A stretch of DNA of 42,403 nucleotides from Oscillospiraceae bacterium Zagget12 (GTDB lineage Bacteria; Bacillota; Clostridia; UBA1381), in contig MSHM01000008.1 in NCBI GenBank assembly GCA_001941225.1, forward strand, positions 281-42,683, written 5' to 3'. Below are positions 1 through 42,403 of this stretch, piece by piece. How positions within the stretch are numbered: the stretch's first letter is position 1; every line of letters begins with the position of its first letter. The notes below the pieces were generated by a model that saw only the letters and a program-made list of their open reading frames with translations, had not been told where the DNA came from and made no database searches. The translations under genes and the position numbers were made by a program.

Positions 1-1377
<1,377 letters not shown>

Positions 1378-1610
1378 ATGGTTATATTAAAGCTCTCGCT
1401 TTTATATACTAATCTTGGTTTGTTAGCTCTTTAACTAACTCTGACATTTCTTTGTTCGTTATTATCCGAATCTCTGTCATAAAAAACTCAAATTTTTTTA
1501 GACTTGAGCATTTGCTGTTCTATTTGCGGAACTCTTCCGCATTTGTAAACAAATGCTCGACCTGCACTATTTATCTTTCAATGTTCATGCTCTCTTGCGA
1601 CAGCTTATTT

Positions 1611-1639
1611 ATATTACCACATTTTCTTCGCTTTGTCAA
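1611..1639 (-). promoter_or_regulatory. rrn promoter, proximal copy
   Basis: On the minus strand TTGACA (complement of 1634-1639) is followed by a 17-base spacer and TAATAT (complement of 1611-1616), with TGTGG just before the -10. It points at the 16S gene about 235 bases away. The sequence around it is nearly duplicated about 106 bases upstream, giving two tandem rRNA promoters. The leader between it and 16S contains a GCATTTG/CAAATGC inverted repeat (about 1507-1558) that could be a processing stem. Confidence 0.85.
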
Positions 1640-1716
1640 CACCTTTTTTTAAATTTTTTTAATTTTTTTCAAGCGCTTTCAAAGCTCATTCCACGCCGCC
1701 TTGCGACAGCTCAAAT

Positions 1717-1745
1717 ATATTACCACCTTTTTACCCCTTTGTCAA
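1717..1745 (-). promoter_or_regulatory. rrn promoter, distal copy
   Basis: Second copy of the same promoter: TTGACA (complement of 1740-1745), 17-base spacer, TAATAT (complement of 1717-1722) and again GGTGG before the -10. The downstream words GAGCTGTCGCAAG and GGTGTTGACAAA are shared with the proximal copy. Tandem rRNA promoters are usual in Firmicutes; here they look like a recent duplication. Confidence 0.85.
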
Positions 1746-1756
1746 CACCTTTTTTT

Positions 1757-1792
1757 CATTTTTTTCAAAAAAATTTTTAATGGCCTTAAAAT
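1757..1792 (-). terminator. possible weak terminator after the membrane glycosyltransferase-like gene
   Basis: Minus strand: TTTTAA, GGCCA loop, TTAAAA, followed by a run of seven T. The stem is short and made only of A-T pairs, so this is a weak candidate for the end of the transcript that includes the gene ending at 1815. It also lies directly upstream of the rrn promoters. Confidence 0.35.
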
Positions 1793-1814
1793 ATGTCTAT
1801 TATTATAATCGCTA

Positions 1815-3305
1815 TTAGCAAAAGTGCATAACGCTCAGCGCGCAGAATATGCTGATTACCGATACATTCACGACAAACCCGCATTTACACCATTTATTTT
1901 CTCTTTTATTATATAAATATTCACAAATATAGGCAAGGAAAAATGACGCGGCTATTTGGGTCACCAATACATATCTGAAATCTGCCGTACAGCTGTACGG
2001 ATAGGCTATATTGAACTGAACAAACGACACTCCCGTCAACGCCCATACCCAAAACGCCGAGAACTTCTGTGTTTTATCCAATGTTCTGTCCTTTATCATA
2101 ACAAAGGCAACCGCGGCAAGCGCAGCCACGCAGAGCAGCAAATGTGCATAATCAATAATCCATGCAAAAAAGTTTGACATACCGTCCCACTCAAATTCCG
2201 CGTGTACGCCGCTCTTTATCAATATCATCCATACATTCGAGTCATCACCCATATTCAAATACGGATTGTCTTTAAAGTGAAACAGTGGGAATTTTATCCA
2301 CACATCCGCAAAAGGTTCCTCGCCGTTGTACAAAGAGCTAATGGGAAGTTCATGCACGAAATTTAACGGCTGATCGAACAATATATAATTTCTTATTCCG
2401 TACCACAATCCGAGCGGAAAACAGATAACAGCAAATACGGCAAACTGCCGAATGATATTTATTACCGCCGTTCTGTCCTTTGTTTTCGCAATCTTTATAA
2501 AGTGATAAATCATTATCGGTCCCGTAACAAATGCAATAACGGCGCAGCTTATTTTGGTCATCATTCCCAATCCTATCGCAAGCGCTATTCCTATAATATC
2601 ACTCAGCTTGCCGCTTTTATGCCAGCGCAGGGTAAAATACAGTGCCAAAACAGTAAACATCTGCACCATTGAATCGTTGTTCATTCTGCCGGCGGTCATT
2701 ATCTGCATAGGATAAACCGCGAGAAGTATAGTCGGTATAATTTGAACGGTTTTCTTTATTTTCAGCTCGTCCATAATTTTAACGGTCGTAAGCATAACAA
2801 CAACGGAGCATACGCAGGACACAAGCTGCGGTATATATTCCAATCCGCCCCATTCATTCATACCCTTTATAAGCATCATTATTCTGATAAAAAATGCGCT
2901 TACCATATAATAGAGCGGCGGCTGATAAAACTGGTATTCATTGCTCGGAGGCAAATGTCCGTTTACTATTTGATAAATGTATCCCCAATGTCCGACGCCT
3001 TCGGAATCATTCATACCTATGTCATAGCCTCTTGTAAACGCATGGGTGTAAAGCGTATATCCTATGCGCAAAATAATACCCGCAATAAGTATTAAGTAAA
3101 CCATTTTTTCAGCATCAAGACGATTTTTATATGCTTGATACCCCGCGTATACCAGCACAACACCCAATGCGGCGCGCATAAGAATTTTCATATCCGCCTC
3201 GCCGGTGAGGTTTAGGGAACGAAATATTATAAAGCATATAAGCGGCATAATACAAAATATTATACCGCTTTGATATGGTTTTATCGCACTTTTTCTCGTT
3301 TTCAT
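1815..3305 (-). CDS. polytopic membrane protein, GT-C glycosyltransferase-like
   Basis: About 496 residues with some eleven hydrophobic segments. The layout, a first TM followed by further helices and an extracytoplasmic loop with acidic residues (YDIGMNDSEG) and QFYQPPLYY, resembles GT-C fold glycosyltransferases of the ArnT/PMT/GT39 type that use lipid-phosphate sugars on the outer face of the membrane. A longer reading begins at 3314, but its ATG lies one base after AGGAG; the ATG at 3305, ten bases after AGGAG, is preferred. It follows a similar-sized membrane protein, an FAD oxidoreductase and GtrA in one direction, which suggests an envelope glycan pathway. The substrate cannot be told. 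Confidence 0.65.
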   Translation of the reverse strand: MKTRKSAIKPYQSGIIFCIMPLICFIIFRSLNLTGEADMKILMRAALGVVLVYAGYQAYKNRLDAEKMVYLILIAGIILRIGYTLYTHAFTRGYDIGMNDSEGVGHWGYIYQIVNGHLPPSNEYQFYQPPLYYMVSAFFIRIMMLIKGMNEWGGLEYIPQLVSCVCSVVVMLTTVKIMDELKIKKTVQIIPTILLAVYPMQIMTAGRMNNDSMVQMFTVLALYFTLRWHKSGKLSDIIGIALAIGLGMMTKISCAVIAFVTGPIMIYHFIKIAKTKDRTAVINIIRQFAVFAVICFPLGLWYGIRNYILFDQPLNFVHELPISSLYNGEEPFADVWIKFPLFHFKDNPYLNMGDDSNVWMILIKSGVHAEFEWDGMSNFFAWIIDYAHLLLCVAALAAVAFVMIKDRTLDKTQKFSAFWVWALTGVSFVQFNIAYPYSCTADFRYVLVTQIAASFFLAYICEYLYNKRENKWCKCGFVVNVSVISIFCALSVMHFC

Positions 3306-3335
3306 ATTTAGCATTCTCCTATTATATCCAAAGCC

Positions 3336-5027
3336 TTATTCACTTTCTATCTTATACAAAACCATATTTCCTTCCCGTATGGTTTCCGATGCGGTTTCGA
3401 CGAGCTTTTGTATATCGTCGCTGAGGTCCTCATCTCCGTATCTGAATATATTTATCGTGTAATCGTCATCTATGTTTTTAACCTTGCTGTATATTTGGTC
3501 CGCGTTGCTTACCTTATACACGCGTTTTTTGCTGAATGCCAATTTTGCGGGATAGTTATTGGAATCCTGAATCTGATAATTGTCAGAGAAAACAACGTCG
3601 TTATAATCCGTATTTTCCCGCAGGAACGCGCCTACGGTTTGACATTCCTCGGTTGCCTCGGGGAAAAACGATTCCGCTTTTTCGGTATGCGCCGAATAAA
3701 CATTTACGCAGCAAATTACCACTGCCGCCGTCATTACAGCTCCGGTGACAATCTTGGAATTTATCTTCTTTGCCGCCGCCGCGTTTATCACCTCGGCAAC
3801 AAGCGCCGGAATAAGCGCATACGAAACCAACGACATTACAACCGAAAATTTCAGCGACGAAAAATCATGTATGGCGGAATGGTTCTTCAGCAAATAAACC
3901 TGCATAAAGCACGGTATTATCACAATCGCCGCCGCGGTGAGAATATATACAATGTTTTCATTTTTATATTTTTTAAGCTTTTTCGCCGCAAAATATATGA
4001 TTATCGCGGCAATGACTATACCGAGCGACACTTTTATAATAATATCCGCATAATTTCCGTAGCCGTCCACTATATATTTTTTCCAAAATGTATCCGCGAA
4101 CGCCTGTGTCCAACCGGTGGAATCCTCCATTCCGGTTCTGAACAGGAACATATCTATAATTCTCACGGGTCCGTTCACTATAATCTGAATAACAAACAGT
4201 CCTACCGCAAGTATAGCGGGCGCGGCAAATTTAATCGAATCCTTAAACCAAGCTCCGATTTTCTTCAGAGAAATTTCTCCAAGAATGAGTCTTTTAACAT
4301 ACAGAACCGCAACAAGGCACAGGAACAAATAGTCCGTAAATGTTCCCGCGAATATAACTACGCCCTCAATAATCGAAATCACCTTACGTGCTTTAGGCTT
4401 GTCCGTATACATTCGCAGCAGCTCCAAAAACACCGTTAGGACAAAGGGCAGAATAACAGCCATATCGGCAAAATACACACTATGGAAAAAATAGAACGGC
4501 GCGGGCATAAAAAGGTTGACCGCCGCCGGCGCTATTGCCGCGATAAGGCCTATGTAAAATTTTTTGCCGATTTTCAAAAACAGCAGATATATTATAAACG
4601 CCATAATAAGCGTAACCATATACTGATTGAATAAATTCCACCTTTGAACAAATCCGAATCCTATTTCATCGGTTCCGCTTATTTTCGCGAGAAAATACAG
4701 CGGAAGTATACAGCCGGACGGATATGAATCATAAAAGCTCCTATCCTGCAAATCCGAAAATTCCACCGAATCGGGATTGGGAATCATTGCGAACCGGTCG
4801 CTGACAATCCCGTCGTCAAGCCAGTTGTTTGTGAAAATAACCGAAGTCGCGGTCAAATGATGATGGTGGTCAAACGAAACATAATCCTTATATTCCGAGC
4901 GCATATTTACCGATACGGCAAACATTACCGTTACCAAAACAAACAAAACAGCTCCGCCGATTACTCTGCTGTCCGAAATGAGGTCTTTCCAAGTCCGGCT
5001 CTTTGCCGTTTCGACATTCTTTTCCAT
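3336..5027 (-). CDS. large polytopic membrane protein, possible glycosyltransferase
   Basis: 563 residues. A short cytoplasmic N-terminus is followed by a first TM at about 24-42, then a long external loop carrying a His4 run (SFDHHHHLTAT, about residues 52-62), then some ten more TM helices and a soluble C-terminal tail of about 90 residues from about 475. This plan (TM, large first external loop, many TMs, soluble tail) is typical of GT-C glycosyltransferases and O-antigen or teichoic-acid modification proteins, but no family signature is certain. AGGAG stands six bases before ATG. It lies 17 bases after the FAD oxidoreductase gene and 30 bases before the next membrane protein, so the three are probably co-transcribed. 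Confidence 0.6.
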   Translation of the reverse strand: MEKNVETAKSRTWKDLISDSRVIGGAVLFVLVTVMFAVSVNMRSEYKDYVSFDHHHHLTATSVIFTNNWLDDGIVSDRFAMIPNPDSVEFSDLQDRSFYDSYPSGCILPLYFLAKISGTDEIGFGFVQRWNLFNQYMVTLIMAFIIYLLFLKIGKKFYIGLIAAIAPAAVNLFMPAPFYFFHSVYFADMAVILPFVLTVFLELLRMYTDKPKARKVISIIEGVVIFAGTFTDYLFLCLVAVLYVKRLILGEISLKKIGAWFKDSIKFAAPAILAVGLFVIQIIVNGPVRIIDMFLFRTGMEDSTGWTQAFADTFWKKYIVDGYGNYADIIIKVSLGIVIAAIIIYFAAKKLKKYKNENIVYILTAAAIVIIPCFMQVYLLKNHSAIHDFSSLKFSVVMSLVSYALIPALVAEVINAAAAKKINSKIVTGAVMTAAVVICCVNVYSAHTEKAESFFPEATEECQTVGAFLRENTDYNDVVFSDNYQIQDSNNYPAKLAFSKKRVYKVSNADQIYSKVKNIDDDYTINIFRYGDEDLSDDIQKLVETASETIREGNMVLYKIESE

Positions 5028-5044
5028 AACAATCTCCTATTAAT

Positions 5045-6586
5045 TTACTTCGTTTCGTGATATTCCTCTTCCGTATTGACGTTCCATATCGGCGACTTGT
5101 CCTTTTTGCCGTTCATAATCGCGTCAACCGTTTCAAACGCGGTTACCATTGAATGATCCATATTGTTATATCTATGCTGTCCGTTTCTGCCGACGCAGTA
5201 CAAATTTTCATATCCGTTGAGATAATCTACAAGCTCATTCATACGGCTGTATGTGTCGAAATAAGCCGGATACGCTTTTTTAACGCGCTCTCTGTGCGCG
5301 TCGATAACATCTTTCTTGTCTATAACGCCGATTTTTTCAAGCTCGTTTTTCGCGAATTCAATGAAAGCCTCATCACTCATATTCCAGTATTCGTCGCCCT
5401 CACTGCAAAAATATTCAAGACCGATCCATACGTGCTTTTCATAATCGTCCACCATATACGGTGACCAGTTATTGAAAATCTGTATTCTGCCGAGCTTTAC
5501 CGATGTATCTTGAACGTAAATCCAGCAGTCGGGAACGATATTGTTCACCGTTTTAATATTGGTTTTATTTTTAATCTTGAGCTTATCGACAAGGAGTCCC
5601 ACCGTTATGAAATCTCTGTACGGAAGTCCGTCCGCTATTTCCTTCATATTTTCGTCGGGATTTGTGAACGCGTCAATTAAATCCTTAACCGGCATCGATG
5701 ATATAACTATATCGCCGCCAAGCGCCTTGCGCTCGCCGTTTTCGATATATTCAACTCCGTTAATTTTTCCCGCAGTTTCGTTTATTTTAACCACCGAACA
5801 GTTCATTTTAACCGTTCCGCCCATTTCCTCTATCCTGTCGCGCACACGCTCGTAAAGCTGACCCGGACCGAGCTTGGGATAAATGTATTCCTCTATAAGC
5901 GAGGTTTCAACCTTACCGCCGGTCTTAAAAATTTTGCCGAACATATCCGCGATAACCGCTCTTATAGAAAGTCCCTTTACCCTCTGCGAACCCCAGTCCG
6001 CCGATATATACCGAGGGTGTCTGCCCCAAAGCTTTTCCGTATATCCCTCGAAAAACATCGAATACAGCACTCTGCCGAAACGATTTATGTAAAAATTCTC
6101 CAACGACGTTTCGGGTTTCTTATGCGCAACCGCGGCAAGATATGAAAATCCCGCTTTCATCGTGGCGAAAAATCCCATATTCTTGATTGTTTCCCACTTA
6201 AGCGAAACGGGATAATCGAAGAATTTGTTCTTGTAGTAAATCCTCGAAACCCTGTTTCTTTTCAGCATTACATCGTCCGTCTTTTCCGGATCCGCGCCGC
6301 CAGCAGTATACTTTTTGTCCGCGCCTACGGCTATATCGTCCTTTGCGGGAGCGCCCTGCGGCGGCAGGATATTATACCACCAGTCCATAACGCGCTCGTC
6401 CTTTGAAAAGAAACGGTGTCCGCCGATGTCCATTCTGTTGTTCTTATATTTAACCGTCTGCGATATGCCGCCTATTCTGTCGCTTTCCTCTAAAATTGTA
6501 ACCTCATAATCGTCCGACTTGCTCAAAAGCTCGTATGCCGCCGTAAGTCCGGCGGGACCGGCTCCTATTACAATAATCTTTTTCAT
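5045..6586 (-). CDS. NAD(P)/FAD-dependent oxidoreductase, UDP-galactopyranose mutase-like
   Basis: 513 residues. The N-terminal Rossmann signature [15 protein letters not shown] (residues 6-20), the acidic residue ending strand 2 ([10 protein letters not shown], 31-40) and the GGHRFF motif (55-60) are those of the amine-oxidase/protoporphyrinogen-oxidase/UDP-galactopyranose-mutase superfamily. Members of this branch commonly sit in cell-surface polysaccharide loci, where they isomerise or oxidise nucleotide sugars; the exact reaction is unknown here. A reading from a TTG at 6592 is possible, but the ATG at 6586 is better spaced after GAGGA. That RBS lies inside the end of gtrA, whose stop is only two bases from this start, so the two are likely translationally coupled. 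Confidence 0.8.
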
Positions 6587-6588
6587 AA

Positions 6589-7050
6589 TCAATTATCCTC
6601 TTTCCGTTTATTCGTATACAGTATTTTCTTCCTTGCGACAAAATTCCACACAAGAACAATCGCCGCGGCAATAATTTTTGACAGCAAAAAATATAATCCG
6701 CATATATCCGTCAAAAGATACATTATGCCCTCGGTAAGACCGAGTCCTATAACCCCGATTACGGCATACGCGGTAAATTCCGCCGCCTTATTTTTTACCT
6801 GCTTGCTTTCGCTGAACACAAAGAAAATCGACAGCAAATAGTTCGCGGCAAGTCCGACAACGAACGCTATTGCCGCGGCTATCATATAGTGCATACATTT
6901 TTCGCAGAGCCACAACGCAAAAGCATCGACAAGAAACGCAAAGCCTCCGACAAATATGTATCTGAAAAATTGAATAAAGCTGTTCGTTGTTTTTTTACGA
7001 AACAGACTGTCAATATCAAAATGCAAAAGCGCACCAATAAATTCTTTCAT
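6589..7050 (-). CDS. GtrA family membrane protein
   Basis: 153 residues with four TM helices and the GtrA pattern: [20 protein letters not shown] near residue 28, [10 protein letters not shown] near 70, and a last helix ending [11 protein letters not shown] (about 134-144). GtrA proteins help move lipid-linked sugars, such as bactoprenol glucose, across the membrane for surface glycan modification. The gene is sandwiched between a one-TM peptide and the FAD oxidoreductase and is followed by two GT-C-like membrane proteins, a combination typical of an envelope glycosylation operon. Its last codons hold the RBS of the next gene. Confidence 0.85.
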
Positions 7051-7076
7051 AATTTACCTCTGAAATATATATTTTC

Positions 7077-7181
7077 TCAATTCACCGACATAAACATAGA
7101 AACAATGCCTATGCAAATCGGAACGAGCATAGCAATGGCTGTAACAAGGCAAATTATTCTTATAGTTTTTTTACTGAACAT
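7077..7181 (-). CDS. 34-residue single-TM peptide, Prli42-like
   Basis: A small gene with its own RBS (AGAGGTG, six bases before ATG). The product is 34 residues: a basic N-terminus (MFSKKTIRIIC), one hydrophobic helix (about 9-31) and a short MSVN tail. The plan KKxxR, hydrophobic helix with Met residues and a short polar end resembles Prli42, the tiny Listeria/Bacillus membrane anchor of the stressosome, and other clostridial one-helix proteins. That is a resemblance in pattern only. It lies 14 bases after the SLH gene and 26 bases before gtrA, all in one direction, so it may act with either neighbour. Confidence 0.65.
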   Translation of the reverse strand: MFSKKTIRIICLVTAIAMLVPICIGIVSMFMSVN

Positions 7182-7195
7182 TTTTCACACCTCTG

Positions 7196-7873
7196 TCATA
7201 TTTTTTTCAATAAGTTATATATTATTGTAGCCGCCTGCGCTCTGGTGGCGGTTTCCTGCGGTCTGAAGGTGCCGTCCGACATTCCCGCGATAAAGTCATT
7301 GGCATACGCGTATCTGACGCCCTGAAATGCCCAGGACGACACATGGCTCAAATCGGTGAAGTGCATATCAATCGGCAGCTCCATATCGTTCATTGTTTCC
7401 TCATCGCGGCTGTACTGGTACACGGACTGCGTTATATACGCCATTTCTTCGCGCTTTATCGGCTCGTCACCCATAAAATATCCGCTGTATATAACCTTTG
7501 AGCCGCTTTCGGTTTCCACAATCTTAGCGGCAAAATCGCCTATCATATCATCGGGCACAAGTCCCTTGTCAAGCGCGCTCTGCACATACGGACCGTACCA
7601 ATCTGACGCGGTAACGTCAAGACATTCTCCGCTCCTGAAATCGGTTTCTTCTATTCCCGCCGCGCTCAGCGCCATTTTCAAAAACTCCGCGCGCGTCACA
7701 GTGCCCTCGGGATTGAACTCGTTTTCCGAAACACCGTGTACCACTCCCGATTCCGCAAGCTCGTTTATCATTTCCGCCGCCCAATGTCCCTGCGTATCCT
7801 CAAAATTCGCCGCGTATGCGGTTGACGAAAGGACGCAGATTGACAGAATTGCCGCTGTTATTATCTTTTTCAT
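7196..7873 (-). CDS. stand-alone S-layer homology (SLH) domain protein
   Basis: 225 residues: signal peptide 1-21 (cleavage after AYA), then SLH repeats at about 23-80, a degenerate one at about 85-150, and about 165-222 (TDLSHVSSWAFQGV to the last TRAQAATIIYNLL). There is no catalytic domain. It closely parallels the C-terminal anchoring half of the esterase encoded just upstream: both share GHW..E.IN.LA, FNP.GTVTRAEFLKMA and ECLD....DWY in the same order. It therefore looks like a partial tandem duplication. SLH domains bind pyruvylated secondary wall polymer. The start follows AGGAG by five bases, nine bases after the esterase stop. Confidence 0.85.
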   Translation of the reverse strand: MKKIITAAILSICVLSSTAYAANFEDTQGHWAAEMINELAESGVVHGVSENEFNPEGTVTRAEFLKMALSAAGIEETDFRSGECLDVTASDWYGPYVQSALDKGLVPDDMIGDFAAKIVETESGSKVIYSGYFMGDEPIKREEMAYITQSVYQYSRDEETMNDMELPIDMHFTDLSHVSSWAFQGVRYAYANDFIAGMSDGTFRPQETATRAQAATIIYNLLKKI

Positions 7874-7882
7874 ATCATTCTC

Positions 7883-9619
7883 CTATTTAAGTAAATTCGC
7901 AAGCCTACTTATCACTACCGCCGCCTGTGCGCGGGTAAGCGTTTCTTTCGGTTTAAAGGTGCCGTCGCCCATTCCGGTTACCAAGCCTATTTGATACGCG
8001 GCGTCCACGGAATTTGCATATTCCTCGGAAATATCATCATCAACAAATTCTCCGTCGTTTTCATACAGCGCGGACACTACGGCTACAGGCTCAGACGCGT
8101 TTTTCAACGCGTATGTCAAAGCGTTCATTGCGATAACGGTCATTTCCTCACGGGTGATTGGCGTATCGCCGTCAAATTCGCCCGTGTACACATTTACGTC
8201 CGCCGTTACAGCATCGCTTGTGTCGGTCGCCTCGGCAAGAGTTTTTGTGACGCTTTCGACACTACAATCCTCAATCATAGTTTCGGGAATTAAATCCTTG
8301 TCAAGCGCTCCCTGCAAATAATAGCAGTACCAATCGTCGTTTGACGCGTCAAGGCACTCGTCCTCGCGGTAGGCGTGTCCGACGATTTCAGCCGCGTCCA
8401 TAGCCATCTTCAAAAATTCCGCTCTTGTCACAGTGCCGTCGGGATTGAACTTGCCGTTTCCCACGCCGTCAATCATATTCATATCGGCGAGAGAATTTAT
8501 ATACTCCTCGCCCCAATGACCCGATATATCGGTAAAGCTTTCTTCGCCCTTTAGATACTGCGCCAATTCGGGAACGCTGTCCGAAATCGCGTCCGCGATA
8601 AGTCCCGCAACTGTGTTCGCGCCCTTCGGTTTCATATGAGTGGTATCGTTGGTACCGGTCGGGTATGCCTTGCTTTCAAGCGGCTCGCAGATGAAATATC
8701 CCGACAACACCTCGTCCTTATCCATCGAATTCCATACATCGGTTACTATTCTGTTCGCGTCTATGAACGCGCAGCCCGTTTCCTCGGCGATTTCACGCGT
8801 CGGGTCGGCGTAATCCCGGCGCGACTCCATAAAGCAGTTGTTTTCCTCGTCCCACCAAGCCGCCGGATTTGCCGTCATAAGCACCGGCGTGCCGCCGCGC
8901 TTTTCAACCTCGCCTATATACTTTTCCGTTATCAGTGTTTTATAATCCTCGACGCTGATATAGCGCTCGGGTTTATTTTCCGCTCCGTCATTTATGCCGA
9001 ACTGGATAAACACGTAATCACCCGGGTGCATTTCGGTAAGTATCTTGTCCAATCTGCCGTCATTGTTATAGCTCTTTGAACTTCTGCCCGCCATTGCGCG
9101 GTTTTCTATTGTAATATCATCGGTGAAATATTTGTCTATTTCCTGACCCCAGCCCGTCTGCGGGTATGCTTTTGTGTAGTCATACGTCTGCGCCGTTGAA
9201 TCTCCTGCTATATATATGGTGGGACTTTCCGCTTTTTCACGCGCCGGAATCTGTTCGATTGTAATTTCCGTTACATTCGGATTTTCGCCGATTACCTGTA
9301 CGGTTATCTTGCCGTCCTGAGGCACAACGGGCTGCTCATTCTCCTGAGTTTCTCCCGCCTCAAGCGTGTACGCTCTTACGCGCTCGCCGCCGTTTATATA
9401 AATATTGGCGTTCGTTTCGGTCTTTCCGCCGGTTGTGACGGTTACGGTGTAATCGCCGTCGGGAACCTCTACCTCCTTGATAACGCCGTCGGTCTTGTCC
9501 GCCTTAACCTTTGTCATATCAAAGGTTTCGGAATACAGCTCGTCCGCGTGCACGGCGGGTATCATCGCCGCCGTCATTAATAGTGTTACCGCGATTGATA
9601 TAATTCTTTTTAATTTCAT
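7883..9619 (-). CDS. SLH-anchored SGNH/GDSL hydrolase, rhamnogalacturonan acetylesterase-like
   Basis: 578 residues. Signal peptide 1-25; an N-terminal beta-rich module about 27-125; SGNH esterase domain about 133-345; three SLH repeats about 362-578. The SGNH blocks are visible: nucleophile in AGDSTA (S141), block II in AGRSS (G178), block III in FGIND (N210), and the Asp/His pair in NDTTHM (D325, H328). The order and spacing match the rhamnogalacturonan acetylesterase family CE12, which removes acetyl groups from pectin; other acetylated glycans remain possible. The SLH repeats should hold it at the wall. A promoter (TTGAAT-17-TATAAT) lies at 9644-9672 and GGGAGTGA precedes the ATG. Confidence 0.88.
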   Translation of the reverse strand: MKLKRIISIAVTLLMTAAMIPAVHADELYSETFDMTKVKADKTDGVIKEVEVPDGDYTVTVTTGGKTETNANIYINGGERVRAYTLEAGETQENEQPVVPQDGKITVQVIGENPNVTEITIEQIPAREKAESPTIYIAGDSTAQTYDYTKAYPQTGWGQEIDKYFTDDITIENRAMAGRSSKSYNNDGRLDKILTEMHPGDYVFIQFGINDGAENKPERYISVEDYKTLITEKYIGEVEKRGGTPVLMTANPAAWWDEENNCFMESRRDYADPTREIAEETGCAFIDANRIVTDVWNSMDKDEVLSGYFICEPLESKAYPTGTNDTTHMKPKGANTVAGLIADAISDSVPELAQYLKGEESFTDISGHWGEEYINSLADMNMIDGVGNGKFNPDGTVTRAEFLKMAMDAAEIVGHAYREDECLDASNDDWYCYYLQGALDKDLIPETMIEDCSVESVTKTLAEATDTSDAVTADVNVYTGEFDGDTPITREEMTVIAMNALTYALKNASEPVAVVSALYENDGEFVDDDISEEYANSVDAAYQIGLVTGMGDGTFKPKETLTRAQAAVVISRLANLLK

Positions 9620-9643
9620 TTGTGATTCACTCCCTTAGATTTC

Positions 9644-9672
9644 ATTATATACTATTTGATTGTAAAATTCAA
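9644..9672 (-). promoter_or_regulatory. promoter of the SGNH-SLH gene
   Basis: Minus strand TTGAAT (complement of 9667-9672), 17-base spacer, TATAAT (complement of 9644-9649), 24 bases before the start codon. It may also serve the genes down to 1815, since no clear terminator separates them. Confidence 0.7.
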
Positions 9673-9715
9673 TATAAATTTATTCAAAACAAAAAGCGGC
9701 AAATTTTACGCAAAC

Positions 9716-9743
9716 AAAAAACCGCCGCCGGCGCGGCGGCTCA
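9716..9743 (-). terminator. intrinsic terminator after the DUF3298 lipoprotein gene
   Basis: A GC-rich hairpin (CCGCCG at 9722-9727 pairs with CGGCGG at 9734-9739) is followed on the minus strand by six T. It starts nine bases after the stop codon at 9752. Confidence 0.85.
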
Positions 9744-9751
9744 AAATCGGT

Positions 9752-10444
9752 TTACTCCAAAAGCCGTCTGTATTCCTCTTTCATATAGCCGGACAATTCC
9801 TCCAGCTCAATCGGAAATTCCACAAAGCCTCTCGCGTAATAGGACAAATCGTACGGTTGGAAAAATATCACCAAATCATCGTCGCTGATATAAAAATCCG
9901 TTTGATGCGATTCCTTTATTTCCGGCTTTGCCCATAAATCATTATACTCCTCCGAATTTTCGCTAAGTATTTCATTTATAAAGCGGTTAAGCGTATCCGT
10001 ATATCCCTCGTCCTCAAACAAATCCGCAAGAGTGATTTCCTTTTCCGCGGACAAATCTATGTTTTTCGGAATCCTTACGGTGTTGCCGTGCGCTCCGCCC
10101 GTGTAAACGTATTTTTCCTCAACAACGCTGATAAAATCATTCTTGTTGTACTTTTCATCCCAGTCTATCTCAAGCACGCATTTATTGCCCATTCTTACAT
10201 TGTCGCCGCTGTCAAGAGCCAGACTGTCAAACGCGATTAAATCGCTTTCGACAGCCTGTTCTATCGATGAATTTATGCTCTCCTCAAATTCGGCGTTCCT
10301 CATTCCCGAAAACCGTATTACCTCCGCTCTGACCGCCGCAAAATCCGTTTCATATTCCTTCGTTTCTATGTCCGTGCGTACTCTCCGCATATCGCAGCCG
10401 CACAGACAAATCACCGCCATTCCCAATATCAACAGCCTTCTCAT
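9752..10444 (-). CDS. DUF4163/DUF3298 (RsiV/PdaC-like) lipoprotein
   Basis: 230 residues. The N-terminus is a lipoprotein signal with LCGC (14-17), so C17 is probably lipidated. The rest fits the extracellular DUF4163 plus DUF3298 pair seen in Bacillus RsiV and PdaC: GGAHGNT at 116-122, ITLADLFED at 137-145, and the C-terminal FFQPYDLSYYARGFVEF (194-210). RsiV senses lysozyme, and PdaC carries this region beside a deacetylase domain; this protein has neither a cytoplasmic anti-sigma part nor an enzyme domain, so its role is unknown. It starts 11 bases after the spoIVA stop and shares its transcript until the terminator at 9716. Confidence 0.8.
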   Translation of the reverse strand: MRRLLILGMAVICLCGCDMRRVRTDIETKEYETDFAAVRAEVIRFSGMRNAEFEESINSSIEQAVESDLIAFDSLALDSGDNVRMGNKCVLEIDWDEKYNKNDFISVVEEKYVYTGGAHGNTVRIPKNIDLSAEKEITLADLFEDEGYTDTLNRFINEILSENSEEYNDLWAKPEIKESHQTDFYISDDDLVIFFQPYDLSYYARGFVEFPIELEELSGYMKEEYRRLLE

Positions 10445-10455
10445 AGCTAACCTCT

Positions 10456-11935
10456 TTACAGAATAATACAGATAAGTCCGTTGCTGCCGTCGTTTATTAT
10501 GCGCTGCAAGGTTTCTTTTAGTTTCATTCGCGCCGATTCCGGCATACGCGACAGCTTATTGTGCAGTCCCTCGTTTACAAGCTCGTAAAGGGATTTTCCG
10601 AATATGTTAGATTGCCATATCTTTGTCGGGTCGCTTTCAAACTCGGCAAGCAGATAATGCACAAGCTCCTCGGATTGTTTCTCCGTTCCGACAATCGGGC
10701 TTACCTCCGTTTCAATATCGGCGCGTATCATATGTATCGACGGTGCCGACGCCTTAAGCTTTACTCCGAATTTTCCGCCCTGTTTCACTATTTTCGGCTC
10801 GTCAAGCGACAGCTCGTCGGTGGACGGCGAAACTATTCCGTAACCCTTTTCCATCACCTCGTGCAGCGCGAACGACACCTTGTCATACTCGGATTTCATC
10901 TTTGCAAGGCTTTCCATAAGCGTCATAAGCTGATGCTCGCCGTCAATCTCAAATCCGGACATTTCGCCCAAAACCCTGTAAAACAATGGTTGCGGAAGTT
11001 CCATACACATATTCACCGTGCCGTCGCCCAAATCCATACCCTCTATATATGAGCGTTTAACAAATCCGCACTCTCCTATGCCGTCCGCCAATGAGCGCGC
11101 GTCGCGTATGCGGCGCACATTCTCTATATTTTCAATAACGGCTCCGTATATGTCCTTTTTCAGCCAATGCTCATTATCAAGCTCTTCAATCCATTCGGGA
11201 ATGTGAATATTGATTTCCTTAAGCGGAAATTCAAACAGCACTGTTTCTATAATATTATGAATATCCGCCGCGCTCATCTGAGCGCAGTTTACCGCAACAA
11301 CCGGAACGCCGTGTTTTTTTTGACAGCTCCTCGCTGAGATTTTGCGCGCTTTGCGACTGCGGATTTACGGAATTTAAAAGCACGATAAACGGCTTGTTGA
11401 TAGCCTTAAGCTCATTTATAACCCTGTTTTCGGCGTCAATATAATCCTCGCGCTCAATCTCAGTAATACTGCCGTCCGTGGTTACTACCAAACCGATTGT
11501 GGAATGTTCGGTTATTACCTTTTTGGTGCCGATTTCCGCCGCCTCGTTAAACGCTATCGGGTGGTCGAACCACGGCGTTGTCACCATTCTCGGCTCGTTG
11601 TCCTCAACATAACCCAAAGAGCTGTCCACTATATATCCCACGCAGTCTATCATACGCACCTTAAGATGAGCGTTGTCGCCCAGAGATATTTCCACCGCCT
11701 CGTTCGGGATAAATTTCGGCTCGGTAGTCATTATGGTTCTGCCGCCCGCCGACTGCGGAAGTTCGTCCCTTGTCCTTTCCGCCTGATACACATTCTCTAT
11801 ATTCGGTATTACAAGCAAATCCATAAACTTCTTTATAAATGTGGATTTTCCCGTTCTTACCGGTCCCACCACGCCTATGTACACATCACCCTGACTTCTC
11901 TGCGCTATATCACTGTAAATGTTATAATCCTCCAC
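10456..11935 (-). CDS. spoIVA: stage IV sporulation protein A, interrupted by a frameshift
   Basis: SpoIVA is the ATPase that polymerises on the forespore to build the basement layer of the spore coat. The first part (11935 to about 11321) has Walker A GPVRTGKST (residues 24-32), DCVGY and the family's PQSAGGRTIMTTEPKFIP. The remainder, to GSNGLICIIL at the C-terminus, continues in another frame, and both parts align over the family length of about 490 residues. The break lies in a run of eight A (T at 11314-11321). With seven, the reading becomes SKKHGVPVVAVNCAQMSAADI and the gene is whole; as given, it ends in SKKTRRSGCCGKLRS and stops at 11255. This is a real indel, slippage or an assembly error. 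Start is GTG, ten bases after GGAGG. Confidence 0.9.
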
Positions 11936-11972
11936 TTTTACGTTTCCTCCTTTTGTCCAAAATATATGTTAT

Positions 11973-12001
11973 ATGTATATGCGGAAAAAATTTTTATATT
12001 C
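11973..12001 (-). promoter_or_regulatory. possible sigma-E promoter of spoIVA
   Basis: Minus strand GAATATA (complement of 11995-12001), 13 bases, then CATATACAT (complement of 11973-11981), about 38 bases before the start codon. This resembles the mother-cell sigma-E pattern (ATA near -35, CATACANT near -10), which is what spoIVA uses in Bacillus. The fit is imperfect. Confidence 0.4.
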
Positions 12002-12021
12002 TTGATTGGTTAAATTGAATA

Positions 12022-12050
12022 TTGACATTATCGGCAATATATGCTAAGAT
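12022..12050 (+). promoter_or_regulatory. promoter of icd
   Basis: TTGACA (12022-12027), 17-base spacer, TAAGAT (12045-12050). Predicted transcription start is near 12057, only a few bases before the hairpin at 12064. Confidence 0.8.
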
Positions 12051-12063
12051 ATTAAGTAACAAA

Positions 12064-12090
12064 GGGGTGCGCTTGCCCCCTATTTTTTTT
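12064..12090 (+). terminator. terminator-like hairpin in the icd leader
   Basis: GGGG-T-GC, GCTT loop, GC-CCCC (12064-12079) followed by CTA and eight T (12083-12090), between the promoter and the start codon of icd. It has the form of an intrinsic terminator directly at the 5' end of the transcript. It may limit expression, serve as an attenuator, or act as a 5' stabilising hairpin. Confidence 0.6.
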
Positions 12091-12108
12091 AGAAGGGACG
12101 GATTTTAA

Positions 12109-13320
12109 ATGGCAAAAATTCAGATGAAAACACCGCTTGTCGAAATGGACGGCGATGAAATGACGCGAATCATATGGAAGATGATTAAGGATATTCTCCT
12201 TACGCCTTACATAGACCTTAAGACGGAGTATTACGACCTCGGTCTTGAATACAGAAATGAAACAAACGACCAAGTTACAATCGACAGTGCGAACGCGACA
12301 AAGAAATACGGCGTTGCCGTAAAATGCGCCACAATCACGCCTAACGCGGCGAGAATGACGGAATACGGCCTTAAGGAAATGTGGAAGTCGCCGAACGGCA
12401 CAATCCGCGCGATGCTTGACGGCACGGTATTCAGAACGCCTATTCTTGTAAAGGGCATCACTCCTTATATTCCGACATGGACAAAGCCTATAACAATCGC
12501 GCGTCACGCGTACGGCGACATTTACAAAAATGTTGAAATGCAGGTTAAAGCCGGAAACAAAGCCGAGCTTGTGACAACAGACGCACAAGGCAACGAGAAG
12601 CGCGAGCTTATCTATGATTTTGCAAATGAGGACGGTATCATTCAGGGTGTCCACAACCGCGACAAATCAATCGGAAGCTTCGCAAGAGCTTGCTTCAATT
12701 ACGCTCTTGATATGAAAAAAGATATATGGTTCGCCACAAAAGACACTATTTCAAAGAAGTACGACCATCGTTTCAAGGATATTTTCCAAGAGATATTTGA
12801 TAACGAATACAAGGAAAAATTCGATGAGGCGGGTATTGAATATTTCTATACATTGATTGACGATGCCGTAGCAAGAGTTATCCGCTCAAACGGCGGATAT
12901 ATATGGGCGTGCAAAAACTATGACGGCGATGTTATGTCGGATATGGTTGCCACCGCATACGGCTCGCTTGCTATGATGACCTCCGTTCTTGTATCGCCCG
13001 ATGGCGTTTATGAGTATGAGGCTGCTCACGGCACTGTTCAGCGTCACTATTACAAGCACCTTAAAGGTGAAAAAACCTCAACAAACTCCGTTGCGACATT
13101 GTTTGCGTGGACAGGCGCGCTCCGCAAGAGAGGTGAGCTGGACGGTTTGGACGAGCTTGTTAAATTTGCAGATAACCTTGAAAAGGCAACTATTCAAACC
13201 ATCGAGGAGGGCGTTATGACAGGCGACCTTGCCGCGCTTTCAACGCTTGAAAACAAACAGAAGGTGGATACAGAAGAATTCCTTATCGCCGTCAACGAAA
13301 GACTGCAAAAATTAATGTAA
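12109..13320 (+). CDS. icd: NADP-dependent isocitrate dehydrogenase, eukaryote-like type
   Basis: 403 residues, the usual length of the dimeric eukaryote-like IDH group, not the E. coli Icd type. It oxidatively decarboxylates isocitrate to 2-oxoglutarate with NADP. Family features: [13 protein letters not shown] near the N-terminus, the substrate loop [22 protein letters not shown] (about 63-84, cited as its first and last parts [10 protein letters not shown] and CATITP), RNILDGTVFR-like [13 protein letters not shown] (about 104-116), the metal-binding region with YDGDVMSD (about 272-279), and [11 protein letters not shown] (about 304-314) at the cofactor site. RBS AAGGGA precedes ATG. It has its own terminator at 13326 and is followed by a trans-aconitate-methyltransferase-like gene. 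Confidence 0.93.
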
Positions 13321-13325
13321 AACTC

Positions 13326-13352
13326 AAAAAGACGGCATTGCCCGTCTTTTTG
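13326..13352 (+). terminator. intrinsic terminator after icd
   Basis: AAAGACGG, six-base loop, CCGTCTTT followed by TTG TTTT, starting a few bases after the icd stop. It ends only five bases before the RBS (GGAGG) of the next gene, so that gene depends on read-through. Confidence 0.8.
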
Positions 13353-13367
13353 TTTTGGAGGTTTAGA

Positions 13368-14138
13368 ATGTCAGATTGGAATTCGGAGCAATATTTAAAA
13401 TTCAAAACTCAAAGGACTATGCCGGCTGTTGATTTGGCAAGCAGAGTGAATATTGATGCCAAAAACATACTCGATTTGGGCTGCGGTCCAGGAAACAGCA
13501 CGGCGGTGCTGCGCCGCCGTTGTCCCAATGCGCGTATATTGGGCATTGACAGCTCACCCGATATGATACAAAAAGCAAGGGAAACCCACGGCGATTTGGA
13601 TTTTATGCTTTTCGACGCAAGCGGCGGCATTGACGGTTTGGACGATACATATGACGTTATATTTTCAAACGCGTGTATTCAATGGATTCCCAATCACAAT
13701 GCGCTGATAAAAAGTATGATTAATAAGCTCACCGACGGCGGTATGATTGCGGTGCAGGTTCCTATGAACGGCAATTCGCCGCTGTTCCGCGGAATATCAC
13801 GGATTGCCTCCGAGCCGAAATGGGGCTTTGACAAGGTTAAACTTGCGCATAATGAAATACTGTCGCCCGAGGAATATTACAATATACTTGCCGAAAATTC
13901 AAGCGGTTTCGACATATGGGAAACATCGTATTATCATAGTATGCCGTCACATCGGTCGCTGCTTGAATGGGTTAAGAGTACAAGATTAAAACCGTATCTG
14001 GAAAATTTAAACGGCGAGAACGAAAAAGCCGCCTTTGAACGTGAGGTGCTTGACTGCGCAATCGCTGAATATCCCGTTCAAAATAACGGCGAGATTATTT
14101 TCAAATTTAAAAGACTGTTCTTTACCGCGGTAAAATAA
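13368..14138 (+). CDS. tam: SAM-dependent methyltransferase, trans-aconitate 2-methyltransferase-like
   Basis: 256 residues. The class I SAM-binding motif NILDLGCGPGNST is at 33-45, the acidic residue after strand 2 is in GIDSSPDM (about 54-61), and SNACIQWIPNH (about 100-110) is typical of Tam enzymes, as are the N-terminal WNSEQYLKF and the SLLEWVKST segment. Tam methylates trans-aconitate, a spontaneous by-product of aconitase chemistry that inhibits the TCA cycle. An earlier in-frame ATG at 13338 falls inside the icd terminator, so the ATG six bases after GGAGG was chosen. Its place after icd fits the proposed role; without assay, another small carboxylate could be the substrate. Confidence 0.78.
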   Translation: MSDWNSEQYLKFKTQRTMPAVDLASRVNIDAKNILDLGCGPGNSTAVLRRRCPNARILGIDSSPDMIQKARETHGDLDFMLFDASGGIDGLDDTYDVIFSNACIQWIPNHNALIKSMINKLTDGGMIAVQVPMNGNSPLFRGISRIASEPKWGFDKVKLAHNEILSPEEYYNILAENSSGFDIWETSYYHSMPSHRSLLEWVKSTRLKPYLENLNGENEKAAFEREVLDCAIAEYPVQNNGEIIFKFKRLFFTAVK

Positions 14139-14140
14139 AT

Positions 14141-14172
14141 AGAGGCTCATCTGAACGAGCCTCTTTAATTTT
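14141..14172 (+). terminator. intrinsic terminator after the methyltransferase gene
   Basis: AGAGGCTC (14141-14148), eight-base loop, GAGCCTCT (14157-14164), then TTAATTTT. It begins two bases after the stop codon. Confidence 0.88.
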
Positions 14173-14204
14173 GCTTGTTTTGTCTGAAAAGTCGATTTAT
14201 GCGT

Positions 14205-14223
14205 TTTACATTTACCTTACAAA
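14205..14223 (+). repeat. conserved box upstream of TA-like module 1
   Basis: TTTACATTTACCTTACAAA lies 31 bases before the -35 start of the plus-strand promoter. The same box, with 17 of 19 identities, lies 32 bases before the -35 start of module 2 (41963-41981). It could be a regulator site or simply common ancestry of the two modules. Confidence 0.65.
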
Positions 14224-14235
14224 ATACCACAAAAA

Positions 14236-14264
14236 TTGACATTGTTTGCTCTTTATGATATACT
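14236..14264 (+). promoter_or_regulatory. promoter of the small-peptide mRNA, module 1
   Basis: TTGACA (14236-14241), 17-base spacer, TATACT (14259-14264). The predicted transcript begins near 14271 with a hairpin of GAAAA and TTTTC (14272-14288), a common 5' feature of stable toxin mRNAs. Confidence 0.8.
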
Positions 14265-14318
14265 CTTATCGGAAAATGGAGCTTTTTCGTCCTGACGCCA
14301 CCGCAAGGGGGTGTTTTT

Positions 14319-14363
14319 ATGAGCGAATTAACAATTAATTTAATTTTGATTTTGCTTCAATAA
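14319..14363 (+). CDS. 14-residue hydrophobic peptide, candidate type I toxin
   Basis: ATG follows GGGGGTG by five bases. The product MSELTINLILILLQ is a polar start and a short hydrophobic stretch. A GGGGC-AAC-GCCCC hairpin follows the stop at once. Upstream is a strong promoter; downstream a strong promoter on the other strand fires back toward it. Type I toxins are usually 20-60 residues with a full TM helix, so this one is very short, and the frame could instead be a remnant or a leader. The evidence for it is the promoter, RBS and the paired module at 42165, not similarity to a known protein. Confidence 0.5.
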   Translation: MSELTINLILILLQ

Positions 14364-14407
14364 GGGGCAACGCCCCCGTCATTCAACGTTAGTTATACTC
14401 GTTTGGA

Positions 14408-14505
14408 TAAAAAAATAATTACCTATCTCGCAAATAGGTAATTATTTGGTAGAAATCGTAATTTCTTTCTACCTTTCTAACCGCAGGACGATAAGTCCCT
14501 TTTCT
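14408..14505 (-). ncRNA. candidate antisense small RNA of module 1
   Basis: A predicted RNA of about 98 nt from the minus-strand promoter at 14512-14540 to a perfect terminator hairpin: a 13-bp stem (14414-14426 with 14434-14446, AATAATTACCTAT and its complement), then seven T. Before it lies a second hairpin, GGTAGAAA..TTTCTACC (about 14449-14474). It runs against the 3' half of the plus-strand toxin-like transcript, as RatA does against txpA. No coding potential is visible. Confidence 0.62.
14409..14446 (-). terminator. terminator of the antisense RNA
   Basis: A perfect 13-bp inverted repeat (14414-14426/14434-14446) with a seven-base loop, followed on the minus strand by a T-run (complement of 14409-14415). 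Confidence 0.85.
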
Positions 14506-14511
14506 TTTTAT

Positions 14512-14540
14512 ATATTACCACATTCAAGAGAATATGTCAA
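14512..14540 (-). promoter_or_regulatory. strong minus-strand promoter of the antisense RNA
   Basis: TTGACA (complement of 14535-14540), 17-base spacer, TAATAT (complement of 14512-14517). The TGTGG before the -10 is the same as in the proximal rRNA promoter, suggesting strong constitutive expression. No gene lies downstream for 370 bases on this strand, which argues for a non-coding product. Confidence 0.82.
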
Positions 14541-14562
14541 GCAAATCATATGCTTTTCTTAC

Positions 14563-14598
14563 AAAAAGAGCTGCCGCATAAAAGCAGGCAGCTCTTTT
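14563..14598 (-). terminator. terminator of the ribosomal protein cluster (after rplQ)
   Basis: AAAAGAGCTGCC (14564-14575) pairs with GGCAGCTCTTTT (14587-14598) around an 11-base loop, with T-runs on both sides. It ends the minus-strand rplQ transcript and could also stop the plus-strand mRNA of the toxin-like module. Confidence 0.9.
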
Positions 14599-14609
14599 AA
14601 GCTTTATTA

Positions 14610-14954
14610 TCAATCTACAAGCTCAAGAATCGCCATAGGAGCGCTGTCACCGCGGCGCGGACCTGTCTGGTAAATTCTTGTGTAACCGCCGTTTCTCTCA
14701 GCGTACTTCGGAGCTATTTCAGAGAAAACCTTTGTTACAACGTCTTCCTTTGTGATAAACTCCAATGCCTGACGACGAGAATGAAGTGTGTTTGTTTTGC
14801 CAAGAGTAATCATCTTCTCAGCCATACTCTGAGTTTCTTTTGCTCTTGTCAAAGTAGTTTCAATTCTACCCGTTTCCAAAAAACTTGTTACAAGATTACG
14901 CAGCATAGCTTTTCTTTGGTCTGTTGGGCGATTTAACTTTCTTGTTCCCGGCAT
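14610..14954 (-). CDS. rplQ: 50S ribosomal protein L17
   Basis: 114 residues, the usual bacterial length. The N-terminus [20 protein letters not shown] and the [18 protein letters not shown] segment are diagnostic. L17 sits near the exit tunnel of the large subunit. It is the last gene of the cluster, 15 bases after rpoA, as in most bacteria, and is followed by the strong hairpin at 14563. Here the C-terminus ends in MAILELVD. Confidence 0.97.
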
Positions 14955-14969
14955 AACCGTTACCTCCTA

Positions 14970-15920
14970 TCAATCTTCTTCTTTTTTAAGGTAAAGACCT
15001 AAATTATTCAATTTGTTTATGACTTCTTCAAGCGACTTTCTGCCGAGGTTTCTTACCTTCATCATATCCTCTTCGGATTTGTTTGTAAGATCCTCAACCG
15101 TGTTAATACCCGCGCGCTTTAAGCAGTTATATGAACGAACTGACAAATCAAGCTCCTCAATAGTCATTTCGAGAACCTTTTCCTTTTTGTTCTCTTCCTT
15201 TTCAACGATTATTTCAGCATTCTTTGCATCGTCGGAAAGGTCAACGAACAATGAAAGCAAGTCGTTCATTATTTTGGCAGCCAATGATACGGCCTCATCC
15301 GGCTTTATAGTGCCGTTCGTCCAAACCTCAACCGCCAATTCCTCTCTATCCGTATATTGACCAACACGAGTGTCTTCTACTGTATAATTAACCTTTGCTA
15401 CAGGAGTATAGATAGAATCCACAGGAATTACTCCGATAATGGGCTGCATTGCCTGCTTGTTCTTTTCCGCGCTGACATAGCCTCTGCCCTTTGACAGGGT
15501 AATCTCAATATAAAGATTAGCATCTTCATTCAATGTGGCGATATGAAGGTCGGGATTAAATATCTCAACGTCATCATCGCGCTTAATATCGCCTGCTGTT
15601 ATTTCCTGCGCGCCCTTTGCCTCGATGTAAACAGTCTTCGGAAGATCGCCGTGAATTTTAAGGGCGAGCTTTTTGATGTTAAGAATAAGCTCCGTAACAT
15701 CCTCCGTAACTCCGGGGACTGTCGAAAACTCGTGCTGCACACCCTCTATTTTGATTGATGTGGCAGCCGCGCCCGGCAAAGATGAAAGTAAAATTCTGCG
15801 AAGTGAATTGCCGAGCGTGGTACCGTAGCCGCGCTCAAGCGGAGATACAACAAATTTGCCGTATCTGCCGTCCTCGCTCATTTCAACGCATTCTATATTA
15901 GGCTTTTCCATTTCTATCAT
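14970..15920 (-). CDS. rpoA: DNA-directed RNA polymerase alpha subunit
   Basis: 316 residues. The N-terminal assembly domain includes [20 protein letters not shown] (about 30-49). The C-terminal domain (about 245-316) has [22 protein letters not shown] and ends in a helix-hairpin-helix region that binds UP elements and activators. The start is the ATG eight bases after GGAGG; a second Met at residue 4 is less well placed. A 102-bp gap from rpsD contains two copies of CTCGGTA that could form a leader structure but nothing decisive. Confidence 0.97.
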
Positions 15921-16022
15921 TTCAGAACCCTCCTTTATAATATGAGCTTTTCCCTAAGTATTCCGTACCGAGAAATGCCCGCAAAAACATATATAAATCC
16001 ACTTACCGAGGGTAATATGTGA

Positions 16023-16616
16023 TTATTTAGAATAAAGTTCGACGATAAGGTGTTCCTCAACTTCGTAGTCGATGTCCTCTCTTGTAGCTAAAGTAATAAC
16101 TTTACCTGTAAGTGTGTTCTTGTCCATCGAAAGCCATTTGGGAACAACTCTGTTTGCGTTTGTTTCAACGATTTCCTTTATTCTGACAGAGTTCTTACTC
16201 TTTTCTCTTACTGATACTACATCACCCGTCTTTACAAGGTATGACGGAATGTCAACCTTTTGACCGTTTACAGTGATATGACCGTGATTAACAAGCTGTC
16301 TTGCCTCACGTCTTGTATTAGCCAAGCCTAATCTGAAAACAACATTGTCAAGTCTTGACTCAAGAATCTGAAGGAGCATCTCACCTGTGATACCCTGTCT
16401 TTTTGTAGCCATTACGTAATACTTTCTGAACTGTTTCTCAAGTACGCCGTATATAAACTTAACCTTTTGCTTTTCATTCAGCTGCAGACCATATTCGGAC
16501 TGCTTTCTTCTGCCTTGCTTTGGATTTCTGTTAGATGATTTATCTATACCCATTGTCGCGGGATTGATGCCCAAAGTTTTACATCTCTTTAGTACCGGCT
16601 GTCTATTTACTGCCAT
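16023..16616 (-). CDS. rpsD: 30S ribosomal protein S4
   Basis: 197 residues. It carries the S4 RNA-binding domain (about 88-150: [30 protein letters not shown], here cited only by its ends LESRLDN and NHGHI). S4 starts assembly of the 16S 5' domain and in many bacteria represses its own operon. No zinc cysteines are present at the N-terminus ([19 protein letters not shown] has a single Cys), so this is the zinc-free form. It lies between rpsK and rpoA in the standard order. Confidence 0.97.
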
Positions 16617-16649
16617 TGTCCATTTTCCTCCTTTACAATTAATTACAAA

Positions 16650-17048
16650 TCAGACTCTTCTTCTCTTCGGCGGTCTACAACCGTTATGAGGAATAGGAGT
16701 TACGTCCTTAATCATAGTAACATCAAGACCGGTTGCCTGAAGGGCTCTGATTGCCGCCTCACGACCTGCGCCGGGTCCCTTAACGTAAACCTCTACTGTT
16801 TTCATACCGTGTTCCATAGCCGCTTTAGCCGCCGTTTCAGCAGCCGTCTGAGCAGCGAACGGTGTGCTCTTTCTTGAGCCGCGGAAGCCTAAACCGCCGG
16901 CACTTGCCCAAGATATAGCGTTTCCGGCTGTATCTGTAATTGTAACTATTGTATTGTTGAAAGTAGAACGGATATGAGCCGCGCCTTTTTCAATATTCTT
17001 TCTATCACGACGTCTTGTACGTGTAGTTTTCTTTGCTACCTTTGCCAT
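16650..17048 (-). CDS. rpsK: 30S ribosomal protein S11
   Basis: 132 residues, with the family's [28 protein letters not shown] and the C-terminal [19 protein letters not shown]11 lines the platform of the small subunit near the mRNA exit. It lies 17 bases after rpsM and 33 bases before rpsD; AGGAGGG precedes the ATG. Confidence 0.97.
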
Positions 17049-17065
17049 TTAGCTTAGTCCCTCCT

Positions 17066-17434
17066 TTATTTCTTCTTTCCTGCGATTGTTCTCGCGGGAC
17101 CCTTACGGGTTCTTGCATTGTTCTTAGTGTTCTGTCCTCTTACCGGAAGACCTCTTCTGTGACGGATACCTCTGTAACATCCGATTTCCATAAGTCTCTT
17201 AATATCAAGAGCAATCTGACGTCTAAGGTCACCCTCAACCGTGTATTCAGCGTCGATAACCTCTCTCAGCTTACTTACATCCGATTCCGTAAGATCCTTT
17301 ACTCTTGTGTCGGGGTTTATACCTGTTTGAGAAAGAATCTTCTGCGAGCTTTTAAGTCCAATGCCGTATATATAGGTAAGACCAACTTCTACTCTCTTTT
17401 CTCTTGGTAAGTCAACACCTGCTATTCTTGCCAT
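17066..17434 (-). CDS. rpsM: 30S ribosomal protein S13
   Basis: 122 residues. [21 protein letters not shown] at the start, the helix-two-turn-helix region, and the basic tail ([22 protein letters not shown]) that reaches the P-site tRNA are typical. S13 lies in the head of the small subunit. The gene is separated from rpmJ by an unusually long 368-bp gap with its own structures, so it may have separate control. Confidence 0.97.
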
Positions 17435-17490
17435 ACTTTTCTACACCTCCATTAAAAGATATCATCAAAAAATTTATATAGTGTTGTATT

Positions 17491-17532
17491 AAAACCCGTT
17501 CAGGCTACCAAGACGGTCAGCCGCGCCTGAAC
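17491..17532 (-). promoter_or_regulatory. hairpin in the rpsM leader, possible attenuator
   Basis: GTTCAGGC (17498-17505) pairs with GCCTGAAC (17525-17532). On the minus strand the stem is followed by GGGTTTTAATAC, so it may act as a weak terminator or as a binding site for a ribosomal protein controlling rpsM-rpsK-rpsD-rpoA-rplQ. Confidence 0.45.
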
Positions 17533-17591
17533 AAGTCATAAACAAATTTAGTGTGTTTTTCCAAAACATAAGCTTTGCACTCATAATATGA

Positions 17592-17693
17592 GCGGAAAAA
17601 TTTCAGATTTGGATGCAGTTCGGATTTTCTTGACGACCGCCGCGTACATTGGTACGCAAGTGTCGGCAAAAAATTCGAAATACGCCAAATATA
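17592..17693 (-). repeat. hairpin repeat unit A between rpmJ and rpsM
   Basis: About 102 bp, paired with unit B at a 103-bp offset. Both begin (plus strand) with the same 28 bases, starting GAAAAATTTCAGATTTGGAT. The centre is GCGTAC-ATTG-GTACGC, and the outer arms (TTCGGATTTTCTTGACGAC against GTCGGCAAAAAATTCGAA) make a long imperfect hairpin. Open frames across it are by-products of the repeat. Confidence 0.8.
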
Positions 17694-17694
17694 A

Positions 17695-17797
17695 ACCGAA
17701 AAATTTCAGATTTGGATGCAGTTCGCAATTTCTTTTTGGGGCGCCGCGTACGTGTGTACGCAAGTCCGAAAAAAATTGTGAAATGCGCCAAATATGG
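17695..17797 (-). repeat. hairpin repeat unit B between rpmJ and rpsM
   Basis: Second copy. The centre is GCGTAC-GTGT-GTACGC. The outer arms differ from unit A but still pair (TTCGCAATTTCTTTTTGG against CCGAAAAAAATTGTGAA), so changes in one arm are matched in the other. It ends six bases before the rpmJ stop codon. Confidence 0.8.
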
Positions 17798-17802
17798 AAT
17801 TT

Positions 17803-18151
<349 letters not shown>

Positions 18152-18191
18152 GCTACATCCTCCTATTTCCGTGATACGCTCCCAAGAAACC

Positions 18192-18449
18192 TCAATTAAA
18201 TTCCGACAATGCTTTTCGCACCTCCGCATTGGTAACCTTTCCCGTTGTTTCCAGTTTGTTCTGAATAAACTCGGAAACAGACGAAGTACCTTGCAGGTGC
18301 TTGAGCTTTTTCTTTTTAGGACGGTCTACCTTTCGCAGCTCTCCGTTTGCAAGATAAACGTAATTACCCTCTCTTGCAAGAACTATAAACAAATCGCCCA
18401 TATCTCGTCCCGCTATGGAACGGACTATTGAACCCTCTACTATTTCCAT
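18192..18449 (-). CDS. KOW domain RNA-binding protein (L14e-like)
   Basis: 85 residues. The N-terminal KOW motif ([20 protein letters not shown], about 5-24) and [17 protein letters not shown] resemble the archaeal/eukaryotic L14e family; the last 35 residues are an added helix. Proteins of this kind are common in Clostridia exactly between map and infA and are thought to bind RNA or the ribosome, but the function is not established. AGAGGT precedes the ATG. Confidence 0.8.
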
Positions 18450-18458
18450 ACTATACCT

Positions 18459-19205
18459 CTACAGTGTTAATATTTCATAACCGTCTTTTGTAATCAAAAC
18501 GGTGTTTTCATAGTGGGCCGATAGACTTCCGTCATCTGTCACAACCGTCCAGTCATCATCAAGCACGGCAACGTGATACGCACCCGCGTTGACCATCGGC
18601 TCAATAGCCAAGGTCATACCTGCCGCAAGCTTGACGCCGTGTCCCGCTCTGCCGTAATTCGGCACGCTCGGGTCCTCGTGAAGATGCTGTCCTATTCCGT
18701 GACCTACAAGGTCGCGCACAACGCTGTAACCTCGCTTTTCAACATAATTTTGAATTGCTGACGAAACATCACCTAATTTGGCACCGTGCTTTAGATATTT
18801 AATTCCCTCAAAAAAGCTCTCGCGGGTTGTATCAATAAGCCTCTGCGCCTCGTCGGATATTTTTCCGACACCAAAGGTTCTTGCCGCGTCGCTGTGCCAG
18901 CCGTCAAGTACGGCGCCCATATCAATACTGATTATGTCGCCCTCCTTAAGCACAGCGTGCTTATTCGGTATTCCGTGAACAACCTCGTCGTTTACAGACG
19001 CGCATATACTTCCCGGAAATCCGTTATAATTAAGGAAATTAGGTCTTGCACCCTTTGAAATGATAAAATCATAAGCAATTTTATCAAGCTGCGCCGTATT
19101 CACTCCGGGCTTTATATGCTTTTCCAAAAGCTCAAGAGCCTCTTTTGTGATTTTAGCCGACGCGCGCATTTTCTCGACTTGCTTTGCTGATTTAATCGTT
19201 ATCAT
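18459..19205 (-). CDS. map: type I methionine aminopeptidase
   Basis: 248 residues, the short type I form without an N-terminal zinc extension. It removes the initiator methionine from nascent proteins. The metal-binding residues are recognisable: IDMGAVLDGWHSDAARTF (two Asp), GHGIGQHLHEDP (His), AIEPM (Glu) and the C-terminal SAHYENTV (Glu). It is three bases from adk, and its RBS GAGGTG overlaps the end of adk, so the two are translationally linked. Confidence 0.96.
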   Translation of the reverse strand: MITIKSAKQVEKMRASAKITKEALELLEKHIKPGVNTAQLDKIAYDFIISKGARPNFLNYNGFPGSICASVNDEVVHGIPNKHAVLKEGDIISIDMGAVLDGWHSDAARTFGVGKISDEAQRLIDTTRESFFEGIKYLKHGAKLGDVSSAIQNYVEKRGYSVVRDLVGHGIGQHLHEDPSVPNYGRAGHGVKLAAGMTLAIEPMVNAGAYHVAVLDDDWTVVTDDGSLSAHYENTVLITKDGYEILTL

Positions 19206-19208
19206 AAA

Positions 19209-19847
19209 TCACACCTCAAGTCCCAAAGCCTTGGCAACATTATTTGTGGTATCCTCAAGTTTCTCCTCACCTTTAGCGGTAACAAGCAGTCCCATTTTAT
19301 CATAATATGCCTTTATAGGCTCAGTCTGTTCGTGATAAACATTAAGTCTGTTCTTAATGGTTTCGGGGTTATCATCAGCTCTTTGGATAAGCTCCCCTCC
19401 GCATTTATCACATTTGCCCTCGACCTCGGGTTTGTTTGATATGATGTTGTACGGAGCCGCGCACTTTGAACACTCGCGTCTTGATGAAAGACGTTCTACA
19501 ATCTTATCATCATCAACCTCAAGCGACAACACCTTATCAATCTTAACGCCCGATTCGGTCAACGCCTCAGCCTGAGCTGTTGTGCGCGGAAATCCGTCAA
19601 GGATAAATCCGTTCGCACAGTCAGGCTGCTGCAATCTTTCTTTAACCAATTTAACCATTACGTCATCCGGAACAAGCTTGCCCTCGTTAATAAGCTTTTC
19701 AACCTGCTTACCGATTTCTGTCTGCTCCTTGATGGCGGCTCTCAGCATCGCACCGGTTGAAATCGTGTCAATGCCCAAACGCTTTGACAAAATCTCGCCC
19801 TGAGTACCTTTTCCTGCCCCCGGAGGGCCCATTAATACCAAATTCAT
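19209..19847 (-). CDS. adk: adenylate kinase, zinc-lid type
   Basis: 212 residues. It interconverts ATP + AMP and 2 ADP. The P-loop GPPGAGKGTQ is at 7-16, the AMP-binding DGFPRTTAQ near 84-92, and the long lid carries four cysteines (CSKC near 127-130 and CDKCG near 147-151), the zinc-binding form common in Gram-positives. It follows secY by 28 bases, as in Bacillus. Confidence 0.97.
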   Translation of the reverse strand: MNLVLMGPPGAGKGTQGEILSKRLGIDTISTGAMLRAAIKEQTEIGKQVEKLINEGKLVPDDVMVKLVKERLQQPDCANGFILDGFPRTTAQAEALTESGVKIDKVLSLEVDDDKIVERLSSRRECSKCAAPYNIISNKPEVEGKCDKCGGELIQRADDNPETIKNRLNVYHEQTEPIKAYYDKMGLLVTAKGEEKLEDTTNNVAKALGLEV

Positions 19848-19875
19848 ACCAAATACCGCCTTTCTTATACCCCGA

Positions 19876-21195
19876 TTATTCGAGGAAACCTTTATAGTGA
19901 CGCATAGTCATCTGAGATTCAATCTGTCTTACCGTTTCAAGCGCAACACCCTCCATAATAAGCAGTGAAGTACCGCCGATTTGAAGTGATGTTATCTGGA
20001 ATACAGCTCCGACGATTACCGGCAATATCGCTATAATCGCAAGGAAGAACGCTCCGACAAGATTTAATCTTGACGAAATCTTAGCTATATACTCGCTTGT
20101 CGGTCTGCCGGGTCTGATACCCGGAATATATCCGCCGCTCTTCTTCATATTATTCGCAAGCTCAATCGGGTTGAACTGGATTGACGAATAGAAATATGTG
20201 AAGAACAATATAAGCAATGCGTACAATACCGCGTAAACAACACTCGTCCACCATTGTGACGCGTAGCCTGCCGAAAGACAGCCGAGGATATAATATCCCA
20301 CGCCTGAAGTAGGCATATTGCCGCCCGTAATCAATCTTACGATTGTCGCGGGGAACGCCATAATCGACGACGCGAAGATAATCGGCATAACGCCGCCCAT
20401 TGCGACCTTAATCGGAATGTTAGTGCTCTGTCCGCCGTACATTTTTCTTCCTACCACGCGCTTAGCGTACTGAACCGGTATTCTGCGTTCAGCGTCCGAG
20501 AAGAATACAACGAAAGTTATAGCCGCAACCGCAACTATTACAACAGCCGCTATAAATATAAGTCCGCCTGCGTTTATACCGCTGGCAAGCTTTAAATTCC
20601 ACAAGCTGTATGCCGCGGACGGTATTCTCGATACGATACCGGCGAAGATTATCAAGGATACGCCGTTTCCGAGTCCCTTTTCTGTAATAAGCTCACCCAA
20701 CCAGATAATAAAGGCTGTACCTGCCGTGAATGTGAGTACTATTACAAAGAATGTAAGAACACTCGGATTTGTTATAGCGCTGCCCATATTGTAAAGAGTT
20801 ACATAAAGTCCCGAACCCTGTACAAATGCAAGAGCGATACCGAGGTATCTTGTAATCTTATTAAGTTTCTTTCTACCTTCAACGCCCTCTTTGGCAAGAC
20901 GCTCAAGAGAGGGAATGGCAACCGTGAGCAGCTGTATAATAATCGACGCGTTGATGTACGGCGAAACACCCATCGCCATAACGGTCGCGTTTGAGAAAGC
21001 GCCGCCCGTAAATACATCAAACAGGCTGAACAGGTCTGTACCGCCGTTGCCCAAAAAGGCCTGCATTGCCTCGGACGACAGATACGGCACCGGAATATGC
21101 GCGCCGAATCTGAAAATTACAAGCATCATTAAAGTGAAAAGAATTCTGCGTCGCAAATCGGGGATTTTCCACGCATTTCTTAATGTCTGCAACAT
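19876..21195 (-). CDS. secY: protein translocase subunit SecY
   Basis: 439 residues with ten TM helices, forming the channel of the Sec translocon. The N-terminal NAWKIPDLRRRILFTLMMLV, the plug region after TM1 and the cytoplasmic loop with RRIPVQYAKRVVGRKMYGGQ are typical. The ATG lies directly after the rplO stop and follows GAGGTGATGTAA. It exports the many signal-peptide proteins of this window, including the SLH proteins. Confidence 0.97.
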   Translation of the reverse strand: MLQTLRNAWKIPDLRRRILFTLMMLVIFRFGAHIPVPYLSSEAMQAFLGNGGTDLFSLFDVFTGGAFSNATVMAMGVSPYINASIIIQLLTVAIPSLERLAKEGVEGRKKLNKITRYLGIALAFVQGSGLYVTLYNMGSAITNPSVLTFFVIVLTFTAGTAFIIWLGELITEKGLGNGVSLIIFAGIVSRIPSAAYSLWNLKLASGINAGGLIFIAAVVIVAVAAITFVVFFSDAERRIPVQYAKRVVGRKMYGGQSTNIPIKVAMGGVMPIIFASSIMAFPATIVRLITGGNMPTSGVGYYILGCLSAGYASQWWTSVVYAVLYALLILFFTYFYSSIQFNPIELANNMKKSGGYIPGIRPGRPTSEYIAKISSRLNLVGAFFLAIIAILPVIVGAVFQITSLQIGGTSLLIMEGVALETVRQIESQMTMRHYKGFLE

Positions 21196-21636
21196 TTACA
21201 TCACCTCTGCCTTTCCGCCTGCCTTTTCTATTTTTTCCTTTGCGGACGCGCTCATCTTTGCAACCTTAACATTAAGTTTCTTTGTAAGCTCGCCTCTGCC
21301 TAAGATTTTAACGCCGTCAAGCGTCTTGCTGATAATGCCCGTTTCCTTAAGCACCTCAGCCGTAACCTCTGTTCCGTCCTCAAGCTTATTAAGCTCCTCG
21401 ACGTTTACAGCAACATACTGCTTTGCAAATATATTCTTAAAGCCGCGTTTCGGAAGTCTTCTGTATAACGGCATCTGACCGCCTTCAAAACCCGGTCTTA
21501 CACCGCCGCCGCTGCGGGCGTTCTGTCCCTTATGACCTTTTCCCGAAGTTTTACCTGTACCGCTTCCGATACCTCTGCCCACTCTCTTGGGAGCGAACTT
21601 TGAACCTTCGGCAGGTTGTAATTCGTTTAAGTTCAT
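21196..21636 (-). CDS. rplO: 50S ribosomal protein L15
   Basis: 146 residues. The Gly-rich N-terminal extension ([19 protein letters not shown]) and [18 protein letters not shown] are diagnostic. The open frame extends to a GTG at 21645, but that GTG overlaps the RBS; the ATG at 21636, eight bases after GGAGG, gives the standard [12 protein letters not shown] start. Confidence 0.96.
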
Positions 21637-21656
21637 TTGCTGCACCTCCTTACTAA

Positions 21657-21836
21657 TTAGTTTTCTTCAACCGTTACAAGGTGCGATACCTTGTTTATCA
21701 TTCCTCTTATCTGAGGTGTGTCGTTGTGCTCAACAACACTTCTTATTTTCTTTAGTCCCAAAGCCTCGACAGTGGCAATCTGATCCTTTTTTCTGCCGAT
21801 TGTGCTTTTAACTAATGTAATTTTTAGCTTAGCCAT
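21657..21836 (-). CDS. rpmD: 50S ribosomal protein L30
   Basis: 59 residues, typical of the short bacterial L30: [20 protein letters not shown], then the [19 protein letters not shown] core and [16 protein letters not shown]. It lies between rpsE and rplO in the conserved order, with AGGAGG before ATG. Confidence 0.95.
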
Positions 21837-21851
21837 TATTGTGCCTCCTTA

Positions 21852-22355
21852 TTAACCTCTGAGCTGGTCCACAGTTATGCCTCTGAGCTTAGCAACCTCA
21901 TCTGCCTGCTTAAGCTCCGACAAGCCCTGTACAGTAGCACTAACTACGTTTCTCTTATTATTTGAACGCAAGCACTTTGTTCTTATGTCCTTGATACCCG
22001 CAAGCTCAAGCACCGCACGAACAGGTCCGCCGGCGATAACTCCGGTACCTTGTGCGGCAGGTTTCAAAAGAACTTTTCCCGCGCCCGAAATACCTATGAT
22101 TTCGTGAGGAATTGTTGTTCCCACAAGAGGAACCGTAATCATATTTTTCTTTGCGCTGTCTATGCCCTTTCTGATAGCGTCGGGTATTTCAGCAGCCTTA
22201 CCCTGACCGTATCCCACATGACCGTTCTTGTCACCTACAACAACCAACGCGGTAAATCTCATTGTTCTGCCGCCCTTAACGGTTTTAGCTACACGATTTA
22301 GCGCTACGACATTTTCTTCAAGCTCTAAAGCCTCTACGTCTAATCTTTCCGTCAC
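21852..22355 (-). CDS. rpsE: 30S ribosomal protein S5
   Basis: 167 residues. The N-terminal double-stranded RNA-binding domain includes [19 protein letters not shown] and [16 protein letters not shown]; the C-terminal part has [17 protein letters not shown]5 acts in decoding accuracy and is the spectinomycin target. The start is GTG (MTERLD) after GGAGG. Confidence 0.96.
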
Positions 22356-22375
22356 TTGTTTTCGTCCTCCTTCTG

Positions 22376-22735
22376 TTAGAATTCCAAGCCGCCCTCTCTT
22401 GCGCCTTCCGCAAGAGCTGCAACTCTGCCGTGATATACATATCCGCCTCTGTCGAATACTACCGCTTTAATACCTGCCGCCTGAGCCTTTTCGGCAACCT
22501 TTTTGCCGACAGCCTTTGCGCCTTCAACATTTCCGCCGTAGCCCTCGAAGTCCTTATCCATGCTTGATGCCGCTACCAAAGTAACGCCCTTGACATCATC
22601 AATAATTTGAGCGTATATATGCTTAGCACTTCTGAATACGTTTAGACGAGGTCTCTCCGCCGTGCCGGAGATGTTCTTTCTAACTCTCTGATGACGACGA
22701 ATTCTTGCCGCTTTTGTATCTACCTTTTTAATCAT
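22376..22735 (-). CDS. rplR: 50S ribosomal protein L18
   Basis: 119 residues. [32 protein letters not shown] and the C-terminal [26 protein letters not shown] are typical of L18, which binds 5S rRNA with L5. It lies 20 bases before rpsE; AAAGGAG precedes ATG. Confidence 0.96.
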
Positions 22736-22754
22736 TTAAGAACACTCCTTTCAA

Positions 22755-23303
22755 TTATTTCTTCTTAGCTCCTGTTTTGCCTTCTTTACGTCTGATGTGC
22801 TCATCAGCGTACTTGATACCCTTGCCCTTATACGGCTCAGGCTGTCTGAATTCTCTTATCTTTGCAGCAGTAGCTCCAACATCTTCCTTGTTAGCGCCTT
22901 TTACGATGATTTTATTCGGTGCGGGCACCTCGATTGTAACGCCCTCTTTTGCCTCGTACAAAACAGGATGTGAGTAACCAAGGCTCAAATTAAGCGTTTT
23001 GCCCTGCATTGCGGCTCTGTAACCAACGCCGTTGATTTCAAGCTCCTTTGTAAAACCGTCTGTAACGCCGACAACCATGTTGTTTACAAGTGTTCTTGTA
23101 AGACCATGCAGCGATTTGTGCATTTTATCCTCTGACGGACGCTCTACAGTGATAACTCCGTCCGATAGCTTTACTATCATATCGGGATGCAGCTGTCTTG
23201 AAAGTGTTCCGTTTTTACCTTTTACTGTGATTTCATTTGTGTCACTGATCTTTACCTCTACTCCGGCAGGAACAGTGATCGGTAATCTACCTATTCTTGA
23301 CAT
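22755..23303 (-). CDS. rplF: 50S ribosomal protein L6
   Basis: 182 residues made of the two repeated L6 folds. [20 protein letters not shown] starts it, and the [22 protein letters not shown] motif near the C-terminus binds 23S rRNA near the factor-binding site. A 130-bp spacer separates it from rpsH, with a GGCAA..TTGCC hairpin. Confidence 0.96.
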
Positions 23304-23433
23304 AGGATTTTTCCTCCTTAACTTAAATTTACTCTGACGGCAGCGCCGTACAGGTTTTCAGTTATTTTTTATTTTTGACAATCCGTTGACTGTCATAATT
23401 ATTTGGCAATTTCTTGTCGGTTGCCTATGATTT

Positions 23434-23832
23434 TTACCATACGAACGCGAGAACCTCGCCGCCGACATTTTGCTTTCTTGCCTCTTTGTCTGTCATTATG
23501 CCCTTTGATGTTGAAACGATTGCTATTCCAAGACCCTTAAGAACTCTCGGCAGCTCGTCAACTCCGGCATAAAATCTAAGACCCGGCTTTGATACTCTCT
23601 TAAGACCACTGATAACTCTTTCCTTGTTGGGTCCGTACTTTAAAGTAATTCTGATAACGCCCTGCTTGCCGTCCTCTATTACCTGATAGCCTTTTATATA
23701 ACCCTCGTTATTAAGGATTTCAACTATAGCCTTTTTCATATTTGAAGCAGGAACATCGACTGTCTCATGCTTTGATGAGCTTGCATTTCTGATTCTTGTA
23801 AGCAAATCTGCGATTGGATCAGTTATTTGCAT
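23434..23832 (-). CDS. rpsH: 30S ribosomal protein S8
   Basis: 132 residues. [17 protein letters not shown] at the N-terminus and the C-terminal [26 protein letters not shown] are diagnostic. S8 binds 16S helix 21 and in E. coli represses the spc operon by binding a mimic near rplE. There is a 94-bp gap upstream of the gene. Confidence 0.97.
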
Positions 23833-23926
23833 TTATTTTACCTCCTTCCGAAATTCGTAAAGAATTCGTACTCTATCTTCTATCTATAAATCAAATAGTC
23901 CCGTCAGTTCTGAGACACATTCAATT

Positions 23927-24112
23927 TTACCAGCTTGCTTTTCTTACTCCGGGAATCTGACCCTTATAAGCCAATTCTCTAAAGCATATACGGCAAATAC
24001 CAAACTTTCTGAGGTAAGCGTGCGGTCTTCCGCAAATCTTACATCTTGTATAAGCTTGTGTTGAATACTTTGGTGCTTTTTGCTGTTTTATAACCATTGC
24101 TTTTCTTGCCAT
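23927..24112 (-). CDS. rpsZ: 30S ribosomal protein S14, zinc type
   Basis: 61 residues, the short zinc-binding S14. The four ligands are in [20 protein letters not shown] (C24, C27, C40, C43). Other genomes with this form may also carry a zinc-free paralogue induced in zinc starvation; none is seen here. It lies between rplE and rpsH. Confidence 0.96.
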
Positions 24113-24133
24113 GATTTGTTTCCTCCTTATAAA

Positions 24134-24673
24134 CTATGAACGAAACGGAGCGCCCATCATCTTTAAAAGCTCGCGGGCCTCTTCGTCTGTCTTTGCGGTA
24201 GTGACAATATTAATGTCCATACCTCTGATTTTGTCAATCTTATCATAGTCAATCTCAGGGAATATAAGCTGTTCTTTAATACCGACGCTATAATTGCCTC
24301 TGCCGTCAAAACCGTTCGGGTTAATACCTCTGAAGTCTCTTACGCGCGGAAGTGCTACATTGAAGAATCTGTCCAAGAATTCATACATCTTGTCACTTCT
24401 CAATGTTACTTTACAGCCGATATTCATTCCTTCTCTTAACTTGAAGTTAGCCACTGACTTTTTAGCCTTTGTTATAATAGGTTTCTGACCTGTTATAGCA
24501 GCCAAATCCCCGCAAGCAGCCTCGATTGCTTTCGGGTTATCTTTAGCTTCACCCATACCGATATTTATAACGATTTTGTCGAGCTTAGGGATTTGCATTG
24601 TGCTTTTATAGCTGAACTTCTCCATAAGAGCCGGAGCAACTTCTTTATTATATTTATCTTGCATTCTACTCAT
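24134..24673 (-). CDS. rplE: 50S ribosomal protein L5
   Basis: 179 residues with [20 protein letters not shown] and [21 protein letters not shown]5 binds 5S rRNA and contacts the P-site tRNA. GGAGG stands 12 bases before the chosen ATG; a second Met at residue 4 would be an alternative start. Confidence 0.96.
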
Positions 24674-24699
24674 TGTTAGAATCTTCCTCCTCTCGAAAA

Positions 24700-25023
24700 T
24701 TAATCGTTAAACTCTGAATTACACTTTTTGCAGTATCTCATTTTTGAACCGTCCTCAAGAACCTTAACACCTGTTCTTGCGGCCTTACCGCACTTTGAGC
24801 AAACTCTCATTACGTTTGAAACGTCGATGGGCATTTCCTTGTGGATTATACCGCTTTCCTGACCCTGCATTCTTGCCTTCTGATGTCTTTTTGCAATAGC
24901 GACACCTTCAACAATAACCTTGCCGTCGGCAGGCAATGCCGTAATAATCTTGCCCTCTTTGCCCTTATCTTTACCGGCGATAACCTTTACGGTGTCGCCT
25001 CTTTTAACATGCATCTTTTTCAT
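24700..25023 (-). CDS. rplX: 50S ribosomal protein L24 with C-terminal zinc ribbon
   Basis: 107 residues. The KOW motif ([19 protein letters not shown], about 8-26) is followed by [12 protein letters not shown] and a C-terminal pair of cysteine knuckles, CSKC near residue 80 and CKKC near 100. This four-Cys tail is known in many Firmicute L24 proteins and absent from the E. coli one. L24 starts assembly of the large subunit. Confidence 0.95.
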
Positions 25024-25044
25024 TGTAACTATTATCCTCCTTAA

Positions 25045-25413
25045 TTAAAGAACTTCCGGAGCCAATGATAGTATCTTCATGTACTCTTTATCTCTAAGCT
25101 CTCTTGCGACAGGGCCGAAGATACGAGTACCTCTCGGGTTTTTGTCATCTCTTACGATAACCGCCGCGTTCTCATCAAATCTGATATATGAACCGTCGGC
25201 GCGCTTTGACTCTTTAACTGTTCTGACTACAACAGCCTTCACAACGTCACCTTTTTTTACAACGCCGCCCGGTGTTGCCTTTTTGACACTGCAAATGATT
25301 TCGTCGCCAACAGCCGCATATCTTTTCTTACTGCCGCCCATTACGCGAATACACATAACTTCTTTAGCGCCGGTATTATCAGCCACTTTTAAAAGTGTTT
25401 GTTGTTGAATCAT
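25045..25413 (-). CDS. rplN: 50S ribosomal protein L14
   Basis: 122 residues. [20 protein letters not shown] and the C-terminal [20 protein letters not shown] are almost invariant in the family. L14 takes part in an intersubunit bridge. The RBS is AGGAGG. Confidence 0.97.
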
Positions 25414-25442
25414 TAAAACTTCCTCCTTCCGGGAACGCTATA

Positions 25443-25700
25443 TTACTTAACTTTTTCTACTATTTCAACCAATCTCCATCTCTTGTCCTTTGACAAAGGT
25501 CTTGTTTCCATAACCTTTACCTTATCGCCGATGGAACAGGTGTTTTCTTCATCATGCGCTTTTAGCTTGTAAGCGTTCTTTACAATCTTACCATAAAGCG
25601 GATGCTTTTTATTCTCCTCGATGGCAACAACGATTGTTTTGTCCATCTTATTGCTGATTACTTTGCCGATTTTAACCTTACGGCTGTTTCTTTCTTCCAC
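25443..25700 (-). CDS. rpsQ: 30S ribosomal protein S17
   Basis: 85 residues with [38 protein letters not shown] and [16 protein letters not shown]. It is an OB-fold protein binding 16S helices 7 and 11. A 52-bp gap separates it from rpmC. Confidence 0.97.
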
Positions 25701-25752
25701 AGATAAGTGCCTCCTTCCGCACGTTTCTTATTAAACCTCTATCTGCTCTTAA

Positions 25753-25956
25753 TTACATCGCACTGCCTTGCAGTTCTCTTTCATGAATGATGGTTAAAAT
25801 ACGAGCGATAGTCTTTTTTACATCGCCAATTCTCTTTGGATTTTCTAATTGGTTAATAGCGTGTTGAAATCTTAGGTTGAAAAGCTCCTGCTTGCTTTCC
25901 GCAAGCTTTTCTTCCAATTCAGCCGTAGATAAATCTCTTAGCTCATTTACTTTCAT
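25753..25956 (-). CDS. rpmC: 50S ribosomal protein L29
   Basis: 67 residues of two helices: [41 protein letters not shown]29 lies at the tunnel exit and helps dock trigger factor and SRP. It starts two bases after the rplP stop. Confidence 0.96.
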
Positions 25957-25958
25957 TC

Positions 25959-26381
25959 TTATTCACCATCCTCTGCTTGACGTGTCACAAACTTACACTT
26001 AATCGGAAGCTTGTGCATAGCAAGACGCATAGCCTCTCTTGCCACTTCCTCGCTGACGCCCGCCATCTCGAACAAAACTCTGCCGGGCTTTACTACTGAT
26101 ACCCAGTATTCGGGAGCGCCCTTACCACTACCCATTCGGGTTTCGGCAGGCTTTCTTGTTACGGGCTTGTCAGGGAATATCTTTATCCAAACCTGACCGC
26201 CACGCTTTGTATATCTTGTCATAGCGATACGTGCCGCCTCAATCTGTCTTGAAGTTATCCAAGCAGGCTCCAATGCTTGCAAACCATACTCGCCGTTTGA
26301 TACAACGTTACCGCGTGTTGCCTTACCCTTCATTCTGCCGCGCATAACTCTTCTGTATTTAACTCTTTTTGGTAACAACAT
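25959..26381 (-). CDS. rplP: 50S ribosomal protein L16
   Basis: 140 residues. [40 protein letters not shown] and [18 protein letters not shown] identify it. L16 helps place the A-site tRNA. Its start overlaps the rpsC stop by one base, which suggests translational coupling. Confidence 0.97.
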
Positions 26382-27112
26382 TACTGTCTGCCCCCTTTCG
26401 GTCTTCTGTCGCCGCGTCTTCTCTTGCCGCGTCTGTTGTTGTCGGCAGCCTGTGCGGCAGCTTCCTTTCTTCTTCCGTCAGCGACGTTAAGAATTTCGCC
26501 CTTGTATATCCAAACCTTTACGCCCAGGATACCGTATGTTGTATGAGCCTCGGCAAAGCCGTAGTCAATATCCGCTCTCAAGGTCTGAAGAGGAATTGTT
26601 CCCTCGTGATACTGCTCTGTTCTCGCGATTTCAGCGCCGCCTACACGGCCTGCAACCGCCGTCTTGATACCCTTAACGCCAAGACGCATTGCTCTGCCCA
26701 TAACCTGTTTCATAGCGCGTCTGAAAGAAATTCTTCTCTCAAGCTGAGCGGCTATGTTCTCGGCAACAAGCTGAGCGTTTGTATCGGGAGTTTTAACCTC
26801 CATAATGTTTACGTTTACCGTCTTTGAAGTAAGCTTTTCAATCTGCGCCTTAAGCTTATCAATTTCGGCTCCGCCTCTGCCTATGATGATGCCCGGCTTA
26901 GCGGCATGGATAGTGATGAAAACCCTGTTTTGCTTTCTCTCTATGCCAATCTTCGCAACACCTGCGTCATAGCAAGCCTTTTTAACGAACTTTCTTATAT
27001 TGTAATCTTCAACCAACTGGTCTCCGAAATCTTTCTTACCGGCAATCCATTTTGAATCCCAGTCTTTGATAACACCGACTCTAAGTCCATGCGGGTTTAC
27101 CTTTTGTCCCAT
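26381..27112 (-). CDS. rpsC: 30S ribosomal protein S3
   Basis: 243 residues. [20 protein letters not shown] at the start, the KH domain with [14 protein letters not shown] (about 74-87) and the C-terminal [18 protein letters not shown] are typical. S3 is at the mRNA entry tunnel. The last 30 residues form a basic Arg/Gly-rich tail. Confidence 0.97.
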
Positions 27113-27131
27113 GAGTGAACCTCCTTTTCGA

Positions 27132-27470
27132 TTAGTTTTCCATTTCCTTTAATACTAAAGTGATATGGCTGGTTCTCTTTAAAATCTTGAACGCTCTGCC
27201 CTGAGCATGAGGTTGAATTCTCTTTAAAGTAGGACCTTGTGTTGCATAACATTCCGCAACGTATAATTTATTCTTATCCATATCATGATTGTTCTCTGCG
27301 TTTGCAACAGCCGACGCGAGAAGCTTTTTCAAATACTCGCTTGCTGCCTTCGGCGTATTATTAAGAATACCCATCGCAACATTAGCAGGCTTGTTTCTTA
27401 TAAGATCAAGCACAATCTTCACCTTTCTCGGCGAGATGCGAGCATATCTTAACACTGCACGTGCTTCCAT
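27132..27470 (-). CDS. rplV: 50S ribosomal protein L22
   Basis: 112 residues: [20 protein letters not shown], then [13 protein letters not shown] and the [19 protein letters not shown] loop that lines the exit tunnel. The frame continues upstream to 27569, but the ATG at 27470, after AGGAGG, gives the normal length. The extra upstream codons would come from the atypical 171-bp gap after rpsS. Confidence 0.95.
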
Positions 27471-27641
27471 TTGGATTTCCTCCTTTTGCAATATTCGTAA
27501 CGGGATTAAAATCCCTTTGTAAATCTCAGTGATTTTCCAAACAAACGAAATAATTTCGTTTCCCGTCAAAGCCGTATTTTCGCCGCCGCACGCAGCATAA
27601 CGGCGCGTGGCAGGAAAATTTCGGAACGGTTAAAAGCGGAA
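27471..27641 (-). other. spacer between rpsS and rplV with three hairpins
   Basis: These two genes usually lie close together; here 171 bp separate them. On the minus strand there are three inverted repeats: CCACGC/GCGTGCGG, AAACGAAAT-T-ATTTCGTTT and GGGATT-TTAATCCC. No ORF of its own is evident. They may form regulatory RNA, or be a decayed palindromic element. Confidence 0.5.
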
Positions 27642-27914
27642 TTACTTGCTTGTCTTTGCTCCCGCGTGACCCTTGTATGTTCTTGTGGGAGCGAACTCGC
27701 CAAGTCTATGACCAACCATATCCTCGCTTATAAATACGGGAACGTGCTTTCTGCCGTCATGAACCGCGATTGTGTGTCCAACCATTTCAGGGAAAATTGT
27801 GGAAGCTCTTGACCATGTCTTTACGACCTTCTTTTCGTTTGCGGCGTTCATTGCATCGATTCTCTTCATAAGACGCTCTTCAACGAAAGGTCCCTTTTTA
27901 AGTGATCTGCCCAT
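27642..27914 (-). CDS. rpsS: 30S ribosomal protein S19
   Basis: 90 residues: [41 protein letters not shown] and [18 protein letters not shown] are diagnostic. S19 lies in the head of the 30S subunit beside S13. AAAGGAGG precedes the ATG. Confidence 0.97.
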
Positions 27915-27943
27915 TAAATCTTCCTCCTTTCAATCTATCTCAA

Positions 27944-28777
27944 TTATTTAGCGTTTCTTCTCTTTACGATGAACTTATCAGTTCTGTTCTTAGTCTTTCT
28001 TGTCTTAAGACCGAGAGCCGGCTTACCCCAAGGAGTTACCGGTGCGGGACGTCCTATCGGTGACTTACCTTCACCACCGCCGTGCGGGTGGTCGTTCGGG
28101 TTCATAACAACACCGCGGACTGTCGGTCTCCAACCCATATGACGCTTTCTGCCGGCTTTACCGATAGAAATATTCTCATGCTGCTGGTTGCCTACGATAC
28201 CGATTGTAGCCTTGCAGTCAAGTCTTACCATTCTTACCTCGCCCGACGGAAGTCTTACCTGTGCGTATTTGCCTTCCTTAGCCATAAGCTGAGCGCTGTT
28301 GCCGGCACTTCTTACAAGCTGAGCGCCCTTGCCCGGGTACAATTCAATGTTATGAATAAGAGTACCGACGGGAATATCCTTTATAAACAACGCATTGCCC
28401 GGCTTGATGTCCGCGCCTTCGCCCGATACGACAACGTCGCCGTCAGTAAGACCGAGCGGAGCTATGATATATGCCTTTTCGCCGTCTTCATACTGAATAA
28501 GAGCGATGTTCGCACTTCTGTTCGGGTCGTACTCGATACCGATAACAGTTGCCGGCATACCGTCTTTATTTCTCTTAAAGTCTATAATTCTATATTTTCT
28601 TCTGTTGCCTCCGCCTCTATGACGAACAGTAATTCTGCCGTACGAGTTTCTTCCTGCATTCTTGTCCTTCTTGGCAAGAAGTGAACGCTCGGGAGTCTTC
28701 TTTGTGATTTCGGCAAAGTCCGAAACCGTCATAAATCTTCTGGCAGGCGAAGTAGGATTATACTTTTTTATAGCCAT
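27944..28777 (-). CDS. rplB: 50S ribosomal protein L2
   Basis: 277 residues. The N-terminal [16 protein letters not shown] and the C-terminal [20 protein letters not shown], with the histidine needed for peptidyl transferase centre assembly, identify it. L2 is one of the largest and best conserved ribosomal proteins. Confidence 0.97.
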
Positions 28778-28813
28778 TATCCTTTACTCTCCTTATCTAT
28801 AAATTAATACCGA

Positions 28814-29116
28814 TTAAATCTCGAAAAATTCGATAGTCTTGCTGTCGTCCGTAAGAGTAACGATAGCCTTTTTCCATGAGGCGCGTCTGCCCTCATATCT
28901 GCCCATTCTCTTAACCTTGCCGAGAACGTTCATTGTGTTTACCTTAGCAACCTTTACGCCGAACACTTCTTCAACAGCCTTCTTTATCTCAATCTTGTTT
29001 GCAGTCTTTGGCACTTCAAAGGTATACTTCTTTATTTCGTTGCCTTCTCTGTCCAGAACCGTTGCCATACTGCGCTCAGAGATGATTGGTCTTTTAAGAA
29101 TATCGTATGAATTCAT
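28814..29116 (-). CDS. rplW: 50S ribosomal protein L23
   Basis: 100 residues with [20 protein letters not shown] and [21 protein letters not shown]23 is the main docking site of trigger factor and SRP at the tunnel exit. Its start overlaps the end of rplD by one base. Confidence 0.96.
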
Positions 29117-29739
29117 TATGCAAGCACCTCCTCAATTTTCGCTACGGCATCCTTTGAGATGATGAATGCATCATGATTAAGAACGTCGTATGTGTTAAGC
29201 GTGCCGACATGAGTCGGAGTCACACCCTTGATGTTTCTTGCCGATTTGTAGATTACGGGATCCGCGTCCGCCGTAACTATAAGAGCCTTTGAGCTTAACT
29301 CAAGTCCCTTTAGAAGAGCGGCAATCTTAGCGGTCTTGATTTCGTCAAGCTTAAGCTCGTCTATAACGAATACCTTGTAATCCGCGTATTTAGCCGAAAG
29401 AGCGCTCTTAAGAGCGATTCTCTTAACCTTTTTGTTAATGCTGAATCTGTAACTTCTCGGCTTAGGTCCGAGTGCCACACCGCCGCCTGTCCACTGCGGA
29501 GCGCGGATACTGCCCTGTCTTGCACGGCCCGTACCCTTTTGTCTCCAAGGCTTAATGCCGCCGCCGCGTACTTCTGTACGCGTCTTTGTGGACTGCGTGC
29601 CTTGTCTTTGGTTTGCAAGATAGTTTACAACTACCTGGTGCAAAACTGTTTTATTCACTTCAGCGGCAAAGATAGCGTCCGAAACTTCCATTGAGCCGGT
29701 CTTTGCGCCTTCCATGTTATATAAAGCCACTGTAGCCAT
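29116..29739 (-). CDS. rplD: 50S ribosomal protein L4
   Basis: 207 residues: the long loop with [20 protein letters not shown] and [20 protein letters not shown] reaches the exit tunnel. In gammaproteobacteria L4 also represses the S10 operon by acting on its leader; whether it does so here with the leader at 30808-31131 is unknown. Confidence 0.97.
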
Positions 29740-29767
29740 TATATTTCCTCCTTTCCAATAACCTCGA

Positions 29768-30394
29768 TTATGCCTTTACGCTGTTTCTGATTGTAACAAG
29801 TCCGCCCTTTGCTCCGGGGATTGCACCCTTAACAAGAATCAAATTCTGCTCAGCGTCTATTTTGACAACCTCAAGATTCTGGACTGTAACCTTTTGAACA
29901 CCCATGTGTCCCGGAAGTACCTTACCCTTGAACACACGTCCCGGGTTTGAGCACATACCCATTGAACCGGAAACTCTCTTGCTCTTTGAGCCGTGAGTCA
30001 TAGGACCTCTGTGAAGACCGTGTTTCATCGGTCCGGCAAAGCCTTTACCCTTAGAAGTGCCTGTAACGTCAACCTTTTCTCCGGCTGCGAAAATGTCAGA
30101 CTTTATCTCGTCGCCTACGTTCAAAGCGGAGCAATCGTCCAATCTGAACTCTCTGACATACTTTTTGTTTGCAGTGTCTGCCTTTTTAAAGTGACCCAAC
30201 TGCGGCTTATTGAGATGCTTTTCCTTTACATCGCCAAAGCCAACCTGTACAGCCTCGTAGCCGTCTGTTTCAACGGTCTTTTTCTGTGTGACAACACAAG
30301 GACCCGCCATAACAACCGTTACCGGAATAACTACGCCGCCTTCGCCAAAGATTTGAGTCATACCAATCTTTGTACCTAAAATTGCTTTTTCCAT
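29768..30394 (-). CDS. rplC: 50S ribosomal protein L3
   Basis: 208 residues. [20 protein letters not shown] at the start and the central [20 protein letters not shown] and [15 protein letters not shown] identify L3, which reaches the peptidyl transferase centre. The 98-bp spacer from rpsJ holds two hairpins: TGCAGTAGCC/GGCTATGATGCA and GTTTCCG/CGGAAAC. Confidence 0.97.
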
Positions 30395-30492
30395 GATTTT
30401 TCCTCCTTATCAGTTATTGGTTTCCGCAAAAGCCGACGGAAACTTGACCTGCATCATAGCCTTTTGGCTACTGCATTTATGGTTGATCTTCC

Positions 30493-30807
30493 TTACTTTT
30501 GGATTACGTCTATTTCAACGCCCGCAGGAAGATCGATTTTGATTAGCGATTCCATCGTCTTAGCGCCCGGAACAACTATATCAATCAATCTTTTGTGAGT
30601 TCTTCTCTCGAACTGCTCACGAGAATCCTTATACTTATGAACCGCTCTCAGGATTGTGATGATTTCCTTTTCTGTAGGAAGAGGAATGGGACCCGATACC
30701 TTAGCGCCCGTTCTCTTTGCAATCTCAACAATCTTTTCAGCACTTTGATCAAGTATAACGTGGTCATAAGCCTTAAGCTTGATTCTGATTTTCTGGTTTG
30801 CTGCCAT
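30493..30807 (-). CDS. rpsJ: 30S ribosomal protein S10
   Basis: 104 residues: [40 protein letters not shown] and the [11 protein letters not shown] motif. S10 is part of the 30S head and also partners NusB in antitermination. The open frame runs on to 30873, but the ATG at 30807, after GGAGGG, gives the usual length. This is the first gene of the ribosomal protein cluster and is preceded by a 324-nt leader. Confidence 0.96.
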
Positions 30808-30866
30808 ACTTTTCCCTCCTTGAAATTTTATTGTGTTGTAATCTGCACGACAGCTCTTAAAGAATT

Positions 30867-30897
30867 GGCACACACTGCCGGGTGTTTCGCACCACCC
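30867..30897 (-). promoter_or_regulatory. twin hairpins in the rpsJ leader
   Basis: On the minus strand GGGTG..CACCC (complement of 30880-30897) is followed at once by GGCA..TGCC (complement of 30867-30879), between the terminator-like hairpin and the rpsJ RBS. Could be a ribosomal protein binding site. The GGGTGGTGCG word looks like a T-box core but its position after the terminator rules that out. Confidence 0.4.
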
Positions 30898-30902
30898 TTA
30901 AG

Positions 30903-30935
30903 AAAAAACCCGAACGTGAATTTACCAAGTTCGGG
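30903..30935 (-). terminator. intrinsic terminator (attenuator) within the S10 operon leader
   Basis: Minus strand: CCCGAAC, 13-base loop, GTTCGGG, then TTTTTT (complement of 30903-30908). It lies about 200 nt after the predicted transcription start at 31131 and about 95 nt before rpsJ. As the DUF4830 gene has its own terminator farther upstream, this one most likely controls the ribosomal operon by premature termination. Confidence 0.7.
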
Positions 30936-31137
30936 CAAAGTTAGCCAAATTCGCCGCATACCTGTCCCGTTCGCCGCATAAAATGCCGCGCCTAAACACA
31001 GATATACATTGACTGCCGCCCGGTTTCTTGAATCGGACTCACTCCGCGGAAAAACCGGCTTTTTTCAGCCGCAACCTCCCGCATCATCGCTTGTCAGTAC
31101 CTATATGTGCATTACGCGCACAAGTCACAACATACCC

Positions 31138-31166
31138 ATTATACACGATTTTATGCCGTTTGGCAA
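31138..31166 (-). promoter_or_regulatory. promoter of the S10 operon
   Basis: Minus strand TTGCCA (complement of 31161-31166), 17-base spacer, TATAAT (complement of 31138-31143). The leader to rpsJ is about 324 nt. It contains, besides the hairpins listed, GGCTGAAAAAAGCC and a doubled TATGCGGCGAA, but no gene. Confidence 0.75.
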
Positions 31167-31175
31167 GTTTTTTTA

Positions 31176-31225
31176 CAAAAAAATTTCATTAAATTTTCTA
31201 CAAATTTGCAGAAAATTTAATGAAA
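31176..31225 (-). terminator. intrinsic terminator after the DUF4830 gene
   Basis: A perfect 16-bp inverted repeat (31184-31199 with 31210-31225, TTTCATTAAATTTTCT and its complement) followed on the minus strand by seven T. It separates the DUF4830 gene from the S10 promoter ten bases beyond. Confidence 0.88.
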
Positions 31226-31275
31226 AATTTGTGCATATTTTTATGTATGATTTTCTGTTTTATGGGAAAAATAAA

Positions 31276-31698
31276 TTATTCCGACGCGTCCTCAAAATTC
31301 AGCGAGTGCATAAATCCGTTAATGCTGACAGTCATAATGTCGCCGCCCACCGGCTCGTCGTTTATACATATTACATTGGCGCGGACGTCCTCGCCGACGT
31401 CCTTGGGGTAATTTTCCACTATGTACGTATACCTCATTCCGCGCATACCCATATACGGGCGCAGGTCAAGTCCCGCCTCAAGCTGGATTTTGTTATAGCT
31501 CTCGTAAACAAGGTCGAACGGGTCGGGTATTATAACCTCCGCCTTTTCAACGGCTTTTTCGCTTACCTCCCAGCCGTAGCCGCGCAAAAACTCCGTGTTT
31601 TCCGCGTCCGCGCCGTCACTCGCAAACACCGCAAACGCAAATGCCGTCACTGTTATTATAAGAACCGCCGCAAAATACATCATAGCTTTTCTCCCCAT
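31276..31698 (-). CDS. DUF4830 domain protein, secreted or membrane-anchored
   Basis: 140 residues. An N-terminal hydrophobic segment (about 6-26) acts as signal peptide or anchor. The rest fits the clostridial DUF4830 family: FLRGYGWEVSEKAVEKAEV, YNKIQLEAGLDLRPYMGMRG, YTYIVENYP and GGDIMTVSINGFMHSL. The function of the family is unknown. It faces the DUF378 gene (divergent, 113 bp apart) and ends in the strong hairpin at 31184. A TAATAT with GTGG before it (complement of about 31735-31740) may be its -10. Confidence 0.78.
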   Translation of the reverse strand: MGRKAMMYFAAVLIITVTAFAFAVFASDGADAENTEFLRGYGWEVSEKAVEKAEVIIPDPFDLVYESYNKIQLEAGLDLRPYMGMRGMRYTYIVENYPKDVGEDVRANVICINDEPVGGDIMTVSINGFMHSLNFEDASE

Positions 31699-31766
31699 TG
31701 TCTCACCCCTTTTAGTCTATTACGCGTCACTTGAAAATATTACCACGTTTAAAAAATTGTAAATCG

Positions 31767-31795
31767 CTGACACTAAAAACACACTAATATATTAT
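31767..31795 (+). promoter_or_regulatory. promoter of the DUF378 gene
   Basis: CTGACA (31767-31772), 17-base spacer, TATTAT (31790-31795). AGGAG follows closely and the ATG is at 31812, so the 5' UTR is very short. Confidence 0.65.
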
Positions 31796-31811
31796 GTAAG
31801 GAGAGAAATTT

Positions 31812-32024
31812 ATGAATAACACTTCTTTGGTAATAACAATAATAGGCGCTATAAATTGGCTGCTTGTAGGACTTTTTAAGTTTGACCTTGTGGCGGCGAT
31901 TTTCGGCGGTCAGACGTCAATTATAAGCAGAATTATCTATATTGTCGTGGGACTTGCCGGCTTGTGGTGCATTAATATTCTGTTTAAGGATAAGGTTCCC
32001 AAACATCAGCACAGCAATGTTTAA
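31812..32024 (+). CDS. DUF378 family small membrane protein
   Basis: 70 residues with two TM helices. The family pattern is clear: IGAINWLLVGLFKFDLVAAI near the start and SRIIYIVVGLAGLWCINIL after it. DUF378 proteins are widespread two-helix membrane proteins of unknown function. It stands alone on the plus strand between two minus-strand genes, with AGGAG before ATG and a terminator at 32065. Confidence 0.88.
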   Translation: MNNTSLVITIIGAINWLLVGLFKFDLVAAIFGGQTSIISRIIYIVVGLAGLWCINILFKDKVPKHQHSNV

Positions 32025-32063
32025 AAGCTGCCGCTGCGGCGCAACGGACAAAAATAAGATATG

Positions 32064-32101
32064 CAAAACCGTCGCTGTGAAATCCACAGCGGCGGTTTTT
32101 T
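32064..32101 (+). terminator. bidirectional terminator between DUF378 and cytidylate-kinase-like genes
   Basis: AAAACCGTCGCTGTG (32065-32079), five-base loop, CACAGCGGCGGTTTT (32085-32099), then TT. The symmetrical A/T flanks serve the plus-strand gene ending at 32024 and the minus-strand gene ending at 32111. Confidence 0.88.
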
Positions 32102-32110
32102 CAAGGAGGT

Positions 32111-32671
32111 CTATTCAAAATTTTTAAACCTAACGTCAATATAATTTTTTATAATCTCAATACAGCGTTTTGTATCGAGTCCCGCCGTGTTAAGGCACAA
32201 ATCGTAGTGAACGGGGTCGGACCAGACCTTGCCCGTGTTATGGAAATAATAATCGCCCCTTGTTTTATTCATTGAACGAATAAGGCTTTTCGCGTCCTCG
32301 GGATTCAGCTCATACAAGCGTATCACTCGGCGCATACAGTCGCGCAACGGAGCGTAAAGATATACCTTTACCACATTATCCGTATCGCGAAGAACATAAT
32401 CGGCGCATCTTCCCACGATTACGCAGTTTTCTCTTTCGGCGATTTCCTTTATCGTAGCCGACTGACGTTTGAACAGCTCGTCCGCCTCTTCAAACGACGA
32501 GGACTTGTGTATACTCTCATCGTCACCGGAATACAGCTCGCTTTCATCGCCCTGCGAAATCTCAAAAATCTCACGTCCGTAATATTTTATGCCGAGAGCC
32601 TTTGCCAAAGCCTTTCCGATTTCCTTGCCGCCGCTGCCGTAACTTCTCGCTATGGTTATAACTGCTTTCAT
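32111..32671 (-). CDS. cytidylate kinase-like family protein
   Basis: 186 residues. The N-terminal ITIARSYGSGGKEIGKALA (about 5-23) is the P-loop variant of the Cmk-like family, followed by YYGREIF and ENCVIVGRCADYVL (about 80-93). The family resembles CMP kinase, but its members lack parts of the CMP site and their substrate is not settled. The open frame starts at 32704, but the ATG at 32671, eight bases after GGGGG, matches the family start and was chosen. The gene ends at the bidirectional terminator. Confidence 0.82.
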   Translation of the reverse strand: MKAVITIARSYGSGGKEIGKALAKALGIKYYGREIFEISQGDESELYSGDDESIHKSSSFEEADELFKRQSATIKEIAERENCVIVGRCADYVLRDTDNVVKVYLYAPLRDCMRRVIRLYELNPEDAKSLIRSMNKTRGDYYFHNTGKVWSDPVHYDLCLNTAGLDTKRCIEIIKNYIDVRFKNFE

Positions 32672-32755
32672 AACACGCACCCCCTTCGCCGCAATAAGGG
32701 ACAAAACTTCTGCCTTATATAGTTATATATACCACCTTTTGACGAAATCTAAACA

Positions 32756-34297
32756 TTAAAAATTATTAAAAACAAATTTTCCGCTTTCGCTAAGCTCGTT
32801 TTCGCTTATGCCGTCCTCCGCGTTCGCTCCGCTAACAAGCGCAGCACTGCTCTCGTCCTTATCGCACAGCGACCAGTTTGCCCAGCTTATTCCGTACTCG
32901 TTCATAAAATCAATCCACTTTTGCGCCTCGTCAAGATACACTCCTCCGTTTCCGTCGGCGGCGCTCGTTCCCCATTCGGACACAAACACAGGCAGTCCGC
33001 AGTCCGCAATGCGCTGTCTGAGCCAATCCGTATGAGTTCCCGCGTAGAAATGGCAAGTGTACATTATATTCCCGCCGCTCAGAGGATTTTTCGCCGCCTC
33101 GTGCAAATCCTGGCTCCATGTGGGACTTCCCACCAATATAATGCCGTCGCTGTTTTCGCGTATCGCGAAAATAATCCTTTCCGCATACGGCTTTACATTA
33201 CCGTCCCATGTCACATTGCCGTTCGGCTCGTTGCATATCTCATACAGCACAGCGGGATTATCGGCGTACCTCTGCGACATCTCCGCGAAAAACTCCGCCG
33301 CCTCATCGGCATATGTGAGCGGGTCGCCGTCGGATAAAATATGCCAGTCGATTATTACATACATATCCTGCCTTATCGCACTGTCCACTGCCGAAATGAG
33401 CTTTTCCTTAACGGTTTTGTCGCTGATGTACCCGCCCTCGGCGGTATACATAGCGCATCGGAACAAATTAGCGCCGTAGTCAGCCGTCGCGGAAATCGCG
33501 TTTTCTGTCGCAAAATTCCCGAACCACTGCAATCCGTGGCTTGACATTCCATGAAGAACAACCGCATCGCCGTTCTCGTTCACAAGCCGCGTACCCTCGA
33601 CGTGGAGCCGGCCGTTTTCGCTTACGCCGCCCGTTCTCGCCGTAACAGGCTCGGCGGCGCTCGTTTCCTCCGGCGCGGCTGTCGCGGTCGGCTCGTACAC
33701 GGACAAGTCTCCGTGAAGTTTGGCTGCGCGCATTATTACGGCGCACGCCTCGGCGCGCGTAATCGAATCCTTGGGATTTATATTGCCGTTTTCATCACCG
33801 TAAATTACACCGCACGAATAAGCGGCGATAACGCTGTCATAATAGCGTCCGTCAAGCTGAGAAAAATCATTGACCGCGCCGTAAACTTGATTATAGTCGC
33901 CGCGCTCATCGGGGAGGAACGCGTTCATCACTATCTTAACCGCCAGCTGACGCGTTATCGGCTCGTCATAGGTTTCGCCCGTGGGCGGTATCTCGTCCCA
34001 GTCGTACCAGCCGCCGTTAAGCGCGGCGCTCATCATACCGTCCGCCCAGTGACCGCTCGCGCCGCTCTGCTCACTAAGCCCGTATACCCTGCCGACCACG
34101 CTGACAAGCTCCGCTTTGGTAATAATACCCGACGGGCGGAACGTGCCGTCCTCATACCCGCTTAAATAGCCGTAATCCGTCATTTCCGTGACGTTTTCAT
34201 AATACCAGCTTTCCTCTCCCACGTCCGAAAACCCGTAGGCGCAGGAACACATAAGCATAACCGCTGCAAAAATAAATAAAAACACTCTCTTTTTCAT
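32756..34297 (-). CDS. SLH-anchored GH5 endo-beta-1,4-glucanase
   Basis: 513 residues. Signal peptide about 1-22 (a Cys-Ser-Cys near the end makes a lipoprotein possible but not canonical), three SLH repeats about 23-195, an Ala/Thr/Glu/Pro linker about 200-222 and a GH5 catalytic domain about 230-510. The GH5_2 (cellulase) signatures are GMSSHGLQWFG (250-260), VIIDWHILSD (314-323), the acid/base Glu357 in EICNEPNG and the nucleophile Glu441 in VFVSEWGTS. It should cut cellulose or related beta-glucans at the cell surface. A TTG codon precedes the chosen ATG; AAGGAAG is the RBS. Compared with the esterase at 7883, the SLH block is N-terminal here. Confidence 0.9.
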   Translation of the reverse strand: MKKRVFLFIFAAVMLMCSCAYGFSDVGEESWYYENVTEMTDYGYLSGYEDGTFRPSGIITKAELVSVVGRVYGLSEQSGASGHWADGMMSAALNGGWYDWDEIPPTGETYDEPITRQLAVKIVMNAFLPDERGDYNQVYGAVNDFSQLDGRYYDSVIAAYSCGVIYGDENGNINPKDSITRAEACAVIMRAAKLHGDLSVYEPTATAAPEETSAAEPVTARTGGVSENGRLHVEGTRLVNENGDAVVLHGMSSHGLQWFGNFATENAISATADYGANLFRCAMYTAEGGYISDKTVKEKLISAVDSAIRQDMYVIIDWHILSDGDPLTYADEAAEFFAEMSQRYADNPAVLYEICNEPNGNVTWDGNVKPYAERIIFAIRENSDGIILVGSPTWSQDLHEAAKNPLSGGNIMYTCHFYAGTHTDWLRQRIADCGLPVFVSEWGTSAADGNGGVYLDEAQKWIDFMNEYGISWANWSLCDKDESSAALVSGANAEDGISENELSESGKFVFNNF

Positions 34298-34389
34298 CAA
34301 ATCACTTCCTTAGAGAGTATTATATCATATTTTCCCCGTTTGCGCCACCAGTTTTACATTTTTTTGCATTATACTATGATTTATCCCAC

Positions 34390-34418
34390 AAAAAAAGATG
34401 CCGCAATGCGACATCTTT
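34390..34418 (-). terminator. intrinsic terminator after cysK
   Basis: AAAGATGTCGC, short loop, GCGGCATCTTT on the minus strand with one G-U pair, followed by TTTT. It begins a few bases after the stop codon at 34425. Confidence 0.85.
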
Positions 34419-34424
34419 TATTTA

Positions 34425-35357
34425 TCACTCGGAAAACATAGGCGTTGACAAATATCTCTCGCCGGTATCCGGAAACAGCGCTACTATTGTCTTTCCCTTA
34501 TTCTCGGGACGTTTCGCCAATTCCGTTGCCGCCCACAGCGCCGCGCCGGACGATATTCCGACAAGAACGCCCTCCGTATGCGCTATGGCTCTGCCCGTTT
34601 TAAACGCGTCCTCGTTTTCCACCTTTATAATTTCGTCATATATGTCCGTGTTAAGCGTTTCGGGTACAAATCCCGCGCCTATACCCTGTATTTTATGCGG
34701 TCCGGCTTTGCCCTCGGACAGCACCGGCGATGATGCCGGCTCTACCGCGACTACCTTTACATTGGGATTCTTCTCTTTCAGATACTCTCCGACACCCGAC
34801 ACCGTTCCGCCGGTTCCCACGCCCGCGACAAATATATCAACCTTGCCGTCGGTGTCGTTCCATATTTCCGGACCCGTTGTTGCCTTGTGGTACGCCGGAT
34901 TCGCCGGATTTGTAAACTGGCTCGGAATAAAGCTGTTTTCTATGCCGTCCGCAAGCTCCTGCGCCTTTTCAATCGCGCCCTTCATACCCTTCGCGCCGTC
35001 GGTAAGCACAAGCTCCGCACCGTAAGCCTTTAAAAGATTTCGTCTTTCCACGCTCATAGTTTCCGGCATCGTTATTATTATCTTATATCCGCGCGCCGCC
35101 GCCACGGACGCAAGACCTATACCCGTGTTGCCGGAGGTCGGCTCTATAATAACGGAATTCGGCTTAAGCTTACCCTGCTTTTCCGCCTCGTCCACCATAG
35201 CCTTGGCTATTCTGTCCTTAACCGAACCGGCGGGATTGAAGTATTCAAGCTTTGCAAGCACGGTCGCCTCAAGAGCATTTTCCTTTTCATAATTCACAAG
35301 CTCCATAATCGGCGTTCCGCCGATAAGGTCTGTTATTGTTTGATAAACCTTAGACAT
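34425..35357 (-). CDS. cysK: cysteine synthase A (O-acetylserine sulfhydrylase)
   Basis: 310 residues. It makes cysteine from O-acetylserine and sulfide with PLP. The PLP lysine K47 is in NPAGSVKDR, the substrate loop [10 protein letters not shown] is at 72-81, and [10 protein letters not shown] near 175-184 holds the phosphate. The open frame runs upstream to 35399, but the ATG at 35357 after AAGAAGGA gives the family start [16 protein letters not shown]. It follows the O-acetylhomoserine sulfhydrylase gene by 65 bp in one direction. Confidence 0.95.
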
Positions 35358-35422
35358 TTTTAATCCTTCTTTCTGCTGAATAATATACCACTTAATCACA
35401 CTCTATATTTATTTTATACCTT

Positions 35423-36712
35423 TTATTTCACCTTGTCAAATGCGTCGTCCAAAGCGGCGATAAGGTCGTTTATATTTTCCGTGCCTATTGAAAGTCTTAT
35501 TGTGTTCGGCTTTATGCCCTGCTCCGCAAGCTCACGCTCATTGCACTGCGAATGTGTGGTGGTAGCGGGGTGTATAACGAGCGATTTGACGTCCGCGACA
35601 TTCGCGAGCAGTGAGAATATCTCAAGGTTATCTATAAACCTCTGCGCCTTAGCCGCGTCGCCCTTTATTTCAAATGTAAATATACTGCCGCCGCCGTTGG
35701 GCAAATACTTATTATACAGCTTATGGCTCGGCTCAGACGGCAGCGACGGGTGATGCACCGCCTCAACCTGAGGGTGATTATTGAGATACTCGACTATTTT
35801 AAGGGCGTTTTCAACGTGACGCTCCACTCTGAGCGAAAGCGTTTCAAGTCCTTGCAGGAACAGGAACGCGTGGAACGGCGAAAGAGTCGCGCCTGTGTCG
35901 CGCAGTAAAATCGCTCTTATATACGTTACAAACGCCGCCGCGCCCACAGCCTTTGTAAAGCTTACGCCGTGATATGACGGGTTCGGCTCAACAAGGTGCG
36001 GGAACTTGCCGGACGATTCCCAATCAAAATTTCCGCTGTCAACGATTACGCCGCCGATTGCCGTACCGTGTCCGCCGATGAACTTTGTCGCGCTGTGCAC
36101 CACTATATCCGCGCCGTATTCAATCGGTCTTATAAGATACGGTGTGGCGAAGGTCGAGTCAATCACAAGCGGGATTTTATGTGCGTGAGCTATTTTCGCA
36201 ACCTCCTCAATATCTATAAGGTTCGAATGAGGATTGCCCAATGTTTCGATAAATATCGCCTTTGTGTTATCTTGTATAGCCGCCTCGAAAGCGCCCTCAA
36301 CATCGGGGTCAACGAAAGTCGTTGCAATGCCGTATTCCGGCAGCGTATGCTCAAGCAGATTGTATGTGCCGCCGTAAATCGTCTTTGACGCTACAATGTG
36401 GTCGCCCGCTTTCGCAAGCGCCTGGAATGTATATGTGATTGCCGCCGCGCCCGATGCCGTGGCAAGCGCCGCAACGCCGCCCTCAAGGGCCGCTATTCTC
36501 TGCTCGAATATATCCTGCGTAGGGTTCGTAAGTCTGCCGTATATATTGCCCGCGTCCTTAAGCGCGAATCTGTCGGCGGCGTGCTGTGAATTGTGGAACA
36601 CGTACGATGATGACGCATAAATCGGAACCGCTCTCGCGTCCGTAACCGCGTCCGCCTGTTCCTGTCCTATATGCAGCTGTTTTGTTTCAAATCTCCAATT
36701 TTTGTTTGACAT
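35423..36712 (-). CDS. O-acetylhomoserine aminocarboxypropyltransferase / cysteine synthase
   Basis: 429 residues of the Cys/Met metabolism PLP family (MetY/Met17 group). It joins O-acetylhomoserine and sulfide to homocysteine. The PLP lysine K210 is in HSATKFIGGHG; TLGNPHSNLIDI (157-168) and the N-terminal FETKQLHIGQEQ are typical of this subgroup, and the length of about 430 separates it from the shorter cystathionine enzymes. RBS AGAGGT. It is the first gene of a sulfur operon with cysK and is preceded by a short peptide frame rich in Cys codons at its end. Confidence 0.93.
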   Translation of the reverse strand: MSNKNWRFETKQLHIGQEQADAVTDARAVPIYASSSYVFHNSQHAADRFALKDAGNIYGRLTNPTQDIFEQRIAALEGGVAALATASGAAAITYTFQALAKAGDHIVASKTIYGGTYNLLEHTLPEYGIATTFVDPDVEGAFEAAIQDNTKAIFIETLGNPHSNLIDIEEVAKIAHAHKIPLVIDSTFATPYLIRPIEYGADIVVHSATKFIGGHGTAIGGVIVDSGNFDWESSGKFPHLVEPNPSYHGVSFTKAVGAAAFVTYIRAILLRDTGATLSPFHAFLFLQGLETLSLRVERHVENALKIVEYLNNHPQVEAVHHPSLPSEPSHKLYNKYLPNGGGSIFTFEIKGDAAKAQRFIDNLEIFSLLANVADVKSLVIHPATTTHSQCNERELAEQGIKPNTIRLSIGTENINDLIAALDDAFDKVK

Positions 36713-36751
36713 AATTATTACCTCTTTCTTTATCTGTTTTATTTATGTATA

Positions 36752-36814
36752 TTATCCGTTTTGACATCGGCACATTCGTCCGTTTCCCATTTCCTTTAAA
36801 TATGCTGTCAGCAT
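36752..36814 (-). CDS. 20-residue leader peptide with Cys-Arg-Cys end
   Basis: ATG at 36814 follows AGAGGTG by six bases, inside the 5' UTR of the met17-cysK transcript. The product MLTAYLKEMGNGRMCRCQNG has two Cys codons (UGC, UGU) five and three codons before its last residue and stops 39 bases before the next start. There is no terminator between the two, so it is not a classical attenuator; ribosome pausing at Cys codons when cysteine is low could instead expose the downstream RBS or protect the mRNA. The function is inferred from position and codons. Confidence 0.6.
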   Translation of the reverse strand: MLTAYLKEMGNGRMCRCQNG

Positions 36815-36860
36815 AGTATTCACCTCTTTTTCCATATTTCCTATAGAATTACTATGGTTT

Positions 36861-36890
36861 ATATTATGGCACAATTTTTCCATTTGTCAA
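36861..36890 (-). promoter_or_regulatory. promoter of the met17-cysK operon
   Basis: Minus strand TTGACA (complement of 36885-36890), 18-base spacer, TAATAT (complement of 36861-36866). Downstream of the -10, CCATAGTAATTCTATAGG forms a partial inverted repeat overlapping the likely start, which could be a site for an Rrf2/CymR-type sulfur regulator. Confidence 0.65.
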
Positions 36891-36912
36891 TACCTTTTTT
36901 AAATATTTTCAT

Positions 36913-36945
36913 AAAAAAAGGAGATTGGCGCTCAGACCAATCTCC
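36913..36945 (-). terminator. intrinsic terminator after the SLH beta-helix gene
   Basis: GGAGATTGG (36920-36928) pairs with CCAATCTCC (36937-36945); on the minus strand the stem is followed by a run of seven T (complement of 36913-36919). Confidence 0.9.
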
Positions 36946-36975
36946 GATATATGGAAGTATTAAAATTTTTAGGCT

Positions 36976-39012
36976 TTATTCGCTTAAAACGGTTCCGTCC
37001 GCAAGAGTTATTGTATATCCGTTATAGTTCACGGTTCCGTTATTATCAAGGCTTGTGATAACGCAGTCACCCGTCAATGTCCATACGGAGCCTTCATCGA
37101 TTGTGATAACGGCGTTATTGTCCACTGCCGTGCCGCCCTGCTCGTTGTCAACTATGTTGATTGTTCCGGTAAACTCCGAATTATTTGTAAGTGTCATATC
37201 CAGAGTCGAAATAGTGTCAACTATAATATCACCCTCAAGAGTCTGCGCGTCCGCGGTAAGCTCAACCTGAGCGCCGTTCGCGCCGGCTGTGCCCCAGCCT
37301 TTTGACGCGCTGTTTCCGCATATTCTCATAAGATAAGCGTCCGAATCCTCGTTGTTGATTGTCACGCCCGACAGAGTTACAACTGCGTGAGTGTTTGTTA
37401 TATAGAACATATCTCCGTTGTTGCCGGTAAGCGTTCCGCCCGTCATACTGAATGACGATGTGCCGACCTCCGCGTCGCCCGACATAGACTGATAAATCAT
37501 AACATTATGCACATTCTCATCGGAGCTTGTGCCGTCAGTGTCACTCATATTACCCGAAACGTCGCAGTCCTCCAATGCGATTGAGTTTTGACCCTCGATA
37601 ACAAGTGCCTCGGAATTATTGGCTGTAAGAGTTGCATTTGACACCGTTATATCGGCCGTTGAATATACCGCCGGCGAATTATAGCCGTTTGATGTATATG
37701 TGCCGCCGTCAACAACTACCGTTCCGCCGCCGCGGTCGGAGCGTATTGCCGCCGCCGAAGAGCCGCTTGTGTTCACAGTAAGATTGCTTGCGTATGTGGT
37801 GCCGCCGCCCGTTGTCTGTATGCCGCCCGAATTATCGGCGGTTGTTGTAATGGTAGAATCCGAAATATTTACCACGGTACCCTCACCGTAGCTGAACACG
37901 CCGTTTCCGTTCTGCGCGGACGAGGTTACAACCGCATTTGTAATCGTCACGTTCGCGCCGTCCGTTGCAAGCAATGCCGCGTTCATTCCGTAGAAATCGC
38001 CGTCCTCGGTATTTGAGGAGCTGCCCGCGGTTTTGCTGACGGTTATACCGTCAAGCGTTACAGTCGCGCCGTCTATGCGGAGAGCGTTCTCGTCGTCGCC
38101 CTCGGACGTGTAGGTTTCGGAGCTGTATGTTCCGTCCTCGGTTATCGTGTACGCCGATGTGCCCTGCGTCACAGAACCCGAGCCGCCAAAACCGCCCATA
38201 TCGCCGCCCATGCCGCCTTGCATACCGCCGTCGGGCTGCTGATTAAATGTGCTTAACGCGTTTACAAGAATAGTAGCCGTTTCCGCGCGTGTCAGACCCT
38301 CCAACGGTCTTAACATTCCGTCGCTGCCTTGGATAAGTCCCTCGCCTACAAGATATTTTACAGCCTCAGACGCGTATTCGGAAACGTCCGCGCTGTCGGT
38401 AAACTCGCTGAGGTCGGAAACCGTCGCAAGCGTTTCACCCTTGTACTGCATATATCTGTAGATTATAACCATCATCTGTTCGCGGGTCAGATCGCTTTCG
38501 GGATTAAATTCCCAGCCGTTGTCCTCTTTTATGATAGAGTTTGTCTGTGCCCATGCAACATATGTATCGTACCAGTTTCCGTCCGACGTGTCCGTAACCT
38601 CATTTCCGTCGGCTCTGTAGAGCATTGTCAAAAGCTCCGCGCCCGTAACGGAATTTTCCGGCGCGAATGTCGTGTCAGACATTCCCGAAACAAGTCCCTG
38701 TCTGTACGCCTGTGAAATTACATCGTAATACCACGCGTCCTCGGCAACGTCCTCAAACGGCAGGGTGAAGTTCATATCTCCGCCCATTTCCGAGGGAGCA
38801 TCTCCGCCGGGCATTTCGCCCATATCAGACGGAGCATCGCCCGAGGGCATCTCACCGCCGGGCATCTCGCCCATATCCGACGGCATTTCCGTCATCTCTG
38901 CATTATCCGGCAGCTCCGGTACGCTTTCGTCCGCCAACACTGCCGTTGCAAAGGTTGATGATGTTACAATTCCGATTGCAACAATGAATGTTATTATTTT
39001 TTTGCTTAACAT
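36976..39012 (-). CDS. SLH-anchored beta-helix surface protein with Met/Gly-rich repeats
   Basis: 678 residues. Signal peptide about 1-27; an acidic stretch with two 17-residue units (each starting SDMGEMPGG) at about 45-80; three SLH repeats at about 86-135, 146-193 and 204-255; a Gly/Met linker at 258-280; and from about 285 to the end a Thr/Asn-rich array of short beta strands (for example ADITVSNATLTANNSEALVI) in the style of right-handed beta helices (polysaccharide lyase or adhesin folds). No catalytic residues can be assigned. Related proteins in gut Clostridia are annotated only as carbohydrate-binding or hypothetical. AAGGAGG precedes the ATG; the promoter region has a striking ladder of boxes (39080-39139). 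Confidence 0.82.
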   Translation of the reverse strand: MLSKKIITFIVAIGIVTSSTFATAVLADESVPELPDNAEMTEMPSDMGEMPGGEMPSGDAPSDMGEMPGGDAPSEMGGDMNFTLPFEDVAEDAWYYDVISQAYRQGLVSGMSDTTFAPENSVTGAELLTMLYRADGNEVTDTSDGNWYDTYVAWAQTNSIIKEDNGWEFNPESDLTREQMMVIIYRYMQYKGETLATVSDLSEFTDSADVSEYASEAVKYLVGEGLIQGSDGMLRPLEGLTRAETATILVNALSTFNQQPDGGMQGGMGGDMGGFGGSGSVTQGTSAYTITEDGTYSSETYTSEGDDENALRIDGATVTLDGITVSKTAGSSSNTEDGDFYGMNAALLATDGANVTITNAVVTSSAQNGNGVFSYGEGTVVNISDSTITTTADNSGGIQTTGGGTTYASNLTVNTSGSSAAAIRSDRGGGTVVVDGGTYTSNGYNSPAVYSTADITVSNATLTANNSEALVIEGQNSIALEDCDVSGNMSDTDGTSSDENVHNVMIYQSMSGDAEVGTSSFSMTGGTLTGNNGDMFYITNTHAVVTLSGVTINNEDSDAYLMRICGNSASKGWGTAGANGAQVELTADAQTLEGDIIVDTISTLDMTLTNNSEFTGTINIVDNEQGGTAVDNNAVITIDEGSVWTLTGDCVITSLDNNGTVNYNGYTITLADGTVLSE

Positions 39013-39056
39013 TATAAAAAACCTCCTTGTATTGATTGATTGTTTTCGTTCCTGCT

Positions 39057-39085
39057 ATAATACAAATATAAGCCCTAAACCTTAA
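39057..39085 (-). promoter_or_regulatory. activator-type promoter of the beta-helix gene
   Basis: TATTAT (complement of 39057-39062) has no good -35; 17 bases upstream stands TTAAGG (complement of 39080-39085), which is also the first box of the ladder at 39080-39139. This is the form expected of a promoter that needs a response regulator. Confidence 0.5.
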
Positions 39086-39139
39086 TAAATCCTTAATTTT
39101 CAAATGTTTTGTGTGAATTTAATGTGAATAGTTTGTGAA
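39080..39139 (-). promoter_or_regulatory. 11-bp-phased direct repeat ladder, likely response-regulator site
   Basis: Minus strand TTAAGG at 39080 and 39091 and TTCACA at 39112, 39123 and 39134, each 11 bp apart within its group. Direct repeats of about six bases at 11-bp spacing are the hallmark of OmpR-family regulators; TTCACA-N5-TTCACA-N5-TTCACA in particular resembles a PhoP/PhoB box. Confidence 0.6.
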
Positions 39140-39173
39140 TAAATCGGATTGGTAATGCGAAGTGGTTAGGTAT

Positions 39174-39342
39174 AACCCCTCAGTCACTTCGTGACAGCCC
39201 CCTCGTAGGGGAGCCTTACGGGTCGTCGAGGTTTTCGACTTTGCATAGCAAAGCCGAACAGACCCCTACGAGGACATCTCCGGCAAGCGTATGCCTCCCT
39301 TGTTAAATGGAGGTGGCACGGCGTAGCCGTGACGGAGGGGTT
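39174..39342. repeat. palindromic element with inverted ends (MITE-like)
   Basis: The 14-bp ends AACCCCTCAGTCAC (39174-39187) and GTGACGGAGGGGTT (39329-39342) are inverted copies with one mismatch. Inside are several smaller palindromes, including CACGGCGTAGCCGTG and a CTCCCTTGTTAAA..GGAG hairpin. Elements of this kind are common, unlabelled repeats in gut Clostridia. No ORF. It continues into the 18-bp palindrome at 39347-39364. Confidence 0.7.
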
Positions 39343-39346
39343 TAGG

Positions 39347-39364
39347 CTCCCTTGTTAAAGGGAG
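39347..39364. repeat. 18-bp palindrome, copy 1
   Basis: CTCCCTTGTTAAAGGGAG is found again exactly at 41800-41817. In both places it belongs to a repeat element ending in GCACA or GCGCACA directly next to the A-run of a terminator. Confidence 0.8.
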
Positions 39365-39370
39365 GCACAC

Positions 39371-39400
39371 AAAAAAAACGGAGCAGATGCTCCGTTTTTC
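39371..39400 (-). terminator. intrinsic terminator after the BspA-like gene
   Basis: ACGGAGCA-GA-TGCTCCGT (39378-39395) followed on the minus strand by eight T. The symmetrical T-run on the plus strand makes it bidirectional. Confidence 0.88.
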
Positions 39401-39417
39401 AGATTATTTATACAATT

Positions 39418-41577
39418 TTAATTACCCCAAGAAATAAGCACCATGGCAATATCCACCGAATCAATCACGCCGTCGCGGTTGAGGTCGTACTGGATATACT
39501 TAGTTTCGGTGTCCCCAATCTCCTTGCCGAAATAGGACGTCACGGCGGACAGGTCATAGAGATTAATCTCACCATCGTCCACTATATCGCCGGCGAGGAA
39601 TGTCACCTTTGTTGCCGATGCAGTATCAGGTGTGTCACCCACGGTTATAACGGTTTGAGCCTCGTCCATCACGTTATTCCAAACCGTCACGGACGCCGAT
39701 GTAGCATCGGAATCCGGCGTTACGGACGTATTGCAGGTGCGGTAGCCGTCGCCCGCGAATACAAGGCTCGTTGTGTAGCCTGCGGGTATATCTATAGTAA
39801 AGGTATAGCCTTTCCATGTGCTTGAGTTGTAGTTGATGTCACCTAAGCTCATTGTGGTAGAGCTATTGTTACCAATCGCAATCGTTTTCGCCTCAGTAAG
39901 CGACAAATTGTTATATGTGAGCGACATCGCCGTATAAGTCGTGGTTGCTGATGAAATCTCATTCGGGAACATTACTTTCACGGTAAGCGGTATCGTTGTG
40001 AGAGTTATTGTACCCGTTGCGGGGATTGGACCGGTTTCGCCTGTAGCGGCAAGGAAGAGTACGCCCGTGTTGGTGGTCTTACTTGCGGTTGCGTTGTAAT
40101 AGAAATCGTATACTATACCATCCTTAAGATACGACGCGTGAGCCTCATTGATATAGTTTGCCGTGTCAATATTAAGCGAATACGATCCGACGCCGGCTAT
40201 ATTCACATCGCCGAGTACAATCTCGTGCGACGTTATGGTGTCCTCGTTATTATTAGCCGGATTTGCGTAAAATCCGTACTCGCCGTTGCCCTTGTAAATC
40301 ATAGCAATATAACCGGCGGTGTTCGCATCTATCGAGAGCGCGCCGATTTTGGTTATGTCGTATGTAGTGCCTTGACCGTCGGTTTCGTCAAACGCAAACT
40401 TCATCTGCGCCGAACTAAAGCGGTAGATAACGCCCGCGTTTCCGTCGCTGTCCAATCCGCTGATTGTGAGCTTGTATTGTCCGTAAATTTGCGCGGGAGT
40501 TGAACTGTCATCATATACCGGCACAAGCGACAGCTGTACATTTTCCGCGAGGAAGTATACAGTTGCACCTGTGGGTAAATATGTATTTTTATTGGTTGTC
40601 AAATTTGTTTTTAACGTGCTGCTGGTCGATGCCGACTGCAATACATATACGGTTGTCAACGCCGTACAGCCTGAAAATGAAGTTGACTGTAACGTAACAA
40701 GACCTGTGCCGATTGTTACCGTTGTCAATGCCGTACAGTTATAAAACGCGTATTGAGCTATACTTGTAACGCTGTTAGGTATAACTATACTTGTCAATGC
40801 CGTACAGCCCTCAAATGCATTCTGACCTATCGATGTGATGTTACTCGGTATTGTTATGCTTGCCAATGCCGTGCAGCCGGAAAACGTATAATTGCTTATG
40901 CTTGTAATACCGCTGCCCAATGTCACATCGGTCAAAGCTGTACAATTACGAAAAACTTGCACGCCCATGCTTGTGACTGTATCCGGTATAGTTATGCTTG
41001 TCAATGCGCTGCAGCCGTTAAACGCATAATTCTTAATCGTAGTCACGCCGCTCGGCATCGTTACGCTCGTCAATGAGGTACAGCTGTTAAACGCATTTGT
41101 TCCGATAGTTGTAACGGTACTCGGTATATCTATGCTTGTAATGGCGCAGTGGTTGAATACATACTGACCTATGGTTGTTATTCCGCTTGCTATAGAAATA
41201 TTGGTTATACTGCTGCGATAGGAAGACCACGGCACATCAGTAGCGCCGGTATATGTGTCCGTCATTGCGCCGGAGCCTGAAATGGTAAGGGTATATGTAG
41301 TGTTGTCACTGTTCAATTCCAATGTATAAGTAGCAGAATCACCGCAATTACCCGATATTACCGCCGAAAGACTTACAATATTTCCCTCTTCTGCGCCAAG
41401 AAGAACCACTTCTTCCTCCGAAGCGTCCTCTTCAAGCACGACAACCTCTTCTGCGGGATTGTCCGAGCTGTCCGCATCGTCGGCAAAAACCGGAGCCGCC
41501 GCTAAAAGCATAGCCGCCGCAGTTAGGGCGGATAGAATACGCTTTATTCGCGCTCCCGCTTTTTTATTTTTTCTCAT
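39418..41577 (-). CDS. BspA-type leucine-rich-repeat surface protein with C-terminal dockerin
   Basis: 719 residues. Signal peptide about 1-32, an acidic linker to about 65, an N-cap, then about nine LRR_5 repeats of 23 residues (about 107-345; typical unit LTSITIPDTVTSMGVQVFRN), a beta-rich middle of two or more Ig- or cohesin-like folds, and a type I dockerin at about 655-719 with two calcium loops, DIVDDGEINLYD and DLNRDGVIDSVD. LRR_5 proteins bind host or other surface ligands; a dockerin would dock it to a cohesin. No SLH is present, so it may be held through an anchoring scaffoldin encoded elsewhere. The frame opens at 41622, but the ATG at 41577 after GGGAGGA gives a normal signal peptide. 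Confidence 0.87.
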   Translation of the reverse strand: MRKNKKAGARIKRILSALTAAAMLLAAAPVFADDADSSDNPAEEVVVLEEDASEEEVVLLGAEEGNIVSLSAVISGNCGDSATYTLELNSDNTTYTLTISGSGAMTDTYTGATDVPWSSYRSSITNISIASGITTIGQYVFNHCAITSIDIPSTVTTIGTNAFNSCTSLTSVTMPSGVTTIKNYAFNGCSALTSITIPDTVTSMGVQVFRNCTALTDVTLGSGITSISNYTFSGCTALASITIPSNITSIGQNAFEGCTALTSIVIPNSVTSIAQYAFYNCTALTTVTIGTGLVTLQSTSFSGCTALTTVYVLQSASTSSTLKTNLTTNKNTYLPTGATVYFLAENVQLSLVPVYDDSSTPAQIYGQYKLTISGLDSDGNAGVIYRFSSAQMKFAFDETDGQGTTYDITKIGALSIDANTAGYIAMIYKGNGEYGFYANPANNNEDTITSHEIVLGDVNIAGVGSYSLNIDTANYINEAHASYLKDGIVYDFYYNATASKTTNTGVLFLAATGETGPIPATGTITLTTIPLTVKVMFPNEISSATTTYTAMSLTYNNLSLTEAKTIAIGNNSSTTMSLGDINYNSSTWKGYTFTIDIPAGYTTSLVFAGDGYRTCNTSVTPDSDATSASVTVWNNVMDEAQTVITVGDTPDTASATKVTFLAGDIVDDGEINLYDLSAVTSYFGKEIGDTETKYIQYDLNRDGVIDSVDIAMVLISWGN

Positions 41578-41631
41578 AATTGATCCTCCCTCTTCATTTT
41601 TCAATAAATAATTTGTCCCCATATTATATTT

Positions 41632-41661
41632 ATTGTACCCCTACGCACATACTTTTGTCGA
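41632..41661 (-). promoter_or_regulatory. possible promoter of the BspA-like gene
   Basis: Minus strand TCGACA (complement of 41656-41661), 18-base spacer, TACAAT (complement of 41632-41637). A TATAAT ten bases further on is an alternative -10. Confidence 0.45.
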
Positions 41662-41739
41662 GTAATTTTTACAAGGATTTTGTATTTTTTACAGATTGTC
41701 ACTATCGGTTATAGGTTGTAATGGTGACACCCGCACTGC

Positions 41740-41900
41740 CGGGGTGGATTCGCAGCAGTTGTAGCGCGACCACAAGGCGCATTTGCGGCGAGCACAAGCC
41801 TCCCTTGTTAAAGGGAGTCTTGTAGAGGCGGGGAATATAATTAGCCTTCCCCTTGGGGAAGGTGGCGCACGCCGTAGGCGGGTGACGGATGAGGGCGCAC
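41740..41900. repeat. palindromic repeat cluster, copy 2
   Basis: Contains the exact 18-bp palindrome CTCCCTTGTTAAAGGGAG (41800-41817) and a second one, CCTTCCCCTTGGGGAAGG (41845-41862), followed by GGTGGCGCACGCCGTAGGCG and GGTGACGGATGAGGG. This is the same type of element as at 39174-39364 (compare GGTGGCACGGCGTAGCCGTG, GTGACGGAGGGG). It ends in GCGCAC directly before the A-run of a terminator. No ORF. Confidence 0.7.
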
Positions 41901-41929
41901 AAAAAAAGGAACGGCGAACCGTTCCTTTT
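41901..41929 (-). terminator. terminator hairpin without an obvious gene
   Basis: A perfect 11-bp stem, AAAAGGAACGG-CGAA-CCGTTCCTTTT (41904-41929), with seven T following on the minus strand. No gene is evident upstream of it on that strand up to the window end, so it may belong to one of the RNAs of TA-like module 2 or to an unseen transcript. Confidence 0.75.
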
Positions 41930-41962
41930 ATTTTGCGTTAATTCTAATTTAAATCGCGAGAC

Positions 41963-41981
41963 TTTACGTTTGCCTTACAAA
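41963..41981 (+). repeat. conserved box upstream of TA-like module 2
   Basis: TTTACGTTTGCCTTACAAA, 17 of 19 identical to the box of module 1 (14205-14223) and at nearly the same distance from the -35. Confidence 0.65.
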
Positions 41982-41994
41982 TAATCGACACAAG

Positions 41995-42023
41995 TTGACA
42001 TAATACGACACTTATGGTAGAAT
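41995..42023 (+). promoter_or_regulatory. promoter of the small-peptide mRNA, module 2
   Basis: TTGACA (41995-42000), 17-base spacer, TAGAAT (42018-42023). CGACAC (42006-42011) and GTGTCG (42028-42033) make an inverted repeat around the -10, a possible operator. The transcript should begin near 42029 with TGTCGGG-GAAA-CCCGACA (42029-42046), a seven-bp hairpin with a GNRA tetraloop. Confidence 0.78.
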
Positions 42024-42164
42024 ATACGTGTCGGGGAAACCCGACATACATAAGGGCAGACTGAAAACGATGAAAATCGGACGGTTAGCCGCCACATTAC
42101 TTATCGACCAAGGAGCTTTTGGCTGCGCCTTCGGGCAAAAATCCAATAGATAGCTCGGTAGGAG

Positions 42165-42260
42165 GTGATTACGACGGCAAAGCGATTCGCGATAAAAGCA
42201 TTAGTTATAATACTTTTGGTAGTCATTGTTATGATTATATTCGCTGAAACAGCAAAATAA
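42165..42260 (+). CDS. 31-residue hydrophobic peptide, candidate type I toxin
   Basis: An open frame of GTG plus 30 codons, stop at 42258: a basic start (TTAKRFAIKA), a 15-residue hydrophobic helix (LVIILLVVIVMIIF) and a short AETAK tail. This is the classic form of small membrane toxins (TxpA/BsrG or 'holin-like' peptides). The start is unclear: AGGAGGTGATTACGACGG places the RBS over the GTG, with no ATG behind it; an ACG eight bases after GGAGG would be an unusual start. The copy may therefore be decayed or use a rare start. The stop codon lies inside the terminator hairpin of the opposing RNA. Confidence 0.5.
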   Translation: MITTAKRFAIKALVIILLVVIVMIIFAETAK

Positions 42261-42335
42261 CCGCTCCAATGCAGAGGTCGCGGTTATTTTGTAAATAACA
42301 CTTGCGGCTAACCGTTTGAGGTTTGCCCTTTTTCT
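42250..42335 (-). ncRNA. candidate antisense small RNA of module 2
   Basis: A predicted RNA of about 85 nt from the minus-strand promoter at 42342-42370 to the hairpin at 42254-42290. It covers the last codons and 3' UTR of the peptide mRNA. Its 5' part, ACGGTTAGCCGC, is identical to a segment of the mRNA 5' UTR (about 42082-42092), so the mRNA 3' end is complementary both to this RNA and to its own 5' UTR. Confidence 0.58.
42254..42290 (-). terminator. hairpin ending the antisense RNA of module 2
   Basis: AAAATAACCGC (42254-42264), 15-base loop, GCGGTTATTTT (42280-42290). On both strands it ends in four T, so it is a modest bidirectional terminator. Confidence 0.65.
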
Positions 42336-42341
42336 ATTATT

Positions 42342-42370
42342 ATATTATCACAGATGTTGTGAAATGTCAA
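42342..42370 (-). promoter_or_regulatory. minus-strand promoter of the antisense RNA, module 2
   Basis: TTGACA (complement of 42365-42370), 17-base spacer, TAATAT (complement of 42342-42347): the same hexamers and spacing as in module 1. No protein gene follows on this strand until the repeat region. Confidence 0.78.
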
Positions 42371-42391
42371 TCCCTTTAGGGATTTTTTTGT
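42369..42391 (+). terminator. terminator of the plus-strand transcript of module 2
   Basis: AATCCC-TTTA-GGGATT followed by TTTTT. Placed where the peptide mRNA should end, overlapping the -35 of the opposing promoter. Confidence 0.8.
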
Positions 42392-42403
42392 TTTACGGTT
42401 TTC

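What the first reader, a model, noticed from the sequence alone, without database searches (positions are those of the whole stretch)
14205..14598. Compact convergent unit resembling a type I toxin-antitoxin module (module 1)
Between two housekeeping blocks sits a self-contained unit. On the plus strand: promoter, 5' hairpin, RBS, a 14-codon hydrophobic peptide and a GC hairpin. On the minus strand: a promoter with rRNA-like hexamers and TGTGG, driving an RNA of about 98 nt that ends in a perfect 13-bp terminator. The two transcripts overlap at their 3' ends, the geometry of txpA/RatA. The mRNA region CAGGACG (14484-14490) is complementary to CGTCCTG in its own 5' UTR (14288-14294), so a 5'-3' fold could hold back translation, as in known type I toxins. 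The peptide matches no toxin I know and is unusually short.
Basis: partly seen in the sequence, partly recalled or inferred. Interest (0 to 1): 0.75.

Follow-up and report, generated by a model that had tools for sequence, protein, structure and literature searches.

The report
Broken copy of small-toxin antisense pair
This spot looks like one member of an unnamed, many-copy family of tiny membrane-toxin genes faced by antisense RNAs in uncultured gut bacteria; in this copy a small repeat hairpin has cut the toxin gene short, and many toxin promoters of the family carry what look like phosphate-starvation switches.

Summary
In detail: two strong promoters face each other, and a terminator-ended antisense RNA overlaps the 3' end of a small-ORF mRNA. 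Relatives change the interpretation. A covariance model of the minus-strand RNA finds 92 places in 25 of 70 genomes of the family. Of 93 matches examined, 90 carry an antisense promoter and 81 a short hydrophobic ORF, usually ending Lys-Lys, with a coding substitution pattern. So it is a type I toxin-antitoxin family with TxpA/RatA-like geometry, without a significant match in Pfam, NCBIfam, PHROGs or Rfam for the members tested. The 14-codon peptide is not the native toxin: a 37-bp repeat hairpin (14356-14392) interrupts a frame that is a whole 20 codons in a congener's orthologous locus. The antisense RNA is intact. mRNA 5'-3' complementarity is real and covaries, but folding does not show that it hides the ribosome site; a local hairpin does. 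Unexpected: a quarter to a third of toxin promoters, this one included, carry 11-bp direct repeats like Pho boxes; the same box precedes some PstS-type and Na/Pi-transporter genes of the clade and is nearly absent from antisense promoters. No expression data exist.

The parts
14205..14221 (+). Pho-box-like 11-bp direct repeat TTTACA-N5-CTTACA upstream of the toxin promoter
   Evidence: The pattern occurs only here and at 41963 in the window, both strands; 11-bp pairs in 23 of 65 non-redundant toxin promoters (at least three of these, L055, L197, L199, look like chance pairs by eye), 0 of 68 antisense promoters
14236..14264 (+). sigma-70 promoter of the toxin mRNA (TTGACA-17-TATACT, TG extended)
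   Evidence: conserved in the congener's orthologous locus
14271..14318 (+). 5' UTR (start inferred from the -10) with CGTCCTG (14288-14294) complementary to the mRNA 3' end, and an SD-hiding hairpin CACC..GGTG (14299-14313)
   Evidence: covarying 5'-3' complementarity in 81 units; folding of relatives, not of the window
14319..14363 (+). truncated toxin ORF, 14 codons plus stop; the last codons and stop lie in the insert
14356..14392 (+). 37-bp hairpin insert (short form of a repeat family), interrupts the toxin frame; ends ambiguous by about 2 bp
   Evidence: alignment with the congener's intact orthologue; 5 pattern copies in this genome, this one included, 39 in G021 and 23 in G034; a like short form in L253
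14393..14418 (+). remnant of the 3' part of the toxin frame, overlapping the antisense terminator region
   Evidence: in intact relatives the Lys-Lys-stop codons lie in the same A run
14409..14505 (-). antisense RNA (antitoxin), about 100 nt; 5' stem-loop, 8-bp hairpin GGTAGAAA..TTTCTACC, terminator stem 14413-14447 (start inferred from the -10)
   Evidence: CM match 14409-14511, 103 bits with R2; covariation
14512..14540 (-). antisense promoter TTGACA-17-TAATAT with TG
   Evidence: like promoter (10 or more of 12) at 90 of 93 CM matches vs 3.6% of random positions in the same loci
14486..14509 (+). terminator-like hairpin of the mRNA (GGAC-GATAA-GTCC + T-rich run); its 5' arm can instead pair with the 5' UTR
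   Evidence: sequence; like arrangement in relatives by eye; function inferred
14564..14598 (.). 12-bp perfect inverted repeat, perhaps a bidirectional terminator shared with rplQ
   Evidence: function inferred

Best explanation
The locus is a decayed member of a multicopy, unnamed type I toxin-antitoxin family. In intact members a strong promoter makes an mRNA of about 200-265 nt for a membrane peptide of some 18-32 residues, usually with a Lys-Lys end; in the window's subgroup its Shine-Dalgarno is held in a local hairpin, and its 5' leader pairs with its own 3' end. [quoted passage not shown] the expected outcome is RNase III cleavage or blocked translation. In the window copy a 37-bp hairpin element has inserted into the toxin frame, ending it after 14 codons, while antisense RNA, promoters and leader are intact: toxin lost, antitoxin kept. 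Shown: architecture, conservation, covariation, interruption, repeat nature of the insert. Inferred: transcription, toxicity of intact members, antisense action, Pho control.
For: Orthologous intact locus in a congener, 84% identical, between the same neighbours, with an uninterrupted 20-codon frame. CM search: 25 of 70 family genomes, 92 places, up to 8 each. 81 of 93 matches have a hydrophobic SD-preceded ORF with a basic end at the terminator vs 2.7% of random positions; 90 of 93 have the antisense promoter, which the model does not contain. Coding substitution pattern: pN/pS 0.32 in frame vs 0.69 and 3.30 out of frame. Covarying antisense helices and covarying mRNA 5'-3' pairing. Insert is a repeat.
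Against: No transcript or toxicity data. The genomes searched are unnamed and many are incomplete; the insertion is seen in one assembly of 77% completeness. 45 of 70 family genomes have no match. 12 of 93 matches fail the ORF test, and some antisense RNAs stand alone in tandem (L045). The 93 come from sources chosen because they held hits. The 292 pairs behind pN/pS are not independent. No family of type I toxins in three libraries matched significantly (best E 0.19).
Confidence: 0.85

Rival explanations
1. The 14-codon peptide is itself a working mini-toxin; the insert merely reshaped its end and the unit still works.
For: Promoter, leader, SD and start are intact and the native codons kept before the insert hold part of the hydrophobic stretch.
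Against: It lacks the Lys-Lys end found in 76 of 80 relatives' peptides and part of the hydrophobic stretch; the smallest relatives passing the filter have 17 (doubtful) and 18 residues. The insert also adds a GC-rich hairpin to the mRNA.
Confidence: 0.08
2. The minus-strand RNA is now an orphan antitoxin kept by selection because it silences, in trans, sibling toxin mRNAs in the same or incoming genomes (compatible with the best explanation).
For: The antisense RNA and its promoter are undamaged; other genomes hold antisense copies without a whole toxin frame (L045 tandem copies, L173, L189, L192). In the congener G006 a second unit has a closely similar antisense RNA (L044).
Against: No other CM match at E<=0.01 in this genome (one weak overlapping + strand match at E 0.095), though the assembly is incomplete; recent decay would look the same.
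Confidence: 0.3
3. The plus-strand ORF is an attenuator or leader peptide, or chance, and the minus-strand RNA is an independent small RNA.
For: Short ORF; some minus-strand copies have no ORF.
Against: 81 of 93 matches keep a hydrophobic ORF ending at the antisense terminator with a coding substitution pattern; here the next gene, rplQ, is on the other strand.
Confidence: 0.04

Closest known systems
TxpA/RatA and BsrG/SR4 (Bacillus subtilis type I systems)
   Same: Some members here begin M-x-V-Y-[DE]-x-L, which recalls the start of TxpA/BsrG toxins (recalled, not tested).
   Different: Peptides here have 17-32 residues, median 21; B. subtilis toxins 28 to 60 (passage of PMC6563280). No significant Pfam, NCBIfam, PHROGs or Rfam match for those tested. 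Here sense and antisense leaders are alike, so the mRNA's own ends are complementary.
Clostridioides difficile type I modules (CD2517.1-RCd8 and others)
   Same: Class Clostridia, convergent overlap, N-terminal membrane segment, lysine-rich end (passages of PMC6563280).
   Different: C. difficile toxins are 34-59 residues and most modules lie in prophage regions; here shorter, and between two chromosomal genes in the window. Direct sequence comparison not made.
par/Fst of Enterococcus and the Fst/Ldr family
   Same: Convergent RNAs toward a shared terminator region; repeats at both ends (recalled).
   Different: In par the end repeats make the two RNAs complementary at their 5' ends (recalled); here they are inverted, so the two 5' ends are alike and the mRNA's own ends are complementary.
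AapA/IsoA of Helicobacter pylori
   Same: Multicopy type I family with an mRNA 5'-3' long-distance interaction (passages of PMC6733600).
   Different: There the long-distance interaction hides the SD; here folding shows a local hairpin hiding it in one subgroup and no effect of the 3' tail.

Membership tests
Type I toxin-antitoxin system | Antisense RNA gene overlapping the toxin mRNA | tested here: met
   By sequence: CM match in the window and promoter at 90 of 93 places; transcription itself not tested
Type I toxin-antitoxin system | Small (<60 aa) hydrophobic protein with charged C-terminus | tested here: met
   Met by relatives: 81 of 93, lengths 17-32. NOT met by the window copy, which is cut to 14 codons without the basic end
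Type I toxin-antitoxin system | Toxin overexpression harms the cell and the RNA counters it | not testable with these tools
   needs expression assays
TxpA/RatA (TxpA/BsrG group) | Convergent orientation with 3' overlap | tested here: met
   window and relatives
TxpA/RatA (TxpA/BsrG group) | Sequence homology of toxin or antitoxin | tested here: inconclusive
   No significant Pfam/NCBIfam/PHROGs hit for 8 intact relatives' peptides in each library (best E 0.53, 0.19, 0.39), no Rfam hit at gathering level to a type I antitoxin in 12 relatives' loci or the window; direct comparison with TxpA or BsrG was not made and peptides this short rarely score
par/Fst | Direct repeats making the two RNAs' 5' ends complementary (recalled) | tested here: not met
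   the repeats are inverted: 14284-14294 and 14484-14494
AapA/IsoA-like 5'-3' control | Long-distance pairing hides the SD | tested here: not met
   predicted SD accessibility full 0.392 vs tail-less 0.373, p = 0.38, 75 mRNAs; pairing itself present
Pho regulon member (toxin promoter) | 11-nt direct repeat units at the promoter | tested here: met
   window met; 17 of 71 toxin upstream regions vs 6 of 402 other long ORFs; definition from passages of PMC4415409. 54 of 71 do not match the strict pattern
Pho regulon member (toxin promoter) | Induction by phosphate limitation through PhoB/PhoP | not testable with these tools
   8 PhoB-model matches in this genome, none over the PhoB cut-off, so the regulator is not identified

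The most novel reading that the evidence does not exclude
A clade-wide, multicopy type I toxin family of which many toxin promoters, but hardly any antitoxin promoter, are wired to a Pho-type response regulator, so that phosphate starvation tips the toxin-antitoxin balance; the window's own locus and a second small-peptide unit at 41963-42370 are two examples in this window, and decayed members survive as orphan antitoxins.
Probability: 0.35. Interest if true: 0.75.

Novelty: new variant of a known kind. Interest (0 to 1): 0.58.

Why it matters
It adds a type I family with very short toxins, genes of about 20 codons that annotation easily misses, in little-studied gut bacteria. It makes two questions testable: why genomes keep several such pairs (the promoters point to phosphate limitation), and what happens when the toxin dies first, since here and at some nine other places the antisense RNA outlives a whole toxin frame.

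Tried and rejected
Rfam on the window, also at E up to 10 in 14100-14650: 19 sub-threshold matches, judged chance. Reading all BLASTN hits as relatives (35 of 121 genomes, own included): many hits are only to the repeat insert (query 171-211), to the Pho-like box (about query 25-62) or chance, so distribution was taken from the covariance model. The first MAFFT alignment A1 misaligned helix 2, so a five-row alignment A3 seeded model R1 and 25 of its matches seeded R2. A 5'-3' fold controlling SD access: tested, no effect; the antisense-bound state gave 0.367 (p = 0.05), also no opening. G094 outside the family: neither promoter nor ORF, rejected as false. The one Y1 transposase found in this genome: its neighbourhood (first 900 bases printed) did not show the repeat by eye, so the mobilising enzyme is unknown. 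PstS check: a first script mishandled minus-strand loci and was redone. The Pho-like pattern alone is a weak signal: 40 hits vs 25 for the reversed control in 7 genomes, and it also precedes other genes, for example SLH-like proteins in G007 and G010 (by eye); the case rests on where it lies. 11-bp pairs peak at 30, but 17 lie at 10 bp and 15 at 21 bp, the -35 being offset.

Literature: seven full-text searches; listings only, except passages of PMC6563280 (outline), PMC6733600 and PMC4415409. None of the listed titles or abstract starts described this family or a Pho-controlled type I system; the library lacks most subscription papers and no wider search was made.

Full report
What is there. 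Between a plus-strand methyltransferase ORF ending at 14138 and rplQ on the minus strand (14610-14954; Pfam for both) lie two facing promoters: plus TTGACA-17-TATACT (14236-14264) and minus TTGACA-17-TAATAT (14540-14512), scoring 11 and 10 of 12, both with TG; their inferred start sites, 14271 and 14505, are 234 bp apart. The plus RNA would carry a 48-nt leader, an ATG at 14319 and 14 codons; the minus RNA would end at a 14-bp perfect stem with a T run.

Relatives. BLASTN of 14180-14600 against 120 relatives found an orthologous copy in a congener, G006:C82, 84% identical. Its ORF is an uninterrupted 20 codons; relative to it the window carries 37 extra bases at 14356-14392. L063 (Oscillospiraceae bacterium HAN068), whose RplQ is identical, has no unit behind rplQ. 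Of all 80 rplQ loci fetched (the best 80 of 526, up to 3 kb on each side), only L064 matches the antisense model at E<=0.01. At this place the unit is thus a rare, lineage-specific insertion.

Family. A covariance model of the minus RNA (R2, 25 sequences) found 92 matches at E<=0.01 in 25 of 70 genomes of the family, among them 15 of 16 genomes of the genus, up to 8 per genome. In the order run 25 of 95 genomes matched: 24 in the family (G013 was lost under the stricter filter) and 1 of 25 outside, which proved false on inspection. In the class run 9 of 391 matched at E<=0.001: 7 of the 15 family members listed and 2 others; both of the latter (L250, L251) show promoter, SD, short hydrophobic ORF and terminator by eye, so rarer cousins exist beyond the family. 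I gathered 80 sources, chosen because they held hits, and scored 93 matches: 90 have an antisense promoter of at least 10 of 12 consensus bases (3.6% of random positions), and 81 have an ORF with SD, hydrophobic fraction of at least 0.55 and a basic residue in the last four (2.7% of random positions in the same loci, true units included). The 12 others are the window, three antisense copies in L045, the units L173, L189 and L192, in which by eye the 5' part is gone, L161 with a replaced 5' part, L196 with a probable A-run frameshift, L215 without a recognisable frame, L205, whose hydrophobic ORF merely lacks a basic end, and the false match L174. Over 292 non-independent pairs the frame evolves with pN/pS 0.32, against 0.69 and 3.30 in the other frames; 80 peptides, 62 distinct, 17-32 residues, median 21, 76 ending Lys-Lys. 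Sense promoters score 10.1 on average vs 6.8 shuffled over 79 of the 81 units.

RNA structure. The two antisense helices covary: 13 of 20 pairs change on both sides, 93.3% of cells paired vs 78.2% shuffled; the inner hairpin (82.7% paired) is weaker than the terminator (99.1%) (the alignment was fitted to the model, which favours it). The mRNA leader and the mRNA 3' end are complementary by different sequences in different units (mean longest run 8.40 nt in 81 units, range 5-13; shuffled 5.48; other units' tails 5.97). Because the antisense RNA is the complement of the 3' end, the two RNAs begin with like leader sequences. In 60 of 75 folded mRNAs the mean pairing probability of the leader with the 3' end exceeds 0.2, but SD accessibility does not depend on the tail (0.392 vs 0.373, p = 0.38); in units with G-rich SDs like the window's the SD is mostly hidden by a hairpin just upstream, in the other subgroup (GAAAGG) it is mostly open. 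The role of 5'-3' pairing is therefore open; end protection or competition with the antisense RNA are guesses.

The insert. TTCAATAAGGGG..CC..TCATTCAA occurs five times in this genome, this copy included; with a slightly different pattern 4 times here, 39 in G021, 23 in G034, 2 in G053, 3 in G120 and 0 in G020. Of the copies printed most continue into a roughly 150-bp three-hairpin element that ends ..TTTTAGTTAT; the window and L253 hold a short form that jumps to TTAGTTAT, and L263 fits neither. It looks like a non-autonomous IS200/IS605-type element (inference; no transposase was linked).

Promoter boxes. Many toxin promoters carry TTTACA-like units 11 bp apart running into the -35. Over 65 non-redundant promoters, pairs 11 bp apart number 30, against 1.04 in shuffles (maximum 4 in 100 runs) and 0 in 68 antisense promoters; 23 of 65 promoters have at least one pair. 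With a stricter pattern 17 of 71 toxin upstream regions match, 1 of 76 antisense ones, and 6 of 402 other long ORFs of the fetched loci (p = 8e-11). Among 26 PBP_like_2 (PstS-type) loci read, of 35 places in 17 of 21 genomes (second halves of the same genes and places without a locus left out), 6 match, all six among the shorter lipoprotein-like ones (p = 2e-5). They include this genome's PstS-like gene, which is followed by a Na/Pi cotransporter (L247, Pfam); a Na/Pi cotransporter with PhoU domain in G009 also has a box. PHO boxes are defined as 11-nt direct repeat units (passage of PMC4415409). In the whole window the strict pattern occurs twice on both strands: here (14205) and at 41963, before a second small-peptide unit. 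Against: 20 of 26 PstS-type loci and 54 of 71 toxin regions lack the strict pattern, a related pattern is only modestly above its reversed control genome-wide (40 vs 25 in 7 genomes), and none of this genome's PhoB-like regulators passes the PhoB cut-off. Pho control is a prediction.

How it most likely works. Intact members: a tiny membrane peptide whose mRNA is silenced by a facing antisense RNA through a long 3' duplex, with a local SD hairpin as second lock in one subgroup, and induction perhaps by a Pho-type regulator. Window copy: the toxin frame is broken, the antitoxin remains. What is shown is sequence, conservation and covariation; expression, toxicity and regulation are inferred.

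Noticed in passing
window 41963-42370: A second unit of the same general design: Pho-like box (41963-41979), promoter, a GTG-started ORF of 31 codons (42165-42260) ending ..ETAK, a hairpin, and a facing TTGACA/TAATAT-like promoter (42342-42370, by eye). Not matched by model R2; Pfam none. The same leader start occurs at the end of contig C38 (L008) and a like ORF in G006 next to a module-1 unit (L046).
   Followed up: partly
L045 (G006:C137) 939-1397: One toxin gene followed by tandem copies of the antisense RNA, promoters included, without further toxin frames; a run of N lies inside.
   Followed up: partly
L253-L272; L002, L007: Roughly 150-bp three-hairpin repeat family (39 copies in G021), ends TTTTAGTTAT; mobilising enzyme not found.
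   Followed up: partly
window 31014-31095 (-): S10-Clostridia ribosomal protein leader, Rfam RF03136, 51 bits.
   Followed up: no
L235 (G000:C23:101373): Pho-like boxes upstream of a short ORF and a DinJ/RelB-like ORF by eye; a like site in G006:C31.
   Followed up: no
L231, L239 (G007, G010): Pho-like box before SLH-like surface protein ORFs (by eye).
   Followed up: no
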